A stretch of 64,000 nucleotides of DNA from Pandoraea aquatica (GTDB lineage Bacteria > Pseudomonadota > Gammaproteobacteria > Burkholderiales > Burkholderiaceae): NCBI RefSeq assembly GCF_902459565.1, contig NZ_CABPSN010000001.1, positions 806,001 to 870,000 on the forward strand, written 5' to 3'. Under the pieces are notes generated by a model, which did not search any database, was not told where the DNA came from, and saw only the letters and a list, made by a program, of their open reading frames with translations. Below, piece by piece: positions 1 through 64,000 of this stretch (positions within the stretch are counted from its first letter, which is position 1; every line of letters begins with the position of its first letter). Made by a program: the position numbers and the translations under genes.

Positions 1-359
1 TGCTGCTTAACCTGGCAATCAACGCTATGGATGCGATGGAGAATTCGGAGCAAAAAGATCGTGAACTATCCATCGGTACGCGCCACGCCAAGGAGGGTGT
101 CGAGCTCGTCGTCGCGGATCGGGGCACCGGTATTCCGGCTGACAACGTTGAGCAGTTGTTCGAAGCGTTCTATACCACCAAGGAGCGTGGCACGGGCCTT
201 GGTCTGTCCATCGTTCGCTCAATCGCCGATGCTCATCGAGGCGCCGTATCTGCACTGCCACGATCCGGCGGTGGCACCGAGTTCGTGCTCTGGTTGCCGT
301 TGGCATCGGCGGAATTTGATCAGACACATCTCCGTGGCAGTGAGGCAGCGAGCGTCTGA
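1..359 (+). CDS. Sensor histidine kinase, C-terminal ATP-binding part (5' truncated by window)
   Basis: The open frame enters from the left edge (codons start at base 3), so only about 118 C-terminal residues are visible. They form a HATPase_c domain: an N-box (NLAINAMDAM), a G1 box (DRGTGIP), an F-box (EAFYTTK) and a G2 box (GTGLGLSIVRSIADAH). This is the style of FixL/NtrB/DctB kinases, which phosphorylate a response regulator. The sensor region and the phosphorylated histidine are outside the window, so the stimulus is unknown. The next gene on the right is convergent. A stand-alone receiver gene lies 1.6 kb away, and a DNA-binding partner regulator may lie upstream of the window. Confidence 0.9.
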   Translation, partial: LLNLAINAMDAMENSEQKDRELSIGTRHAKEGVELVVADRGTGIPADNVEQLFEAFYTTKERGTGLGLSIVRSIADAHRGAVSALPRSGGGTEFVLWLPLASAEFDQTHLRGSEAASV

Positions 360-416
360 GCAGCGGGCGCACTGTTTCGCGCCCGCATCAGAGTCAGAAT
401 GTTCGCCTACACCATG

Positions 417-923
417 TCAATACGGCGCGTTGACCACGACGAATTGCGTACCTTGGGGTTGATACCACGTAGACCCGCACTGCTGGTAAATCATTCCGCG
501 ATAATTCACCGGCACGCAGCTTGCTGGCACCGAGTGCACCACCGCCCCGACGACCGCAGCCGTGACACCCACGGCCGCAGTGACTGCTGCGGCCGTCGCC
601 ACCGGGTGATAATCATCGTCCCAACCGCCGTGATAGCCACCACCATGGTTATCAACGTTTACGTTCACATTACGATTGACGTTGACGTTGTTCACGCTGG
701 TGTTTCTGACATTGTGGGTGCGCGCATCGGGCTGGCGATTCCCGACATTCTGGCGCGGTGCGGTGCGGCGAGCGGCGTTACCTCCCCCATCGTGACCGCG
801 CGCGTGTGCGCCAGCACCACCGCCTCTACCAGCGGCTTCCAACGGAGGGACTAAAGCGAGAGAAGCTGCTAGTACGGTCACGGCAACGCATGCCGGTACC
901 CAAGGGAAACGCCATTGAGTCAT
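417..923 (-). CDS. Secreted small protein with Asn-rich segment, DUF6515-like C-terminus
   Basis: 168 residues. The start chosen is the ATG at 923, directly ahead of a clear signal peptide (MTQWRFPWVP..., cleavage after LEAA). The mature protein has a Gly/His/Arg-rich stretch, then an Asn/Val repeat (VNNVNVNRNVNVNVDN), a hydrophobic Ala/Val segment that could insert in a membrane, and a C-terminal motif with two cysteines (CVPVNYRGMIYQQCGSTWYQP). That tail resembles the DUF6515 family; this is recognition by eye. The gene begins 4 bases after the stop of the DUF2092 gene, so the two form an operon. Function unknown; envelope location inferred. Confidence 0.8.
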   Translation of the reverse strand: MTQWRFPWVPACVAVTVLAASLALVPPLEAAGRGGGAGAHARGHDGGGNAARRTAPRQNVGNRQPDARTHNVRNTSVNNVNVNRNVNVNVDNHGGGYHGGWDDDYHPVATAAAVTAAVGVTAAVVGAVVHSVPASCVPVNYRGMIYQQCGSTWYQPQGTQFVVVNAPY

Positions 924-927
924 GATG

Positions 928-1716
928 TCACCCCTTGTTGGTAGGTAATTGAACCGCTTCGATCTTCTTTGTACCCGCAGGCGGCCGGAACTCAAAAGTC
1001 GAGGGCTGGATGGAGAAGCCGGGTTGCCAGGAAAGGATCGAGATCGATTGCGGACGCGCATCATCGTCGGTACGCGTGACCACTACTTTGCGCGGCAACG
1101 GCTTGTCACCACTGGCGATCCATATCTGCCAGTCGATTCCGGACTGCCGGAACGCGTAGTGGTCGCACAGATCGTTCCCGACGTAGTCCTGCCCCGCGAA
1201 CATTGCCGAGTCGAATTTCTGGTGCTGTGCTTCGGGCGTTCCCCACGAAAAGAGGTCGGCGAGTGGCAACTCCACGCCGTATCGCTCCCGCAACGCTTCG
1301 ACCAGTTTGCCCACTGTCCCTTGGAAGGGCACGGAGGCGTAGTACTTCTGCTGTGGAGAAAACAATGTTGCTGTCCTCCCGTCGTAAATGATCTCACGTT
1401 CCGTGCGTGCGCTCTTCATGACGGCGCGCAACCGGTTCGGCCGGTCGACTTCAAGCGTAGCCCGCGCGCTGTGCTGAAGTTTTTGTCCGTCGGCCAGCAC
1501 GCGTTCCCCGGTCAGCTCCGTAAACACGCGAAATCGCTGGAGCGATTGCAGATAACTTCCCATCGTGTGCAGCATCTGAACCGCGTCCGGATCGACGCCG
1601 TTCGCCGGGGCAACTGGCGCGCTCGCAGGTGCTCCCTGCTGGGCCCATGCCGTCGTTCCCGTCGATGCTGCGCACGTCGTAAGCAGCATTAAGATTGCCA
1701 ACGCCTGTCGTCTCAT
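928..1716 (-). CDS. DUF2092-family predicted periplasmic protein
   Basis: 262 residues with an N-terminal signal peptide (cleavage probably after TAWA, residue 25). The mature part reads like DUF2092: an early helix (MLHTMGSYLQSLQRF), then strands such as ATLEVDRPNRLRAVMKS, IIYDGRTATLFSPQQKYYA, and a C-terminal half with DWQIWI and PLPRKVVVT. The fold is related to LolA/LolB-like lipoprotein carriers, but no biochemical role is established. It is first in a two-gene operon with the small secreted protein and is transcribed away from the stand-alone receiver gene. The shared 226-bp intergenic region holds TTGCCC element (a). Confidence 0.85.
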   Translation of the reverse strand: MRRQALAILMLLTTCAASTGTTAWAQQGAPASAPVAPANGVDPDAVQMLHTMGSYLQSLQRFRVFTELTGERVLADGQKLQHSARATLEVDRPNRLRAVMKSARTEREIIYDGRTATLFSPQQKYYASVPFQGTVGKLVEALRERYGVELPLADLFSWGTPEAQHQKFDSAMFAGQDYVGNDLCDHYAFRQSGIDWQIWIASGDKPLPRKVVVTRTDDDARPQSISILSWQPGFSIQPSTFEFRPPAGTKKIEAVQLPTNKG

Positions 1717-1850
1717 CGTTACGCCTCAACTGGAAAAATACCGGTGATGAAAACGTGTCGATTTACCACATGCTCATGCGCGAGCGAGCGGCAGACACCC
1801 TCTGGCAATGTAGCTCGCAGAACCAGCAAAGCAAAGATGTTTGCCCGAAA

Positions 1851-1890
1851 TTGCCCAATGGGGAATTTGCATTGCCCCAAGTCCCAATAG
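1851..1890 (+). promoter_or_regulatory. TTGCCC element (a), compound operator
   Basis: Reads TTGCCC (1851-1856), N4, GGGAAT (1861-1866), N5, TTGCCC (1872-1877), then CAAGTCCCAATAG (1878-1890). A further TTGCCC lies at 1841-1846. The spacing equals that of element (b). It sits between the divergent DUF2092 and receiver genes, about 53 bp ahead of the receiver start. A plausible sigma-70 promoter follows (TTGCAT 1899, 17 bp, CTATAT 1922). It is one of four such elements in this region. Confidence 0.6.
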
Positions 1891-1942
1891 CCACTGTCTT
1901 GCATTCCAAAGAAAAATATAGCTATATGGACACGACCGCCTC

Positions 1943-2314
1943 ATGACCAAGTCAAGGAAGATCATCGTGATTCTTGAGGACGACACAGGTATGCGTCGCG
2001 CTGTCGAGCGCCTGCTGACGATCTCCGGATACCGTACGCGAGCCTTCTCGAGTGCGGGGGAAGACGGTGTCGCCGAGAGCATCCGCGCGGCCTACTGCGT
2101 GGTCGCGGACGTGAACCTTCCCGGGCTCTCAGGACCGGCGTTCTATCAGACGTTGCCCTCCCCTCGTCCGCCGGTCGTGTTCGTCACGGCGTACGACAAC
2201 GAGGCAGCGCGCGCCGAGATTCGGCAGTCGGGCGGCCAGGAACTATTGCCCAAACCGTTCCTTGGCAACGACCTGCTGTCTGCCATCGAGCGCGCCGCGC
2301 GCTCCCAGCCGTAA
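1943..2314 (+). CDS. Stand-alone response-regulator receiver protein
   Basis: 123 residues forming a single CheY-like receiver domain with no output domain. Acidic pocket D13/D14, phospho-acceptor D56 (in VADVNLPGLSG), T82 and K104 (LLPKPF) are all present, so it should be phosphorylatable. The sequence style (FSSAGE, DVNLPGLSG) is that of the receiver of FixJ-family regulators. Without a DNA-binding domain it probably acts as a phosphate sink or by protein contact with the kinase at the left edge; this is inference. It is preceded by TTGCCC element (a). No strong Shine-Dalgarno is seen. Confidence 0.9.
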   Translation: MTKSRKIIVILEDDTGMRRAVERLLTISGYRTRAFSSAGEDGVAESIRAAYCVVADVNLPGLSGPAFYQTLPSPRPPVVFVTAYDNEAARAEIRQSGGQELLPKPFLGNDLLSAIERAARSQP

Positions 2315-2387
2315 GCGTCGAGCGTGGCACGTATAAGCGGCGGTTCGGCGTGTCGGTACGCGCCGAACCGGCAATCCACGCGACGCG

Positions 2388-3800
2388 TTATACGCGGAAG
2401 TCGGCAGCCATGTCCTCGTCGCTACGCGCCACGAGCTTTCCGGAGCGGCATGCCTTTATGAACGCCTCGTAGTCTTTCTGGTTCTGCGTCGCATAGGCGA
2501 GCGCGTAGTCGGTCATCGCGTCGGCGAGGCGCTTCCCGTCGCCGATGTACGAGGATATTTCTACGGCCAGCCCCCCGGACTTGGCGTGCGCCCGGGCCAA
2601 CGCCCATCCGCATATTCGGGCGTAGCCCTGAAGAATCGTGTCGTTCATGCGTTCGACTTCCGCAGAGACCTTCATGTCGCGCAACTGCCGGAAGTAGAAG
2701 TGGCGTCCGTTCGGGCCGGTCGTCCAGCCGAGAAACGCGTCGCTGGCGGCCTGAAGCAACCGCTGCCCGGCAACGACACGAAGCCCCTGATGGTGCACTT
2801 TTCCCGTAGGGAAGTGGCGAGCAATGACCGATTCGCGGGCCTCTTTCACTTGCAGGAACAACGGCTTGCCGTGCGCGTCGACGAACAACATCACGAGACA
2901 GAAGGTCCCGACGCTGCCCACACCGACCACTTTGAAGGCGATGTCCTGAAGCTGAAACTGATCGATCAGCGCACGCCGGTCGACCGGGAGGGTGCCGACG
3001 TATTCGTTGAACGCCTGTGCCAGCTTGCCCTTCCAGGCTTGCGTGTTCGACCACGCGTGTGCGTTGCCCAGCAAGGAGTTCGGGCCAGCCGGATGGAACA
3101 GCGCGGGCGGCGCGTCCTGAATCACCCAGCGACCGTCCTCAAATACTGCAATCTTCTCGAGCATGGCTTCGTGCGAACGTCCGGCGGCCTTCTCTGCGGT
3201 CTTGCGGATCAGACGTCGTCCCTCACCGGTGACGGCCGCTTCCGCCATACGATCGAACGTCACGATCTCATGCCAGAGATCGAGCGCGCTGTAGCCCGCA
3301 TACTCTTGCATCCGCTTTCCGTATTCGGATACGGCCGACGTCACGATGTCGCGAATCGTGCTTCGATCGACGCTCATGTGTTCGCCTGCAATGGCAAAGC
3401 TCGCCGCAAGGCGCTTCAGATCCCACTCCCACGGACCCGGCGCGACCTCGTCGAAGTCATTCAGATCGAATACCAACTGGCGCTCCGGCGTTGCGAAGCC
3501 GCCGAAGTTCATGAGGTGGGCGTCGCCGCAAATGGGGAACGTGAACCCCGTGCTGGTCGTTCGCGCCAGATCGTGTGCCTGAAGGACGGCGCTGCCGCGA
3601 TAAAACGTAAAGGGCGAGACCGACATGCGGCCGTACCGAAGCGGCACAAGTGCGTCGACGCGGCCCGCGCTGTTCTGGCGCAGCAACGTCACAGGGTCGC
3701 GATCGACGTTGCCGATGTCCGACTGCTTCGAACGGGGCGCGCGCTCACGCGCCAGCTTTCCAGCGGCCTTGCGTTGGTCAAGCGTCAAATCACCGGGCAT
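2388..3800 (-). CDS. DUF2252 family protein
   Basis: 470 residues, full length for DUF2252. Conserved blocks are visible: FTFYRGSA (about residue 64), ICGDAHLMNFGGF (about 90-102), LVFDLNDFDE (about 108-117) and the C-terminal HFYFRQLRDMK. The GDAH.NFG plus D.NDFD pattern recalls the catalytic and metal-binding loops of kinase-like folds, so a phosphotransfer activity is possible but unproven. Its start overlaps the end of the GGDEF gene by 16 bases, so the two are co-translated as one unit. Confidence 0.88.
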   Translation of the reverse strand: MPGDLTLDQRKAAGKLARERAPRSKQSDIGNVDRDPVTLLRQNSAGRVDALVPLRYGRMSVSPFTFYRGSAVLQAHDLARTTSTGFTFPICGDAHLMNFGGFATPERQLVFDLNDFDEVAPGPWEWDLKRLAASFAIAGEHMSVDRSTIRDIVTSAVSEYGKRMQEYAGYSALDLWHEIVTFDRMAEAAVTGEGRRLIRKTAEKAAGRSHEAMLEKIAVFEDGRWVIQDAPPALFHPAGPNSLLGNAHAWSNTQAWKGKLAQAFNEYVGTLPVDRRALIDQFQLQDIAFKVVGVGSVGTFCLVMLFVDAHGKPLFLQVKEARESVIARHFPTGKVHHQGLRVVAGQRLLQAASDAFLGWTTGPNGRHFYFRQLRDMKVSAEVERMNDTILQGYARICGWALARAHAKSGGLAVEISSYIGDGKRLADAMTDYALAYATQNQKDYEAFIKACRSGKLVARSDEDMAADFRV

Positions 3801-5299
3801 GGGGCACCTCCTGAGGTTGCGTGAATGCAGACGCGGTCGCGACCGCCACTCTTGGCTGCGTAAAGGGCTTCGTCCGCCGCTTGCAGCAGCGCTTCGGGCG
3901 TGCCGGTCGGCAACACCCCTGTAGCGGCGACCCCGATGCTTATCGTCACATGGCCTTGCGGCGTGCCTTCGTGGGCGATGGCCAATGAGCGCACAGCCGT
4001 GCGCACGCGCTCGGCGACGTCGCGTGCGCCATTAGCGTCGGTGTTTGGCAGCACTACCATGAACTCCTCGCCACCGTAGCGTCCGGCGAAATCGCCAGGC
4101 CGCCGGATCGTGCGCCCGATTGCGTGACTCACCGCGACCAGCGTGTCGTCACCCGCCGGATGGCCGTATTGGTCGTTGAACGTCTTGAAATGATCTATAT
4201 CGATGAAGAGCAGTGCGAGGGGCGCATGCTCACGCAACGAGCGACGCCATTCCCTGTCGTAGGTCTCGTCCAGCGTGCGTCGGTTAGCCAGCCCCGTCAG
4301 TGGATCGGTGCTCGCCATTCGGTGCAACTCGGCCTCGGCGACATAGCGCCGCTGGCGCTGCTTCCTGAGCAAGACGGAGAGAATCAGACAGGCCACGCCG
4401 AGCGCCGCGGTCAGCCCGCCCACCCACAGCGCCCGTTCTCGCCACGAGGCATATATCTCGCTTCTGGGGGCGCGAATCTCAATCAGCATCGGTAGGCCAG
4501 CGAGTGGCTGTCGGACGTAGAGAAATTCGCCATCCGCGCCCGTGACCGAAGCGTCCGAGGGCCTGGCCGTGACAGCGACGAGAGGCACGGCGCTTGCGAC
4601 AGTGGTGCCGGCCGCGGTCGACGTGATAAGTACCGTGCCATCGTTGCGCATTAACGAGACGATGCCTTTCTCCCCCGGAGCAAGTCCCGCGAATTGCCGC
4701 GAGAAATAGCGAGCGTCTATCGTCACGATGCTAACGCCAGCAAACTCGCCGCCGTCTCGCCGGATGGTGTGCGTCATCAGCAGACCGGGGCCCGCACTCG
4801 CCGGGCATAACGCCGCCGATGTCGAGATTGAAAGTGCATCGTTGTTGCTTTGGCGGTGTGCATTGACGATGCGCTGGGCGAAGCGAAGATCGATGCAGCC
4901 CGTCGAAGGCAGCGCTTCATAAACGACCTCCCCCGCTTCACTCATGATCACTGCCTGCACATAGGTCTGTGATGTCGCGTTCGCTGGATCGCCAAACTGC
5001 GCCATACAGTTCGAAAGCTGTGCGCTCGGATCGCCATGACCTGCTGCACCGAGTGCGTCGAGTGCGCGCGTACAGGCGGCGATGTCATCGCCCACCGTGC
5101 GTGCAGCGAGCATCGCCACGCGCAGGTTCGCATCGCGTGCGTCGTCGCGAACCGCCAGACGGCCTTCATAAAGCAGCGTTGCGCGTACACCGATCACGAT
5201 GAGTGCAGCAACGATCACCACAACTACCGTCAGGCCGAGCGCGTTAAACCAGCGTCCGGCCTTCTGTGACGGAGGGTGTGAAATATTCGGCGAATTCAT
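3785..5299 (-). CDS. Membrane-anchored diguanylate cyclase (GGDEF)
   Basis: 504 residues. A first membrane segment (about 20-42) and a second (about 293-313) enclose a periplasmic sensor region with the look of a dCache/PAS-like domain. The cytoplasmic C-terminus has a GGDEF domain starting at STDPLTGLANRR, the signature GGEEF, and an RxxD inhibitory site (RPGD) five residues before it. It should make cyclic di-GMP from two GTP and be product-inhibited. It is upstream of, and overlaps, the DUF2252 gene. TTGCCC element (b) lies in the divergent region ahead of it. The signal sensed is unknown. Confidence 0.93.
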   Translation of the reverse strand: MNSPNISHPPSQKAGRWFNALGLTVVVVIVAALIVIGVRATLLYEGRLAVRDDARDANLRVAMLAARTVGDDIAACTRALDALGAAGHGDPSAQLSNCMAQFGDPANATSQTYVQAVIMSEAGEVVYEALPSTGCIDLRFAQRIVNAHRQSNNDALSISTSAALCPASAGPGLLMTHTIRRDGGEFAGVSIVTIDARYFSRQFAGLAPGEKGIVSLMRNDGTVLITSTAAGTTVASAVPLVAVTARPSDASVTGADGEFLYVRQPLAGLPMLIEIRAPRSEIYASWRERALWVGGLTAALGVACLILSVLLRKQRQRRYVAEAELHRMASTDPLTGLANRRTLDETYDREWRRSLREHAPLALLFIDIDHFKTFNDQYGHPAGDDTLVAVSHAIGRTIRRPGDFAGRYGGEEFMVVLPNTDANGARDVAERVRTAVRSLAIAHEGTPQGHVTISIGVAATGVLPTGTPEALLQAADEALYAAKSGGRDRVCIHATSGGAPCPVI

Positions 5300-5380
5300 G
5301 TTCCCCTACGCACCATGATCAATGCGCCCCATTCTTTTCGTAATCGCCTCTCGAGGCTATCGGGAGTGGGGGCAAGTCAT

Positions 5381-5420
5381 TTGCCCGTAAGGGCAAAGCG
5401 ATTGCCCCTGACACCGATGG
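5381..5420 (+). promoter_or_regulatory. TTGCCC element (b), compound operator
   Basis: TTGCCC (5381-5386), GTAA, GGGCAA (5391-5396), N5, TTGCCC (5402-5407), then CTGACACCGATGG (5408-5420). The central TTTGCCC-GTAA-GGGCAAA is a perfect dyad. An extra GGGCAA at 5370-5375, again 5 bp away, makes a four-half-site array. It lies between the divergent cyclase/DUF2252 operon and the beta-barrel gene, about 73 bp ahead of the latter. Confidence 0.65.
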
Positions 5421-5493
5421 TCCGCTGGCGGTCCAGTCGCAACAATGGCGAATAATGAAGAGTGCATCGCAACATTAATGACGCGAGTGGAGT

Positions 5494-6510
5494 ATGGCTG
5501 CAATACGACACAAAAGTTTGCGTAGTAGCCAGCGTGCGCCGAGACATGATTTGCACAGACGGCTTGCCGTGTGGCTGACTACGTTGGCGAGCCTGTTTTG
5601 CCTAACGACGATCACCCCGGCAGCGTTCGCTCAATTTTCGCCGCTGCGTGTCGGCACCGATGTCCGCAGTCATGCGAACAGCGTGCTGGCTATCATGAGC
5701 TACACGACTGTTCCCGACGTCACCACAAGCTCGTTGTCTATCAATAATGGATCGACCGGGAATCCCGGCTTCTGGCAAACGCAGTTGGGCGGCGGCTTCA
5801 CGCTCAGTCGCTCGTTTCCGCTCTACCTCGAAGGTACGCTCGCCTATAGCCGGTACGATCCGACCTTCTTGGCCTCAGATGGCACAGAGTCGCGCGCACT
5901 CCCAGTCCGCTGGAATACGCTAAGCACCACCATCGGTGTGGGATGGGACATTCGTCTGGCCGACGAACTGGTGCTCCGGCCGATTCTGAACGGCAGCCTG
6001 GGGCGCGTCGCCAGTGACTTGCGCGTCGGCGAAACACTACTGAACCGAGCAACAGATCTCGACGCACAATTTCTCAAGGATGGTGCGCTGAATGCGTACG
6101 GCCTTGGCGGTTCGCTGATGCTCGACTTCGAGCACTATCGCGAGGCTTACGAAGTCGACGTCGAACTGCGTCTGACGAACATCCATCTGAGAAGTTTCGG
6201 CAGCTCGTCCGCCGGTGTGCAAGGCAGCGCCAACGCCCAACAGTTCAGCCTTTGGTCGAGATGGCGTGCACCGACCGGCCTGCGTGCGCTTGATCGGCCG
6301 GTGCGCTACGTGCTTGAGGCGGCCTATTCTCAATACTTCGGGGACAGTGCCGGCGTGCTGGGCTTCAACAATCTGACGTCGCTGGGTGTCGGGTTGGAAC
6401 TCGACAGCAGCAAGTATCCTGTGATCGTCACCCGTACACGCCTAATGGCGCGCTACGTCTTCGGCCGTAACGTGCAAGGCGTCTCGTTTGGCTTCGCCAT
6501 GAGTTTCTGA
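5494..6510 (+). CDS. Outer-membrane beta-barrel protein (solitary autotransporter-barrel type)
   Basis: 338 residues. A long n-region precedes the hydrophobic core of a signal peptide (cleavage near AAFAQ, about residue 47). The rest alternates polar and aromatic residues in strand-like blocks (FTLSRSFPLYLEGTLAYSRY, YEVDVELRLTNIHL) and ends in phenylalanine (GVSFGFAMSF), the usual signal for outer-membrane assembly by BAM. It resembles the solitary autotransporter-like barrel family (Omp_AT); that is by-eye assignment. A Shine-Dalgarno-like GGAG precedes the ATG. TTGCCC element (b) is upstream. Confidence 0.8.
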   Translation: MAAIRHKSLRSSQRAPRHDLHRRLAVWLTTLASLFCLTTITPAAFAQFSPLRVGTDVRSHANSVLAIMSYTTVPDVTTSSLSINNGSTGNPGFWQTQLGGGFTLSRSFPLYLEGTLAYSRYDPTFLASDGTESRALPVRWNTLSTTIGVGWDIRLADELVLRPILNGSLGRVASDLRVGETLLNRATDLDAQFLKDGALNAYGLGGSLMLDFEHYREAYEVDVELRLTNIHLRSFGSSSAGVQGSANAQQFSLWSRWRAPTGLRALDRPVRYVLEAAYSQYFGDSAGVLGFNNLTSLGVGLELDSSKYPVIVTRTRLMARYVFGRNVQGVSFGFAMSF

Positions 6511-6535
6511 ATAGCCCTATCTCCATCCACGCCTG

Positions 6536-7738
6536 TTAGATCAATGCTTTAGCGATCTTCCCGAGTATGGCAGTCAGCGGCAGTTGCAGGGCAGCAACGT
6601 AAAGCATCGGTACAGCGACCGGCACCACAATCGCCAAGATCGACAACTTGCTCAACGGCACGGATCGCATGTTTTTCACGGCGTCGTAGACGGCGTGAAT
6701 GTCCGCGACAGGCCCCAGTTCGGGGGCATCGAGAATCTCCGGTTTTCCGATGTCCTGATGCAATATCCAGCGCTCGTGCACGAGGCGGTCATGATGCGCT
6801 ACCAGACTCCCATATTCGAATATGGCGCTCCGTTTCAGCCGTCCCAAGGGTATGGCGAGTGGCAGTAACGGCAAGAGAAATACTACTGAGATCAGCGCAG
6901 CGCTGGCGATCAGCAGCGTCTTCATCTGCATGGCGCTCGCGCCGTGATAGACGACCTCGTGCGCAAACGACGCGGCGACGACTGCCGAAATGGCAAACGC
7001 TACCGGACTGAAGATAAATGCCATGCGCTCCACGAAACTCAGTCCGGCCGCTCGGTCGGGATGCGAGGGTACTAGTGCGAGTGGCAGCCTCCCAATCCGG
7101 AACAGCAGAATGAACAGCAGGCAAGCGCGCCAAAGCCATGCGAGCAGTAGCACGGTGAAGAGCGGCCGGACGACGAGCACGAACCACCAGCCGCCGAAGG
7201 TTATATCGGCGATGTCATCGCCATGGTTCATCCACACTACGTCTTCGGCATCGCCTAACAGTGCTCGGGTCGTTGACCATGCGATGGTCACCCCGAAAAT
7301 GACAACCCACGGCAATGCACGATCACGCAGCCGTGCCACACGCGAAAGCTCGCGCTGAAAGGACGGCAGCGTTTGCTCAGTTACACATCCCGATTCGACA
7401 AAGTACTTCAGGAGCGGAGGCATTAGATTCTGAGCAACCCCCTCGGCCACCACCATCAGCGGGATAGCTATTAGGCAACGCGCATGAATACCAAAATGCG
7501 CCGCGAGCGTGTCGTCGCCAGCACCTTGCACCGCGCGGCCGGTGAGCACAGCCCACACGGCCAACGGCAGCCAGGTTACTGCGGCAAAAATCACGGCACG
7601 GCGCCAAACACCCATGCCGACCGAAGGAATGAGATGCGCACGACGCTGAAGATGAAACCCCAAATCGCCCTGGACAAGTGACAGCTCCACCTCCGGGACT
7701 TCGGAACGATCGGACCGTCTTTTGGTTCCGTTACCCAT
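6536..7738 (-). CDS. Polytopic inner-membrane protein of unknown function
   Basis: 400 residues from the ATG at 7738, which has a good Shine-Dalgarno (AGGAGA). An earlier in-frame ATG at 7828 would extend into TTGCCC element (c) and is not used here. About six to seven hydrophobic segments are visible (for example AVIFAAVTWLPLAVWAVL, FVLVVRPLFTVLLLAWLW, LLIASAALISVVFLLPLLPL and the C-terminal LSILAIVVPVAVPMLYVAAL), with soluble stretches in between. No family was recognised. It is divergent from the MscS-like gene, and both flank element (c), which suggests a shared role at the membrane under stress. Confidence 0.75.
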   Translation of the reverse strand: MGNGTKRRSDRSEVPEVELSLVQGDLGFHLQRRAHLIPSVGMGVWRRAVIFAAVTWLPLAVWAVLTGRAVQGAGDDTLAAHFGIHARCLIAIPLMVVAEGVAQNLMPPLLKYFVESGCVTEQTLPSFQRELSRVARLRDRALPWVVIFGVTIAWSTTRALLGDAEDVVWMNHGDDIADITFGGWWFVLVVRPLFTVLLLAWLWRACLLFILLFRIGRLPLALVPSHPDRAAGLSFVERMAFIFSPVAFAISAVVAASFAHEVVYHGASAMQMKTLLIASAALISVVFLLPLLPLAIPLGRLKRSAIFEYGSLVAHHDRLVHERWILHQDIGKPEILDAPELGPVADIHAVYDAVKNMRSVPLSKLSILAIVVPVAVPMLYVAALQLPLTAILGKIAKALI

Positions 7739-7809
7739 GAATGTCTCCTTGTCTGGATGTGTGACCCAGTGTTGCAGGAGTGTAGTTTTGCGCCGGATAC
7801 GCCCTCGCG

Positions 7810-7849
7810 CCATCGGGGTTTCGGGCAATCAATTTGCCCCCCGGGGCAT
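7810..7849 (-). promoter_or_regulatory. TTGCCC element (c), compound operator
   Basis: Read on the minus strand: ATGCCC (7849-7844), N4, GGGCAA (7839-7834), N5, TTGCCC (7828-7823), then GAAACCCCGATGG (7822-7810). Spacing and trailing block match elements (a) and (b). It points toward the polytopic membrane gene, ending about 72 bp before its start, and lies about 60-100 bp upstream of the divergent MscS-like gene. Confidence 0.65.
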
Positions 7850-7907
7850 CCCGGTTAGCGCGAAAATCGCCACTGATTCGCCGTCGCACTTCAATTTAGG
7901 AGCATCC

Positions 7908-9644
7908 ATGATGATCCACGTCGCCCCACGCGCGATTGCGTCAGGCAGTTCGCAAAACGACACGGTGTGTTTGTCATGCTCGAAGATCGGCGCCATGTTT
8001 GTGCTTCTCGTGTCGGCCTTCGCTGTCCTTCTGGTGACGGTTGCGAGCGTTTCGCTGGCTCATGCACAAGCGCCCCGTCCTGCTGCAGCGTCGGATGCGC
8101 CGGCCGCCGATCTCCGATATATGGATCGCCCCATCACGACGTTCCGCGCGTCGCTCACCGGGGCTACGCCGCAACAGCGCGCCGAGCGCTCCTATGCCGC
8201 ACTGGACGCGCTGCCCGAGAGCATTCTGCGCTTGCCGACGCAAGCAGTTCAGGGCTCGCTCGGTCAGAATCGCGGCGTCGTCTTCCGGCGCGGTGACCGC
8301 ATTCTCTTCGCCTTGCTGGAGGGCGACGTCGACGAGGCAGACAATCGACCGTTCGAGGTCATCGCTAGCGAAACCCAGACGCGGCTCGACGCCGCGCTTG
8401 CGGCCCGGCAGGCGCAACTGCATTGGCCCAACATCATTCGTGGCATTCTGCTGTCGCTGCTCGCGACGGCCGTGCTGGTGATATTGGTGTGGACGGCCGG
8501 ACGACTGCAAAGCCGTCTGCAAACGCGCCTTCAGTACGCCATCGAGGCGCATTTGCTTCGCCGCACTTCCAGAACATTCGACTGGACCGGTTCGGCGTTT
8601 CATCTGGTGCGGCAGATCGTTCAGTTGCTCTTCCTGTTTTTCGTCGCCGCGCTCATATACGTCTATCTGATCTACGTACTGGAGCGGTTCCCGGTATCGG
8701 AGCCCATGGGCGAGCGTCTGAGCGATTTCCTCTGGAACCTGCTCAACACCTTTGCACTGGGCATTGTCAATGCGATTCCGGGGCTCATTGCCATCGCCGT
8801 CATATTTCTTCTGACGCGCGCCCTGCACAATCTCATCAACAATATTTTTGCAGCGATCCAGCAACGCCGTCTCAATGTGCCCGGATTGCATCCAGACACG
8901 GCGGACGCCTCGCGCCGCATTGTGGCCATCGTCGTGTGGGCTTTGGCGCTGACGTTCGCGTACCCGTATTTTCCGGGCGCGCAGAGCGATGTGTTCAAGG
9001 GGCTGAGCGTGTTGCTCGGTCTGATGGTGTCGCTGGGGTCAGCGGGCATCGTCAATCAACTGATGAGCGGCATTGTCGTCACCTATAGCCGGGCATTTCA
9101 GGCGGGCGATATGGTGCAGATCGGCGACACGGCAGGCGTGGTGGTGAGCGTGGATACCTTGTCGGTGAAGTTGACGAACGTGAGGCGGGAAGAGGTCACG
9201 ATTCCGAACGCGGTTGTCGTCGGGGCCATAGTGCACAATTTTTCGAGTCGTGACGGCAAAGCGCCGGCGCTGGTGGTCACATCGGTGACGATCGGATACG
9301 ACACCCCATGGCGACAGGTGCAAGCCATGCTGTGCCTCGCGGCAGCACGAACCCAAAGCATTGCGCAGTCGCCGCAGCCATTTGTATTGCAGCGTTCGCT
9401 GTCGGACTTCTATATCGAGTACGACCTGCATGTCGCGCCCGTCAATCCGGCGCAGCGTCTCCTCATGCTGAGTGAGCTGCATAGCCAGATCGTCGACGTC
9501 TTCAACGAATTCGGCGTGCAGATCATGTCGCCCCATTTCGAGGAGCAGCCGGAAGCGCCGGTGATTATTCCGCCGGATGGTTGGACTCCTTCCCCCGCAA
9601 AACCGGCGTCGGACTCGAGCAAGACGAACAGCACCGAGGTTTGA
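7908..9644 (+). CDS. MscS-family mechanosensitive channel
   Basis: 578 residues from the ATG at 7908, chosen because TAGGAG lies just upstream; the open frame extends further 5' but would run through element (c). A signal-like hydrophobic stretch ends at AHAQ. A periplasmic region follows, then about five membrane segments. The pore-lining helix and MscS beta domain are clear (GLMVSLGSAGIVNQLMSGIVVTYSRAF, then GDMVQIGDTAGVVVSVDTLSVKL and TIPNAVVVG). The C-terminal alpha/beta vestibule domain follows (YDTPWRQVQAML). It should open under membrane tension to release solutes on osmotic downshock. A Pro/Ser-rich tail ends the protein. Confidence 0.93.
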   Translation: MMIHVAPRAIASGSSQNDTVCLSCSKIGAMFVLLVSAFAVLLVTVASVSLAHAQAPRPAAASDAPAADLRYMDRPITTFRASLTGATPQQRAERSYAALDALPESILRLPTQAVQGSLGQNRGVVFRRGDRILFALLEGDVDEADNRPFEVIASETQTRLDAALAARQAQLHWPNIIRGILLSLLATAVLVILVWTAGRLQSRLQTRLQYAIEAHLLRRTSRTFDWTGSAFHLVRQIVQLLFLFFVAALIYVYLIYVLERFPVSEPMGERLSDFLWNLLNTFALGIVNAIPGLIAIAVIFLLTRALHNLINNIFAAIQQRRLNVPGLHPDTADASRRIVAIVVWALALTFAYPYFPGAQSDVFKGLSVLLGLMVSLGSAGIVNQLMSGIVVTYSRAFQAGDMVQIGDTAGVVVSVDTLSVKLTNVRREEVTIPNAVVVGAIVHNFSSRDGKAPALVVTSVTIGYDTPWRQVQAMLCLAAARTQSIAQSPQPFVLQRSLSDFYIEYDLHVAPVNPAQRLLMLSELHSQIVDVFNEFGVQIMSPHFEEQPEAPVIIPPDGWTPSPAKPASDSSKTNSTEV

Positions 9645-9664
9645 CGGGCACCACCGCCTTCGAA

Positions 9665-9705
9665 TTGCCCTTTGGGGCAAGCGAGGCTGCCCGAAATACC
9701 AATAG
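9665..9705 (+). promoter_or_regulatory. TTGCCC element (d), compound operator
   Basis: TTGCCC (9665-9670), TTTG, GGGCAA (9675-9680), N6, CTGCCC (9687-9692), then GAAATACCAATAG (9693-9705). The second gap is one base longer than in the other three copies, and the third half-site has C for T. The trailing CCAATAG block is the same as in element (a). It lies between the MscS-like gene and the SYLF lipoprotein gene, about 125 bp ahead of the latter's start. Confidence 0.55.
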
Positions 9706-9829
9706 CGATGTCGTGTCACAGAACTGACACTGCAACGCAGACGCCTGCGGTGGCCTATGCCGACATAGAAGACGGGCGTCGCGCGTCCACCTATCGGTGA
9801 GCGATCCAATCCACTTTGCGGAGTCAGTC

Positions 9830-10417
9830 ATGCAAACACGTCGTCACTTCGTAGGCGCTTCCGTCGTCGCTGCCGCCCTGGTCGTGGCTTTCTCGGGGTG
9901 CTCCACGACCGGCAGCGCGCCGGCCACGCCTGAAGCCAATGCGTCACGTAAGCAGTCCATCGACGCGGCCGCCGAAAGCACGCTCTCGCGACTGTTCTCT
10001 ACGGTGCCCGGTTCGCGCGAGCTTGTGGGTAAAGCGCGTGGCGTGCTGGTGTTCCCTGAGGTTATTCAGGCAGGGGTTATTGTCGGCGGACAGCACGGCG
10101 ACGGTGTGCTGCGTGTCGGGACAACCTCGTCGGGCTATTACAGCATTTCGTCCGCTTCGGTGGGCGCGCAACTGGGGATGCAGTCGAAGTCGATGGTCTA
10201 TCTGTTCATGACGCAGGAGGCGTTCGACAAATTCCGCAATGCCAGCGGTTGGTCGGTCGGAGCGGACGCTTCTGTGGCGGTCGTCAAACTCGGGGCCAAC
10301 GGTCAGGTCGACACGACGACGACTACGCATCCGGTTGAAGTGTTCGTGATGACCAATAGCGGACTGATGGGTGATCTCTCGCTCTCGGGGACCAAGATCT
10401 CGCGGCTGGATATCTAA
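9830..10417 (+). CDS. SYLF (YSC84-like) domain lipoprotein
   Basis: 195 residues from the ATG at 9830 (GCGGAG upstream). A short signal peptide ends in a lipobox-like FSGC, so the mature protein should be lipidated at C24. The rest is a SYLF domain: AKGVLVFPEV-type core (here ARGVLVFPEVIQAGVIVGGQ), GDGVLR, YYSISSASVGAQLG and the VYLFMTQEAFDKFR helix. SYLF domains bind lipids or phosphoinositides in eukaryotes; bacterial copies are stress-linked envelope proteins of unclear function. It follows TTGCCC element (d). Confidence 0.9.
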   Translation: MQTRRHFVGASVVAAALVVAFSGCSTTGSAPATPEANASRKQSIDAAAESTLSRLFSTVPGSRELVGKARGVLVFPEVIQAGVIVGGQHGDGVLRVGTTSSGYYSISSASVGAQLGMQSKSMVYLFMTQEAFDKFRNASGWSVGADASVAVVKLGANGQVDTTTTTHPVEVFVMTNSGLMGDLSLSGTKISRLDI

Positions 10418-10478
10418 GGGCAATACGCCCGCGCCCATTGCGTTATCTGGGGTGGCGGGCGCGTCTTGGTTGTTGCGG

Positions 10479-10515
10479 CATTCACGTCGGGTGCGAGGCG
10501 ATCCCGACGTGAATG
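10479..10515. terminator. 12-13 bp inverted-repeat hairpin after the SYLF gene
   Basis: ATTCACGTCGGG (10480-10491) and CCCGACGTGAAT (10503-10514) pair perfectly around an 11-base loop. No U-run follows on either strand, so it may be a transcript-end stabiliser or a factor-dependent terminator rather than a classical intrinsic terminator. Confidence 0.45.
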
Positions 10516-10531
10516 TCGCATTGTCTTCCCG

Positions 10532-10699
10532 TCACCGGGTTTTCACGATGTCATCCGGTTTCCAGGTCTGATCGAAAAACGCCTGCTGCGGTGAGTAGAG
10601 CCGGTGATCGCCGCCCGCTTCTCGGTTCATGATGTGCCCCAGAGAGCCGTAGTAACCGTCACGCAATCTCAGCAGGAGGCCGACATGTCGGCCTCCCAT
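10532..10699 (-). pseudogene. Orphan C-terminal fragment of an unidentified protein
   Basis: A frame open on the minus strand after a TGA near 10735 encodes 55 residues from the ATG at 10699 (MGGRHVGLLLRL...GYYGSLGHIMNREAGGDH...FFDQTWKPDDIVKTR). The composition is protein-like (YSPQQAFFDQTW, KPDDI) rather than random, and the upstream codons (RNDERKRATQL) continue it. It looks like the tail of a larger protein whose N-terminal part is gone. It sits just downstream of two paralogous genes on the same strand. It could be the remnant of a polymorphic toxin or effector, but no family was recognised. Confidence 0.4.
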
Positions 10700-10779
10700 T
10701 AGTTGAGTCGCTCGTTTCCTCTCGTCGTTACGTCGGCCCCCTCAACCCGCGCCCGAAGGTGCGACTGCTTGGACTCGGA

Positions 10780-11334
10780 CTACTCGTAGGGAAATATCAC
10801 AACGCCGTTACTTGACGCGAACCGAAAGCACTCGCGAAGCATCTGGTAGTAGTCGTAGAACTTTCTATTCCCGATGCTCTGTGCATGAGCTTCCCAGCGG
10901 TCAAAATCCGCCACAAGCTTTCTGCACACGTCGTCGTCCATAGGTCTCCCCCGATACAAGTCTCGGAACATCTCGAAGAACGGCCCACGCCCCTCGTCGT
11001 CGTGCCAGCCACCCCGTCGCTCTACGATCTCCGCGATTTCGTCGCACCACGCGCCAACATCGCGTGCCGGCTCAAGTTCTCTTCCTTCGATTAGGATAAG
11101 AAGCAGTCTTTCGCAGAATTGCTCGAAACTGTATCCGTCCTGCGAAGGATTTTCCCTGTACACGGCCACATCTTCATCTTTGACGTCTCCAAGGTCATAG
11201 TCCGCGAGACCATCCAAACAACCCGGAGCGAGTTCCGCTATCAGCGAGTCTTTCCACCAGCACTGAACTTTCGGAGCTCCCGGCAAACGCTTGCTGACGT
11301 TGCGCAACGAATGGATATAGTACGAAGTCGCCAC
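10780..11334 (-). CDS. Hypothetical protein, paralogue of the upstream gene (possible immunity protein)
   Basis: 184 residues from a GTG at 11334 with AAGGAG upstream. Soluble and acidic, with no signal peptide or membrane segment. It shares a C-terminal pattern with the gene at 11360-11950: GPFFE..R, then V..KL..DFD.WEA....G...F..Y and a final FASSNG block. The two genes are 25 bp apart in the same direction. Tandem, divergent, acidic single-domain genes like these are typical of immunity-gene arrays beside polymorphic toxins, but that is inference; no family was recognised. Confidence 0.7.
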   Translation of the reverse strand: MATSYYIHSLRNVSKRLPGAPKVQCWWKDSLIAELAPGCLDGLADYDLGDVKDEDVAVYRENPSQDGYSFEQFCERLLLILIEGRELEPARDVGAWCDEIAEIVERRGGWHDDEGRGPFFEMFRDLYRGRPMDDDVCRKLVADFDRWEAHAQSIGNRKFYDYYQMLRECFRFASSNGVVIFPYE

Positions 11335-11359
11335 AAAATTCTCCTTGCTTGCTCAGCGA

Positions 11360-11950
11360 TTAAATTTGGTCGTCGTCCCCGCAGCCATTGAAAATCAGCC
11401 CCGTCAGCCGGCGAAAATCGTAGGGTTCAGGTTCAGGGACGCCATCGAAATACAACGCGCCGAATCTCGCCGAGAAAATCAACGCCTCCGTCTTGCGGTA
11501 TTGAGCCAAGAAGTCCGAGTCACCAACAGCCTCCACCCTCGCCTCCCAATCGTCGAAATCGTGGAGCAGTTTCCTTGCGACAAAACTACTCATGTGCGCC
11601 CGTTGCAGCCCATAGCGTAGAAGCTCGAAGAACGGCCCCGGCCTGCCCGGCGGATTCTCGGCGCGCCAGTCGTGCCCAACCAAAAGAGCTAACTTGGCAA
11701 GGAACGAGTAGAAGCCAAGCCCCTCATCGATCACCGCTTCCTCGCGCTTGGTTTTCCAGGAGTAAATGGCACCGACTTCGAGGCCCTTCGTGTATCGCTC
11801 ATAGCCAGGAATTGCCTCGATTCGCATTCGATTTGCGAGTCTGCGCCCGGACGTTGGGCACAGAAGGTGGAAGTCCGGCGCCCAAGCCTCAGTTTCCTGC
11901 GCGACACCTTGAAATACAACGTATTTTCCGAGATACGGTTGAACTGGCAT
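11360..11950 (-). CDS. Hypothetical protein, paralogue of the downstream gene (possible immunity protein)
   Basis: 196 residues from the ATG at 11950, with a strong Shine-Dalgarno (AAGGAG). Soluble, no signal peptide. The second half (GPFFELLRYGL, VARKLLHDFDDWEARVEAVGDSDF, FSARFGALYFDG) matches the neighbouring gene at 10780-11334, while the first half (YLGKYVVFQGVAQETEAW) differs, so the pair diverged after duplication. It is first in the two-gene unit. Function unknown; see the fragment at 10532-10699 for a possible partner. Confidence 0.7.
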   Translation of the reverse strand: MPVQPYLGKYVVFQGVAQETEAWAPDFHLLCPTSGRRLANRMRIEAIPGYERYTKGLEVGAIYSWKTKREEAVIDEGLGFYSFLAKLALLVGHDWRAENPPGRPGPFFELLRYGLQRAHMSSFVARKLLHDFDDWEARVEAVGDSDFLAQYRKTEALIFSARFGALYFDGVPEPEPYDFRRLTGLIFNGCGDDDQI

Positions 11951-12444
11951 ATATGCTCCTTGCTAGAGATTGCACGCTGTCATCGAACGAGGTGACCAGT
12001 AGTGGGCAAGCCGATGGCAGCCCCCCCATCCCACACACTCGATGGACGATTGCCCGGCGCCTGGATAGGCGACGTAATCAGCCAAATGACAGCAGGTCCG
12101 TCGACGCCAAACGATTAGCGCGAAGGAGTATAGGAATATCGAGAGACCATGATTTTTGGGACGGCAGGTCGCTGTAACATTGGAGACGAAGACGTCCTGC
12201 CCTCACCCACCATCGGCTAAACGACGTGACGTAGGTTCATGCCGTAAGCGCATTCACTCAAGGAGCTGAATGCTGCGAATCACTCTGTCGACTGGATCGA
12301 GAGCACGCGATAAAAATGTTCGCGAAGCCAGCAAAGATGACCTACGGTGTTCGATGGAACATGGATACGGGGCGAATCCACTGATATCGGCGATTTGCGT
12401 AGGAACGCGAGGCGAGCCCCTCCCGCCGTCAGAGGATGAACATC
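11951..12444. other. 494-bp intergenic stretch without a supported gene
   Basis: No frame here has convincing coding character on either strand. There is one ATG at 12270 with a good AAGGAG, but its frame runs into the zinc-ribbon gene and its product is not protein-like. No repeat, tRNA or clear terminator was seen. Confidence 0.5.
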
Positions 12445-12675
12445 ATGGCAAGCAACTCCAACGAGTGGGAATCCCATGTGTACGCAACAGGCAAGACTCA
12501 CTGCCTTGAATGCGGTTCAGCGAGTGTCACTATGGGCGCATGCGGTATTGGAAGTGTCACCGTGCACCAAGAATACGTTTGCGAAGCGTGTGGGTATGAA
12601 TTTACCGCTCTATTTCGACTACTCGGATGCTACAAAGGGCATCCCTCCGAGTTAGCCGACGGCACCGGTGAGTAA
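12445..12675 (+). CDS. Small zinc-ribbon protein
   Basis: 76 residues from the ATG at 12445, chosen over the ATG at 12436 because GAGG (12432-12435) is correctly spaced only from the second. Two CxxC knuckles (HCLECGS and VCEACGYEF), about 27 residues apart, would hold one zinc ion in a ribbon fold. No other domain fits in this length. Such proteins may bind nucleic acid or another protein; no function can be given. It is in the accessory region left of the Tn7-like module. Confidence 0.6.
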   Translation: MASNSNEWESHVYATGKTHCLECGSASVTMGACGIGSVTVHQEYVCEACGYEFTALFRLLGCYKGHPSELADGTGE

Positions 12676-12867
12676 CGAAAAAGCGCGGAGTCGACGCTGG
12701 CGCCTGCCATAAGCAGACAAAATTTCGGGGCAAACAGCGGGAAATTCTGAAAAATTAGCCCTTGTATCTCAAGGGAAGTGACCTATTATTGTATGTAATA
12801 TTACGCACCAAAATAGACGCTGGTCACGAATTTCTGACCGATTCTTCGAGCCTAAATGCCGAAACTC

Positions 12868-13575
12868 CTACTGCCCAGACCCGCCGTTTCGCGGCGCGAG
12901 GCCGATCGGTCGACCCACTGACGCAGACATTCGTCGCTCATCAGTCATTTCGCGTGATGGAGCAGACGACGGGCAAAGAGACAATTCTCGCTCAGCCAAC
13001 ATTACGTCGCGCAGACTTAAATAGCAATCAAAACCAATCATTGGCGCAAACATAGCGAGATACATTAGTAGCGTAAATGGAACGCGACCTCTCGCCCCTT
13101 TGACCTCATTAAGCAGGCGATTAATCACCTCTCGCCGCTCAAGCGGATCATTTGCTAGTTCTAATTTGGCTCGGTAAAGGGCAGCCTGGCATTCCAACGT
13201 AAAAATTTCGACGCACGCGGCGTCCCAATCGAAGCTGGAAGCGTCGCAAACATCGGGGTCTGCATTCAAGAGCGCAGGTGCCCAATACGGAGGAAACGTC
13301 GACCGTGAGGCGACCATGACCTGAAGAAAGTACGCGCAATCAAAGGTGCCACGATCGAGCCGCCCTTCATGGCTTCGGCGCGAGTGCATGATCCCAAGCG
13401 TCTCGAACGCGACCAACAGGTCGTCTACTGTCATGCCTTGACGGAGCACCATGCTGCGGACACAGCGCGATGCCAGCCGAGTCCAAGGAGTAGGTACGTG
13501 ACTCAAAAGAACCTCACTTTGCTCCCCGATCGCCAAAGCGACCGGCATCGAGATAGGACGACCCAAGGTCGCCAA
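12868..13575 (-). CDS. Hypothetical protein with one possible membrane segment
   Basis: 235 residues; an in-frame ATG at 13548 (MPVALAIGEQ) is an alternative start. Mostly helical and soluble in the middle (DDLLVAFETLGIM, CVEIFTLECQAALYRAKLELANDPLERREVINRLL), followed by a hydrophobic stretch VPFTLLMYLAMFAPMIGF near residue 165. The base composition is less GC-rich than the flanking core genes. It is divergent from the gene at 13603 with only 27 bp between them. No family recognised. Confidence 0.55.
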   Translation of the reverse strand: MATLGRPISMPVALAIGEQSEVLLSHVPTPWTRLASRCVRSMVLRQGMTVDDLLVAFETLGIMHSRRSHEGRLDRGTFDCAYFLQVMVASRSTFPPYWAPALLNADPDVCDASSFDWDAACVEIFTLECQAALYRAKLELANDPLERREVINRLLNEVKGARGRVPFTLLMYLAMFAPMIGFDCYLSLRDVMLAERELSLCPSSAPSREMTDERRMSASVGRPIGLAPRNGGSGQ

Positions 13576-13602
13576 GGAGCTCGCGCAGACTCAATTGGCA
13601 CA

Positions 13603-14067
13603 ATGCTATCGATGCATGTTTGCATTGAAGGTGTGCTACTACCGCTCCATCACCTTCCAGATGCGTTCCCAGCTGGAACTCTGGCTACAAATACAAGAAT
13701 TCTAGAGAAAACGCTTCAGTCATTCCCATCGATAAAACTGAGCCTTCACACGCGCCGGCTAAATGAAAAATCGTTGAGAGAGCTTCTTCAGAAACTACCG
13801 GATTCTATGGCCGAGCGATTTACACCCCAGTCCGTCGAACATTTAAATGATCTTTGGCGCATGCCAGACGAGCTAAGTTTGGTTAAAACCGCCCCCGAAA
13901 GTCCGCTTATCTGTATTGAACACTCATGGACGCCGATTCCCAACTGGGCCATCCCATGGACGTTCATGGTGCACCCATATTTTGGACTAAGCGAAGCGCG
14001 AACGCACCTAGCGCTAACAAGTTACGTCAAACACATTTTTGAGCGATCACGATGGACTTGGAAGTAG
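13603..14067 (+). CDS. Hypothetical protein
   Basis: 154 residues from the ATG at 13603 (or 13612). The frame is open further upstream, but that part is antisense to the divergent gene and is not protein-like. The product is soluble, with helical segments (KSLRELLQKLPDSMAERF, VEHLNDLWRMPDELSL) and a Trp/Pro-rich C-terminal half (SWTPIPNWAIPWTFMVHPYF). AT-rich relative to core genes, which fits acquired DNA. No family recognised. It could be cargo of, or simply next to, the transposon module that begins about 0.6 kb to the right. Confidence 0.5.
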   Translation: MLSMHVCIEGVLLPLHHLPDAFPAGTLATNTRILEKTLQSFPSIKLSLHTRRLNEKSLRELLQKLPDSMAERFTPQSVEHLNDLWRMPDELSLVKTAPESPLICIEHSWTPIPNWAIPWTFMVHPYFGLSEARTHLALTSYVKHIFERSRWTWK

Positions 14068-14727
14068 GTAAATATACGCACGATTAGTATACCGTTAATT
14101 TCGACTTATCTTCCATCATCTCCACCACAAAATCTAGCAACGTCAGTCAAGTTGAAATCATGCTTGCACGCGGGAGCACTTTTCGGATAGGATTCGGACC
14201 CTATGAAAAGATCATTACCACCGTAGAAAGGTTTCTGATGACCTTGCCCCCAGCCCAGAGCGCGAGACGCAATCCGAGCTGCAAAAAAGAAAAAGGGGCA
14301 AGGTCAGAATCTCCAACCATGCCCCTTTTGGGCGAATTCTTGCGAATACGCACCCATGCCCCGCTATTTTCGCAGATTTCGTCTATCGGGTCAAATGACG
14401 GCGCTCGCCCGTACGGAGCGCTAACCAGGCGAAATCATGCATCCACTTCTTCTGCCCCGCAAACTGCCCCACTGCCCTGCGCACGCGCGCTCCACGCCGT
14501 CGCATCGAGCACGTCCGCCGCAACGCGTTCGCGTTTTGAACGTACGACATCGTCACCGACGACTGTAATCCCCTTCCCCACAGGTCGTAACACTAGCCCT
14601 CCTTCGTGAGCGGCTAGTGTCCGTTGTCATTCGCGCTGAGCTGAGCCTAGCCGACTCAGCGCGGACGGCGTCCGCACGTCAGGACCTTTTGCGTCTTGGC
14701 GTGCGGGAGCCATTGCAGAGCATCGAC
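14068..14727. other. 660-bp leader region ahead of the TnsA-TnsB fusion gene, with several inverted repeats
   Basis: No convincing gene. The first 100 bases are AT-rich. Perfect inverted repeats are TGACCTTGCCCC (14239-14250) with 14295-14306, AAAAGGGGCA (14291-14300) with 14320-14329, and ACACTAGCC (14590-14598) with 14612-14620. A GATAAGTCGAAATTAACGG-like string (minus strand, about 14092-14111) partly resembles the CCATAAGTTG sites at the other end of the module. A transposon end may lie here, but no terminal TGT with matching repeats could be fixed. Confidence 0.4.
14239..14329 (+). repeat. Two overlapping, mutually exclusive inverted repeats
   Basis: The 12-bp repeat TGACCTTGCCCC / GGGGCAAGGTCA (14239-14250 and 14295-14306) and the 10-bp repeat AAAAGGGGCA / TGCCCCTTTT (14291-14300 and 14320-14329) share the central GGGGCA. 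In RNA only one stem could form at a time. The second stem ends in four U and could terminate weakly. It may be a REP-like element or an attenuator of the tns operon. Confidence 0.5.
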
Positions 14728-17466
14728 ATGAAGTACATAGACACCGATGCGCTTTTGCGCATGACGGAGACTCTCGCTCTGACACACGAAGGCAGGGACT
14801 ACGTGCGCCAGAGCATCCTTAACGAAGGCCCATCGCGGAAGGTCGAGTCCAAGGTAGGTAACGTTGTTACCAAATACGTGAATCGGCTCACCAACGTCAG
14901 CGAGACGGCTGAGAGTTTGGTGGAGTACGCTGCGACCATGTCCTACGAGATGTCACTCGCCACGGACTATTACGCGAGTCAACCACCGCCCATCCACTAT
15001 CGGCAAACTGTTCATCGTTTGATGAAGGGCAGAGAGTCCACCTACAACTCCCCCACCCAGTACACGGCAGACTTTCTCGTCGTGGAAGACGGGCAAGTCT
15101 TCGTAGATGAGTGGAAGACTGAGGCAGAACTGCAGACACTTGTAGCAAAGCAGCCATACAGATACCAGAACGATTCGGGAGTCTGGAAGTGCCCGGAGCG
15201 CCAAGATGAGTTTGGCAGGCTTGGGATTACCTATCGGCTGCGTGCGAACACGGAAATATCGCCAACGCTTCGAGATAACGTCGAGTACCTTCAGACCTAC
15301 ATCGCGTCAGAAGCAGCACCGGTGCCGGGAGCCAACCTTGAATGCATCCTGACCGTTCTGAAAGACAGCGCACTGGAATCCACGACGATTGAGCAGCTCA
15401 TGTCGCGCTCATGCGGATTGGAGGTTTCAGCATCGGGTGAGCAGGTGAAAGTTCAGTACTTCACCATCGACCACGTCCACAAAGCACTTGTGGACAGACA
15501 GATTCTGGCTGACTGGGAAGAGGACCTTTTTGGCGAGCAACATCGGGCCATTGTTTGCCTGTCGCAAAAAGCCCTGGACGCCCTCCGAAGCTCGAGACCA
15601 GCCCGTCACCTCGTGCAGTGGCAGGTCGACTTCGCGCTTAGAGAAGGCGCGATTTTCGAACTCGATTCCGAGACGTTCGAAATACACACGGTAAGTCCTG
15701 ATGACGTGCATTTGGTGAGCGAAGGCGGCAAGGCTCTCTCCATCTCTCGTCGAGAGTTTGCAAGGCGATTCGGCACCGACATTCGGCCAGTGCGTCAGGA
15801 CGGTGACTCTCCAACAGAGTCCCTGCGCCACGTCACGGTGAAAGAGTTGAATCAAGCGACGAATCGACGCCTGCAAGTCAATGCATTTCGACTCGGGAAG
15901 AATGTCGGCGCCGCAAGCCGCCGCTCGCTACAGCGCTGGACGCAACTGATACGTCTCGCCGGCACAAGCGATGTCGCGCAAATCATCGCCCTTTTGCCAA
16001 AAGTACGTCGCGGCAATCGAACTAAGCGGTATGACCCGGCGCATGACGAACTCCTCAGCAAGGTCGAAGCGGACGGAAATACTCCGACGAACCCCACCGG
16101 GAAGTTTAGCTACAAGCAGTACGTGACGGCTTGCGAGAAGGCCGGACTCAAGCCACTTTCGACCAAATGGTACTACCACCAAAGTAAGGCGCTAAAGGAC
16201 ACAACTCTTCGCCTCGGCGCCAGACGCGCGTATCAGTTGCAAGCGCAGGTCTTGAACCTTGAGCGAGGAGACTCGATTCAAGGCTTACACCCGTTTCATG
16301 TAGTCCACATCGACCACACACAACTCGACTGTTACGTCGTGATTCGGACGCGCCATGGCGAGAAGCGAAAAATCCGACCGTGGTTGACCGTCGCTTTCGA
16401 TGCGTATTCACGGACGGTGCTGGCGTTGTACATCTCGGCGCATCCGCCGAATTTCGCGTCGGTGATGATGGTTCTTCGCGAAATGGTGTCCCGACATCGC
16501 AGAAAACCGGACATTCTAATCGTCGACAACGGCGCCGAATTCAGGTCCGACGCAATGCATTACTGGTGCGTGTCATTCAACATCCATCTCCGCTTTCGGC
16601 CAGCGCATCACCCTCGCTTTGGCAGCGTACTTGAGCGCTGGTTTGGAACAAGTAACACCGAATGCATACACAACCTGATTGGAAATACGAAGGCAACGAA
16701 GCACGTTCGAACGATGACAAAGTCAGTCAATCCGCTCAATGCAGACCTGCTGGATTTCCCGGTGCTACATGCGTTGCTGGACTACTACGCATACCACGTT
16801 TACAACACCGCCCCGCACTCCGCCACGCATGTATCACCTGCAGACGCACTGGCTTTCGGATACGAACGTACGGGTAATCGGCCGCATCAGCAGGTCGAAT
16901 ATGACGAGGATTTCTACCTGCGTACTTGCATTCCTTTCACTCGAGGCGGGGTGCGAAAAGTCGAGTCGGATGGTGTTCTCTTCTACGAGATTCCCTACTT
17001 TCACGAAAAGCTCTCGCATGCCATCGGCATGACGATTCCCGCCGTATACGACCCGTGGAACTGCGGGCACATTTACGTAGCATTGGGTGGGGAGTGGCTC
17101 AAATGCGTTTGCAAGCTCACGGCGAAGCTGGAGAAGCTCAGTCACTGGGAACTAAGGTATGTATTTGACGCGATTCGCGTGGTCACCAAGGATGCCAAGA
17201 AGTCTGGCGTGAATAACCGCGTCATCACACTAGAAATAATTGAACGCTTCATAGACGCGTACCTAGACGGAAGACTGAACGAAATCGCGTCACCTTCTAA
17301 TAGGAATCGGCGCTCACCGCCTCCGGACAACAACCTGCATGAGATTAGCGAAACGCCCGCGCCAGAGAACACACCACTGGCAGATGACGCGCTGACAGAC
17401 ACCCATCCACCCGCCAGAGAAGAAAAAGACGACCATGCGGACGTCGAAATTCTGGAGCAATTCTGA
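14728..17466 (+). CDS. tnsAB: TnsA-TnsB fusion transposase of a Tn7-like element
   Basis: 912 residues from the ATG at 14728; the frame extends to a GTG at 14617 right behind a stop, which is less likely. The N-terminal part is a TnsA endonuclease: E66 (ESLVEY), D115 (ADFLV) and E128-W-K130 match the E, D, QxK triad of Tn7 TnsA (E63, D114, K132), which cuts the 5' ends of the transposon. The remainder is TnsB: an HTH-containing region, then a DDE core with D529 (HIDHTQLD), D600 (VDNGAEF) and E636 (VLERWFGT), a D-35-E spacing, which cuts and joins the 3' ends. An acidic tail ends it. It is followed by tnsC and tniQ. Confidence 0.92.
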   Translation: MKYIDTDALLRMTETLALTHEGRDYVRQSILNEGPSRKVESKVGNVVTKYVNRLTNVSETAESLVEYAATMSYEMSLATDYYASQPPPIHYRQTVHRLMKGRESTYNSPTQYTADFLVVEDGQVFVDEWKTEAELQTLVAKQPYRYQNDSGVWKCPERQDEFGRLGITYRLRANTEISPTLRDNVEYLQTYIASEAAPVPGANLECILTVLKDSALESTTIEQLMSRSCGLEVSASGEQVKVQYFTIDHVHKALVDRQILADWEEDLFGEQHRAIVCLSQKALDALRSSRPARHLVQWQVDFALREGAIFELDSETFEIHTVSPDDVHLVSEGGKALSISRREFARRFGTDIRPVRQDGDSPTESLRHVTVKELNQATNRRLQVNAFRLGKNVGAASRRSLQRWTQLIRLAGTSDVAQIIALLPKVRRGNRTKRYDPAHDELLSKVEADGNTPTNPTGKFSYKQYVTACEKAGLKPLSTKWYYHQSKALKDTTLRLGARRAYQLQAQVLNLERGDSIQGLHPFHVVHIDHTQLDCYVVIRTRHGEKRKIRPWLTVAFDAYSRTVLALYISAHPPNFASVMMVLREMVSRHRRKPDILIVDNGAEFRSDAMHYWCVSFNIHLRFRPAHHPRFGSVLERWFGTSNTECIHNLIGNTKATKHVRTMTKSVNPLNADLLDFPVLHALLDYYAYHVYNTAPHSATHVSPADALAFGYERTGNRPHQQVEYDEDFYLRTCIPFTRGGVRKVESDGVLFYEIPYFHEKLSHAIGMTIPAVYDPWNCGHIYVALGGEWLKCVCKLTAKLEKLSHWELRYVFDAIRVVTKDAKKSGVNNRVITLEIIERFIDAYLDGRLNEIASPSNRNRRSPPPDNNLHEISETPAPENTPLADDALTDTHPPAREEKDDHADVEILEQF

Positions 17467-17476
17467 GAGACTCAAA

Positions 17477-18628
17477 ATGATACTTCGCCCCACATTGGAA
17501 ATGGCTCAGCAGGGAGGCCTGGACCTCAAACTGCAATACCTGAAGGACACGATTCGCCTCCCGCATAGAAATATGATAGACGCGCTCGACCGCATTCGCA
17601 CGTCAATTGCTCCCTTCGCAAGCGGTAACCTCACAACCGTCGTGGGGCCACCCGGAATTGGCAAGACGAAGCTTGGGGAAAAGATTCTCGAGGACACGAT
17701 ATCGCTATATGCGGACGAAATGCGTGCAGACCCCTCATTTATCCCCGTCATTAAACTTGACGTCCCGCCCTGCAAGTCGAAGTCGAGCACATTTCCCTGG
17801 CGAGATTTCTACAGAGCCATCTTGCACGAACTCATGGTCCCCGAGGCGGACCTCCCCGCTCAGTTCTCGCAACGACCGGGAACAAGTTCCGTCCTTGGAA
17901 CGCGAGCACCTGGAGAGGAATCGGCCATACATTTTGCTCAATACGTAGCAGGCCAAGCTCTATCGAGACGACGAACAAAAGTCGTCATCCTCGACGAGTG
18001 TATTCACTTCGCGAACGCGTTGCACTCATCCCAAGATTGGGGCAACGTCCTCAAATCGCTCGCCAACAATAAGTCCATTACGTTCCTACTTCTCGGTGCA
18101 TACGGCACAGAGACGATTGTTCGAGCGAGCGGACAGTTGGCGAGGCGAACGGACATTATTCATTTTCCCAGATACGGAAATACTCCAGAAGATGTAAAGG
18201 CGTTTCGCTCGGTCGTCGCTTCCGTGCAAGCTCGCTTCCCTCTAGCAGGCGCCAAGTTCGAGCACCTTTGGAAAGACCTACTTTTGGGAAGTTTTGGAAT
18301 CACTGGCCAATTCATCCGCATCCTTATGACGGCGCTCCGGCTCCTCGAGCAGATGAACAAGGGGAAGGACATCAATTCATGCAAATGGAGCGACGACATT
18401 GTCTATGCGGCAATGCCTTCGCCCGAAGAGTTCGAGAGTATTTCGGATGAGACTGTCAAGGGTGAGTTCTGCATCACGCCCTTCCTCAGAAGGCCAGCGA
18501 AGGATGCAATGACCAGCCTCCGCGCCAAGCACAAGGAGGCGATTTTGTTCCAGACGAAACTGCGAAAGGCCGCATCCTCGTCGACACGGGCAAAGCGCTC
18601 CAACAAAGCAAAGGCAGCAAATGCTTGA
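17477..18628 (+). CDS. tnsC: TnsC-like AAA+ transposition regulator
   Basis: 383 residues from the ATG at 17477 (GAGAG upstream); an alternative ATG at 17435 would overlap tnsAB. Walker A GPPGIGKT at 57-64, Walker B VVILDE with D173/E174, and a sensor-like region LLLGAYGTE. This is the ATPase that links target-bound TniQ to the TnsAB transposase and polymerises on DNA. The Lys/Arg/Ser-rich tail (AASSSTRAKRSNKAKAA) probably contacts DNA or TnsAB. The next gene overlaps its stop by 8 bases, so translation is coupled. Confidence 0.9.
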   Translation: MILRPTLEMAQQGGLDLKLQYLKDTIRLPHRNMIDALDRIRTSIAPFASGNLTTVVGPPGIGKTKLGEKILEDTISLYADEMRADPSFIPVIKLDVPPCKSKSSTFPWRDFYRAILHELMVPEADLPAQFSQRPGTSSVLGTRAPGEESAIHFAQYVAGQALSRRRTKVVILDECIHFANALHSSQDWGNVLKSLANNKSITFLLLGAYGTETIVRASGQLARRTDIIHFPRYGNTPEDVKAFRSVVASVQARFPLAGAKFEHLWKDLLLGSFGITGQFIRILMTALRLLEQMNKGKDINSCKWSDDIVYAAMPSPEEFESISDETVKGEFCITPFLRRPAKDAMTSLRAKHKEAILFQTKLRKAASSSTRAKRSNKAKAANA

Positions 18629-19946
18629 AGCACTTCTTGAGGCCCAAGGCATACCAACGCGCGCTTACTTCCCGGACGTTGCCCCACTGGGCGTGGACGG
18701 TGCGACTCGTGAAAACCTCTTCAGCTTAGTGTGCAGAATTGCGCTCAGTCATTACGTTCACCCGCACGCGGTCGCTGAGAACAAAGTGTGGCCAATCGTT
18801 AAGCACATGCCGGGAATGGGCGGAAGCGCTTTTTCGCATGGATGGAAGGAAGGAACAATGTCGGGATTCGGTCCTATGGCAAAAGCATGGGTGCACGGCA
18901 TGAACACGCTTTGTGTTCGCGATGACCTAGACCGGTTGACGTTACTCCCTCTCGAAGCCTGGCTGCATGGATATCGACTAGGTCTTTGTCCGGGGCGTCA
19001 CTGCCCTGCCTGCGTCGAGAACGACCTCAGCTCCCCATTGGGCCCGTATGACCGCTTGCTTTGGACGCTTCCAATGGTCAACGCGTGCCCGATTCATGAG
19101 GTGCGTCTGCTTGATTACTGCGCCTGCGGTCGAACAGCGGCTCGCACGTATTTCACCCCCGGCCGATGCAGACATTGCGATGAGCCCCTCGCTATTTCGC
19201 CTGCAGAACCGGCAGACGCTCGCTCAGTCGACGTTGCGCGCAGAGTCGCCAGACTGCTCGACGCTGCGTCAGCGTTCAAACACATCACTCCGAGGCATGA
19301 CCGGACCGCTCAGTTTTTGAGTCACGCCATAAAGGCACACTACGGAGGAAAGTACTGTGTATTCGCACGAGAATTCGACGAGTCAAAATCGAATGTGCAT
19401 GGCTGGGTCAATGCCAAAACTACGCCTTCGCTTCCAGTACTCTTGAAACTCTCTCAGTTCTTCGACGTGCCAGTGGAAGACACCATCCTTGGAAACAAAC
19501 CAGACACGTGTGTACAGGGACTGAGAACATGTGCCCCCGAACTGGTCGAGAGACAAAGACGCAACGCGAGCACAATTATCGATTGGGCCGCGACTCGTGA
19601 TTCCATTGAAAGCGACCTCGCGAATCCGCTGTCGTCGCGAACCCTTGGGGAGATTGCCACATCCCTCGGCATCGGGATGCGGACTCTGAGAAAGGAACTG
19701 CCCGAACTTTGCGATGCCGTCTTTCAACGGACGAAAACGCGCATCCGCAATAAAGCAATCGTTCGAGTATCAGTTCGTAGGGACCACTATCTTGAGACCC
19801 ACGCACGGCTTTCCAGAGTTGCGGGGCGCTCGGTATCACGGCGCAAGGTGTTGGCTGCCGCCACAGAATGCCGATATGACCGTACAGAAGCCAATCAATT
19901 CCAACAGAAGGCCGTGAAACGCTTCGCTCTGGCGAGCCGCAACTGA
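18621..19946 (+). CDS. tniQ: TniQ/TnsD-family target-site selection protein
   Basis: 441 residues. The N-terminal TniQ domain has zinc ligands in order: C123, C128, C131 (CPGRHCPAC), C156 and H159 (ACPIHE), C167 and C169 (YCACG), C183 and C186 (CRHC). The C-terminal half has helix-turn-helix-like segments (SLPVLLKLSQFFDVPVED; RTLGEIATSLGIGMRTLRKEL). Long TniQ proteins of this kind (TnsD type) recognise a fixed chromosomal site. The tRNA-Leu gene begins only 155 bp after the stop, which makes it the probable attachment target. No Cas gene is nearby, so RNA-guided targeting is not indicated. Confidence 0.88.
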   Translation: MLEALLEAQGIPTRAYFPDVAPLGVDGATRENLFSLVCRIALSHYVHPHAVAENKVWPIVKHMPGMGGSAFSHGWKEGTMSGFGPMAKAWVHGMNTLCVRDDLDRLTLLPLEAWLHGYRLGLCPGRHCPACVENDLSSPLGPYDRLLWTLPMVNACPIHEVRLLDYCACGRTAARTYFTPGRCRHCDEPLAISPAEPADARSVDVARRVARLLDAASAFKHITPRHDRTAQFLSHAIKAHYGGKYCVFAREFDESKSNVHGWVNAKTTPSLPVLLKLSQFFDVPVEDTILGNKPDTCVQGLRTCAPELVERQRRNASTIIDWAATRDSIESDLANPLSSRTLGEIATSLGIGMRTLRKELPELCDAVFQRTKTRIRNKAIVRVSVRRDHYLETHARLSRVAGRSVSRRKVLAAATECRYDRTEANQFQQKAVKRFALASRN

Positions 19947-20029
19947 TGAAATATCGCGACGGAAGCTGAGCACGGCTTTCGTCGCCACGCGCTTTCTCGC
20001 CAAATGAGAATCAAGGGGGATTTTAGGAA

Positions 20030-20071
20030 CCATAAGTTGTCGTTTACCGCCAACTTATGGGTAACTCGACA
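20030..20071. repeat. Candidate transposon end with paired TnsB-type sites
   Basis: CCATAAGTTG (20030-20039) and its exact inverse CAACTTATGG (20051-20060) lie between tniQ and the tRNA. Read toward tniQ from 20071, the sequence starts TGTCGAGTTACCCATAAG: a TGT terminus and CCATAA-type sites as seen in ends of Tn7-like elements. A terminus at 20071 would lie 29 bp from the tRNA 3' end. The partner end was not found, so the boundary is tentative. Confidence 0.45.
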
Positions 20072-20100
20072 CCTACGAAACCGATGCCAAAACGGGGAGT

Positions 20101-20187
20101 TGGTGCGAGGAAGGGGACTCGAACCCCTACACCCTTTCGGGCGTCAGGACCTAAACCTGGTGCGTCTACCAATTTCGCCATCCTCGC
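20101..20187 (-). tRNA. tRNA-Leu, anticodon TAG
   Basis: Class II tRNA of 87 bases including an encoded CCA. On the minus strand the acceptor strand GCGAGGA pairs with the 3' strand TCCTCGC, the anticodon loop TTTAGGT gives anticodon TAG, a long variable arm (GACGCCCGAAAGGGTG) is present, and the T-loop is GGTTCGAGTCC. It is the likely target or neighbour of the Tn7-like insertion to its left. Confidence 0.95.
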
Positions 20188-20513
20188 AGCCCGTGGGTGT
20201 CGTTACCTTTTAGGTGCGACATCCCGGCATCGGGTCGACGACATGCTTGCGTCCTGTCGGACATGAAAAAGGGCGACTTGTCGCCGCCCCGCTGCATGCG
20301 TCAAAGCAGGCGCGTATTCTACACGAACCATTTTCGACCGGCAATCTCCGCTCGAGCCCGCGCCGTCCCACGCGTCCACTCGGCTCGCAATGCTAGAATT
20401 CGCACCAATTCATGGCTTCTGCCCCGCCGCGCACTTGAGCCCTTGAGCGATTACGCGCCCAAGCGCCTGCGCACCGATTTCCGGGCACCTGACCAAACCG
20501 ATACCCCATTCGC
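20188..20513. other. 326-bp gap between tRNA-Leu and the squalene-synthase homologue
   Basis: No gene supported. It should contain the minus-strand promoter of the tRNA and the plus-strand promoter of the following gene. The only clear structure is the minus-strand terminator-like hairpin at 20266-20285. Confidence 0.5.
20266..20285 (-). terminator. Intrinsic terminator-like hairpin upstream of tRNA-Leu
   Basis: Minus strand GGCGAC-AA-GTCGCC (20285-20272) followed by CTTTTT (to 20266). It faces toward the tRNA, so it would stop minus-strand transcription from the right or attenuate the tRNA transcript. Confidence 0.5.
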
Positions 20514-21389
20514 ATGCAACCCCACGAGACCGCCGACGACGCCTCCGGCTCCCCCGCCACCTCCACCCAGGCCAACGCATACTGCCGCCAGAAAGCAGGC
20601 CCGCCCGGATCCGCGCTCTACTACGCCTTGCTTCAACTCCCGCCGTCCAAGCGCGACGACGCCTACGCCGTCCACGCCTTTTGTCAGGAAATCGCCGATA
20701 TCCACTCGGCCGTTCATGACCCCGGCGTCGCGCACGCAAAGCTCGACTGGTGGCGTCAGGAACTGGCGCGCCTCTTTGCAGGCAACCCCGCACATCCGGT
20801 CACGCGAGCACTGCTTCCCGTCGTACAGAACAGCAAGCTCGCGCGCGAAGCTTTCGAAGCCGTCCTGCACGGTGCCGAGATGGATCTCTCGCAGATGCGT
20901 TATCTCGACTTCGCCGGCCTCACGCACTATTGCGACGCCGCCGGCGGTGCCCCCGCAGAACTCGCGTCCCAAGTCTACGGCTTCGACGATCCGCAAACGC
21001 CCGCCCTCGCTCGCGCCCTCGGTCATGCCATCACGCTCGGCCGACGTGTCACCGATGCCGGTGTCGACGCGCGCTCCGGTTACGTCTACTTCCCCATCGA
21101 CGAGCTTCAGCGCTTCGGCGTCACCGCCGCCGATATCCAAAACGGCAAGTACTCGCCCGCCTTCGTCGAACTCATGAAGTTCCAGCACGCACGCGCACGT
21201 CAAGCCATCATCGACGCCGCCGCCAAGATTCCGAAACAGGATCGTCGTAAGCAACGGCCGCTGCTCGCCCTCGCGGCGCTGCAATTGGCATTGATGGACG
21301 AGGTCGCAGCAAGCGACTATCAAGTGCTGCATCAGCGCATCGACCTGACGCCGCTGCGTAAATTCTGGCGAGCGTGGCGCGCGCGCTGA
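20514..21389 (+). CDS. Squalene/phytoene synthase family protein (HpnD-like, altered active site)
   Basis: 291 residues, the normal length for the family. Family landmarks are visible: AYCRQKAGPPGSALYYALLQLP, DWWRQELARLFAG, YCDAAGGAPAELASQVYG, ALGHAITLGRRVTDAG and DARSGYVYFP. In authentic synthases the first aspartate motif is about C-R-x-V-D-D-x-x-D; here it is C57-Q-E-I-A-D-I-H-S, losing two acids. The second, normally RDVGED, is TDAGVD. Presqualene or squalene synthesis is therefore uncertain; it may have reduced or different activity. Faces away from the tRNA; convergent with the DUF1501 gene. Confidence 0.85.
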   Translation: MQPHETADDASGSPATSTQANAYCRQKAGPPGSALYYALLQLPPSKRDDAYAVHAFCQEIADIHSAVHDPGVAHAKLDWWRQELARLFAGNPAHPVTRALLPVVQNSKLAREAFEAVLHGAEMDLSQMRYLDFAGLTHYCDAAGGAPAELASQVYGFDDPQTPALARALGHAITLGRRVTDAGVDARSGYVYFPIDELQRFGVTAADIQNGKYSPAFVELMKFQHARARQAIIDAAAKIPKQDRRKQRPLLALAALQLALMDEVAASDYQVLHQRIDLTPLRKFWRAWRAR

Positions 21390-21488
21390 GCGCGCGAAAT
21401 TGGGACGTCGCGACTGGGCGTGACACGGCGCGTGCCACTGCACCAGAGATCCGCGACCGCCGCAGCCCACGCGGTTGCGCCCCGTCAA

Positions 21489-22715
21489 TCAAACCCGCAA
21501 CACCTCCAACGGCTTGAACCCATCGCCCAGCACGGGTTGCGGGTTCAGGCCCCACCAGCGCTGCAGCACCGTCGCGTAGACGTCGCGGAAGTCGACGGCA
21601 AACGGCAAGTTGCCATTCCCATCCAGACGATCCAGTCTCGGCGCTTCTCCATACAAGCCACCGCGCACGCGTCCGCCTGCGATGAAGTGTGGTGCGACCG
21701 TGCCGTGATCCGTCCCACCACTCTGATTCTCACGCGGACGCCGTCCAAACTCGGCGTACGTCACGATCATCGTCGACTGCCACCGGTTCAACTCCGTCAG
21801 CCCCGCCCGCAACGCCATCATCCCCTGCGACAACTGACGCAACAGGTTCGCCTGCTGCCCCATCTGGTTCTGATGCGTATCGAATCCGTTGAGCGTCAGA
21901 CGCAACACCGCCACGCCCCGCCCCGGCTGCGGCACACCCGCTGACGAATCCGCCGCGGCGACCACCTGCAACGCCGTTTTCACCACGTTACCGAAAGCCC
22001 CCTGCGGCATCGGCGTGCGCAAGACATACTGCCCCTGGCGCGGACGCAGACCGTCCGCCGCCTTCACGATGTCGTTCTCCACCCGCAGCACGTGCGCCAA
22101 CGCCGGATTGCTCACCTGCGCAGCATTCGTCGACGCCAGGCTCGCATCACGTAAAAACTGCGCCGGATTCGTCAGCGTCACCGCCCGCGCGCCACCGCTC
22201 AACGGCCCCAACTCCGCACTGCCGACGATCACACCATCAGCATCGAAACCGGAAGGCACCGACCGCTCCGCAAACGCCCGCGACAACCATCCGTCACGCA
22301 AATACTCATCCGAGCGCGACGCCGTATTCCAGATCTCGATCGACCGGAAGTGCGAAAGATTCGGCTGCGGATACCCCACACCCTGTACGATCGCCAACTC
22401 GTTCGCCTGCCACATCGGCAACAAAGCGCGCATCTCCGGATGCAAACCACTGTGCTCGTCCAACTGCACAACCTGATCACGCTTGACGCCAATCGTCGGA
22501 CGCAAGCTTGCATACATCGCATCCGCATAGGGGATGACCGTGTTCAGCCCATCGTTGCCGCCCTTCAACTCGATCAGGATCAGCAAATTGCCATAGTTGC
22601 CGCCACCGCCCGGCAATATCCCGGACAGATCGCGCGCAGCCGCCAACACCGGCGTCGGTGCCAGCCAAGCCGCCCCGAGACCACCCGCGAACGTCAGAAA
22701 ATCACGTCGACGCAT
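21489..22715 (-). CDS. DUF1501 family protein, Tat-exported
   Basis: 408 residues. The N-terminus MRRRDFLTFAGGLGAAWLAPTPVLAA is a twin-arginine signal. The body is DUF1501, an alkaline-phosphatase-superfamily-like fold: LILIELKGGNDGLNTVIPY, SGLHPEMRALLPMW, FRSIEIWNTAS, TLNGFDTHQNQ, TYAEFGRRPRENQSGGTDHG and GGRVRGGLYG. Function unknown, periplasmic. DUF1501 genes are habitually paired with DUF1800 genes, as here (187 bp upstream on the same strand), so the two probably act together. Confidence 0.92.
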   Translation of the reverse strand: MRRRDFLTFAGGLGAAWLAPTPVLAAARDLSGILPGGGGNYGNLLILIELKGGNDGLNTVIPYADAMYASLRPTIGVKRDQVVQLDEHSGLHPEMRALLPMWQANELAIVQGVGYPQPNLSHFRSIEIWNTASRSDEYLRDGWLSRAFAERSVPSGFDADGVIVGSAELGPLSGGARAVTLTNPAQFLRDASLASTNAAQVSNPALAHVLRVENDIVKAADGLRPRQGQYVLRTPMPQGAFGNVVKTALQVVAAADSSAGVPQPGRGVAVLRLTLNGFDTHQNQMGQQANLLRQLSQGMMALRAGLTELNRWQSTMIVTYAEFGRRPRENQSGGTDHGTVAPHFIAGGRVRGGLYGEAPRLDRLDGNGNLPFAVDFRDVYATVLQRWWGLNPQPVLGDGFKPLEVLRV

Positions 22716-22902
22716 CTCACACCTCTCATGACCCGCCCAAACTCACCGCCTGAGCGCAAGTCGCTAACATACCTGTCACCACACTCGCCATCGCCCTGCA
22801 TCCCAAGCGCCTGAATCGTCTCAGTCACGCGAACTGTCCCGAACGTCCCAATCGTCAAATCCCTCCCCCTCACCCCAGTCATTGCGATCGCCATCGCTTC
22901 GA

Positions 22903-24495
22903 TCACTTCAACTGATACGCAGGGTCCATCAATAGCGCTTGCAGAAATGCCGCACTGTTGACGCCGGGCGTTTGCGGTGCGGCCGGGGAAAGGGGCAACA
23001 CGGCGCGCTGCACGGACTCGCGCGCCTCCACGTCGGGCACGTCGACCGGCCCGAGCGTATAGGGTTGCAGCCAGCGAGACAGATCGAAACGCACGCCCGC
23101 CACCGTTCGCGGCATCGGCTGCGCAGGACGCAACGCCGCACGCTGCACGCCCGGACGCGCCGACATGGACGGCGCAGTCATCGATGGCCCACCGGCGTTG
23201 GCGTTCTCCGTCGCACGGAACATGCGCTCGACGAACTGCTTGCGCGCGAGCAGCGTGGAGCTGTCGATCCACGCGTCGCCACCCGGCCAGCCCTTCACGT
23301 TCGGCGGACGGAACAGATCCTGCCCGAGCACGCGCATTTGCTGCGCGAGCATCTGCGGATCGTCATAGCCGATGTCGAATTGCCGCACAGCATCCGTTAC
23401 GAACTCGGACGGTGACTTCACAAGCGCACCGCGCGTGCGCGCATCCCAAAACGCCGGCGTGAGCAGCAAGGCGCGCAGCGCCACTCGAATGTCGTAGCCG
23501 CTCTCGCGGAACGTCGCGGCAATCCGTTCCACCTGCACCGGGTCAGGCGTCGGCGATACGAATTCGCGCCACAGCTTGCCGGTGACGAACACCGCCGTCT
23601 CAGGACGTGCCAGCAGAACGTCGAGCATCTGATCGCCGTCGAAGTCGCCCGTCTGGTTCAGCACCGTCTTCACACCCGTATCGTGGAAGTTGGGACGCCA
23701 GACGTAAGTCATCGTCGGCCTGTCGATGCTCCACCCCGTATAGGCGCGCGCCGCCTCGCGCACGTCCTGTTCGGTGTAGTGCCCTTCGCCCAGCGTGAAC
23801 AACTCCATCACCTCGCGCGCGAAGTTTTCGTTGGGTCGCCCCTTTCGGCTGTTCGCGCCATCCAGATAGATGAGCATCGCGGGGTCCTTCGACACCTCGT
23901 GCAGCATCACGCCGAAGTTGCCCAGCGCGTTCGCACGCAGCAGCACGTTCTGGCGATAAAGCACGGCCGGCTCACGCACTTTGTCGTCGCTCGAGACGAA
24001 GTGGTTATGCCAGAACATCGTCATGCGTTCGGTCAGCGGCGACGGCGTGGTCGCCATTTCCTGTGCCCACCACGCCTTGAGCGACGCCGACATGCGATTG
24101 CGACGCTCGTTCTGCTCACGACGCAGCGCATCCGTCATGCCCTTGACCGGCACACTCGCCAAAGGCGGCTCCGTGACCCACGCCGGTGGCGGCGTGACCG
24201 CAGTTCGGCGTGTCTGCGCCAGCAGACGGTCGACGGCTTGGGCACGGGTCAGTCCGACAAAGGGAGCCAACTCGCGGGCGTCCGGCGCGTAGCCGGTGCG
24301 CGTGAGCAGGTAGCGCGCGTCGTCGGCCGTCAGTTCACGACGGGATGAGTCGACGGTGGGCGTCGCCGACTTCGACGCCTTGGTTCGCGCCGTCTGGGCA
24401 GTGTGTTGCACATCCGTATGACGAGAACCGGCGGCATAGGCGACCGACGAAGCAAGGCAGACCGCTGCCGCTCCCGAGAGAACCGTCGCACGCAC
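22903..24495 (-). CDS. DUF1800 family protein, secreted
   Basis: 530 residues from a GTG at 24495, which directly starts a good signal peptide (MRATVLSGAAAVCLASSVAYAA). The open frame continues to an ATG at 24690, but an intrinsic terminator lies between the two, so the longer form is unlikely. DUF1800 blocks: LLTRTGYAPDARELAPFVGLTRAQAVDRLL, MTMFWHNHFV, NFGVMLHEVSKDPAMLIYLDG, NENFAREVMELFTLGEGHYTEQDV, FHDTG, and FRPPNVKGWPGGDAWIDSSTLLARK. Function unknown. Followed by its DUF1501 partner. Confidence 0.9.
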   Translation of the reverse strand: MRATVLSGAAAVCLASSVAYAAGSRHTDVQHTAQTARTKASKSATPTVDSSRRELTADDARYLLTRTGYAPDARELAPFVGLTRAQAVDRLLAQTRRTAVTPPPAWVTEPPLASVPVKGMTDALRREQNERRNRMSASLKAWWAQEMATTPSPLTERMTMFWHNHFVSSDDKVREPAVLYRQNVLLRANALGNFGVMLHEVSKDPAMLIYLDGANSRKGRPNENFAREVMELFTLGEGHYTEQDVREAARAYTGWSIDRPTMTYVWRPNFHDTGVKTVLNQTGDFDGDQMLDVLLARPETAVFVTGKLWREFVSPTPDPVQVERIAATFRESGYDIRVALRALLLTPAFWDARTRGALVKSPSEFVTDAVRQFDIGYDDPQMLAQQMRVLGQDLFRPPNVKGWPGGDAWIDSSTLLARKQFVERMFRATENANAGGPSMTAPSMSARPGVQRAALRPAQPMPRTVAGVRFDLSRWLQPYTLGPVDVPDVEARESVQRAVLPLSPAAPQTPGVNSAAFLQALLMDPAYQLK

Positions 24496-24641
24496 GGAAA
24501 CGGACTTCGCCCTAATTAATAGAGGCCATAGGGACGCGGCCGAAGGTGCCGATGTCCCGACTGGCCCCGACGGCGTCGGCCACGTCCCGGGCGAAGCCGT
24601 CGAAATAGGCAATCCAACGCCGGACTCGGTTTTTCGGACGC

Positions 24642-24670
24642 AAAAAAAGCCAGCGTCGGCAGAGGCTGGC
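24642..24670 (-). terminator. Intrinsic terminator of the small gene at 24802-25128
   Basis: Minus strand GCCAGC (24670-24665), 10-base loop, GCTGGC (24654-24649), then seven T (24648-24642). It closes the small membrane-anchored gene and argues against the far-upstream start of the DUF1800 gene. Confidence 0.8.
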
Positions 24671-24801
24671 GGGGTTCGGTTTTGCTTCATGTCACGCTCT
24701 CGTCAAAGTGGCGTCACTGGCGTTTTCGGAAGAAGCGTTTTGCAACTGGCGTTTCCCATCAGGTCCGAACGGGCTGGACAAGGGGAAAGGCGAGCGTCGT
24801 G

Positions 24802-25128
24802 TCAGTGACTATACAGTTCACGCACGGCGTCTTGAATGTGTTGACGCAGCAATCGTCGATCTTCTGGCGACATATGTCCATTGGGACGTCGCCCAGGGGG
24901 CGTATTCGGGAGGTCGTCGTTGCGGCGATCGGCGTTGGGATCGCTCGCCGGGGCATTCTTGGCGGGGTTTCGCGGCGACGGCGCAGGTGCCGCGCGCTGA
25001 ATCCGGGGGGCGCTCGCGCCCTGATGCTGCGTACTGAAATGCGCGACGGGACGGGCATAGGTCACGCCCAGGTGTCCCCAGAGCATGATTCCCCCGAACA
25101 GTAGCGTAAACTCAGCAGCCCATCTCAT
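24802..25128 (-). CDS. Small membrane-anchored protein with conserved C-terminal helix
   Basis: 108 residues. One N-terminal hydrophobic segment (EFTLLFGGIMLWGHLGVTYA) acts as signal or anchor. A Pro/Ala/Asn-rich low-complexity linker follows, and the end is the amphipathic helix MSPEDRRLLRQHIQDAVRELY, a motif of short periplasmic proteins in Burkholderiales. Function unknown. It is divergent from ompR with 168 bp between, and its own terminator follows at 24642-24670. Confidence 0.75.
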   Translation of the reverse strand: MRWAAEFTLLFGGIMLWGHLGVTYARPVAHFSTQHQGASAPRIQRAAPAPSPRNPAKNAPASDPNADRRNDDLPNTPPGRRPNGHMSPEDRRLLRQHIQDAVRELYSH

Positions 25129-25296
25129 CTTGTGCGTATGTCCTTCATGCCATGCGGCTGTTTTTGCCCTGGCAGGGGTGCAAGTGTACCCACTGCCTAT
25201 GGTCAGCGCACAAGCCGTAGGGTAAATTGTGTAACCCTTTGTAACCCGCTTTGGCGGCCTCCTCAGTTCGCAACATTTCGGGCTAAGATACGTGGC

Positions 25297-26022
25297 ATGG
25301 AAAACAAAAACTCTCCCAAAATTCTGGTTGTCGACGACGATCCGCGCCTGCGCGACCTGCTTCGTCGTTACCTCGGGGAACAGGGTTTCAATGTCTTTGT
25401 GGCCGAAAATGCAACGGCCATGAACAAGCTTTGGGTGCGCGAGCGCTTCGATCTGCTCGTGCTGGACCTGATGCTCCCCGGTGAAGACGGTCTCTCTATT
25501 TGCCGCCGTCTGCGTGGCGCGAATGACCGCACGCCGATCATCATGTTAACGGCCAAAGGCGAGGATGTCGACCGTATCGTTGGCCTCGAGATGGGCGCCG
25601 ACGACTATCTTCCCAAGCCCTTCAATCCGCGTGAACTCGTCGCGCGCATTCACGCCGTTCTGCGTCGTCAGGCCCCGCCCGAACTCCCGGGCGCACCCAG
25701 CGAAACCATGGAGACGTTCGAGTTCGGCGACTTCGCGCTGAACCTCGCCACGCGCACGCTCACCAAGAACGGCCAGGAAATTGCCCTGACGACGGGCGAG
25801 TTCTCAGTGCTCAAGGTCTTTGCGCGTCATCCGCGTCAGCCGCTCTCGCGCGAAAAGCTCATGGAGCTCGCACGCGGTCGCGAATACGAAGTCTTCGACC
25901 GAAGCCTGGACGTGCAGATCTCGCGTCTGCGCAAGCTCATCGAACCCGACCCGGGCAGCCCCCGTTTCATCCAGACGGTGTGGGGTCTCGGCTACGTGTT
26001 CATCCCGGACGGCGGCGCGTGA
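25297..26022 (+). CDS. ompR: OmpR/RisA-family response regulator
   Basis: 241 residues from the ATG at 25297; the frame is open upstream but that part is not protein-like. Receiver domain with acidic pocket D13-D15, phospho-acceptor D57 (LVLDLMLPGEDG), T85 and K107 (YLPKPF). The C-terminal winged helix (LTTGEFSVLKVF, SLDVQISRLRKLIE, FIQTVWGLGYVF) binds DNA. The sequence style is that of the RisA/OmpR branch of Bordetella and Burkholderia, which controls envelope, osmotic and acid responses. The EnvZ-like kinase follows after 195 bp. Confidence 0.95.
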   Translation: MENKNSPKILVVDDDPRLRDLLRRYLGEQGFNVFVAENATAMNKLWVRERFDLLVLDLMLPGEDGLSICRRLRGANDRTPIIMLTAKGEDVDRIVGLEMGADDYLPKPFNPRELVARIHAVLRRQAPPELPGAPSETMETFEFGDFALNLATRTLTKNGQEIALTTGEFSVLKVFARHPRQPLSREKLMELARGREYEVFDRSLDVQISRLRKLIEPDPGSPRFIQTVWGLGYVFIPDGGA

Positions 26023-26217
26023 TCGCGCATCACGTCTCGCGCTACAAAACGACGCCGGTCGCGACGCATTCGCGCACCGGCGTCTTGTCTTGCCTCACCT
26101 CGCAATTCTTGCAATTCATGTCGTTCGCCGTGGCTCTCATGAGCCTCCGTCATTTCGAATCTTGCGCGCTTCGGACCTTCCGACCCGCCCACGTCACGCA
26201 TTAGACGGAGCAACCCC

Positions 26218-27558
26218 ATGCATCCGATTCGGATGGTACGCGGGCTGTTCGGCGGTCTGTTCTGGCGTACCTTTTTTCTCATCGCACTGCTCATCGGCGT
26301 CAGCCTCGCCGCTTGGTACCAGAGCTTTCGCGTGATCGAACGCGAGCCGCGCGCACAGCGCGTCGCCCAACAACTCGTCTCCATCGTCAAACTCACGCGC
26401 ACCGCCCTGCTCTATTCCGAGCCGGACCTTCGCCGCGCGCTGCTTCAGGATCTTGAGAGTAATGAAGGCATTCGCGTCTATCCGCGCGAACCGGCCGACT
26501 CGATCGAGAAGCAACCCGGGGGTGTCGTACAGGACCTGATCGTGCGCGACGTACAGCGACGCCTCGGCACCGACACCGTCATCGCCGCTTCGGTCAACGA
26601 GATCCCCGCCATGTGGATCAGCTTCAAGATCGATGAAGACGACTACTGGGTCGCCATCGAACAAGACCGGATCGACACGGCAACCGGCCTTCAACTCTTC
26701 AGTTGGGGGACGTTCGCGCTCGCCCTCTCGCTCATCGGCGCAGCGTTCATCACCGCGCTCGTGAACCGACCGTTCGCGCGACTCGCCCACGCAGCCCGCG
26801 CCATCGGCGAAGGTCAGCGCCCCGATCCATTGCCCGAGCGTGGCATGGGCGAAGCGGCCGAGGCCAACCGAAGCTTCAATCAGATGGTGGAGGAACTCGA
26901 CCGGCTCGAAGCCGACCGGGCGCTGATGCTCGCCGGCATCTCGCATGATCTGCGCACGCCGCTCGCCCGCTTGCGTCTCGAGACAGAGATGAGTCCTTCA
27001 GACGAGACGGTCAAGCGCGACATGATCAGCGACATCGAGCAAATGGACGAGATCATCGGCCGCTTCCTCGATTACGCGCGTCCGGCCTCACGCACGCCGC
27101 AGGCCGTGGATCTGTCCGAAATTGCACGCGATACGGCCGCCGCTTTCGACGGGCGCGAAGAGCTGAACATCAGCATCGAACTCGCCGACACGGCACTGAT
27201 CCTGGCCGAGCGCACCGACCTCAAGCGCCTGCTCACGAACCTGATCGAAAACGCACGCAAGTACGGCCGCGATGCGCAAACGGACGTCGCCAACGTCCAC
27301 ATCTCCACGCGGGTCCTCGGCGAGCGCGTCGAGATGCGCGTGCGCGATACCGGCCCCGGCATCCCTGAGGAACAATTGCACCTCGTGTTCCGTCCCTTCT
27401 ACCGAGTGGACACCGCCCGCACGAAGGCTGACGGAACGGGTCTGGGCATGGCCATCGTGCAGCGCATCGCAACGCGCTACAAAGGCCACGCCTCGCTGCG
27501 GAACGTGCACCCCGGCTCCGGCCTTGAAATCACGGTGTCATTTCCGCTTGCTAAATAA
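26218..27558 (+). CDS. envZ: EnvZ/RisS-type sensor histidine kinase
   Basis: 446 residues. Membrane helices at about 13-34 and 160-183 bracket a periplasmic sensor of about 125 residues. A HAMP linker follows (VNRPFARLAHAARAIGEG). The phosphorylated histidine is H243 (AGISHDLRTPLARLRLE), then the N-box (NLIENARKYG), G1 (RDTGPGIP), F-box (VFRPFYRVD) and G2 (GTGLGMAIVQRIA). It should phosphorylate and dephosphorylate the OmpR-like regulator encoded just upstream. The stimulus is probably osmolarity or pH by analogy with EnvZ. Confidence 0.95.
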   Translation: MHPIRMVRGLFGGLFWRTFFLIALLIGVSLAAWYQSFRVIEREPRAQRVAQQLVSIVKLTRTALLYSEPDLRRALLQDLESNEGIRVYPREPADSIEKQPGGVVQDLIVRDVQRRLGTDTVIAASVNEIPAMWISFKIDEDDYWVAIEQDRIDTATGLQLFSWGTFALALSLIGAAFITALVNRPFARLAHAARAIGEGQRPDPLPERGMGEAAEANRSFNQMVEELDRLEADRALMLAGISHDLRTPLARLRLETEMSPSDETVKRDMISDIEQMDEIIGRFLDYARPASRTPQAVDLSEIARDTAAAFDGREELNISIELADTALILAERTDLKRLLTNLIENARKYGRDAQTDVANVHISTRVLGERVEMRVRDTGPGIPEEQLHLVFRPFYRVDTARTKADGTGLGMAIVQRIATRYKGHASLRNVHPGSGLEITVSFPLAK

Positions 27559-27659
27559 GTGTTTGATGTGATCGGACGAAAATTTGGCTATGCTCAAGGC
27601 TTGGCCTCGCCCGAAGCCGCAAAATCCTATCGAAGGGATTTGTTTTAACTATCCCCCGC

Positions 27660-27696
27660 ATAAAAATAAGCTATTGCTATCATAGGTTTGATAGCG
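27660..27696. promoter_or_regulatory. OxyR-like site upstream of ahpC
   Basis: Tetranucleotides ATAA (27660-27663), CTAT (27671-27674), ATAG (27682-27685) and AGCG (27693-27696), each separated by exactly 7 bp. The OxyR consensus is ATAG-N7-CTAT-N7-ATAG-N7-CTAT, so the inner two match fully and the first by three of four. Confidence 0.6.
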
Positions 27697-27702
27697 TATA
27701 CT
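27674..27702 (+). promoter_or_regulatory. Sigma-70 promoter of ahpC
   Basis: TTGCTA (27674-27679), 17-bp spacer, TATACT (27697-27702), about 100 bp ahead of the ahpC start. The candidate OxyR site overlaps the -35 region and most of the spacer. Confidence 0.65.
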
Positions 27703-27798
27703 GCTTTGGTTGACCGGGATCGCGTGAACTCGGTCAGTTGCTAGTTTTGATGTCCTTGCGACATCACGACATAAACCGCACTAATTTAGGAGTAATCG

Positions 27799-28347
27799 AT
27801 GAAGACTGTCGGCGATAAACTCGAAGCGTTCTCGGTCGAAGCGGCCAAGCCTGGTTTCAACAACCACGAAGAAAACGGCGTGTCGGCTTTCGAAACGATC
27901 ACCGAAGCCTCGTTCCCGGGCAAGTGGAAGATCATTTACTTCTACCCGAAGGACTTCACCTTCGTGTGTCCGACCGAAATCGTGGAATTCGGCAAGCTGG
28001 CCAACGACTTCTCGGATCGTGACGCAGTGCTGCTCGGCGGCTCGGGCGACAACGAATTCGTGAAGCTGGCATGGCGCCGTGAGCACAAGGACCTGAACAA
28101 GCTGAACCACTACTCGTTCGGCGACACGACCGGTGCTCTGATCGACCAACTGGGCGTGCGCGACAAGCAAGCTGGCGTGGCTCTGCGTGCAACGTTCATC
28201 GTTGACCCGGACAACGTCATCCAGCACGTGTCGGTGAACAACCTGAACGTCGGCCGTAACCCGGAAGAAGTTCTGCGTATTCTGGACGGTCTGCAAACGG
28301 ACGAACTCTGCCCGTGCAACCGTGCAGTTGGCGGTGAAACGCTCTAA
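27799..28347 (+). CDS. ahpC: Alkyl hydroperoxide reductase AhpC (2-Cys peroxiredoxin)
   Basis: 182 residues. The peroxidatic cysteine is C57 (FTFVCPTEI) and the resolving pair C171/C173 (ELCPCN) is near the C-terminus, as in the AhpC/AhpD branch. It reduces hydrogen peroxide, organic peroxides and peroxynitrite in the cytoplasm. The AhpD gene follows after 58 bp and a hairpin, and supplies reducing equivalents. An AGGAG Shine-Dalgarno precedes the ATG, and an OxyR-like site lies at the promoter, so peroxide induction is likely. Confidence 0.96.
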   Translation: MKTVGDKLEAFSVEAAKPGFNNHEENGVSAFETITEASFPGKWKIIYFYPKDFTFVCPTEIVEFGKLANDFSDRDAVLLGGSGDNEFVKLAWRREHKDLNKLNHYSFGDTTGALIDQLGVRDKQAGVALRATFIVDPDNVIQHVSVNNLNVGRNPEEVLRILDGLQTDELCPCNRAVGGETL

Positions 28348-28358
28348 GCGTCTCCCGA

Positions 28359-28380
28359 AGCCCGCGCAAGCGGGCTTTTT
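28359..28380 (+). terminator. Hairpin between ahpC and ahpD
   Basis: AGCCCGC (28359-28365), short loop, GCGGGCT (28370-28376), then a T-run. Probably a partial terminator that sets a lower level of ahpD than ahpC from the shared promoter. Confidence 0.75.
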
Positions 28381-28405
28381 CAGCCCAAAGCAATAGGAGA
28401 AATTT

Positions 28406-28933
28406 ATGGAATTCATCACCGCGATTAAGGCGCAGATCCCTGACTACGCCAAGGACATCCGCCTGAACCTCGACGGCACCATCGTCCGCTCCTCGCTGGA
28501 AGGCAACGACGCCGTCGGCGTGGCCCTCGCCGCCGCTTTCGCGGCCAAGAGCCAGCCGCTCGTCAAGGCAATTCGCGAAGCCGGCGTGCTGGCCCCGGAA
28601 GAGCTTGAAGGCGCGTTGACCGCGGCCGCGCTCATGGGCATGAACAACACCTGGTATCCGTATCTCGAGATGGCCGACAACGCCGAACTCAAGAACGAAA
28701 AGGCTCAGCTGCGCATGAATGGCTACGCCACGCGTGGCGGCGTCGACCAGCGCCGCTTCGAGATGTACGCGCTGGCTGCGTCCATCGTCGGCAAGTGCCA
28801 CTTCTGCGTGAAGTCGCACGCGCATCTGCTCTCCGCCGAGCACGGCATGAGCACCGCGCAACTGCGTGACGTCGGCCGTATCGCTGCCGTCATCAATGCG
28901 GCCGCTCAGGTGATCGCTGCCGAAGCTGCGTAA
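28406..28933 (+). CDS. ahpD: Alkyl hydroperoxide reductase AhpD (carboxymuconolactone decarboxylase fold)
   Basis: 175 residues, full length. The redox motif is C131-H-F-C134 with H138 (KCHFCVKSHAH), and the upstream E-rich helix (AEL..EKAQLRMNGYA) matches the CMD/AhpD fold. AhpD recycles oxidised AhpC, in known systems using lipoamide from dihydrolipoyl proteins. AGGAG precedes the ATG. It follows ahpC in the same operon and is closed by a strong bidirectional terminator. Confidence 0.95.
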   Translation: MEFITAIKAQIPDYAKDIRLNLDGTIVRSSLEGNDAVGVALAAAFAAKSQPLVKAIREAGVLAPEELEGALTAAALMGMNNTWYPYLEMADNAELKNEKAQLRMNGYATRGGVDQRRFEMYALAASIVGKCHFCVKSHAHLLSAEHGMSTAQLRDVGRIAAVINAAAQVIAAEAA

Positions 28934-28992
28934 GCGACATCGGCTTCGATGCGGCGGACGACACACGTCGTCGCCCAATCAGTCGCCCAATA

Positions 28993-29030
28993 AAAACGGC
29001 GCTACCGGACGATTCCGGTAGCGCCGTTTT
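28993..29030. terminator. Bidirectional terminator between ahpD and ispF
   Basis: A perfect 17-bp stem, 28993-29009 with 29014-29030, and a CGAT loop. The arms start with AAAA and end with TTTT, so it serves both convergent transcripts. Confidence 0.93.
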
Positions 29031-29081
29031 GCTTTGTCCGGCCGACGGTAACGTCGGAGACTTAAGCGAACGTCAGCATGA

Positions 29082-29603
29082 TTAGCGACCGATCAGCAAC
29101 GCCGCCGCTTGCGCTTCAATGCCTTCCTGACGGCCGAGGTAGCCCAGCTTTTCGTTGGTCTTCGCCTTGACATTCACCTGCGTGACACTCACACCCAGTG
29201 CGTCTGCAATCGACTGCGTCATCGCAGCGATATGCGGTGCGAGCTTCGGGGCCTGCGCGATGACCGTGCAATCGACGTTCAGGATCTCGTAACCCTGCTC
29301 ACGCACGCGACGCATCGCTTCCTTGAGCAAAACGACGCTGTTCGCGCCCTTGAACGTCGGGTCGGTATCCGGGAAGTGACGGCCGATGTCGCCGAGCGCC
29401 GCAGCCCCGAGCACGGCGTCTGTGATGGCGTGCAGCAGCACGTCGGCATCCGAGTGGCCGAGCAGGCCGCGCTCGAACGGGATCGTCACGCCGCCCATGA
29501 TGAGCGGACGGCCCGGCACGAGGGCATGCACGTCGTAGCCCTGACCGATACGGAGTTTGGACAGTGCGGCCAGCGAAACAGGAGAAGCAGCTTGTTCAGT
29601 CAT
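29082..29603 (-). CDS. ispF: 2-C-methyl-D-erythritol 2,4-cyclodiphosphate synthase
   Basis: 173 residues. Metal ligands D24 and H26 are in GYDVHAL, and the third histidine is in [16 protein letters not shown]. Also seen are [12 protein letters not shown] and the C-terminal [20 protein letters not shown]. It converts CDP-methylerythritol 2-phosphate to the cyclodiphosphate in the non-mevalonate isoprenoid pathway. It is 64 bp after ispD in the same direction, the usual ispD-ispF order. The N-terminal 17 residues before [10 protein letters not shown] are a poorly conserved extension. Confidence 0.95.
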
Positions 29604-29667
29604 GTGGAGTCTTGAAATCGCCAGAGGCGGAAATACGGTACGTCAATTCACGTCGGAAGGTCGGCGC

Positions 29668-30390
29668 TCAGGCCGGTTTGGCCGTGCCGAGGAACGCCTC
29701 GGCCAGTGCGAAGTCTTCGGGATACGTCACCTTGAAGTTGCGCAGGCTGCCGCGCACGAGCTTCGGCGCGTGGCCCATGCGCTCGATGGCACTGGCTTCG
29801 TCGGTGACTTCTGCTCCGGCGGCGAGCGCGTCTTCCAGTGCGTGACGGAGCATGCCGAGACGGAACATCTGCGGCGTCTGCGCCTGCCAGAGCCCGTCGC
29901 GCGATTCGGTCGCCTGAATGGCCGCCAGCTTGCCCTTTTCGACAGGCGGCTGTTCGCGTTTGAGCGTATCGGCGACCGGCAGCGCCAGAATACCGCCGAC
30001 GGGGTCGTCGCGCAGAGCACCCACGAGCGTGCGGATCAGTTCAGGCGTGATGCCGGGGCGCGCCGCATCGTGCACGAGCACCCAGTCGGTGTCCTGTGCG
30101 CCGAACTCGGTGAGCGCCTGAAGGCCGCCCAGCACCGACGCGTGGCGCGACGGACCGCCACAGCGGCGTACGGCGAAACGCAGCGTGCCGAAGCGTCGCC
30201 CGTCGAAATGATTGTCGTCCGGCGCCAGCACCAGCACGGTTTGCGCGAATTCGGAACAGGCGTCGAACGCGGCGAGCGCATAGTGCAGCATGGGACGTCC
30301 GCCGACGCTTCGGTATTGCTTGGGCACGTCGGCCCCGGCGCGTACACCGGCCCCGGCACACGGGATCACGGCAAAAAGTCGGTCGCTCAC
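29668..30390 (-). CDS. ispD: 2-C-methyl-D-erythritol 4-phosphate cytidylyltransferase
   Basis: 240 residues from a GTG at 30390 ([10 protein letters not shown]). The frame opens at a GTG at 30435, but that stretch contains a likely -10 sequence (TATAAAAT), so the shorter form is preferred. CTP-binding motif [17 protein letters not shown], then [17 protein letters not shown] (substrate loop) and [10 protein letters not shown]. It forms CDP-methylerythritol in the isoprenoid pathway. Divergent from mfd; ispF follows. Confidence 0.93.
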
Positions 30391-30498
30391 GATAAAACGC
30401 AGGTAAGGATAAAGCAGGGATTTTATAATAGACACTGACTGTCACGGGGCCCCATGCAAATGGAGCCCCGTGCTTTGCCATTTCTGCAACGTTTTCTT

Positions 30499-33400
30499 AT
30501 GTCCTCCGCCAACGCCCTATCCCGTAATACCGTGCCTGTGCCGCTCGTGAAAGCGGGACAGCGTTACGCTTTCGCCGGCTCGCACGCCTCGAGCGACGCC
30601 CTGCTCATCGCCCGCTATTTCGAAGAGAATCGCGAGCGCCTGCCGTTGCTGGCCGTGGTCTGCGCGCAGGCCACCGACGCCCTGCGTCTTCAGCAGGAAC
30701 TGAAGTGGTGCGCGCCGGAAGCCCGCGTGCGCCTGCTCCCGGACTGGGAGACGCTGCCCTACGACACGTTCTCGCCGCACCAGGATCTGGTCTCCGAGCG
30801 TCTGGCCACGCTGCACGATCTCGGCGAAAAGCGCTGCGACATCGTGCTCGTGCCCGCGACCACCGCGCTCTATCGCATGGCACCCGCCAGCTACATGGCC
30901 GCCTACACGTTCTTCTTCACGCAAGGCGAACGGCTCGACGAAGCGCGTCTGAAGTCGCAACTGACGCTCGCGGGCTACGAGCACGTGAGTCAGGTCATGC
31001 GCCCCGGCGAATACTGCGTGCGCGGCGGCCTGATCGACCTCTACCCGATGGGCTCGGCACTGCCGTACCGTCTCGATCTGTTCGACGACACCATCGACAG
31101 CATTCGCGCGTTCGACCCCGACACACAGCGCAGTCTGTATCCGGTGAAGGAAGTACGCCTGCTGCCCGGCCGCGAATTCCCGTTCGACGAACCCGCCCGC
31201 ACGGCCTTCCGAGGCCGCTGGCGCGAAGTCTTCGAAGGCGACCCGAGCCGCAGCCCGATCTACAAGGACATCGGCAGCGGCGTGCCCTCGGCCGGCATCG
31301 AGTACTACCTGCCGCTGTTCTTCGAAGAGACGGCCACGCTGTTCCACTATCTGCCGGCAGACGCGCAGCTCGTTTTCGTCGGCGATCTCGACACGGCCAT
31401 CAACCGCTTCTGGAACGACACCCGCCAGCGCTACAACTTCCTGTCGCACGACCGCGAACGTCCCGTGCTGCCGCCGGAGCAACTGTTCCTGCTCGATCAG
31501 GACTTCTTCACGCTTGCCAAGCCGTTCGCGCGTCTGACGCTGCCCACACCCGGCGACGGTAGCTGGGCGATTCCGCTGCCGCCGTTGGCGATCAACCGTC
31601 GTGCGGACGACCCGCTGGCCGCCCTGCGCGCCTATCTGGCCCGCACACCCGCGCGTGTGCTGCTGTGCGCCGACTCGGCTGGCCGTCGCGAGACGCTGCT
31701 GCAACTGCTGCACGACAACGATCTGCGCCCCGCAAGCGTCGAATCGCTCGAAGATTTTCTGACATCGGACAAGCGCTTCGCGATCGGCGTCGCACCGCTG
31801 GCCGCCGGCTTCCTGCTACCGACGGAAGACCTCGCCTTCGTCACCGAAAACGAGCTTTACGAAGGCCTCGCCCGCCGTGCCGGCAAGCGCCGCCAGGAGC
31901 AGGCGACGTCGGTCGACTCGATGGTGCGCGATCTGGCCGAGCTGAAGGTCGGCGACCCGGTCGTCCACAGTCAACACGGCATCGGCCGCTATCACGGCCT
32001 CGTCAGCATGGATCTCGGCGAAGGCGAAACCGAGTTCCTGCATCTTGAATACTCGGGCGACAGCAAGCTGTACGTGCCGGTCTCGCAACTGCATCTGATT
32101 TCGCGCTACAGCGGCGCAGATCCGGACACCGCACCGCTGCACTCGCTCGGCTCCGGTCAGTGGGAGAAGGCCAAACGCAAGGCCGCACAGCAGATCCGTG
32201 ACACTGCCGCCGAACTGCTCAATCTGTACGCACGTCGCGCCGCACGCTCGGGCTACGCGTTCGAGCTGTCGCCGCGCGATTACGAAAAGTTTGCCGACAG
32301 CTTCGGCTTCGAAGAAACGCCGGATCAGGCCGCAGCCATTGCCGCCGTGATGAGCGATATGACGAGCGGCCGCCCGATGGACCGTCTGGTCTGCGGGGAC
32401 GTGGGCTTTGGCAAGACCGAAGTCGCCCTGCGCGCGGCGTTCATCGCCGTACTCGACGGCAAGCAGGTCGCCATTCTCGCGCCCACGACGCTGCTCGCCG
32501 AACAGCACGCACAAACCTTCTCCGACCGCTTTGCCGACTGGCCGGTGCGCATCGCCGAACTCTCGCGCTTCAAGACGACGAAGGAAGTGAACGCCAGCGT
32601 GAAGGCGATCAACGAAGGCCAGGTCGACATCGTGATCGGCACACACAAGCTGCTCTCGAACGATATCCAGTTCCAGCGCCTCGGCCTCGTGATCATCGAC
32701 GAGGAACACCGTTTCGGTGTCCGTCAGAAGGAAGCGCTCAAGGCGCTGCGCGCCGAAGTGGACATGCTCACGCTGACCGCCACGCCGATCCCGCGCACGC
32801 TGGGCATGGCGCTCGAAGGCCTGCGTGACTTCTCTGTGATCGCCACTGCGCCGCAGAAGCGCCTCGCGATCAAGACCTTCGTGCGACGCGAGGAAGACGG
32901 CGTGATCCGCGAAGCCATGCTGCGCGAACTCAAGCGCGGCGGGCAGGTGTACTTCCTGCACAACGAAGTGGAGACGATCGAGAATCGCAAGGCGCAACTC
33001 GAAGCGCTCGTGCCCGAAGCGCGCATCGTCGTCGCCCACGGCCAGATGCACGAGCGCGATCTCGAACGCGTGATGCGTGACTTCGTGACACAGCGTGCCA
33101 ACGTCCTGCTGTGCACGACCATCATCGAGACCGGCATCGACGTGCCGACGGCCAATACGATCCTGATGCATCGCGCCGACAAGTTCGGTCTTGCTCAACT
33201 GCACCAGCTGCGCGGCCGCGTGGGCCGTTCGCACCATCAGGCCTACGCCTATCTGCTTGTGCACGACCCGAAGTCGCTCACCAAGCAGGCCCAGCGTCGG
33301 CTCGAAGCCATTCAGCAGATGGAAGAACTCGGCGCGGGCTTCTACCTCGCCATGCACGATCTGGAAATTCGCGGTGCTGGCGAAGTGCTGGGCGACAAGC

Positions 33401-33963
33401 AGTCCGGGGAAATCCACGAGATCGGCTTCCAGCTGTACACCGACATGCTGGCGGACGCCGTGAGCGCTCTGAAGGCCGGGCGCGAGCCGGACCTCACCGC
33501 CCCGCTCGCCGCCACGACGGAGATCAACCTGCACGTGCCGGCGATTCTGCCGAGCGACTTCTGTGGCGACGTTCAGGAGCGTCTCTCGTTGTACAAGCGA
33601 CTCGCCAACGGCACGCATCCCGACGCCATCGACACGATTCAGGAAGAACTCGTCGACCGCTTCGGCAAGCTGCCGCAACAAGCGCAGGCGCTTATCGAGA
33701 CGCACCGGCTGCGTCTGCTGGCCAAGCCGCTCGGCATCATCAAGATCGATGCCAGCGAGGAAGCCATCGCGCTGCAATTCGAGCCGACGCCTGCCGTCGA
33801 CCCGATGCGCATCATCGAACTGGTACAGAAGCATCGCCACATCAAGCTCGCCGGACAGGACAAGCTGCGCATCGAAGTGAAGCACGCGCAGCTGACCGAC
33901 CGCGTCCGGGCGATCAAGGAAACGCTGCGCGCGCTCGGCTCACCTGGCGCGAAAGCAGCCTGA
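30499..33963 (+). CDS. mfd: Transcription-repair coupling factor Mfd
   Basis: 1154 residues from the ATG at 30499, typical length. The UvrB-homology region is N-terminal (LLPDWETLPYDTFSPHQDLVSERL). The RNA-polymerase-interacting domain follows near residue 490 (GDPVVHSQHGIGRYHGL). The translocase has Walker A (GDVGFGKTEVALRAAF), a DEEHRFG box, TATPIPRTL and motif VI (QLRGRVGRSHHQAYAYLL). The C-terminal domain ends at SPGAKAA. It displaces stalled RNA polymerase and recruits UvrA to lesions in the transcribed strand. A terminator follows. Confidence 0.97.
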   Translation: MSSANALSRNTVPVPLVKAGQRYAFAGSHASSDALLIARYFEENRERLPLLAVVCAQATDALRLQQELKWCAPEARVRLLPDWETLPYDTFSPHQDLVSERLATLHDLGEKRCDIVLVPATTALYRMAPASYMAAYTFFFTQGERLDEARLKSQLTLAGYEHVSQVMRPGEYCVRGGLIDLYPMGSALPYRLDLFDDTIDSIRAFDPDTQRSLYPVKEVRLLPGREFPFDEPARTAFRGRWREVFEGDPSRSPIYKDIGSGVPSAGIEYYLPLFFEETATLFHYLPADAQLVFVGDLDTAINRFWNDTRQRYNFLSHDRERPVLPPEQLFLLDQDFFTLAKPFARLTLPTPGDGSWAIPLPPLAINRRADDPLAALRAYLARTPARVLLCADSAGRRETLLQLLHDNDLRPASVESLEDFLTSDKRFAIGVAPLAAGFLLPTEDLAFVTENELYEGLARRAGKRRQEQATSVDSMVRDLAELKVGDPVVHSQHGIGRYHGLVSMDLGEGETEFLHLEYSGDSKLYVPVSQLHLISRYSGADPDTAPLHSLGSGQWEKAKRKAAQQIRDTAAELLNLYARRAARSGYAFELSPRDYEKFADSFGFEETPDQAAAIAAVMSDMTSGRPMDRLVCGDVGFGKTEVALRAAFIAVLDGKQVAILAPTTLLAEQHAQTFSDRFADWPVRIAELSRFKTTKEVNASVKAINEGQVDIVIGTHKLLSNDIQFQRLGLVIIDEEHRFGVRQKEALKALRAEVDMLTLTATPIPRTLGMALEGLRDFSVIATAPQKRLAIKTFVRREEDGVIREAMLRELKRGGQVYFLHNEVETIENRKAQLEALVPEARIVVAHGQMHERDLERVMRDFVTQRANVLLCTTIIETGIDVPTANTILMHRADKFGLAQLHQLRGRVGRSHHQAYAYLLVHDPKSLTKQAQRRLEAIQQMEELGAGFYLAMHDLEIRGAGEVLGDKQSGEIHEIGFQLYTDMLADAVSALKAGREPDLTAPLAATTEINLHVPAILPSDFCGDVQERLSLYKRLANGTHPDAIDTIQEELVDRFGKLPQQAQALIETHRLRLLAKPLGIIKIDASEEAIALQFEPTPAVDPMRIIELVQKHRHIKLAGQDKLRIEVKHAQLTDRVRAIKETLRALGSPGAKAA

Positions 33964-34072
33964 GGTTCATTTCATTGCCATGCACACGACGCTTGCCCGG
34001 AACACCGCGAAAGCCCAATAAAACGAGCAAATTTCGTGTGCACCGCAGCAATTTCCACATCACCGCTTTTTT

Positions 34073-34108
34073 GCACGCCCGGGCAAACCCGCGCCCGGCG
34101 TGCTTTTT
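34073..34108 (+). terminator. Terminator of mfd
   Basis: GCACGCCCGGGC (34073-34084) pairs with GCGCCCGGCGTGC (34091-34103) with one mismatch region, then TTTTT (34104-34108). Confidence 0.75.
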
Positions 34109-34251
34109 CCCGCGAGGCAAGAATGGTTGTTCACACAACCTTTTACCTCTAAATTATTTTTGAGTAACATTTCCCAGTAGCAATACGTATTCAACGTGAT
34201 CGACGCATTGAACGTATTGATCGTATGACTGGAAGATTCCCGGAGATTCGA

Positions 34252-35466
34252 ATGACAAGCGCTTCCCAAGCTATCGCCCCGCAGGCCACCAACGAGGCTC
34301 AGCCGGCATCGGTCGACTGGATCTCGAAGCTGGTCAGCATCGACACCACGAGCCGCGAATCGAACCTCGGCCTGATCGAGACGGTGCGCGACAGCCTCCA
34401 ACACGCCGGTGTCGAGCCGTGGCTGTCGTATGACGCCACGAAACGCAAGGCCAACCTGTTCGTCACCCTGCCCGCGGCCGACGGCAACACCCAAGGCGGC
34501 ATCGTCCTCTCGGGTCACACCGACGTTGTGCCGGTCGACGGCCAGGCGTGGGACACCGATCCGTTCAAGCCGGTCGTGCGCGACGGCAACCTGTACGGTC
34601 GCGGCACGTGCGACATGAAGGGCTTCATCGGCTCGGTCATGACGATGCTGCCCCAGATGCGCGACGCCAAGCTCAAGACGCCGTTCCACTTTGCCTTTTC
34701 GTATGACGAGGAAATCGGCTGCGTGGGCGCGCCGGTCATGCTCGCCGAACTGCGCGATCGCGGCATCCGCCCGGACGGCTGCATCGTCGGCGAGCCGACG
34801 AGCATGCGCGTGATCGTGGCGCACAAGGGCATCAACGCCTATCAGTGCTGCGTGCGCGGTCATGCAGCGCACTCGTCGCTCACGCCGAAGGGCTCGAACG
34901 CCATCGAATACGCTGCGCGTCTGATCTGCTACATCCGCGATCTGGCCGATCACTTCAAGCAGAACGGTCCGTTCGACGAACTGTTCGACGTGCCGTTCAC
35001 CACGGCGCAGACGGGCACGATCTCGGGCGGCATCGCCCTGAACACGATTCCGGCCCTGTGCGAGTTCGTCTTCGAATACCGCAACCTGCCGGGTGTCGAC
35101 GCCGATGGCATCTTCGCGCGCATCCAGGAATATGCCGTGAACGAGCTGGTGCCGAAGATGCAGAAGGAGCATCCGAACGCCGGCATCGAGTTCAAGAAGA
35201 TTGCGGCGGCCCCGGCGCTCGACGCCTCGGAGCAGGACGCCATCACTCAACTCGTGCGTGCACTCACCAAGGACACCGACAAGCGCAAGGTCGCCTACGG
35301 CACCGAAGCGGGTCAGTTCCAGCTCGCAGGCGTGCCCTCGATCGTGTGCGGCCCGGGCAACATCGAACAGGCTCACAAGCCGAACGAGTTCGTGTCGCTC
35401 GAACAGATCGCACAGTGCGAGTCGTTCCTGCAAAAGCTGCTTCGCAGCAACACCGTCGGCGCTTAA
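34252..35466 (+). CDS. argE: Acetylornithine deacetylase-like M20 metallopeptidase
   Basis: 404 residues from the ATG at 34252 (CGGAG upstream); an ATG at 34225 lacks a ribosome site. Zinc ligands and catalytic residues of the M20 family are visible: H89 (LSGHTDVVP), D121 (GRGTCDMKG), E153/E154 (YDEEIGC), and the VGEPT motif. It should hydrolyse N-acetylornithine or a related N-acyl amino acid. The neighbours are a transporter, a threonine-dehydratase-like and an ornithine-cyclodeaminase-like enzyme, so it may serve catabolism of an acylated amino acid rather than arginine biosynthesis. Confidence 0.88.
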   Translation: MTSASQAIAPQATNEAQPASVDWISKLVSIDTTSRESNLGLIETVRDSLQHAGVEPWLSYDATKRKANLFVTLPAADGNTQGGIVLSGHTDVVPVDGQAWDTDPFKPVVRDGNLYGRGTCDMKGFIGSVMTMLPQMRDAKLKTPFHFAFSYDEEIGCVGAPVMLAELRDRGIRPDGCIVGEPTSMRVIVAHKGINAYQCCVRGHAAHSSLTPKGSNAIEYAARLICYIRDLADHFKQNGPFDELFDVPFTTAQTGTISGGIALNTIPALCEFVFEYRNLPGVDADGIFARIQEYAVNELVPKMQKEHPNAGIEFKKIAAAPALDASEQDAITQLVRALTKDTDKRKVAYGTEAGQFQLAGVPSIVCGPGNIEQAHKPNEFVSLEQIAQCESFLQKLLRSNTVGA

Positions 35467-35474
35467 GCGTGACT

Positions 35475-35500
35475 GTCGGCCCGGATCGCTTCGGGCCGAC
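35475..35500 (+). terminator. Hairpin after argE
   Basis: GTCGGCCCG (35475-35483) with CGGGCCGAC (35492-35500), 8-base loop, no U-run. Probable transcript-end structure. Confidence 0.5.
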
Positions 35501-35714
35501 GCAGCATCCCAATTCAGGGACACGGTCAGCGCAAGCGCCGTCCAACCGGGCCGTATTCCGTGAGTCGGATGCGGCCCGTTGCCTTCCCGGCAAGTGCATG
35601 ACCCGCCTCACCCGAAGCAGTACGCAGTGACAGACGCCTAAAGCAAGGGCGCACAGGACATCCATCCGCAAGATAACAAGTACGTACGCCAGACAGGTTT
35701 TGGAGATCTCGCCC

Positions 35715-37001
35715 ATGAGCGCAAGCGCAGCCCCCAACGCGACGGCACAGGCCGGTCGCACTTCCCCGCACGCCTGGCGTGTGATCGTATCGGCCTCGAT
35801 CGGTAACGCGCTCGAATGGTTCGATCTCGTGGTGTATGGCTTCTTCGCCGTGACCATCGCGAAACTGTTCTTCCCGACCGGCAACGACACGGTGTCGCTG
35901 CTGCTCACACTCGGCACGTTCGGGGTGTCGTTCTTCATGCGTCCGCTAGGCGCGATCGTGATCGGCGCGTACGCCGACCGCGCGGGACGCAAAGCGGCCC
36001 TGACCCTCTCGATCCTGATGATGATGGTCGGCACGCTGCTCATCGCCATCATGCCGACGTACTCCGCCATCGGTGTGCTCGCGCCCATCGGTATCGTCAT
36101 CGCCCGTATGGTGCAGGGCTTCTCGGCCGGCGGCGAGTTCGGCAGCGCAACGGCGTTTCTGGCCGAACACGCGCCGGCGCGTCGCGGCTTCTTCTCAAGC
36201 TGGCAGGTCGCGTCGCAAGGTTTGACAACGCTGCTGGCCGCCGGCTTCGGCGCGTTGCTCACCGGCAACCTGTCGCCCGAGGCGATGGCCTCGTGGGGCT
36301 GGCGCGTGCCGTTCTTCTTCGGTCTGCTGATCGGGCCGGTGGCGTATTACATTCGCCGCCGTCTGGACGAGACGCCTGAGTTCCTCGACATCGAACCGAC
36401 GCAAAGCCCGCTGCGCGACACCTTCGCCAGCCAGAAGGAACGCCTGCTGCTCGCCATCGGCGTGGTGGTGATGGCCACGGTTGCGACGTACCTGGTGCTT
36501 TACATGCCGACGTACGCCGTCAAGCAACTGGGTCTGCCGTCGTCGGCCGCCTTCTCGGCGGTGCTGCTCACCGGCGTGGTGCAACTGATCGTCGCACCGA
36601 TCGTGGGTCATTGGTCGGACACGCACGGTCGCATCAAGCCGATGCTCGCAGCCGCCGTGGCGCTGCTGGTGCTCGTCTACCCGATGTTCCGCTTCCTCGA
36701 CGCGAACCCGACGTTCGGCTCGCTGATGGTGTTCCAGATCGTGCTCGGCCTGCTGATGACGACCTACTTCGGCGCGCTGCCCGCCCTGCTCACGGAACTG
36801 TTCCCGGTGCAGGTGCGCACCACCGGCCTCTCGCTCGGCTATAACATCGCCGCGACCGTGTTCGGCGGCTTCGCACCGTTTATCATCACGTGGCTGATCG
36901 GTGCGACGGGCAACAAGCTCGCGCCGAGCTTCTATCTGATTTTCGCAGCGCTTATCAGCATTACCGCGCTGCTGCGCAGCCGCAAGATCGGCATGCGCTG
37001 A
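35715..37001 (+). CDS. MFS transporter of the metabolite:proton symporter (MHS) family
   Basis: 428 residues from the ATG at 35715 (GGAG correctly spaced). Twelve hydrophobic segments are expected. MHS signatures: IGNALEWFDLVVYGFFA in helix 1, RPLGAIVIGAYADRAGRKAAL in loop 2-3, and RMVQGFSAGGEFGSATAFLAE in helix 4. It resembles ProP, ShiA and KgtP carriers that take up carboxylates or amino-acid-like zwitterions with protons. The substrate is probably the compound degraded by the neighbouring enzymes. Confidence 0.93.
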   Translation: MSASAAPNATAQAGRTSPHAWRVIVSASIGNALEWFDLVVYGFFAVTIAKLFFPTGNDTVSLLLTLGTFGVSFFMRPLGAIVIGAYADRAGRKAALTLSILMMMVGTLLIAIMPTYSAIGVLAPIGIVIARMVQGFSAGGEFGSATAFLAEHAPARRGFFSSWQVASQGLTTLLAAGFGALLTGNLSPEAMASWGWRVPFFFGLLIGPVAYYIRRRLDETPEFLDIEPTQSPLRDTFASQKERLLLAIGVVVMATVATYLVLYMPTYAVKQLGLPSSAAFSAVLLTGVVQLIVAPIVGHWSDTHGRIKPMLAAAVALLVLVYPMFRFLDANPTFGSLMVFQIVLGLLMTTYFGALPALLTELFPVQVRTTGLSLGYNIAATVFGGFAPFIITWLIGATGNKLAPSFYLIFAALISITALLRSRKIGMR

Positions 37002-37030
37002 GTCCGAGTTCGACAATCAGGGCAGCGATG

Positions 37031-37048
37031 CGGGGCGCCCGCCCCGCA
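37031..37048 (+). terminator. Hairpin after the MHS transporter gene
   Basis: GCGGGGCG (37031-37038) with CGCCCCGC (37041-37048) and a 2-base centre. A very GC-rich stem without a U-run. Confidence 0.4.
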
Positions 37049-37096
37049 CTGTCCTGACATCGGCTCGGATTCCCTAACTACGGAGACACAGTCCAA

Positions 37097-38125
37097 GTGA
37101 CGCAATCGACCCCTGCCCTGCACGACGAGACCATCGACGGCCAACCCGTCCCGACGAAAGACGCCATCGCCGCGCTGCACGAGAAGCTCCAACCCTACGT
37201 GCGCACGACGCCCGTCTTCACGCGCCGCGACTTTCCGACGCTCGGCAACACCGAAGTCACGTTCAAGTACGAACTCTTGCAGGCGTCGGGAACGTTCAAG
37301 GCACGCGGCGCGTTCTCCAACCTTCTCTCGCTCGATGAAGTACAGCGCAAAGCCGGCGTGACGTGCGTGTCTGCTGGCAATCACGCCGTGGCCGTCGCTT
37401 ACGCCGCACAGGCGATGGGCGTGGCCGCCAAGACCGTCATGCTCAAGACGGCCAGCCCGGCGCGTTCGTCACTGTGCCGCGAGTACGGTGCGGACCTGAT
37501 CCTCGCGGAGAACGTCCATGAGGCGTTCGACATCGTCAAGCGCGTGGAACAGGAGGAAGGCCGCTACTTCGTGCATCCGTTCAACGGATACCGCACGATC
37601 CTGGGCACGTCCACGCTCGGTTACGAGTGGATGCAGCAAGCCCCGAATCTCGATGCCGTGATCGTCCCCATCGGTGGCGGCGGTCTGATCGCCGGCGTGG
37701 CGACGGCCATCAAGCTGTTCGCGCCGCACGTGAAGGTCTACGGCGTGGAGCCGGCGGGTGCCGACGCCATGGCGCAGAGCTTCGCGCAAGGCGGCCCGAT
37801 CAAGATGGGGCCGATGACCGGCATCGCCGACAGCCTCATGGCACCGCACACCGAGCTGTACGGCTACACGCTGTGCCGCCGTCATATCGACGAACTCGTG
37901 ACCGTCACCGACGACGAGATGCGTGCGGGTATGCTCACGCTGTTCCGTCAGTTGAAGCTGGCTGTCGAACCGGCATGCGCCGCGGCAACCGCAGCACTGA
38001 TGGGCCCGCTGCGCGACAAGCTCATGGGCAAACGTGTGGGCGTGCTGCTGTGCGGGACGAACACCGACACCGCCACGTTCAACCGTCACATCGAAGCCGC
38101 ACTGGCTGCCGAAGCCAACGGCTAA
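37097..38125 (+). CDS. PLP-dependent threonine dehydratase-like enzyme (EutB-like)
   Basis: 342 residues, GTG start. Fold-type II PLP enzyme: the PLP lysine is K68 (SGTFKARGA), SAGNHAVAVAYAA follows, and the phosphate loop is IGGGGLIAG. There is no C-terminal ACT domain, so it is the catabolic, short form. Only 7 bp separate it from an ornithine-cyclodeaminase-like gene. This pair is known from ectoine-utilisation clusters (EutB/EutC), but also from other hydroxy-amino-acid pathways. The true substrate is not shown by the sequence. Confidence 0.88.
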   Translation: MTQSTPALHDETIDGQPVPTKDAIAALHEKLQPYVRTTPVFTRRDFPTLGNTEVTFKYELLQASGTFKARGAFSNLLSLDEVQRKAGVTCVSAGNHAVAVAYAAQAMGVAAKTVMLKTASPARSSLCREYGADLILAENVHEAFDIVKRVEQEEGRYFVHPFNGYRTILGTSTLGYEWMQQAPNLDAVIVPIGGGGLIAGVATAIKLFAPHVKVYGVEPAGADAMAQSFAQGGPIKMGPMTGIADSLMAPHTELYGYTLCRRHIDELVTVTDDEMRAGMLTLFRQLKLAVEPACAAATAALMGPLRDKLMGKRVGVLLCGTNTDTATFNRHIEAALAAEANG

Positions 38126-38132
38126 GCGAAAC

Positions 38133-39158
38133 ATGTCCGCCACCCACGCCTCCCCGCCCGTCCTGCTCCTCGACGCCGCGCAGATTGCCGCGCTGATGCC
38201 AGTCGCTGACGCGATCCCCGTCATGTCCGACATGTTCGCTGCGCTCGCGCGCGAACAGATCCACCTGCCGCTGCGTCAGATCATCCGGCCGCCGGAAGCG
38301 CTCGGCGCGAAAGGCCTGCTCGGCATGATGCCTGCCTTTCTCGGCAGCGAGGCAAGCGGCCTGCCGGTCTACGGCGCGAAGGTCGGTACGTTCTTTCCGG
38401 GCAACAGCGCGCTCGGCAGAGACCCGCATCAGGGTTGCGTCCTGTTGATGAGCGGTGAGACGGGCGAACTGCTCGCCGTCATGAACGCGGCGGAGATCAC
38501 CGGCATTCGCACGGCCGCCGTGACCGGGCTGGCGACGCGCCTGCTCGCCCGTCACGACGCCTCGCGACTCGCACTGATCGGCGCGGGACATCAGGCCCAC
38601 TGGCATCTCGCTGCACTCGCCGCAGCACGGCCGTTGCAGCACGTGCGTGTAGCGAGTCGTTCGTTGGCGACGGCGCAGGCGTTCGTCGAGAAGGAACAGC
38701 CGAACTACGACTTCCGCCTGGAAGCGGCCGAGAGCGTGGAAGCGGCGGTGTGCGACGCCGACATTGTGACCACCGTGACGAACTCGACCGACCCCGTGCT
38801 GCAAGCGGGCTGGATTGCACCGGGCACGCACGTGAATCTCGTCGGCAGCAGCACGCCGCGTCATCGTGAAGCCGATACGATGCTCATGGCACGTGCTCAG
38901 TTGTTCGTCGATCGTCGCGAGTCGACCGTCAACGAATCCGGGGACTACCTGGCCGCGGCGGCCGAAGGTCGGATCGGACCGGAAGACCTGCTTGCCGAGT
39001 TGGGCGATCTCGTCATCCGCTCGCATCCCGGTCGCACTGACACCGAATCCGTCACGCTGTTCAAATCGCTCGGCATGGGCGCGCAGGACGTGGCGCTGGC
39101 CGCCGCGCTTTACCAGCGTGCGCAAGCGGCCAATACCGGCGTACGCGCCGCGATCTGA
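38133..39158 (+). CDS. Ornithine cyclodeaminase / mu-crystallin family enzyme (EutC-like)
   Basis: 341 residues from the ATG at 38133. The NAD-binding Rossmann region is clear (LALIGAGHQAHWHLAAL), with ITGIRTAAVTGLATRLLA before it and the family's GTHVNLVGSSTPRHRE after it. Members include ornithine cyclodeaminase, alanine dehydrogenase (archaeal type) and ketimine reductases. Directly downstream of the dehydratase-like gene and probably co-transcribed; it could reduce or cyclise the imine or keto product formed there. Exact reaction unknown. Confidence 0.9.
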   Translation: MSATHASPPVLLLDAAQIAALMPVADAIPVMSDMFAALAREQIHLPLRQIIRPPEALGAKGLLGMMPAFLGSEASGLPVYGAKVGTFFPGNSALGRDPHQGCVLLMSGETGELLAVMNAAEITGIRTAAVTGLATRLLARHDASRLALIGAGHQAHWHLAALAAARPLQHVRVASRSLATAQAFVEKEQPNYDFRLEAAESVEAAVCDADIVTTVTNSTDPVLQAGWIAPGTHVNLVGSSTPRHREADTMLMARAQLFVDRRESTVNESGDYLAAAAEGRIGPEDLLAELGDLVIRSHPGRTDTESVTLFKSLGMGAQDVALAAALYQRAQAANTGVRAAI

Positions 39159-39350
39159 GACACGTCGTCCGGGGTACGCCGCCTGGGCCGACGTGGCTCG
39201 GCGGCCCCGGGGAATAACGCGACCGACATGACTGAGGATGCTCACGCAGAATGTCCGAATCCGTCCGATTCTGGTCGTGAGAGGTTCTGTCACCCTGACG
39301 ATCTGCGCCGTAAGATGGCTCCATCGTCACTCACTCCCCGGAGTCCTCTC

Positions 39351-39917
39351 ATGTCGCAAAACCAGCAAACCCAATCGTCGCGCACCGCGCTGCTCGTCAT
39401 CGACGCACAAGAATCGTTCCGCCAACGCCCGTACTGGCGCGAAGACGATCTGGCCGTGTACTTCGACCGCCAACAGGCGCTCGTCGACGGTGCCGTGGCA
39501 CGTGGCGTACCGGTCGTGCAGGTCTTTCACATCGCCTCGGGTCACTTCTCGCGCGACTCCGGTTTCGTGCGCACGCTGGAAGAACTGAAGATCTCGCCGG
39601 CCTTTACCGTGGACAAGGTCAAGCACAGCGCGCTGGCGGGATCCACGCTGGGCGCATGGCTCGTTGAGCACGGCATCACGCGGCTGATCGTCTCGGGTAT
39701 CCGCACCGAGCAATGCTGCGAGACGACCACGCGTGCGGCGTCCGACGCCGGCTACGCCGTCGATTTCGTGACGGAAGCGACGCTCACGTTCCCGATGCAG
39801 CATCCGCGCACCGGCCGCGAGCTGTCCGTCGCCGAGTTGAAGGAACGCACGGAAACCGTGCTGGTGGATCGTTTCGCCCGTATCGTGACGGTTGAGGAAG
39901 CGCTCGCGGCGGTGTAA
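39351..39917 (+). CDS. Isochorismatase-family cysteine hydrolase
   Basis: 188 residues from the ATG at 39351. Catalytic triad residues: D18 (LLVIDAQESF), the lysine in VDKVKHSALAG, and the cysteine in SGIRTEQCCETTTRAA. The family hydrolyses amides, carbamates or vinyl ethers (nicotinamidase, carbamoylsarcosine amidase, isochorismatase). It lies between the amino-acid enzymes and a GlxA-type regulator, and may remove an amide from the same substrate. Substrate not determinable here. Confidence 0.88.
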   Translation: MSQNQQTQSSRTALLVIDAQESFRQRPYWREDDLAVYFDRQQALVDGAVARGVPVVQVFHIASGHFSRDSGFVRTLEELKISPAFTVDKVKHSALAGSTLGAWLVEHGITRLIVSGIRTEQCCETTTRAASDAGYAVDFVTEATLTFPMQHPRTGRELSVAELKERTETVLVDRFARIVTVEEALAAV

Positions 39918-39965
39918 CGTCGCAGCATCCGCCACTGTCTGAATCTGTCCTGCGCGACCGACGCC

Positions 39966-40976
39966 ATGCCACGACTGCAACCCGTCTACCTGCTGGTCAT
40001 GCCGAACACGCTGTTGCTTGATGTGGCAGCCCCGGCCGAAGCGCTGCGTATCGCGAATCACCAGCAGGACGAGGTACGCTTTGTTCTGCATTACGTCGGC
40101 ACGCAACCGTCGGTCGCCACGTCCATCGGCCTGCGTCTCTCGCCGCTCGACGTGCTGCCCGACACGCTCCCGGCCGACGCCTGGCTGGTCGTCACGGGCA
40201 CGGTCGAGAAGCCCTTGCCCGTTCAGACCGTCGACGGCGCGCATGCCGATGCGGCGCAGGCGCATTTGCCCGACGCCGAAGCCCACGCCATCGCGTGGCT
40301 TCGGCGCATCGTCCGCCCGACACATCAGTTGGCCTGCATCTGTACCGGCGCGCTGCTGGCCGCCCGTGCGGGATTGCTCGACACGCTCGCCTGCACCACG
40401 CATCACGGCAGCTGCGATCAGCTCCGGTCGCTGGCACCGGGCGCACGCGTGGCCGACAACCGACTGTATGTGCGCGACGGCAACGTATGGACCAGCGCGG
40501 GCGTCACGACCGGGCTCGATCTGATGCTGACATTGATCGCCGATGCAACGAGTCCTCTGTGTGCGGCGGCTGTCGCGCGGCAGATGGTCGTCTACGCACG
40601 ACGCGCCGGAGCCGACCCGCAGCTGTCGCCCTGGCTGGAAGGACGCAACCATCTGCATCCTGCGTTGCATCGCGTGCAGGACGCCATCGCGGCCGATCCA
40701 GCGAACGACTGGACGCTCGCCACCATGGCGAACATCGCCTGCACGAGCGAGCGGCACGTCACGCGGCTGTTTCGCGAGCATGCGGGCGTCGCGCCCATCG
40801 ATTACCTGCATCGGCTTCGCATCGCGCTCGCACGCGAAATGCTGGGCAACAGCCACCTCGATCTGGAGCACATTGCACAGCGCGCCGGGTTCGGTTCGAG
40901 CCGCCATCTGCGTCGCGTGTGGCACAAGTTCGAGACGCTGCCGCCCAGTCGCTCACGGCCGCATCTCGCCGGTTGA
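39966..40976 (+). CDS. GlxA-type AraC-family transcriptional regulator (DJ-1/PfpI + HTH)
   Basis: 336 residues. The N-terminal 190 residues form a DJ-1/PfpI-like amidotransferase fold (PVYLLVMPNTLLLDVAAPAEALRIA; ACICTGALLAARAGLLD). The C-terminal 100 residues hold two AraC helix-turn-helices (WTLATMANIACTSERHVTRLFREHAG; LDLEHIAQRAGFGSSRHLRRVW). Such proteins activate catabolic genes for choline, carnitine, arginine or similar. Its position 48 bp after the isochorismatase gene suggests that it controls this cluster. Confidence 0.92.
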   Translation: MPRLQPVYLLVMPNTLLLDVAAPAEALRIANHQQDEVRFVLHYVGTQPSVATSIGLRLSPLDVLPDTLPADAWLVVTGTVEKPLPVQTVDGAHADAAQAHLPDAEAHAIAWLRRIVRPTHQLACICTGALLAARAGLLDTLACTTHHGSCDQLRSLAPGARVADNRLYVRDGNVWTSAGVTTGLDLMLTLIADATSPLCAAAVARQMVVYARRAGADPQLSPWLEGRNHLHPALHRVQDAIAADPANDWTLATMANIACTSERHVTRLFREHAGVAPIDYLHRLRIALAREMLGNSHLDLEHIAQRAGFGSSRHLRRVWHKFETLPPSRSRPHLAG

Positions 40977-40994
40977 CGACGCAGCGCGCCCCCA

Positions 40995-43490
40995 TCAGAT
41001 CCGGTTGGGGTGCCACCCTAGCGGCGCGGCATTGGACCAGTCGGGCACACTGACCGTGCGCGTGCCTTCTCGCCAGTCGTACGCACGAACACCGGGCACC
41101 GCTTCGTACTCGCGAATGGCGGAAACGATCTCCGTAACATTCTCGAATTCGCGGTATTGCACACAGCGCCCCGCCGCGTGCCGACGATACGTGGCGAGCC
41201 AGTCGGACTCGCCTTGGATCGCCGTTTCCTCGCGCGCACCCGCCGCCAGTGCCCGACACATGAACAAATCGACAACAAGACGTATCGGAGACACGGTTTC
41301 GCGCATCGACTGCGGGGCCCTCCCTGTCAGCGCAAGCGACATCGACGGGAACGCCTGATTCGGCCCGGTCCAACTCAGGATCAGACGGTACTTGATATCG
41401 CTCGCACCCAAAGCACGCATCCGAGTCGCGATCGCATTGACAAGCGCCGTCTTGTCGCGACCGAACCGACCGCCCTTATCCGGCGCGTTGTTTTTCAGTT
41501 CGGTCGCGATGACGCTATCCGAACCGAATGCATCCATTGCGCGCCGAATGCCGGTCTGCGTCAGGCGACCACTTTGCACCACCGCTGCAATCCGCTCGCC
41601 GAAAACGCCCGGCGTCCCCGGTTCGACCCACAGCGTCACCGGCGTTGGACCGGACAGCGTTGCGCCGTTGCGTGTCACGTTGAGGAAGCCGTTGTTTGAC
41701 AGCAGGTCCAGACGCCGAAGGGTGCCGGGCGTGGGTGCCTCGACACGCGAACGGCACCACGCAGCAACTTGCCCCCCGCCAAGACTAAGCATCTCGTGAT
41801 GCACGTCGCTTCTCGCTTCGTCGAGCGGACTTTCCCCCGTCAGGAAAATCCGGTACCCGGGCGGAATGCTTCGTATATCGGCGGTGTCGAAGATCCTGCG
41901 GAACGCGTCGGCCATCGGGTCTTGCTCTGCCGCGCCGCCTCCCGGCAGCACCTCGTCGCTTACGACGGCCAGTGCGGGACCGAAGCGTTCATCCTCGTCC
42001 GCCTCGCTGCGCGCCAACATTGCGACGCCGAAAGTGTCATGGCGAAGCGCGAACTCGACAAGATTCGCCGCTTCGCCGCGTACCCGTTGAGCGTTATATC
42101 GCTGCCGACTTCGGGAAAGCAGGTCCAATATGCATTGTTCGCACTGCTCGGCCGAGCGATGCGGCGGCGGGCCGTCTGCAAATTCATCGAAGTTCGCCCC
42201 TGCCATCGTTTCGCCGAGAAAGTGCGCCAATGGCAGGCTAGGCGCGTCGTGCCACTCGTCGGACTCGCTTCGAAAAATGTGATCGGTGGGCACATAGCGG
42301 TTCTCGCCCGGCGCGACGAGCGCTCTGACCAGCGCGACGATCGCCTGCCCTTCATCATCGGACGTGTGCCGCGCTGCCTGCGCGATCAGGTACAACAGAT
42401 CGTGATCTCGCTCGACAGGGACGTTCCCGCCGCGCGTGATCCGATCTTCGAACCACTGCTTTGCGCGCTGTACGAGCACCGTGAAATCCGGCGTTGGTGT
42501 CTCAAAGACGATTTCGCAAACCGCGAGTCCTTGAGACGGGTCGCCCCCATCCACCATCACATGCGCGAGCGTCGCTGCGTCAGCATCGCTCAGGTGGCGC
42601 GCCAGGAACGCACGCAGATCCGGATTGATGGCTACGTCCGTGCTGCCACGCCACAATGCCTCCCCCGTGGTGAGCGACAGGAGCATATGCCCCTGATCGC
42701 CTTTCATTGCCACAACGCCACCGATCCGTACATCGTTGAGCCTGATCGTGCCCACGCCGCAGGTTCGATGAAGACGAGAGAGCATCAGGGATCGCTGGAC
42801 CTGCGGCACACGCCCGAAGTGCCAGAGCAGCAGGCCTGCTTCCACGCGCTCGAAGACGTTCTTGAGCGCAGCCTCGAATGCGGGCGTCCAACATTGCTGC
42901 AACGCTACCGTCGAAGGGGCTACCTCGCTCACGCCGTGTTCCAACAGCGTGGCCGAAGCGGATGTTGTCGTTTGAAGCGAACCGTGCAACGTCGCTGTCT
43001 CGTTTGCCTCGACACCGTAGCGGACGGCTTGCCATTGCGACACCACCGTTTCCCATTTCACCAGACTCGGATCCACAAGTGGATCGCCGGTACGACGAGG
43101 TGCACGGGTCACGTATTTTTCCGTCGTCTTCGGCGCGAGGGTCGATTTGTCGGAGGGCTTGAGGTAGCCCGCGACCTCCGATCGAACGCCGTTAAGGGCG
43201 GTCTCGTTGACTTTGAGTTTCGGCAGCGCGTCGAACGGTGACTCCACCCAAATGTGGAACAGCTGACCATCGCACTCGACGATGTCGTCTGGCCCCCACA
43301 CCGACGCGGGTGCCGACACGAGGGCATGCACGACACGCGCGCTCCATGGCGCGTCGGCCATCGGATCACATCGCGCTGGAGGCACGTTGTTCGTTCGCTG
43401 CGATGCCTCCGCGTCCAGCCGTGGTTCGCTCTGAAGCGCGGACATGCCGGATGGCGGTCCGAAGAATCGAAACTGTGACGAGATCTGCAT
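40995..43490 (-). CDS. Large unidentified protein, 831 residues
   Basis: The start is the ATG at 43490, spaced well from AGGGG; an ATG at 43496 is also possible. No signal peptide or membrane segments. The product is a mixed alpha/beta soluble protein with 12 or more cysteines spread out, for example ECDGQLFHIWVESPF, LLLWHFGRVPQVQRSLMLSRLHRTCG, WFEDRITRGGNVPVERDHDLLYLIAQAA and SDIKYRLILSWTGPN. No family was recognised. It is monocistronic and convergent with the GlxA-type gene. Size, lack of neighbours and lack of known domains would fit a secreted effector or toxin, but nothing proves that. Confidence 0.75.
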   Translation of the reverse strand: MQISSQFRFFGPPSGMSALQSEPRLDAEASQRTNNVPPARCDPMADAPWSARVVHALVSAPASVWGPDDIVECDGQLFHIWVESPFDALPKLKVNETALNGVRSEVAGYLKPSDKSTLAPKTTEKYVTRAPRRTGDPLVDPSLVKWETVVSQWQAVRYGVEANETATLHGSLQTTTSASATLLEHGVSEVAPSTVALQQCWTPAFEAALKNVFERVEAGLLLWHFGRVPQVQRSLMLSRLHRTCGVGTIRLNDVRIGGVVAMKGDQGHMLLSLTTGEALWRGSTDVAINPDLRAFLARHLSDADAATLAHVMVDGGDPSQGLAVCEIVFETPTPDFTVLVQRAKQWFEDRITRGGNVPVERDHDLLYLIAQAARHTSDDEGQAIVALVRALVAPGENRYVPTDHIFRSESDEWHDAPSLPLAHFLGETMAGANFDEFADGPPPHRSAEQCEQCILDLLSRSRQRYNAQRVRGEAANLVEFALRHDTFGVAMLARSEADEDERFGPALAVVSDEVLPGGGAAEQDPMADAFRRIFDTADIRSIPPGYRIFLTGESPLDEARSDVHHEMLSLGGGQVAAWCRSRVEAPTPGTLRRLDLLSNNGFLNVTRNGATLSGPTPVTLWVEPGTPGVFGERIAAVVQSGRLTQTGIRRAMDAFGSDSVIATELKNNAPDKGGRFGRDKTALVNAIATRMRALGASDIKYRLILSWTGPNQAFPSMSLALTGRAPQSMRETVSPIRLVVDLFMCRALAAGAREETAIQGESDWLATYRRHAAGRCVQYREFENVTEIVSAIREYEAVPGVRAYDWREGTRTVSVPDWSNAAPLGWHPNRI

Positions 43491-43725
43491 GTGCATGTCC
43501 CCTGCCCTCGGTTGACGACCGGTATCTGCTGCCGTATCTGCTGCCTGCGCCCAAATACTCCTGCCGACGTCAACCCGTCTGAGTTCACTTTTCGCTCAAC
43601 GCGCAGCCATTGGGAAATGGTGCTGGTGGGGGTGCATCGCTGTAAAATGCGAAACCAGTCGCGCGCGTCGGCCCCTTGGGGCCAGCTTCGAACGCCCGCT
43701 GCGCACACTCACTCAGACTTTTCAG

Positions 43726-44625
43726 ATGGCTCACGACCTCGTCATACTGGGGCCCACCGCTCCGACCGCCCCCGATGCGGGCACCACAACACAGCGCGCC
43801 GGTGGCCTGAGCGCTGCACTATCGGCCCTTCAGTCGCTGGTGCCGGGCTTGACGCCTGACGTGGCGCAAGGTGCCGTCCGTTTTCGCGATATCGCCGATA
43901 CCCCTGCACTGCGCGCTGGCATGACAACGCTGGCGCAGCAGTATCCGGTCGACATCGCCATTGTCGACAGCGCACGTCGATTGACGGACTTCAAGCTCGT
44001 GGCCATGGACATGGACTCGACGCTCATTACCATCGAGTGCATCGACGAAATCGCGGATTACTGCGGTCTGAAAGCGGAAGTCTCGGCGATTACCGAAGCC
44101 GCCATGCGCGGCGAGATCAAGGATTTCAACGAAAGCCTGACGCGGCGCGTGGCGCTGCTCAAGGGGCTCGACGCCAGCGCGCTGGAGAAGGTCTACGAAG
44201 AACGTCTGCAACTCTCTCCCGGTGCCGAGAAGATGCTGCGTGGCGTACAGGCACTCGGCATCCGCACCTTGCTGGTTTCCGGGGGCTTCACGTTCTTCAC
44301 GGATCGCCTGAAGGCACGCCTGAATCTCGATGTGACGCGGGCGAATACGCTGGAAATCGTCGACGGTAAACTCACCGGACGCGTGCTGGGCGAGATCGTC
44401 AATGCGGAAGTCAAGGCACGCACGGTGACCGAAGTGGCCGCGCAGTTTGGCGCGACGCCGTCACAAGCCGTCGTGATGGGCGACGGGTCGAACGATCTTC
44501 AGATGATGGCGATCGCCGGACTGTCGGTAGCGTTCCGTGCGAAGCCGGTGGTGCGCGAGAAGGCGTCGGTGGCGTTCAACCACGTGGGACTCGACGGGCT
44601 GCTCTCTCTATTTCGCAGCCACTGA
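43726..44625 (+). CDS. serB: Phosphoserine phosphatase SerB
   Basis: 299 residues. HAD phosphatase motif I is D95-M-D97-S-T-L (nucleophile D95), motif II is LLVSGGFTFF, motif III includes K...VMGDGSNDLQMM. The ~85-residue N-terminal region is the ACT-like extension seen in proteobacterial SerB. It releases serine from O-phosphoserine in the last step of serine synthesis. Convergent with metC, separated by two hairpins. Confidence 0.95.
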   Translation: MAHDLVILGPTAPTAPDAGTTTQRAGGLSAALSALQSLVPGLTPDVAQGAVRFRDIADTPALRAGMTTLAQQYPVDIAIVDSARRLTDFKLVAMDMDSTLITIECIDEIADYCGLKAEVSAITEAAMRGEIKDFNESLTRRVALLKGLDASALEKVYEERLQLSPGAEKMLRGVQALGIRTLLVSGGFTFFTDRLKARLNLDVTRANTLEIVDGKLTGRVLGEIVNAEVKARTVTEVAAQFGATPSQAVVMGDGSNDLQMMAIAGLSVAFRAKPVVREKASVAFNHVGLDGLLSLFRSH

Positions 44626-44649
44626 ACGTCGCGAGTGCGACGCTCGTGT

Positions 44650-44713
44650 ACGGACGCCGTGAGGCGTCCGTCACCCTCTTCGCGAGGCATGGCACCCAAT
44701 TCCGGTGCCATGC
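44650..44713. terminator. Two hairpins between convergent serB and metC
   Basis: First stem 44650-44658 with 44663-44671 (ACGGACGCC, GTGA loop). Second stem 44687-44696 with 44704-44713 (GCATGGCACC). Neither has a long U-run, but together they separate the convergent genes. Confidence 0.6.
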
Positions 44714-44728
44714 ATGCCGACAAGGCGC

Positions 44729-45946
44729 TCAGCCGCCGAGATGCGCCTTCAGGCTGGCTTCGATATCGGCTTGCAGATCGCGCACGTCTTCCAGACCCAC
44801 ATAGAAGCGCACCAGACCGCCCTTATGCGGCCACGGCGTGGCCGTGCGCATGGACGGCACGCGATACGGCAGTGCAAGGCTATGCGCCCCGCCCCAGCTG
44901 AAACCGATCTTGAACAGGCGCAGTCCTTCGATGAAGGCATCGATCTGTGCTTGCGAGTAGCGCTCGTCGAACACCACCGAGAACAGGCCGCCCGCGCCCG
45001 TAAAGTCGCGCCGGAAATGTTGATAGCCCGGGCAGTCTTCGAACGCGGGATGCAGCACGGCGGCGATCTCGTGACGCGTTCCCAGCCAGGTGGCCAGCGT
45101 CATGGCGGACCGGTCGTGCGCTTCGAAGCGCAATTGCAGGTTACCGAGGCTGCGCAGTACGAGACTGCAATCGTCGGCCGACACCCCGACGCCCAAGCGC
45201 ATGCGCGCTTGCTTCAGACGATGGTGAATGTCGTCGTCGATGGTCACGACGCCGCCCATCAGAATGTCGCTACCGCCCGATTGGTACTTGGTCAGCGCCT
45301 GCACCGAGATGTCCACACCATGATCGAATGGACGGAACGCCAGCCCGGCGGAGTACGTGTTATCGATGGCGGTGAGCACACCACGCTCACGGGCCACGCG
45401 CGCAATGGCGGGAATGTCCGGCACTTCCATCGTCACCGAGCCTGGCGCTTCCAACCAGATCAGCTTCGTATTCGGCTGAATCAGTGCGCCGATGCCGTCA
45501 CCGATCATCGGATCGTAGTAGCGCACCGTGATCCCCCACGCCTGTGCCAGCCAGTCGCCGTGATCGCGATTCGGGCCGTAGGCGTTGTCGGGAATCAGCA
45601 CGTCGTCGCCGCTCTTGATGAGCCCGAAGTACACGTTGGAGATGGCGGACAGCCCCGAAGGGAAGAGTAAGCAGTGCTTGCCGCCTTCGAGCGCCGCGAG
45701 GCGTCGCATCAGCTCCATCGACGTGGGCGTGGCATGCAGACCGTAGCGCCACTGGCTGTCGTTCTTCCAGTCGAGCGAGCGCATGGCCGCCAGATCGGGG
45801 AAGACCACCGTCGACGCGCGCGCCACCGGCACCGGCATGGCCGAGAAACCGGCGGGCAACTGTGTGTCGGTGTGCAGAATATTGGTTTGCCAGTGCCAGC
45901 CGTTGGCTTCCGGCTTGTCGAGGGGCTTGCGGTTGTCTTGCGTCAT
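44729..45946 (-). CDS. metC: Cystathionine beta-lyase
   Basis: 405 residues from the ATG at 45946 (CGGAG upstream); the frame extends to 46048 without support. PLP enzyme of the Cys/Met metabolism family: the PLP lysine is K220 (ALTKYQSGGSD), D195 lies in AIDNTYSAG, and the FPSGLSAISNVYFGLIKSGD block is near residue 95. It cleaves cystathionine to homocysteine, pyruvate and ammonia. The SGGSD after the lysine and the C-terminal FKIGFSWGGAHSL are typical of MetC rather than MetB. Confidence 0.92.
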   Translation of the reverse strand: MTQDNRKPLDKPEANGWHWQTNILHTDTQLPAGFSAMPVPVARASTVVFPDLAAMRSLDWKNDSQWRYGLHATPTSMELMRRLAALEGGKHCLLFPSGLSAISNVYFGLIKSGDDVLIPDNAYGPNRDHGDWLAQAWGITVRYYDPMIGDGIGALIQPNTKLIWLEAPGSVTMEVPDIPAIARVARERGVLTAIDNTYSAGLAFRPFDHGVDISVQALTKYQSGGSDILMGGVVTIDDDIHHRLKQARMRLGVGVSADDCSLVLRSLGNLQLRFEAHDRSAMTLATWLGTRHEIAAVLHPAFEDCPGYQHFRRDFTGAGGLFSVVFDERYSQAQIDAFIEGLRLFKIGFSWGGAHSLALPYRVPSMRTATPWPHKGGLVRFYVGLEDVRDLQADIEASLKAHLGG

Positions 45947-45999
45947 CACGGCTCCGGAAAAGGCTTGGGCCGGCAACAACGCCGGCCCCCGGGAGTAAC

Positions 46000-47181
46000 T
46001 TACACGCGCTCGAACACGGCCGCAATGCCCTGACCGCCGCCGATACACATGGTCACCAGTGCATACCGGCCGCCGATGCGCTGCAACTCGTGCAGTGCCT
46101 TGACGGTAATGAGCGCGCCCGTCGCACCGATCGGGTGGCCCAGCGAAATGCCGGAGCCGTTCGGGTTCACTTTGGCGGGATCGAAGCCGAGATCACGCGT
46201 GACCGCGCAGGCCTGCGCCGCGAAGGCCTCGTTAGCCTCCACCACGTCGATGTCGTCGACCTTCAGGCCGGCACGCTCCAGCGCCTTGCGCGACGCCGGC
46301 ACGGGGCCGATACCCATGTAGTTCGGATCGACGCCGGCGTGTGCGTAGCTCACCAGACGCGCGAGCGGCTTCGCACCACGTCGCTCGGCTTCAGCGCGTT
46401 CCATCAGAATGAGTGCGGCGGCCGCGTCGTTCAGACCGGACGCGTTGCCGGCAGTGACGGTGCCATCCTTTTCGAACACGGGGCGCAGCTTCGCCATGTC
46501 GGCCAGAGTGACGTCCGCCCGCACGTGCTCGTCGGTCGTGAAGGCCACGTCGCCCTTCTTCGACTTCAGCGTGATCGGCACGATCTGATCGTTGAAGTAA
46601 CCCGCCGCCATGGCACGTGCGGCGCGCTGGTGCGATTCCACGGCGAGATTGTCCTGATCTTCGCGCGTAATACCCCACTTCTTCGCGATGTTCTCCGCCG
46701 TCACCCCCATGTGGATGTTCGCGAACGGATCGTGCAACGCACCCAGCATCATGTCGACGAGACGCGACTCGCCCATGCGCGTGCCCCAGCGTGCGCCGGG
46801 CATCACATACGGCGCACGGCTCATGCTCTCCGCGCCGCCCGCCATCGCCACATCGGTGTCGCCGAGCAGGATCGATTGTGCCGCCGAGACCACCGCCTGC
46901 AGGCCGGAGCCGCACAGACGGTTCACGGTCATCGCGGGGGCGTGCTGGCTCACGCCGGCTTCAATGGAAGCCACACGTGCCAGATACATGTCTTTGGGTT
47001 CTGTGTGGATGACGTTGCCGAACACGACGTGTCCGACGTCTTCACCGCCGACCTGCGCGCGGGCCATGGCCTCGCGGGCGACGATGGCGCCGAGCTGCGT
47101 CGGCGCGAAGTCCTTCAGGCTGCCGCCAAAATCACCAATCGCGGTACGTACACCACTGACGATCACGACCTCTCGTTCCAT
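46000..47181 (-). CDS. bktB: Beta-ketothiolase BktB
   Basis: 393 residues with catalytic C90 (VNRLCGSGLQ), H349 (SLGHPIGATG) and C379 (CIGGGQG). The sequence is close to what I recall of Cupriavidus BktB (HVVFGNVIHTEPKDMYLARVA; DMMLGALHDPF), which condenses or cleaves acyl-CoAs of four and five carbons and feeds 3-hydroxyvalerate into PHA. A PHA synthesis operon lies 4 kb to the right. It is 53 bp upstream of metC on the same strand. Confidence 0.9.
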   Translation of the reverse strand: MEREVVIVSGVRTAIGDFGGSLKDFAPTQLGAIVAREAMARAQVGGEDVGHVVFGNVIHTEPKDMYLARVASIEAGVSQHAPAMTVNRLCGSGLQAVVSAAQSILLGDTDVAMAGGAESMSRAPYVMPGARWGTRMGESRLVDMMLGALHDPFANIHMGVTAENIAKKWGITREDQDNLAVESHQRAARAMAAGYFNDQIVPITLKSKKGDVAFTTDEHVRADVTLADMAKLRPVFEKDGTVTAGNASGLNDAAAALILMERAEAERRGAKPLARLVSYAHAGVDPNYMGIGPVPASRKALERAGLKVDDIDVVEANEAFAAQACAVTRDLGFDPAKVNPNGSGISLGHPIGATGALITVKALHELQRIGGRYALVTMCIGGGQGIAAVFERV

Positions 47182-47316
47182 GTCTCTTCTCCGGGTGGAT
47201 ATAGGTTTGCAACGAGTATAGCGCCGTAGGGGTTACCTCGATGGCAGGCGCATTGGAGGGAAACTTCGATGACAGCGCTTGCACCGCGCTGCCCCTTCCC
47301 TCAATGGATTCGCCGT

Positions 47317-48270
47317 TTAGCTCGCCAGTTGCTTGAGCACCTGCTCGGCGCTCGGCACCGGCGCGACCGCACCGTAACCGGTGGTCGAGAGTGCCGCGCA
47401 GACGTTGGCGTAACGCGCAGCGGCGAACGGATCGTCGCCCAGCGCCAGACGCGCGATGAAAGCGCCGCCGAAGCAATCGCCTGCGCCCGTGGCGTCGACG
47501 GCCTGCACCGGGTACGGTGCGACGATGCGACGCTCCTGCGGGGTCGCGACGTAGCAGCCCTCACGTCCGAGCTTGAGCGCCACGACCTTCACACCGTGGG
47601 AGAGCAGTTCGTCGAGAATCGCGTCGCGGTCTTCCAGGCCGGTGACCGCCGTCACGTCGTCCCAGCTCGGCAGGCAGACGTCGGTCAGGCTGAACGCTTC
47701 ACGCATCGTGGCGCGCGCGCGGGCGAGCGGCCACAGTTTGAGACGCAGATTCGTGTCGAACGACACTTTGCCGCCGGCGGCGCGAATCTTCGACATGGCG
47801 TCGAAGGCGGCGTCGCAGGCGTTCACGCTGATCGCCAGGCTGATGCCCGACAGATGCAGAAACTGTGCGCCCGCCAGCGCCTCGCAAGGCAGATCCTGCG
47901 CGTGATAGCGGCTCGCAGCAGAACCTGCGCGCAGATAGTCGAAGTGGTGGCCGTTATCGTCGTGCGAGACGAAATAGACGCCGGTCGGCGACTGGCCGTC
48001 AACGCGCACGTAACGCGTATCGACCTGTTCGTCGCGCCACAGATCGAGCAGCATGCGGCCGAAGAGGTCGTCGCCCACGGCGCTCACGAAGCCCGTGCTC
48101 ACGCCCTGACGGCGCGCGGCAATGGCGAAGTTGGACGTGTCGCCGCCAAAGCCTTGCAGATAGCGACGGGCATCATCGGGCGACTGGTTGAACTCGACCA
48201 TCGCTTCGCCCATCGCGAGCACTTGCGGCGTTTGCATCGTTTGCACCGTTTTCGAATCCTGCTGCGTCAT
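47317..48270 (-). CDS. kdgK: PfkB-family sugar kinase, probable 2-keto-3-deoxygluconate kinase
   Basis: 317 residues from the ATG at 48270, which overlaps the rimO stop (TGATG), so translation is coupled. Ribokinase-fold motifs: GEAMVEF at the N-terminus, GGDTSNFAIAARR, TGVYFVS, and the catalytic loop DATGAGDCFGGAFIARL. The pattern with DTNLRLKLW and LPSWDD fits KDG kinases, which phosphorylate 2-keto-3-deoxygluconate for the Entner-Doudoroff pathway. Ribokinase-like specificity for another sugar cannot be excluded. Confidence 0.85.
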   Translation of the reverse strand: MTQQDSKTVQTMQTPQVLAMGEAMVEFNQSPDDARRYLQGFGGDTSNFAIAARRQGVSTGFVSAVGDDLFGRMLLDLWRDEQVDTRYVRVDGQSPTGVYFVSHDDNGHHFDYLRAGSAASRYHAQDLPCEALAGAQFLHLSGISLAISVNACDAAFDAMSKIRAAGGKVSFDTNLRLKLWPLARARATMREAFSLTDVCLPSWDDVTAVTGLEDRDAILDELLSHGVKVVALKLGREGCYVATPQERRIVAPYPVQAVDATGAGDCFGGAFIARLALGDDPFAAARYANVCAALSTTGYGAVAPVPSAEQVLKQLAS

Positions 48271-49637
48271 CAGACCACCTCGCCCCACAGATCGTGACCG
48301 TCGGCACCGGTGACTTCGACGTTGACGAACTCGCCGACCTTGAGGCGCTTCGCCGCCTTGGCGGTCGGCTCGATGTACACGAGGCCGTCGATTTCCGGGG
48401 CATCGGCGGCCGAGCGGGCGATGCCGCCGTCCTGATTGATTTCGTCGACGATCACCTGAATCGTCTTGCCGATCTTGCGCTGCTGACGCTCGGCCGAAAT
48501 CTCCTCGGCCACTTCCATGAAGCGTGCACGGCGCTCTTCACGCACTTCGTCCGGCAATGCACCCGGCAGTTCGTTGGCGCGTGCGCCTTCGACCGGCGAA
48601 TAGGCGAAGCAGCCCACGCGGTCGAGTTCGGCTTCGCGCAGGAAGTCCAGCATGTATTCGAATTCGGCTTCGGTCTCGCCCGGGAAACCGGCGATGAACG
48701 TACTGCGGATCGTCAGGTCCGGGCACATCTTGCGCCAGGCCTGAATGCGCTCCAGATTCTTCTCGCCCGAGGCCGGACGCTTCATGCGCTTGAGCACGTC
48801 CGGGTGGGCGTGTTGCAGCGGCACGTCGAGATACGGAAGGATGTGGCCTTCGGCCATCAGCGGAATGATCTCGTCGACGTGCGGATACGGATAGACGTAG
48901 TGCAGACGCACCCATGCACCGTATTGCTTGGCCAGTTCGCCCAGCGCGGTCACCAGTTCGGTCATGCGCGTCTTGAGCGGACGGCCAGCCCAGAAGCCGG
49001 TGCGGTACTTCACGTCGACGCCATACGCACTGGTGTCCTGCGAGATCACCAGCAGCTCCTTGACGCCTGCCTTGAACAGGTTCTCGGCTTCGAGCATCAC
49101 TTCCGCGACCGGGCGCGAATCGAGATCGCCTCGCATCGACGGGATGATGCAGAACGTGCAGCGATGGTTGCAGCCTTCGGAAATTTTCAGATAGGCGTAG
49201 TGACGCGGCGTGAGCTTGATGCCAGCCGGCGGAACGAGATCGGTGAACGGATCGTGCGGCTTGGGCAGGTGCGTGTGCACTGCGCTCATCACCTCACCCA
49301 CGGCGTGCGGACCGGTGACGGCGAGCACCTTCGGGTGCACGGCGCTCACGATGTCCTGACCGGCGGCGTCTTTCTTCGCGCCCAAACAGCCGGTGACGAT
49401 CACCTTGCCGTTCTCGGCCAGTGCTTCGCCGATGGCATCGAGGCTTTCCTGCACGGCGTCGTCGATGAAGCCACAGGTGTTGACCACGACGAGATCGGCA
49501 CCGTCATAGGTACCGGCAATGTCGTAGCCTTCGGCGCGGAGTTGGGTCAGGATCTGCTCGGAGTCGACCAAAGCCTTGGGGCAGCCGAGCGAAACGAAGC
49601 CGACCTTGGGGGTGCCGGCGGGCGATGGGCGGGACAT
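48270..49637 (-). CDS. rimO: Ribosomal protein S12 methylthiotransferase RimO
   Basis: 455 residues from the ATG at 49637; an upstream ATG at 49703 gives a non-conserved extension. N-terminal UPF0004 domain with cysteines in [21 protein letters not shown] and VTGCLGAKK, a radical SAM centre CNHRCTFC, and a C-terminal TRAM domain ([27 protein letters not shown]). It attaches a methylthio group to an aspartate of ribosomal protein S12. Followed by, and coupled to, the sugar kinase gene. Confidence 0.96.
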
Positions 49638-49900
49638 GGGGCGAAATCCTGATGTAGTAGATGCTTGTAACGGTCGACCGGTACGCGACACCGTTGGCGT
49701 CATGCGTCTTCTACGTCTGATGCGACGTAACCGGCTGAATAACCGCGCATTTTACCCTGATCGTCTGCCGTTCGTTCCAACTATTGCGCCGCAACGCAGC
49801 CGATCGGGTCAAATCGTCGGCAGTGTGCGCCCCACGCCACACTGCCGCGTTCGCAGGCACCGTCCATCTCCGGTCGATGCCCGTCGTCAAAAAGCCTCGT

Positions 49901-50497
49901 TCAGGGCTTTTTGTTCGGGTCCCGGCCCGGGGTACCCGGCGTACCCGGCGCGCCCGGGGTACCCGGGAACGGGAACGTGCTGAACATGTTCTTCGCCTGG
50001 CTCTGCATCTGCTCCTGCATCTGCACAAACAGGTTCTTCGACTGTTCGATGTAGTTGGTCATCATGCCCTGCATCATCGGCGCCTGCATGTTCATGAATT
50101 GCGCCCAGACGTCAGGGTTGAAGGTCGCACCTTCGTAGATGCCCTTCGACTGATCGGCCAGCTTGCTCTGAATCTCGATGAAGGTCTGGATATTCTTCTC
50201 GAGGTACGTGCCCATCATGCCCTGCAGCGCGTGGCCGTAGAAGCGGATGATCTGGGCCAGCATGGCGCTCGAGAACATCGGCACGCCGCCGGTCTCTTCT
50301 TCCAGAATGATCTGCAGCAGGATGCTGCGGGTCAGGTCCTCGCCCGTCTTGGCGTCGACGACCTTGAACTCCTCGGTCTCGAGCACCAGTTGCTTCACAT
50401 CGGCAAGGGTGATGTACGTACTGGTTTGGGTATCGTACAGACGCCGGTTCGGATACTTTTTGATCAGGCGTTCGTCAGTCTTCTTGCTCGCGGTCAT
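49901..50497 (-). CDS. phaR: PHA synthesis repressor PhaR
   Basis: 198 residues. The N-terminal PHB/PHA DNA-binding domain (RLIKKYPNRRLYDTQTSTYITLADVKQLV) is followed by the PHB accumulation regulatory domain (ILLQIILEEETGG, MLAQIIRFYGHALQGMMGTYLE). The C-terminus is a short collagen-like PGTPGAPGTPGTPG tail. PhaR binds both DNA and nascent PHB granules and is released from phasin and its own promoters as polymer forms. It is last in the phaC-phbA-phbB-phaR block. A candidate operator lies 80 bp upstream. Confidence 0.95.
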   Translation of the reverse strand: MTASKKTDERLIKKYPNRRLYDTQTSTYITLADVKQLVLETEEFKVVDAKTGEDLTRSILLQIILEEETGGVPMFSSAMLAQIIRFYGHALQGMMGTYLEKNIQTFIEIQSKLADQSKGIYEGATFNPDVWAQFMNMQAPMMQGMMTNYIEQSKNLFVQMQEQMQSQAKNMFSTFPFPGTPGAPGTPGTPGRDPNKKP

Positions 50498-50529
50498 GCG
50501 GTGGGTTTCCTGCGTTTTTTGAAGGACTA

Positions 50530-50548
50530 CCCCGACCGGCGGTCGGGG
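50530..50548 (-). terminator. GC-rich hairpin between phbB and phaR
   Basis: CCCCGACCG (50530-50538) with CGGTCGGGG (50540-50548), a nearly perfect palindrome. No U-run on the minus strand; a pause or partial terminator ahead of phaR. Confidence 0.5.
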
Positions 50549-50576
50549 TTAATCACATATTATCGATTCTAGGGGG

Positions 50577-50595
50577 TTTGCTGCTATGCGGCAAA
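50577..50595. promoter_or_regulatory. Candidate PhaR operator
   Basis: TTTGCTGC (50577-50584), TAT, GCGGCAAA (50588-50595): an inverted repeat with one mismatch per arm. It resembles the CTGC-N3-GCAG type of site reported for PhaR proteins. It lies 80 bp upstream of phaR, between phbB and phaR, where autoregulation would be expected. Confidence 0.4.
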
Positions 50596-50660
50596 GCCCT
50601 AACCCGATTCGAGGCGCTGTACCTGCTGCGGCCCGCAGTGGCCATGCGCCCCGTCACCGC

Positions 50661-51401
50661 TTAGCCCATGTGCAGGCCGCCGTTGAGCGAGAAGTCTGCG
50701 CCCGTCGAAAAGCCCGAATCGTCCGAAGCCAGCCACGCGACGATCGAACCGATCTCGCCCGGCTCGCCCAGACGCTTGACCGGAATGGTTGCCACGATCT
50801 TGTCGAGCACGTCCTGACGGATCGAGCGCACCATGTCCGTGCCGATGTAGCCCGGCGACACCGTGTTGACCGTCACGCCCTTGGTCGCCACTTCCTGCGC
50901 CAGCGACATCGTGAAGCCGTGAATACCGGCCTTCGCGGTCGCGTAGTTCGTCTGACCGAACTGGCCCTTCTGACCGTTCACCGACGAGATGTTGATGATG
51001 CGGCCCCAGCCGCGCTCGCACATCCCCTCGATCACCTGCTTCGTGACGTTGAACAGGCTCGTGAGGTTGGTGTCGATGACGGCATCCCAGTCTTCACGGG
51101 TCATCTTGCGGAACACGGTATCGCGCGTGATGCCGGCATTGTTCACCAGCACGTCGATTTCACCGACTTCCGACTTGACCTTGTCGAACGCTGCCTTCGT
51201 GGACTCCCAGTCGCCGACGTTGCCTTCGGAGGCAACGAAATCGAAACCCAACGCCTTCTGATCCTCCAGCCACTTCACGCGGCGCGGCGAGTTCGGACCG
51301 CAACCGGCCACCACCCTGAAGCCATCTTTGTACAGCCGCTGGCAAATAGACGTACCGATACCGCCCATCCCGCCTGTCACATATGCAATGCGTTGAGTCA
51401 T
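50661..51401 (-). CDS. phbB: Acetoacetyl-CoA reductase PhbB
   Basis: 246 residues from the ATG at 51401. Short-chain dehydrogenase: NADPH-binding TGGMGGIG at 9-16, NNAGITRD, catalytic Ser in NISSVNGQ, and YxxxK in YATAKAG. The C-terminus SLNGGLHMG is typical of PhbB/PhaB. It reduces acetoacetyl-CoA to (R)-3-hydroxybutyryl-CoA, the monomer for PhaC. Second enzyme gene of the PHB operon, 198 bp after phbA. Confidence 0.96.
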   Translation of the reverse strand: MTQRIAYVTGGMGGIGTSICQRLYKDGFRVVAGCGPNSPRRVKWLEDQKALGFDFVASEGNVGDWESTKAAFDKVKSEVGEIDVLVNNAGITRDTVFRKMTREDWDAVIDTNLTSLFNVTKQVIEGMCERGWGRIINISSVNGQKGQFGQTNYATAKAGIHGFTMSLAQEVATKGVTVNTVSPGYIGTDMVRSIRQDVLDKIVATIPVKRLGEPGEIGSIVAWLASDDSGFSTGADFSLNGGLHMG

Positions 51402-51599
51402 GGAACGCTTCCCCCAAAATAACGGCAAACTGCCGCCTGTTGCGACTGCCAATTGACCGACGCGCAGGCCGCGCGTTCCCACGCGTGCCTTTCGTCTCCT
51501 GACTACTTCGGTGCGAACCCGTGCGCATTGCACACACGGGCGACACCGATTCTTCTGCGGCTCAAACGACTAACGCTTGCACGCGTCAATCTCAAAACG

Positions 51600-52781
51600 T
51601 CAGACGCGCTCCACCGCCAGCGCCACGCCCATGCCACCGCCGATACACAGCGACGCCAGCCCGCGACGGGCATCGCGGCGTGCCATTTCATGCAGCAGCG
51701 TGACGAGAATACGGCAGCCCGACGCACCGATCGGGTGTCCGATGGCGATGGCGCCGCCGTTCACGTTGATCTTCGACGTGTCCCAGCCCATCTGCTTGTT
51801 CACCGCCAGCGCCTGTGCAGCGAAGGCTTCGTTGATTTCCATCAGATCCAGATCGCTCGCCTTCCAGCCCGCACGGGCGAGGCAGCGCTGCGATGCCGGC
51901 ACCGGGCCGATGCCCATGACCGACGGATCGACGCCCGCGTTCGCGTACGCGACGATGCGCGCGAGCGGCGTGAGGCCCAGTTGCTCGGCACGCTTGGCCG
52001 ACATCACGACCACGGCAGCTGCGCCGTCGTTGATGCCCGACGCGTTGGCGGCCGTCACCGTACCGTCCTTCGAGAAGGCGGGCTTCAGACCGGCCAGCGA
52101 CTCCGCCGTCACGCCGTGACGCACGAACTCATCGGTGTTGAAGACGACTGGATCGCCCTTGCGCTGCGGAATCGAGACCGGCACGATTTCAGCGTCGAAA
52201 CGGCCTGCTTTTTGCGCAGCTTCCGCCTTGTTCTGCGAAGCGGCGGCAAACGCATCCTGCATCTCGCGCGTGATGCCGTATTCCTTGGCCACGTTCTCGG
52301 CCGTGATCCCCATGTGGTACTGGTTGTACACGTCCCACAGGCCGTCGACGATCATCGTGTCGATCAGCTTCGCATCGCCCATACGGAATCCGTCGCGCGA
52401 ACCCGGCAGCACGTGCGGTGCGGCGCTCATGTTCTCCTGACCGCCCGCCACGACGATATCGGCTTCACCGGCGGTGATCGCGTTGGCCGCGAGCATCACG
52501 GCCTTCAGGCCCGAGCCGCACACCTTGTTGATGGTCATGGCCGGCACCATGGCCGGCAGGCCGGCCTTGATCGACGCCTGACGCGCCACGTTCTGGCCCG
52601 AGCCGGCGGTCAGCACCTGACCCATGATGACTTCGCTGATGTCCTCGCCCTTCAACTTCGCGCGCTTGAGGACTTCGTCGATCACGATCGCCCCCAGATC
52701 CGGTGCGGCCACCTTGGCCAGCGAGCCGCCAAACTTACCGACCGCCGTACGGGCAGCCGACACAATCACGATATCCGACAT
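51600..52781 (-). CDS. phbA: Acetyl-CoA acetyltransferase PhbA
   Basis: 393 residues with catalytic C88 ([11 protein letters not shown]), H349 ([10 protein letters not shown]) and C379 (CIGGGMG). It condenses two acetyl-CoA to acetoacetyl-CoA for PHB. It is a paralogue of the BktB gene at 46000-47181 but of the short-chain-specific type ([17 protein letters not shown]). It lies 65 bp after phaC and before phbB in the operon. Confidence 0.96.
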
Positions 52782-52846
52782 GTCTCATTCCTCTTTTTCA
52801 ATGGGTTCGAACCAGGGGGGATGCCCGTTCGCTCAGGCTTTCGCCT

Positions 52847-54697
52847 TCACGCTTTTGCCTTCACATAACGCCCGGGCGCCGGTTCAATGGGTGCATAAGC
52901 AACATTACCATACGCATTTTGCGCTTTAACGCGTTTGCCGGCGTAGCCTGCGAGCCAATCGCTCCAGTCGGTCCACCAGCTTCCCGGATGCTCCGTCGCC
53001 CCGGCCAGCCAGTCGCTCGCGTCGACACCGACATCGTCGTTGCGCCAATAGCTGCGTTTCTTCTTCACCGGCGGATTGACCACCCCTGCGATGTGACCCG
53101 ACGCGCCCAGCACGAAGCGACGCTCGCCGCCGAGCAACGGCAACGAACGGAACGCCGACGTCCACGGCACGATGTGATCTTCGCGCGAGCCGAACACGTA
53201 TGCCGGCGCCTCGATGGCCCCCAGATCGACGGGCACGCCGCAGGTCTGGATCGCACCGGGTTGTTTCAGTTCGTTCTGCAAATAAAGGTGACGCAGATAC
53301 CAGCAGAACATCGGGCCGGGCAGATTCGTGCCGTCGCCATTCCAGTACAGCAGGTCGAAAGGCTGCGGCGCATTGCCTTTCAGATAGCTGTCGACGACGT
53401 AATTCCAGACCAGATCGTTCGGACGCAGGAACGAGAACGTGTTGGCAAGCTCGACGCCGCGCATCAGTCCCGGCGGCTGGCCGAGACCGCCACCGATCGT
53501 CTGTTCGCGGAATTGGACATGCGGCTCGTCGACGAAAACGTCAAGCACGCCGGTATCGGAGAAGTCCAACAGCGTCGTGAGCAACGTCACGCTGGCGACC
53601 GGCGACTTGCGCCCCGTCTGCCCCTTGGCGGCGAGCACAGCGAGTGCTGCGGCCAGCAACGTGCCACCCACGCAAAAGCCGAGTGCGTTGATCTGCGGCT
53701 GGCCGCTGATCTCGCGCACTACGTCGATGGCGGCAATCGGGCCTTCGCCGACGTAGTCGTCCCAGTTCTTGTGGGCGAGCGATGCATCGGGGTTGCGCCA
53801 CGATACGACGAACACCGTGTGGCCCTGCTCCACGGCGTAACGCACCAGCGAATTCTCGGGCTGGAGATCGAGGATGTAGAACTTGTTGATGCAAGGCGGC
53901 ACGATCAGCAACGGGCGTTGGTGCACCGTCGGCGTGAGCGCCTTGTACTGAATGAGCTGAATCAGGTCGTTCTCGAAGACCACGGCACCTTCGGTCGTCG
54001 CAACATTACGTCCGACTTCGAAGGCCGCCTCATCGGTCTGCGACACTTTGCCCTTGCCCATGTCGACGAGCAGGTGCTGCATGCCCGCCAGCAGGCTATC
54101 GCCGTGCGTCTGCACGAGCCGCTGCTGTGCATCCGGGTTCGTGGCAATGAAGTTCGCGGGCGAGCTTGCGGCGACCCATTGCTCGACCGCGAAGCGAATG
54201 CGCTCGCGTGTCTTCGCATCGGCGTCGACCAGTTCGGCCATGCGCATCAGGAAGCGACCGTTGAGCAGATAGAGCGCAGCGGGCAGCGCGTAGAACGGAT
54301 TGCGCCAGCCCTCGCCGGCAAAGCGACGGTCCCCGAGTGCAGGGGCCGTATCGAGACCGGGTTGATTGAAGCTGGCGACGAGTTCGGCAAAGTCGCGGGC
54401 GTATTCCGACTGAAGCTCGTTCAGTCTCGCAGGGTCGACGTGCAACGACGTCGGCTGCGGCATGGTGCCTGATTTACCGAAAAGTTCGAAAAGCCCCGCG
54501 AACGGGTTCGCGGCAGCCGCTGCACCATTCGCAGCGAAAGATGACGGGCCAGCAGATCCCGGCAACGCGCCGAACAATTGTTGGGCGGCCTTGAACCACT
54601 GCGACATGTCCTGAGCGGAGAGCGAAGCGGAGGGAAACTGCTGGGCAAACGAGGCGGCAAACGAGGCCGGATCGAAGTTGGCACTGGCGCGATTCAT
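52847..54697 (-). CDS. phaC: Class I poly(3-hydroxyalkanoate) synthase PhaC
   Basis: 616 residues, the class I length. The polymerising cysteine is C342 in the lipase-like box GFCVGGT. The conserved DVVREISGQPQINALG precedes it, and the catalytic histidine is in GASGHIAGVVNPP. The N-terminal 80 residues are Ala/Ser-rich and variable. It polymerises (R)-3-hydroxybutyryl-CoA on the granule surface. First gene of phaC-phbA-phbB-phaR. Confidence 0.96.
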   Translation of the reverse strand: MNRASANFDPASFAASFAQQFPSASLSAQDMSQWFKAAQQLFGALPGSAGPSSFAANGAAAAANPFAGLFELFGKSGTMPQPTSLHVDPARLNELQSEYARDFAELVASFNQPGLDTAPALGDRRFAGEGWRNPFYALPAALYLLNGRFLMRMAELVDADAKTRERIRFAVEQWVAASSPANFIATNPDAQQRLVQTHGDSLLAGMQHLLVDMGKGKVSQTDEAAFEVGRNVATTEGAVVFENDLIQLIQYKALTPTVHQRPLLIVPPCINKFYILDLQPENSLVRYAVEQGHTVFVVSWRNPDASLAHKNWDDYVGEGPIAAIDVVREISGQPQINALGFCVGGTLLAAALAVLAAKGQTGRKSPVASVTLLTTLLDFSDTGVLDVFVDEPHVQFREQTIGGGLGQPPGLMRGVELANTFSFLRPNDLVWNYVVDSYLKGNAPQPFDLLYWNGDGTNLPGPMFCWYLRHLYLQNELKQPGAIQTCGVPVDLGAIEAPAYVFGSREDHIVPWTSAFRSLPLLGGERRFVLGASGHIAGVVNPPVKKKRSYWRNDDVGVDASDWLAGATEHPGSWWTDWSDWLAGYAGKRVKAQNAYGNVAYAPIEPAPGRYVKAKA

Positions 54698-54870
54698 GGT
54701 AGCCTGAGTGTCACGTCCGTTGCGTTCAGGGCCGGCGCCCGAAACGCGGCGGCGTGCTTCACTTTATGAGCGATGCGCCCCGCCTGTGAAGCATTCTTGC
54801 GTGCGCGCGCAGGCGTGTCAATCTTTGCGGCGAACGTCCTGGGTGCATTGTCCCGTCGCCTTACCCATTT

Positions 54871-55083
54871 TTGAATGCGCGTTTGCCCCGACTTGTCCCG
54901 ATGATCATTGTTCTTCTCGGCTGGCTCTACGTCATTGGCATGGTCGCCATCACCGCGCCGTCTGCGTGGCTGGGCATTGCCATCTTCCTGTTCGGCGGGA
55001 TCGGGCCGGCGCTCCTCATCCTGTACATCGCGGGAAGCCGCGCGCGGCGCACGCGCGCGCTGCGACCCGATGACGCGGAGTAG
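54871..55083 (+). CDS. Small two-helix membrane protein
   Basis: 70 residues from a TTG at 54871, or 60 from the ATG at 54901; neither has a strong ribosome site. Two hydrophobic segments (MIIVLLGWLYVIGMVAI and WLGIAIFLFGGIGPALLILYIAG) and a basic, then acidic tail (RARRTRALRPDDAE). A hairpin-like inner-membrane protein of unknown function. It is divergent from phaC and convergent with pgeF. Confidence 0.65.
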   Translation: MNARLPRLVPMIIVLLGWLYVIGMVAITAPSAWLGIAIFLFGGIGPALLILYIAGSRARRTRALRPDDAE

Positions 55084-55087
55084 CGCT

Positions 55088-55948
55088 TCAGCTAACGCGC
55101 CAGACCAGCGCGGCCATGCGTCCCGTCGTCCGATCGCGACGATAGGAGTAAAAGCGCGCCGGATCGCCGACGGTGCACCACGTTCCGCCCGAAACGCTCG
55201 TCACGCCCTCACGCGCGAGGCGCAAGCGTGCCAGCGCACACAGATCCGCCAGCGATTTGCCAGCGTCCGGATCGCCATGGGGGACGAAGGCCGCAGCCGT
55301 TGCGTCCCGCTCCTGCGGGGTCGCCGCGCCGAGGAACGCTTCGCGCACCTCCGGTCCCACTTCGAACGCCGTCGGCCCGATGCACGGACCGAGCCATGCG
55401 ATCACTTGCGCGCCATCGTCGCCATCGTTCTGCCCGGATTTCTGCAACCGCGAGCGCAACGCCTGTACTGTCTGCTCGATGACACCTGCGCAAAGCCCCC
55501 GCCAGCCCGCATGTGCCGCCGCCACGGCGCGCCCTTGCGCGTCGCACAGCAGCACCGGCAGGCAGTCCGCCACCATGATCGTGCTCGCCAGCCCGACGGC
55601 GTCGGTCGCGCTGGCGTCCGCCTGTAGCGGCTCACCGGCGTTCACGGCGTCGAATGCGGCCAGTGCATCGACCACGCGCGGGCCGTGAACCTGCGCGACC
55701 CATGCCGACGGCACACCCGTCCTCGCGGCCAGCAACGCACGATTCGTACGCACGGCTTCGGGATCGTCGTCCGCCTTGTAACCGAGGTTGAACGTGGCCT
55801 GCGGCCCTTGACTGACGCCGCCCGCCCGCGTCGTGAACACGGCGCGAACGTTCGCCGGGGCCGGCCAGTCGGGAACGATCCAGTCTGCGGGCATCGTGTC
55901 TTGCGCGCTATCGAACTTGCTGTCTTGCTCAGGCAGGGAAGAAGTCAT
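55088..55948 (-). CDS. pgeF: Peptidoglycan editing factor PgeF (multicopper-oxidase-like, YfiH family)
   Basis: 286 residues from the ATG at 55948, which overlaps the end of rluD by 20 bp. Zinc/copper-site residues of the DUF152 family are seen: H in [11 protein letters not shown] in [10 protein letters not shown] in [10 protein letters not shown], and the [12 protein letters not shown] block. PgeF removes wrongly incorporated L-serine-containing peptides from peptidoglycan precursors. The rluD-pgeF order is common in Gram-negative bacteria. Confidence 0.93.
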
Positions 55949-57077
55949 CGAGCGAATCGGGGAGCGTTGTGAAGTCGAATTCGAGGCCGAGCGCGCGCAT
56001 GAGTTCACGCATGTCGTCCGGCAGCGGCGCTTGCCAATGCATGGCGGCATCGTCCTCGGGATGGATCAACCCCAGACGCCACGCGTGCAGCGCCTGCCGC
56101 GCAAAGCCACCCGGCAGCGCCGGACGCTTGTGACGCGGCTTATAGAGCGGATCGCCCAGCAGCGAATGCCCAAGATGGGAAAGATGAACGCGAATCTGGT
56201 GCGTACGCCCCGTGTCCAGCGAGCAAAGCACTAGCGAAATCGGGGATCCTTCCCATTCTGCGCTCGCGACCGTCACCACCCGGGTGCGCGCCGGCTTGCC
56301 GCCCTGCCCCTGCACGACCGCCATGCGCGTGCGCTCACGCGGATCGCGGCCAATCGGCGCGTCCACGACGGTACGCAGCGGCGGGCGCCCCCATACCAGC
56401 GCGGCGTAATGCCGCTTGACGGAGCGCGCCTGCAACTGGCGGACCAGATCCGTCTGGGCGACCAGCGTGCGCGCGACCACCATCAGGCCGGACGTCTCTT
56501 TGTCCAGCCGGTGGACGATGCCTGCACGCGGCAGGTCGGCGGCCGCTTGCCCATAACGATGCAGCAGGCCGTTGAGCAGCGTGCCGGACCAGTTGCCTGC
56601 CGCCGGGTGAACGACAAGGCCTGCGGGCTTATTGAAGACGGCGAGCGTGGCGTCCTCATAGACAGCGTCGAGCGGTACCGGCTCCGGCGCGAACGCCAGT
56701 TGTTCGGGGAGTGCTGCGGGGGTAATGACCACCGCTTCGCCACCGGCCACTTTCTGGCGGACCTTGGCGGTTTCGCCGTCGAGCGTGACGCGGCCGTCTT
56801 CGACCCAGGCCTGAAGGCGGCTGCGGGAATATTCCGGGAAGCACTGCGCCAGCGCCTTGTCGAGACGCTCGCCGGCGAGCGCGTCGGGCAATGTCGCGAC
56901 GAGCGGCGCGGCGGCGGAAGACTCGGGAATCGAAGAAGTTGCGTCTGTTACGGCGCTTTGGATGGGGTCTGAGAAAGCCCCCGGAAGCGAGTCGAAATCG
57001 TCGTCTGACGAATCCTCCGCATTTTCCGTGGCAAATGAGGCGGTTACGCTATAATCCGGCACTATTGAACGGGTCAT
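55929..57077 (-). CDS. rluD: 23S rRNA pseudouridine synthase RluD
   Basis: 382 residues from the ATG at 57077; an ATG at 57125 would overlap bamD. An S4 domain follows an acidic Ser/Asp-rich N-terminal extension of about 75 residues ([28 protein letters not shown]). The catalytic aspartate is in [31 protein letters not shown] is the motif III block. It isomerises uridines of helix 69 in 23S rRNA. pgeF overlaps its end; bamD is divergent with only 21 bp between starts. Confidence 0.94.
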
Positions 57078-57098
57078 CGAGAAGTGAAGCCAACGAGC

Positions 57099-57926
57099 AT
57101 GCAAGCCCTGAAACTTGTCAAACATCTGACGCTGGCCGCGATTGTGGTCGGCAGCATGGCCGCCTGTGGCATTCTGCCGGAGAAGGTCGACGAAACGGCC
57201 AGCTGGTCGACGAACAAATTATACTCGGAAGCCAAGGACAGCTTCGACGGCGGCGACTATACGAAAGCCGCCAAGTACTACGAGTTGCTCGAAGGGCGCG
57301 ACCCGTTCGGCCCGCACGCTCAACAGGCCCAGATCAACACGGCCTACTCCTATTACAAGGACAACGAGCCGGCTCAGGCGCTCACGGCCGTCGATCGCTT
57401 CATTCGTCTGCATCCGGACAGCCCGTCGATCGATTACGCCTATTACCTCAAGGGCCTGATCAACTTCAACGACGACCTCGGCCTGTTCGGCCGCTTCTCG
57501 GGTCAGGATCTGAGCGAGCGCGATCCGAAGGCGCTGCGTGCCGCGTATGACAGCTTCAAGTACCTGGTCGAGCACTACCCGACGAGCAAGTACGCGAACG
57601 ATGCCGCCCTGCGCATGCGTTACGCCGTGAACGCGATGGCCGCCCACGAAGTGCACGCCGCCGAGTACTACTATCGCCGTGGCGCGTATCTGGCCGCTGT
57701 GAACCGCGCGCAGACCGCCTTGCAGGACTACGATCAGGCACCGGCGCTGGAAGATGCCCTCGGCATCATGATCAAGTCGTACGACAAACTCGGCATGACC
57801 GAACTGCGTGACGACGCTCGCCGCGTGATGGAAAAGACCTACCCGAACAGCGGCTACCTCACGGTCGGCCGTCGCATCGACAACAATCCGGGCGACAAGA
57901 AGTCCTGGTGGCAGATCTGGCGTTAA
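57099..57926 (+). CDS. bamD: Outer membrane assembly lipoprotein BamD
   Basis: 275 residues from the ATG at 57099; a GTG at 57084 is an alternative. A signal peptide ends at the lipobox MAACG. Five TPR-like repeats follow ([77 protein letters not shown]). Part of the BAM complex that folds beta-barrels into the outer membrane, bound to BamA. Essential in most proteobacteria. Closed by a terminator. Confidence 0.96.
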
Positions 57927-57956
57927 GCCGGTTGCCGGTTCGAATGCATCGAAAAG

Positions 57957-57980
57957 CCCTCGCCTATGCGGGGGTTTTTT
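57957..57980 (+). terminator. Intrinsic terminator of bamD
   Basis: CCCTCGC (57957-57963), CTAT loop, GCGGGGG (57968-57974), then six T. Confidence 0.85.
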
Positions 57981-58022
57981 GTTTCCCGTCGTCATGACGA
58001 TCCCTCGACAGGAGTTCGTTTT

Positions 58023-58742
58023 GTGAGCACCACCCCCGCCCCCGACAAGACACTGCTGGCCTTGCGCCACGTGCACTTCGAAGACCTCGGCACCCTGGCG
58101 CCGTACTTCGCCCAACGCGGTTACCGCATCGAGTATGTCGATGCACCGCTCGCGGACCTTCGCGCCGTCGACGTCCTTGCGCCCGACCTGCTGGTGGTAC
58201 TCGGCGGTCCGATCGGGGCGTTCGACGACGTGATTCACCCGTTTATCGCAAATGAGCTTGCGCTGGTGAGAGCACGCCTGAGCGCTAACAAGCCGATTCT
58301 GGGTATTTGCCTCGGCGCGCAGTTGATGGCGCGCGCGCTGGGTGCAAAGGTCTATCCGCTAGGGGTGAAAGAAATCGGTTACGCGCCGCTGACGCTGACC
58401 GAAGCCGGACAATCGTCTCCGCTTGCCGCCCTTGGCAACGCCAGCGTGCTGCACTGGCACGGGGATCAGTTCGACATTCCACCGGGCGCGACGCATCTCG
58501 CTCGCACTGCGATTGGCGAAAATCAGGCCTTCGCGATGGGCGATCACGCACTCGGTCTGCAATTTCATCTGGAAGCCGATGCCGCCTGCATCGAGTCCTG
58601 GCTCGTCGGCCACGCCTGCGAACTCGGCACCGCCAAGATCGACCCGACAACGTTGCGCAACGATGCACGCGTGCATCACGCACGCCTGTCGGAGGTCGCA
58701 CCGGCCGTCATCGGGCGATGGCTGGATGCCCTTCCCGGCTAA
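58023..58742 (+). CDS. Class I glutamine amidotransferase (GATase1) protein
   Basis: 239 residues from a GTG at 58023 with AGGAG upstream. Catalytic triad of class I GATases: C96 (GICLGAQLM), H in LGLQFHLEAD (with E two residues on), and an oxyanion loop VVLGGPIGAFDD. The WHGDQFDIPPGATHLART block is typical of the stand-alone GuaA-like amidotransferases. It would release ammonia from glutamine or act on a gamma-glutamyl compound. No partner synthetase gene is adjacent, so its acceptor is unknown. Confidence 0.92.
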   Translation: MSTTPAPDKTLLALRHVHFEDLGTLAPYFAQRGYRIEYVDAPLADLRAVDVLAPDLLVVLGGPIGAFDDVIHPFIANELALVRARLSANKPILGICLGAQLMARALGAKVYPLGVKEIGYAPLTLTEAGQSSPLAALGNASVLHWHGDQFDIPPGATHLARTAIGENQAFAMGDHALGLQFHLEADAACIESWLVGHACELGTAKIDPTTLRNDARVHHARLSEVAPAVIGRWLDALPG

Positions 58743-58770
58743 CGACCTTCCGGCTTAAATCCCGCAACAA

Positions 58771-58800
58771 AAAAGCCAGACGCATCGACGTCTGGCTTTT
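58771..58800. terminator. Bidirectional terminator between the GATase and helicase genes
   Basis: AAAAGCCAGACG (58771-58782) and CGTCTGGCTTTT (58789-58800) pair perfectly with a 6-base loop; U-rich on both strands for the convergent genes. Confidence 0.92.
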
Positions 58801-58827
58801 TCTATGTACATACGGGACGAACAGTCG

Positions 58828-61059
58828 TCAGCCGCCGGCCTCCGCCGCCATCTCGTCGAAGAAACCGCGCACAATCGGCAACTCCCGCGTGCGCTTGAAC
58901 GGCGGCAGACTCTGCCAGATCCGACGCCCGTAAGGCTTATCCACCAGACGCGGATCGCAAATCATCAGCACGCCGCGATCGGCCTCGGAGCGAATCAATC
59001 GTCCCGCGCCCTGCTTCAGCGTAATCACGGCCTGCGGCAATTGGTGAACGGCAAACGGGCTCAGCCCCTTCTTCGTCAATGCGTCGAGACGTGCGGCCAG
59101 CACCGGGTCGTCAGGCGGCGCAAACGGCAGCTTGTCGATGATGACGAGCGAGAGCGCCTCGCCGCGCACGTCCACACCTTCCCAGAAACTCTGGCTACCG
59201 ATGAGCACCGCGTTCCCCAGCGCGCGGAAACGGTCGAGCAGTTCGGTACGGCTGGCTTCGCCCTGCACCAGCAACGGGTACGGCCAACCGCGACGCTCGA
59301 ACTCCTCGCGCAGACGCTCTGCTGCGCGATTCACCGCGCGCAGCGTCGTACACAGCACGAACGCCCGGCCACCGCTCACTTCGAGCACGGGCAACGCGGC
59401 GTCGAGCACGGCATCGGTAAAGTTCGGCGCGGAGGGTTGGGGCAAGCCGCGCGGCACGTATAGCAAGCTCTGATTCTGATAGTCGAACGGACTCGCCAGC
59501 GTGAGCGACTTGCCCGCATCCAACCCAAGCTGGGCGGCGTAGTGCATGAAGTTGCCCTTCACCGACAGCGTAGCCGAGGTGAAGATCCACGCGCGCGGTG
59601 CGCCGGCGCGCTGCTTCGCGAAAATCGGCGCAATCGAGAGCGGTGTCTGATGCAACTGCACTGCCTGCGAAAACACTTCGATCCAGCGGACCGTTTCCGG
59701 CGGCGTATAGGTTTTTTCAGTCTTGTCCGATTTTGCGTCGCCGTCTTCCGCAGCCTTCACCTCGGCGGCGAGCCGCGCAGCTTCCGCCTCGCGTGCCTTG
59801 GCCGCCTTCTCGCGCTTGCCGTCGGTCACACGCGGCGCGTCGGGATCGAGCAACGGCAGCGGCTGTTCGCCCGGCGTCGGCGGCGTCACGCCCATCTGCC
59901 AGCGCTCCAACTGCTCGTGCAATTCCAATGCCCGGCGCAGACATGCGCCCAACGCTTCCGCACGTTCGGACTGATGCTGAAGCGTCTCGATGAGGTCTTG
60001 CAGCGCGAGGTCCACACTTTCGAGCGCGCCAAACAGTTCGTGATCGTCCGGCAATTGCGTGACGGACATGCGCGCGTTGTCCTGACCGAACGTCAGACGC
60101 ACATCGCGCGCGGCACGCTCCAGACTCGCGCCGAGCTTGACCCAATCGGCCGCGTCGCGCGCATGAATCAGCCCCTCCGCCACGCAGTCGCGCGCCAGTT
60201 CGAGCAACTGCGTGGTCGAGACCGTCTCACCGAAAAAGAGCGTGGCCGTCTCGGGCAACTGATGCGCTTCGTCGAAGATGACGGTGTTCGCGCTAGGCAA
60301 CAATTCGGCCATGCCCGTGTCGCGCAGCATGACGTCCGCAAAGAACAGGTGGTGATTGACGACGACGAGGTCAGCCTGCTGAGCCTCCTTGCGCGCCTGC
60401 ATCACGAAACAGTCCTTGTAGCGCGGGCAATCCTGACCGAGGCAGTTATCGCGGGTTGAGGTCACCTGCGCCCAGATCGGTGCGTTCTCGGGGACGGACG
60501 CCAGTTCCGCCTTGTCGCCACTGTGCGTGATTTGCGCGAACGTCGTGATTTCGCGCAGTTGCGCCGCCTCGTGACGTGACGCGAAGCGCCCTTCCTGCTG
60601 CGCGCGCTCCAGATAGTAGTGGCAGAGGTAGTTCGCGCGCCCCTTGAGCATGGCCACGGTCACGGGCACGGCGAGCGCCTTGCGCACGGTGGGAATGTCG
60701 CGCGCGAAGATCTGATCCTGCAAATGCTTGGTGCCGGTCGAGATGATCGTCTTGCCGCCCCACAACATCGCGGGCACGAGATAAGCGTAGGTCTTGCCCG
60801 TGCCGGTGCCGGCCTCGGCGATCAGCGAGTCGTGTGTGTCCATGGCGGCTGCCACGGCGCGCGCCATCTCGGTCTGCGGCTCGCGCGAGCGGTAACCGTC
60901 GATGGCGCGGGCGAGCATGCCGCCGTCGCCGAAGATTTCCTCCAACTCGCGTTCGCGCCGGGGCGCGAGCGGCTTGAGTCCGTGGAACGTCGGTGCGTCC
61001 GGACTATCGGGGCTTCGGGAGAGATCAGTGGAATCGCTGGATGCGGCGGAATCGGTCAA
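58828..61059 (-). CDS. DinG/YoaA-type ATP-dependent DNA helicase (XPD family)
   Basis: 743 residues. Walker A GTGTGKT at 84-90, a DEAH box (VIFDEAHQLPE) and the C-terminal motif VI (LKQGAGRLIRSEADRG) mark a superfamily 2 helicase. Four cysteines (YLCHYY, DNCLGQDCPRYKDC) would hold the iron-sulphur cluster of XPD/DinG/YoaA proteins. A charged Glu/Lys/Ala linker (about 415-465) splits the two motor halves. It unwinds DNA 5' to 3' in repair or R-loop removal. YoaA is more likely than DinG because no exonuclease domain is present. Confidence 0.92.
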   Translation of the reverse strand: MTDSAASSDSTDLSRSPDSPDAPTFHGLKPLAPRRERELEEIFGDGGMLARAIDGYRSREPQTEMARAVAAAMDTHDSLIAEAGTGTGKTYAYLVPAMLWGGKTIISTGTKHLQDQIFARDIPTVRKALAVPVTVAMLKGRANYLCHYYLERAQQEGRFASRHEAAQLREITTFAQITHSGDKAELASVPENAPIWAQVTSTRDNCLGQDCPRYKDCFVMQARKEAQQADLVVVNHHLFFADVMLRDTGMAELLPSANTVIFDEAHQLPETATLFFGETVSTTQLLELARDCVAEGLIHARDAADWVKLGASLERAARDVRLTFGQDNARMSVTQLPDDHELFGALESVDLALQDLIETLQHQSERAEALGACLRRALELHEQLERWQMGVTPPTPGEQPLPLLDPDAPRVTDGKREKAAKAREAEAARLAAEVKAAEDGDAKSDKTEKTYTPPETVRWIEVFSQAVQLHQTPLSIAPIFAKQRAGAPRAWIFTSATLSVKGNFMHYAAQLGLDAGKSLTLASPFDYQNQSLLYVPRGLPQPSAPNFTDAVLDAALPVLEVSGGRAFVLCTTLRAVNRAAERLREEFERRGWPYPLLVQGEASRTELLDRFRALGNAVLIGSQSFWEGVDVRGEALSLVIIDKLPFAPPDDPVLAARLDALTKKGLSPFAVHQLPQAVITLKQGAGRLIRSEADRGVLMICDPRLVDKPYGRRIWQSLPPFKRTRELPIVRGFFDEMAAEAGG

Positions 61060-61079
61060 AACGGCTCAGAAAACTCGAA

Positions 61080-61115
61080 GGCGCCGCGATTCCCCTTGTG
61101 GAGATTCGCGGCGCC
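61080..61115 (-). terminator. Terminator of the YdcH-like gene
   Basis: GGCGCCGCGA (61080-61089) with TCGCGGCGCC (61106-61115), perfect 10-bp stem, then TTCGAGTTTTC on the minus strand. It separates the YdcH-like gene from the helicase gene. Confidence 0.6.
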
Positions 61116-61211
61116 GCAATGAAAAAATACCCGCGCGGACTTTTCGGACAACGTTTCGAACAAATTCGGACGATACTCGCCGACGTCTCGCGGATCTGCG
61201 GATTAGCCCAC

Positions 61212-61415
61212 TCAGGCGGGCTGATCCGGCGTTTGTTGCACTTGCAGCAGGGTGATCGTGTCTTTGATCTTCAGACGGCGCTTCTTGAGCCGGGAGACCT
61301 GGAGTTCGTCGTACGTCGGCTCCGTCAGCAACTTGTCGATCAGGTAGTCCAGATCGCGGTGTTCGATCTGCAACTCGATGATGCGGCGTCCAACGGAGTG
61401 AAGATCTTGCTGCAT
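61212..61415 (-). CDS. YdcH-like (DUF465) small coiled-coil protein
   Basis: 67 residues from the ATG at 61415, with GGAGAG upstream. Fully helical and charged (IIELQIEHRDLDYLIDKLL, YDELQVSRLKKRRLKIKDTITLL), the pattern of the DUF465/YdcH family. Cytoplasmic, function unknown. Stand-alone, between the helicase and the periplasmic coiled-coil gene. Confidence 0.88.
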   Translation of the reverse strand: MQQDLHSVGRRIIELQIEHRDLDYLIDKLLTEPTYDELQVSRLKKRRLKIKDTITLLQVQQTPDQPA

Positions 61416-61573
61416 CGTGGCGACTCTCCTGCAACTCTCAAGTGATTCCGGTATCGGCCCTAATCGACTCAACCGCCTTGGCGGCCTTAGCGACGCCTTA
61501 GCCGCATTAGCCGACTCAACCCGCACATTCCAAGCAGCGGCGCGCGTCGATATGTCCCGACACGCGGCGTCGC

Positions 61574-62506
61574 TTACTGCCCCTGAATGGCCTTCTGCGC
61601 AGGCGAGCTGCCCGATTGCGACTCGTTGCGGCGGGCATCCGACTTCTGCTGACGCTCGATGGCTTCCTGCTGCTTCTGGTTGTACTTACGGACGTTCTCT
61701 TCGCGCTCGGCAGCCTTCTGCGCCGCCGATGCCTTCGCCTCGTCGAGCTTTTGCTGCTGCGCGGCCTGCTTGGCATTGTACGTCTGGGAGTTCGCCGCGC
61801 GCTCAGGTGCCTGGCCCGTACGCTCCGTCACCCGCTGCTGATACTCAGCCTGCTTGGTTTCGTAATCGGAGACGTTTTGAGCACGCTCCGCCGCGCGCTG
61901 CGGCGCTTCGGCAGCCGTTTGTGCCCGCTTTTCCGCCAGACGCTCGTCACGCTCCTGAGCGCGTGCCTTGCGCTCCTGATCTTCCAGCACGAGACGCTGG
62001 CTGCGAACGGCCTTGAGCGCTTCGCGCTGCTCGTCGCGCGCATTGTCGATGCAATGGTTCACGAAGAACTTCGACGCACACTCGTACTTGGCTTCTTCGA
62101 AACGGTAATCGATCCATGCCCGCTGACGATCGAGCACTGCGCGACGGCCGCCAAAATCGTCGGCGGCCGGATGCAGGTCCAGTTGATCGTCATAGGGAAC
62201 GGGTTTGTCGTCCTCGGCGGCAGCAGCGGCAGCGCTGGCCTTGCTGGCCGACGACGGGATGCGGTCAGCGGCCGCATCGAACGGCTTGACGGGCACCCGG
62301 AGCTGTTCGGTCGTACGCCCGGCCGCCTCGACGGCGGAGAGGCCCTGTTGCGCCGATGCGGCAAACGGCATGACGGCCGCAGCCGTCACGACGCCGAACA
62401 GCCCGACGGCGGAGATCGTTGCACGTGCGGGACGGCGCGAAACCTGGCGCAGATTCAGTCGCGAAAACAATTTTTCGAAGGAAATCATGAGGTTGAGCGG
62501 AGTCAT
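61574..62506 (-). CDS. Secreted coiled-coil protein of unknown function
   Basis: About 310 residues; starts at 62521, 62506 or 62488 are all possible and none has a clear ribosome site. A long n-region leads to a hydrophobic core and cleavage after ASAQ (about residue 54). The middle has a conserved block with two cysteines (YECASKFFVNHCIDNARDEQREALKAVRSQ). The C-terminal 130 residues are an Ala/Glu/Gln/Arg-rich coiled coil in which a N-x-x-x-Y-x-x-K-Q motif recurs (NVSDYETKQ, NSQTYNAKQ, NVRKYNQKQ). A periplasmic structural role is likely. Divergent from tex. Confidence 0.8.
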   Translation of the reverse strand: MTPLNLMISFEKLFSRLNLRQVSRRPARATISAVGLFGVVTAAAVMPFAASAQQGLSAVEAAGRTTEQLRVPVKPFDAAADRIPSSASKASAAAAAAEDDKPVPYDDQLDLHPAADDFGGRRAVLDRQRAWIDYRFEEAKYECASKFFVNHCIDNARDEQREALKAVRSQRLVLEDQERKARAQERDERLAEKRAQTAAEAPQRAAERAQNVSDYETKQAEYQQRVTERTGQAPERAANSQTYNAKQAAQQQKLDEAKASAAQKAAEREENVRKYNQKQQEAIERQQKSDARRNESQSGSSPAQKAIQGQ

Positions 62507-62593
62507 GCCAAATTTTAGCATTGCCTGCCCGGACGCGCCCGCGGTTTATGGCAAAATGCCCCGCTCCTGGCACTTGGGTAACTCGCAACACTC

Positions 62594-64000
62594 ATGACGC
62601 AAAACGTAGCCCTTCAGATCGTTCAACGCATTGCCGACGAACTTAACGTGCAGCCGCGTCAGGTCGCCGCCGCCGTGCAACTGCTGGACGAAGGCGCCAC
62701 CGTGCCCTTCATCGCTCGCTATCGTAAGGAAGTGACCGATAACCTCGACGACACGCAACTGCGGAATCTGGAAGAGCGCCTGCTGTATCTGCGCGAACTG
62801 GAAGACCGCCGGGGCGCGATCCTCGCGAGCATCGAAGAGCAAGGCAAGCTGACCGACGAACTGCGCACCGCCATCGTGGCGGCGGAAACGAAGCAGACGC
62901 TCGAAGACCTTTACCTCCCGTACAAGCAAAAGCGCCGCACCCGTGCGCAGATCGCCCGCGAAGCCGGCCTTGAGCCCCTCGCGCAGGCCCTGCTCGCCGA
63001 TCCGACGCTCGACCCGCAAGTCGAAGCCGCCAAGTTCGTCGACGCCGAGAAGGGCGTGGCCGACATGAAGGCCGCACTCGACGGCGCGCGCGACATCCTG
63101 TCGGAACAGTTCGGCGAGACGGCCGAACTCCTCGGCAAGCTGCGCGACTACCTGTGGAATCAGGGGGTGGTGTCGTCGAAAGTCGTCGAAGGCAAGGAAA
63201 GCGAGGAAGGCGAGAAATTCCGCGATTACTACGACTACGCCGAACCGCTCTCAGCGGTGCCGTCGCATCGTGCGCTCGCCCTCTTCCGCGGCCGCAACCT
63301 CGGCATTCTGATGGTCAAGCTGGGCCTCGGCGAAGAACTCGACGCACAGGTCCCGCATCCGTGCGAAGGCGTGATCGCCGGTCATTTCGGCATTCGCCAG
63401 CAGAACCGCGCCGCCGACAAGTGGCTGGGCGACGTCTGCCGCTGGAGCTGGCGCGTCAAGGTGCAGCCGCACCTCGAATCGGAGCTGCTCACGCAGATTC
63501 GCGAGAGCGCCGAGAGCGAAGCCATTCGCGTGTTCGCCCGCAACCTCAAGGCGCTGCTGCTCGCCGCGCCCGCCGGTCCGAAGGGCGTGATCGGCCTGGA
63601 CCCGGGGCTGCGCACCGGCGTGAAGGTGGCCGTGGTCGATGCGACCGGCAAGCTGCTCGGCACCGACACGATCTATCCGCACGAGCCGCGTCGCGACTGG
63701 GACGGCTCGCTGGCTCGCCTGTCGAAGATTGCCGCTGCGACCGGCGCGCAACTCGTCAGCATCGGCAACGGCACGGCCTCGCGTGAGACGGACAAGCTCG
63801 CGCTGGAACTGATCAAGCGCCACCCCGAACTGAAGCTGCAAAAGATCGTGGTGTCGGAAGCCGGCGCATCGGTGTATTCGGCCTCCGAATTCGCGGCCAA
63901 GGAATTCCCGGAACTGGACGTGTCGCTGCGCGGCGCGGTCTCGATTGCCCGCCGTCTGCAAGATCCGCTGGCGGAACTCGTCAAGATCGAGCCGAAGGCC
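62594..64000 (+). CDS. tex: Transcription accessory protein Tex (3' truncated by window)
   Basis: 469 codons are visible and the frame is open to the right edge, so the C-terminus is missing. N-terminal Tex helices ([29 protein letters not shown]) and [29 protein letters not shown] are followed by the YqgF/RuvC-like domain ([18 protein letters not shown]). The helix-hairpin-helix and S1 RNA-binding domains should lie beyond the window. Tex is a conserved nucleic-acid-binding factor acting on transcription and virulence gene expression. Start ATG at 62594. Confidence 0.95.

What the first reader, a model, noticed from the sequence alone, without database searches (positions are those of the whole stretch)
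1841..9705. A shared compound operator marks a candidate regulon in four consecutive intergenic regions
Seen directly: elements at 1851-1890, 5381-5420, 7849-7810 (minus) and 9665-9705 share TTGCCC-N4-GGGCAA-N5-TTGCCC (6 bp for the last gap in the fourth) followed by a 13-base block with consensus SAAAYMCCRATRG, always in register. Three half-sites plus a trailing motif, conserved four times in 8 kb and found only between genes, is far beyond chance. Each points at a gene 53-125 bp away and sits between divergent units or ahead of a monocistron. Inference: one regulator, probably a FixJ/LuxR-type partner of the kinase cut by the left edge, controls the DUF2092 operon, the receiver, the cyclase-DUF2252 operon, the beta-barrel, the membrane protein, MscS and SYLF genes together.
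Basis: partly seen in the sequence, partly recalled or inferred. Interest (0 to 1): 0.78.

Follow-up and report, generated by a model that had tools for sequence, protein, structure and literature searches.

The report
FixJ-type regulon with composite activator promoters
Four gaps between neighbouring genes carry the same rigid switch-and-promoter signature, which in related bacteria occurs almost only together with one particular signal-response protein encoded next door, so it is very probably that protein's binding site and marks a small, apparently undescribed set of co-regulated envelope and signalling genes.

Summary
The element lies at 1851, 5381, 7849(-) and 9665, and is not chance. 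In the 5.96-Mb genome 11 arms match with up to 3 mismatches; the reversed control has 0. All lie in two clusters: the window's and a diverged duplicate.

Corrections. (1) The element at 5357-5420 is bidirectional, so the window holds five arms. (2) The trailing motif overlaps the -35 position of a core promoter whose -10-like box (ANAMT, 17-18 bp on) was missed: present at 5 of 5 window arms and 39 of 56 non-redundant arms. This geometry fits class II activation. (3) Arms face the receiver, GGDEF-DUF2252, beta-barrel, 400-aa membrane protein and SYLF genes; none faces DUF2092 or MscS.

The regulator is very probably the FixJ-type response regulator just left of the window. In 299 genomes of the family, 20 of 20 with a close orthologue (E <= 1.1e-53) have the motif, against 1 of 279 others. 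Its recognition helix differs from that of 6 homologues in motif-less genomes. Exact copies were found only in Pandoraea, Paraburkholderia, Caballeronia and Burkholderia records. My literature searches found no description. Binding, signal and transcription starts are untested.

The parts
1851..1890 (+). Arm A1: half-sites 1851-1856, 1861-1866, 1872-1877, trailing block 1882-1890; faces the receiver gene
   Evidence: profile E 9.2e-13 (this arm was in the profile's training set)
1888..1917 (+). Core promoter of A1: -35-like position 1888-1893 and -10-like AAAAAT 1912-1917 (18-bp spacing)
   Evidence: with the column statistics; inferred, no mapped start
1943..2314 (+). Single-domain receiver (123 aa), target of A1
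   Evidence: Pfam Response_reg 5.7e-15; commonest target class, 24 of 95 unique arms
5381..5420 (+). Arm A2f, faces the beta-barrel gene; -10-like AACAAT at 5441-5446
   Evidence: 0 mismatches; E 7.9e-13 (in the training set)
5357..5396 (-). Arm A2r, faces the GGDEF gene; -10-like AAGAAT at 5336-5331; shares the central palindrome 5381-5396 with A2f
3785..5299 (-). GGDEF diguanylate cyclase, target of A2r
   Evidence: Pfam GGDEF 6.1e-50
2388..3800 (-). DUF2252 protein; overlaps the GGDEF gene by 16 bases and presumably follows it in one unit
   Evidence: Pfam DUF2252 2.4e-147; operon inferred
5494..6510 (+).
   Evidence: no Pfam or NCBIfam match; the name was not tested here
7810..7849 (-). 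Arm A3, faces the 400-aa membrane protein gene; -10-like AAAACT at 7789-7784
   Evidence: 1 mismatch; E 1.1e-13 (in the training set)
6536..7738 (-).
   Evidence: no Pfam or NCBIfam match
9665..9705 (+). Arm A4 (1-bp insertion before the third half-site), faces the SYLF gene; -35-like TAGCGA 9703-9708, -10-like GACACT 9726-9731
   Evidence: E 1.6e-08 with a profile built without it
9830..10417 (+). SYLF/Ysc84 lipoprotein, target of A4
   Evidence: Pfam Ysc84 5.4e-14; NCBIfam BPSL1445 family 5.6e-84
1..359 (+). C-terminal end of the sensor histidine kinase; the rest of the kinase and the FixJ-type response regulator (C1:803754-804434) lie left of the window
928..1716 (-). DUF2092 gene: neighbour of A1 but not faced by an arm
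   Evidence: Pfam DUF2092 1.5e-63; no minus-strand profile match there
7908..9644 (+). MscS-type channel gene: neighbour of A3 but not faced by an arm
   Evidence: Pfam MS_channel_2nd 2.4e-15; no plus-strand profile match upstream

Best explanation
The elements are composite, activator-dependent promoters of one two-component regulon. The sensor kinase cut by the left edge phosphorylates the FixJ-type response regulator encoded next to it. The regulator binds the inverted repeat TTGCCC-N4-GGGCAA, centred near -64, and the third TTGCCC half-site with the block behind it, around -44. From there it contacts RNA polymerase at a weak core promoter (TRGC-like at the -35 position, 17-18 bp, ANAMT at -10) and switches on the receiver, GGDEF-DUF2252, beta-barrel, membrane-protein and SYLF units. 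The divergent pair at 5299/5494 shares the central repeat. Shown by sequence: the elements, their register, the core-promoter boxes, their conservation, and the near one-to-one link to the regulator. Inferred: binding, activation rather than repression, transcription starts, sigma factor, signal, and a feedback role for the receiver. The confidence given is for 'this regulator binds these sites and they define its regulon'; for class II activation with sigma-70 in particular I would say about 0.65.
For: 11 arms in the genome against 0 reversed-control matches. Among 101 relatives the motif (up to 3 mismatches) is in 10 of 10 genomes with an orthologue at E <= 2.7e-62 and in 0 of 91 others. Among 299 family genomes the motif (up to 2 mismatches) is in 20 of 20 with an orthologue at E <= 1.1e-53 and in 1 of 279 others; naive Fisher p 3e-30. 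Sites can lie far from the regulator: in G011 the one arm with up to 3 mismatches is 2 Mb away, and unlinked arms exist in G006, G010, G018 and G021. Recognition helix ERT[IV]K[TS]CRA in 28 of 28 regulators recovered from the fetched loci of motif genomes and in 0 of 6 examined from motif-less genomes. A.A[AC]T belongs to a hexamer starting at column 60 or 61 in 39 of 56 non-redundant arms, and occurs at most once in any other column from 41 to 129. In orthologous and paralogous promoters half-sites differ at 52 of 1440 compared positions, the block and -35 core at 52 of 720, -10 at 29 of 480, but spacers at 429 of 1040. Of five sites outside these statistics, A4, its duplicate B4, G315 and G020 have the -10-like box at the expected column; the G007 scar has an extra base in the block.
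Against: No binding, expression or start-site data. The p-value ignores shared ancestry, and the 101 and 299 sets overlap. With the profile, 5 of 23 regulator-less Pandoraea genomes have one match each at E <= 0.1: two strong (G007, G020, about 5e-8 to 7e-8) and three partial (G003, G005, G014; 0.009 to 0.095). G315, of another genus, has one complete-looking site and only a 43% homologue. G162, without the motif, has a helix close to the signature (KLCRS). Half-site conservation is partly built in, since arms were chosen by a pattern with at most 3 mismatches; the -10 box was not in the pattern. The block after the third half-site does not resemble a reverse half-site. T occurs in only 2 of 56 arms at column 60, unusual for sigma-70 (the comparison with sigma-70 is recalled). 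FixLJ is reported to repress nif genes in Rhodopseudomonas palustris (PMC13327599, abstract start in a listing), so the family does not only activate.
Confidence: 0.85

Rival explanations
1. Same sites, but bound by a different regulator encoded elsewhere that is inherited with the cluster; the adjacent response regulator is a bystander.
For: Regulator and most sites are linked in clusters, so co-occurrence could be co-inheritance. G007, G020 and G315 have a site without a close orthologue.
Against: Unlinked arms (G006, G010, G011, G018, G021) occur in genomes with the orthologue. Of the 30 proteins of the two clusters and their flanks that I scanned, only this regulator and its duplicate have a DNA-binding domain. 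The recognition helix separates 28 motif-genome regulators from 6 others.
Confidence: 0.08
2. The downstream boxes (CCRATRGC, about 18 bp, CGANAMT) are the promoter of an alternative sigma factor, and the regulator acts together with that factor.
For: T is almost absent at column 60 (2 of 56), and conservation extends upstream of the -35 position over CC.A.
Against: TRGC and ANAMT sit at sigma-70 spacing of 17-18 bp. No sigma factor was among the 30 proteins scanned, but I did not search the genome for one.
Confidence: 0.15
3. The sites are operators for repression: the regulator covers the -35 region and shuts the promoters.
For: The element overlaps the -35 position. FixLJ is reported to repress nif genes in Rhodopseudomonas palustris (PMC13327599, listing only).
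Against: The core promoter is far from consensus, as at activator-dependent promoters. DevR, whose proximal site also overlaps the -35 element, activates (PMC3029386, passages); that FixJ activates fixK is recalled.
Confidence: 0.1
4. A dispersed repetitive element or a chance repeat left by segment duplication.
For: The genome does hold a duplicated segment with 74.5-90.3% DNA identity.
Against: Half-sites are conserved while spacers differ at 41% of compared positions; arms precede ten unrelated gene families and others, in the same register, in 28 genomes.
Confidence: 0.01

Closest known systems
FixLJ regulon of rhizobia (FixJ at the fixK promoter)
   Same: FixJ-type receiver-LuxR regulator next to a kinase; FixJ protects -69 to -44 and -57 to -31 at fixK, and its sites are 16-18-bp imperfect palindromes (PMC4999443, passages read). 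NCBIfam FixJ is the regulator's best model (171 bits).
   Different: Score is below the FixJ cut-off of 255 bits. The kinase has a periplasmic domain related to ABC substrate-binding proteins; FixL's haem sensor is described in PMC4999443. Operator sequence and targets differ.
StyR (solved structure 1yio)
   Same: Closest solved relative of the regulator by sequence, E 7.6e-38, just ahead of FixJ 5xso at 1.4e-37 (the listing calls 1yio 'response regulatory protein', the name StyR is recalled).
   Different: Styrene catabolism regulator (recalled); its operator was not compared here.
DevR/DosR regulon of Mycobacterium tuberculosis
   Same: NarL-family regulator that binds two or more close-packed sites cooperatively, the proximal one overlapping the -35 element, and activates (PMC3029386, passages read).
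   Different: Different operator, signal and targets.
FixT feedback receiver of Caulobacter
   Same: A single-domain receiver tied to a FixJ-type system; FixT inhibits the kinase FixL (PMC7078487, abstract read). Here a receiver is the commonest target (24 of 95 unique arms).
   Different: FixT has a 4-Cys Fe-S motif. The 24 receivers called here hold 1-3 cysteines except two longer-called ones with 4 and 5. Kinase inhibition is not tested.

Membership tests
FixJ (orthologue, NCBIfam NF006900) | Whole-protein score at or above the equivalog cut-off of 255 bits | tested here: not met
   171.3 bits
FixJ-type (receiver plus LuxR HTH) response regulators | Response_reg and GerE domains in one protein | tested here: met
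   5.3e-24 and 7e-15 in a 226-aa protein
FixJ-type (receiver plus LuxR HTH) response regulators | Histidine kinase encoded next to it | tested here: met
   kinase frame with HisKA and HATPase_c adjoins the regulator gene; its longest frame overlaps the regulator's end, true start not determined
FixJ-type (receiver plus LuxR HTH) response regulators | Phosphorylation-dependent binding to the proposed operator | not testable with these tools
   needs protein and DNA
Regulon (co-regulated transcription units) | Same operator upstream of several units, linked and unlinked, conserved with the regulator across species | tested here: met
Class II activator promoters | Activator site adjoining or overlapping the -35 element, with a -10 at sigma-70 spacing | tested here: inconclusive
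   geometry fits in 39 of 56 non-redundant arms; start sites not mapped
Tandem operator of two full palindromes | Fourth half-site resembling GGGCAA at columns 31-36 | tested here: not met
   reverse half-site score at column 31 is not above background; only the spacing fits
FixT-like feedback receiver | Single-domain receiver controlled by the system and inhibiting its kinase | not testable with these tools
   control is predicted; inhibition needs a kinase assay

The most novel reading that the evidence does not exclude
A portable, self-contained signalling cassette of Burkholderiaceae: regulator, kinase, a FixT-like feedback receiver and rigid composite promoters travel, duplicate and decay together. 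The sensor domain can be lost (cluster B and four other genomes) while the promoters stay intact, and the core promoter has given up the first T of -10 so that it is silent without the regulator. The frequent sulfatase, formylglycine-enzyme and alkyl-sulfatase targets suggest a link to sulfate esters.
Probability: 0.25. Interest if true: 0.65.

Novelty: new member of a known kind. Interest (0 to 1): 0.5.

Why it matters
It gives a FixJ-type system, for which I found no described role, a defined operator, a promoter anatomy and a target list, all from sequence, and so makes it testable with a reporter in laboratory E. coli. The motif is specific: 18 exact matches in a scan of 84,980 species genomes, all in records named Pandoraea, Paraburkholderia, Caballeronia or Burkholderia. 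It puts several poorly known families (the 400-aa membrane protein, the putative beta-barrel, DUF2252, DUF1254) into one context. It also shows a regulon that has been duplicated in one genome and left a scar in another.

Tried and rejected
Degenerate fourth half-site: the spacing fits (same 4-bp gap, 21 bp from the first palindrome) but the sequence does not resemble a reverse half-site; left open. DUF2092 and MscS as targets: rejected on orientation. Autoregulation: no strong arm upstream of the regulator in this genome, only a weak partial match at C1:803441-803474, E 0.087, on the minus strand facing the divergent gene. FGE family as the reason for the motif: rejected; of 22 FGE copies in 15 of 32 Pandoraea genomes only the copies of G006, G009, G010 and G018 with 87-100% identity to the query have an arm upstream. 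Plasmid search of window 1-10500: no match. Paper searches: 0 papers for DUF2092 with response regulator, for spelled-out forms of the motif and for formylglycine-generating enzyme with response regulator and Paraburkholderia. In the listings (20 shown of 119; 10; 1; 3) I saw no title or abstract start about this operator, but opened none of those papers; only open-licence papers are held. The sensor-domain structure job had not finished at the last look, so no fold search was run; a sequence profile matched solved substrate-binding proteins 6hni, 3lft and 3lkv instead.

Rows left out of counts: the named loci L050, L056 and L062-L066 were dropped because their contig lengths equal those of G281, G050, G255, G185, G006 and G021. 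Seven arms are not among the 95: three of G181, one of G230 and two of G334 lay outside the stretches fetched, and that of G315 was fetched only later. One identical arm was merged (96 to 95). 56 non-redundant arms were kept by a 60% identity cut on variable columns; 47 of these went into the profile. Regulators of DHOC27, Ac-20340 and hiiakae and the second one of G230 were not in the helix comparison, and 6 of the 9 genomes with weaker homologues were. Genome searches score a limited number of first-look candidates per genome (9, 29, 150), so weak matches can be missed.
Full report
What is there. The four elements exist at the stated places. The 27-base core TTGCCC-N4-GGGCAA-N5-TTGCCC, with up to 3 mismatches, gives 4 matches in the window against a mean of 0.10 in 100 shuffles; element 4 is not among them because of its 6-bp gap. 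With the trailing block added, the 5.96-Mb genome has 11 arms with up to 3 mismatches and 0 for the reversed control. By the start codons I took they lie between genes; longest open frames with earlier starts overlap four of them. They fall in two clusters: C1:797433-813849, which runs into the window (it begins at C1:806001), and C1:266239-276482. The second is a diverged duplicate of the first; aligned blocks are 74.5-90.3% identical in DNA.

A missed arm. On the minus strand of element 2, 5396-5357 is a perfect second arm with its own trailing block. It faces the GGDEF gene, while 5381-5420 faces the beta-barrel gene. The palindrome 5381-5396 is shared. The counterpart in the duplicate, C1:269738-269801, has the same form.

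A core promoter behind the arms. Aligning 72 arms from this and related genomes showed conservation beyond the pattern. In 56 non-redundant arms out of 95 unique ones, A.A[AC]T belongs to a -10-like hexamer starting at column 60 in 27 and at column 61 in 12; in any other column from 41 to 129 it occurs at most once. Columns 37-42 (TRGC-like) are then at the -35 position, 17-18 bp upstream, so the trailing block overlaps the -35 region. All five window arms have the box. With a start 6-8 bp after it (inferred), the palindrome is centred near -64 and the third half-site with its block near -44. Of five sites outside these statistics, four (A4, its duplicate B4, G315, G020) carry the box at the expected column; the scar in G007 has an extra base in the block. 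In orthologous and paralogous promoters (four sets of 8, 7, 7 and 5) half-sites differ at 52 of 1440 compared positions, the block and -35 core at 52 of 720, the -10 at 29 of 480; spacers differ at 429 of 1040 and the 17-bp stretch at 516 of 1360. The half-site figure is helped by the way arms were chosen; the -10 figure is not.

The regulator. Next to the kinase cut by the left edge lies a 226-aa receiver-LuxR protein (C1:803754-804434). The kinase has a periplasmic domain related to ABC substrate-binding proteins, HisKA and HATPase_c. Among 101 relatives, the 10 genomes with the motif are the same 10 that have an orthologue at E <= 2.7e-62; five genomes with a 41-49% homologue have no motif. 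Among 299 genomes of the family, which include the same Pandoraea genomes, 20 of 20 with an orthologue at E <= 1.1e-53 have the motif, and one of 279 others has it; four genomes with a 45-49% homologue do not. The recognition helix reads ERT[IV]K[TS]CRA in 28 of 28 regulators recovered from fetched loci of motif genomes and in none of 6 from motif-less genomes, though that of G162 (KLCRS) comes close. Arms can be far from the regulator: in G011 the one arm with up to 3 mismatches is 2 Mb away, though the profile finds two weaker ones near it. So the sites can act in trans.

Exceptions. A promoter-length profile built from 47 arms found 14 matches at E <= 0.1 in the window's genome, all in the two clusters. 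All 9 Pandoraea genomes with the regulator have three or more. Of 23 without, five have one match: two strong (5e-8 and 7e-8, in G020 and G007) and three partial (0.009 to 0.095, in G003, G005 and G014). In G007 it is a scar: the receiver promoter runs straight into a stretch that by eye resembles the SYLF gene, with a DUF2092-like frame beside it. In G020 it precedes a frame that by eye resembles the DUF1254 proteins. Neither has a close orthologue (best 41%). G315, in another genus, has one complete-looking site before a 597-aa frame that looks like a transporter, and only a 43% homologue. I read the first two as relics after loss of the regulator; G315 is unexplained.

Targets. Of 95 unique arms in 28 genomes, 80 face genes that match my reference proteins (from this genome's clusters, FGE from G006): receiver 24, FGE 11, beta-barrel 10, 400-aa membrane protein 8, GGDEF 7, alkyl sulfatase 6, arylsulfatase 4, SYLF 4, DUF1254 types 4, a 309-aa protein type 2. 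Fifteen face others, among them HAD hydrolases, Bestrophin-like, Band_7, 17-kDa antigen, Omp85-like and a TPS-domain secreted protein. Gene calls behind arms are mechanical. In the window the oriented targets are receiver, GGDEF-DUF2252, beta-barrel, membrane protein and SYLF; DUF2092 and MscS have no arm facing them.

Spread. An exact scan of 84,980 species genomes gave 18 matches in 17 stretches, all in records named Paraburkholderia, Caballeronia, Burkholderia sp. or Pandoraea (records near the window's own may be left out).

What is known. The regulator's best NCBIfam model is FixJ, at 171 bits against a cut-off of 255; nearest solved structures by sequence are StyR and FixJ. FixJ at fixK (PMC4999443, passages) and DevR (PMC3029386, passages) bind in the same promoter region. 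FixT (PMC7078487, abstract) is a single-domain receiver that inhibits its kinase, a plausible model for the receiver here. My searches found no paper on this operator (listings only).

Verdict. It is a well-supported but experimentally untested new regulon of a known kind.

Noticed in passing
L013:3839-4792 (C1:263839-264792), and kinases in L075, L081, L083, L087: The duplicate kinase lacks the periplasmic sensor domain while keeping the N-terminal hydrophobic stretches and the kinase; kinases of G011, G021, G024 and G050 lack it too.
   Followed up: partly
C1:263000-275000 against window 1-10400 and its left flank: A diverged duplicate of the cluster in the same genome; aligned blocks 74.5-90.3% identical.
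   Followed up: yes
L134 (G007 C1:2665530): A deletion scar: the receiver promoter runs into a stretch that by eye resembles SYLF, in a genome without a close orthologue of the regulator.
   Followed up: partly
L076:4104-4172 (G018): An operator persists although the frame behind it does not match the 400-aa membrane protein; its -10-like box reads AAGACC.
   Followed up: partly
L012:7422-14087: Alkyl sulfatase, radical SAM/SPASM, HAD hydrolase and arylsulfatase genes beside the regulator; the alkyl sulfatase and arylsulfatase are faced by arms.
   Followed up: partly
L103:9383-19045 (G181): An arm faces a 3220-aa TPS-domain secreted protein with 28 YDG-domain stretches.
   Followed up: no
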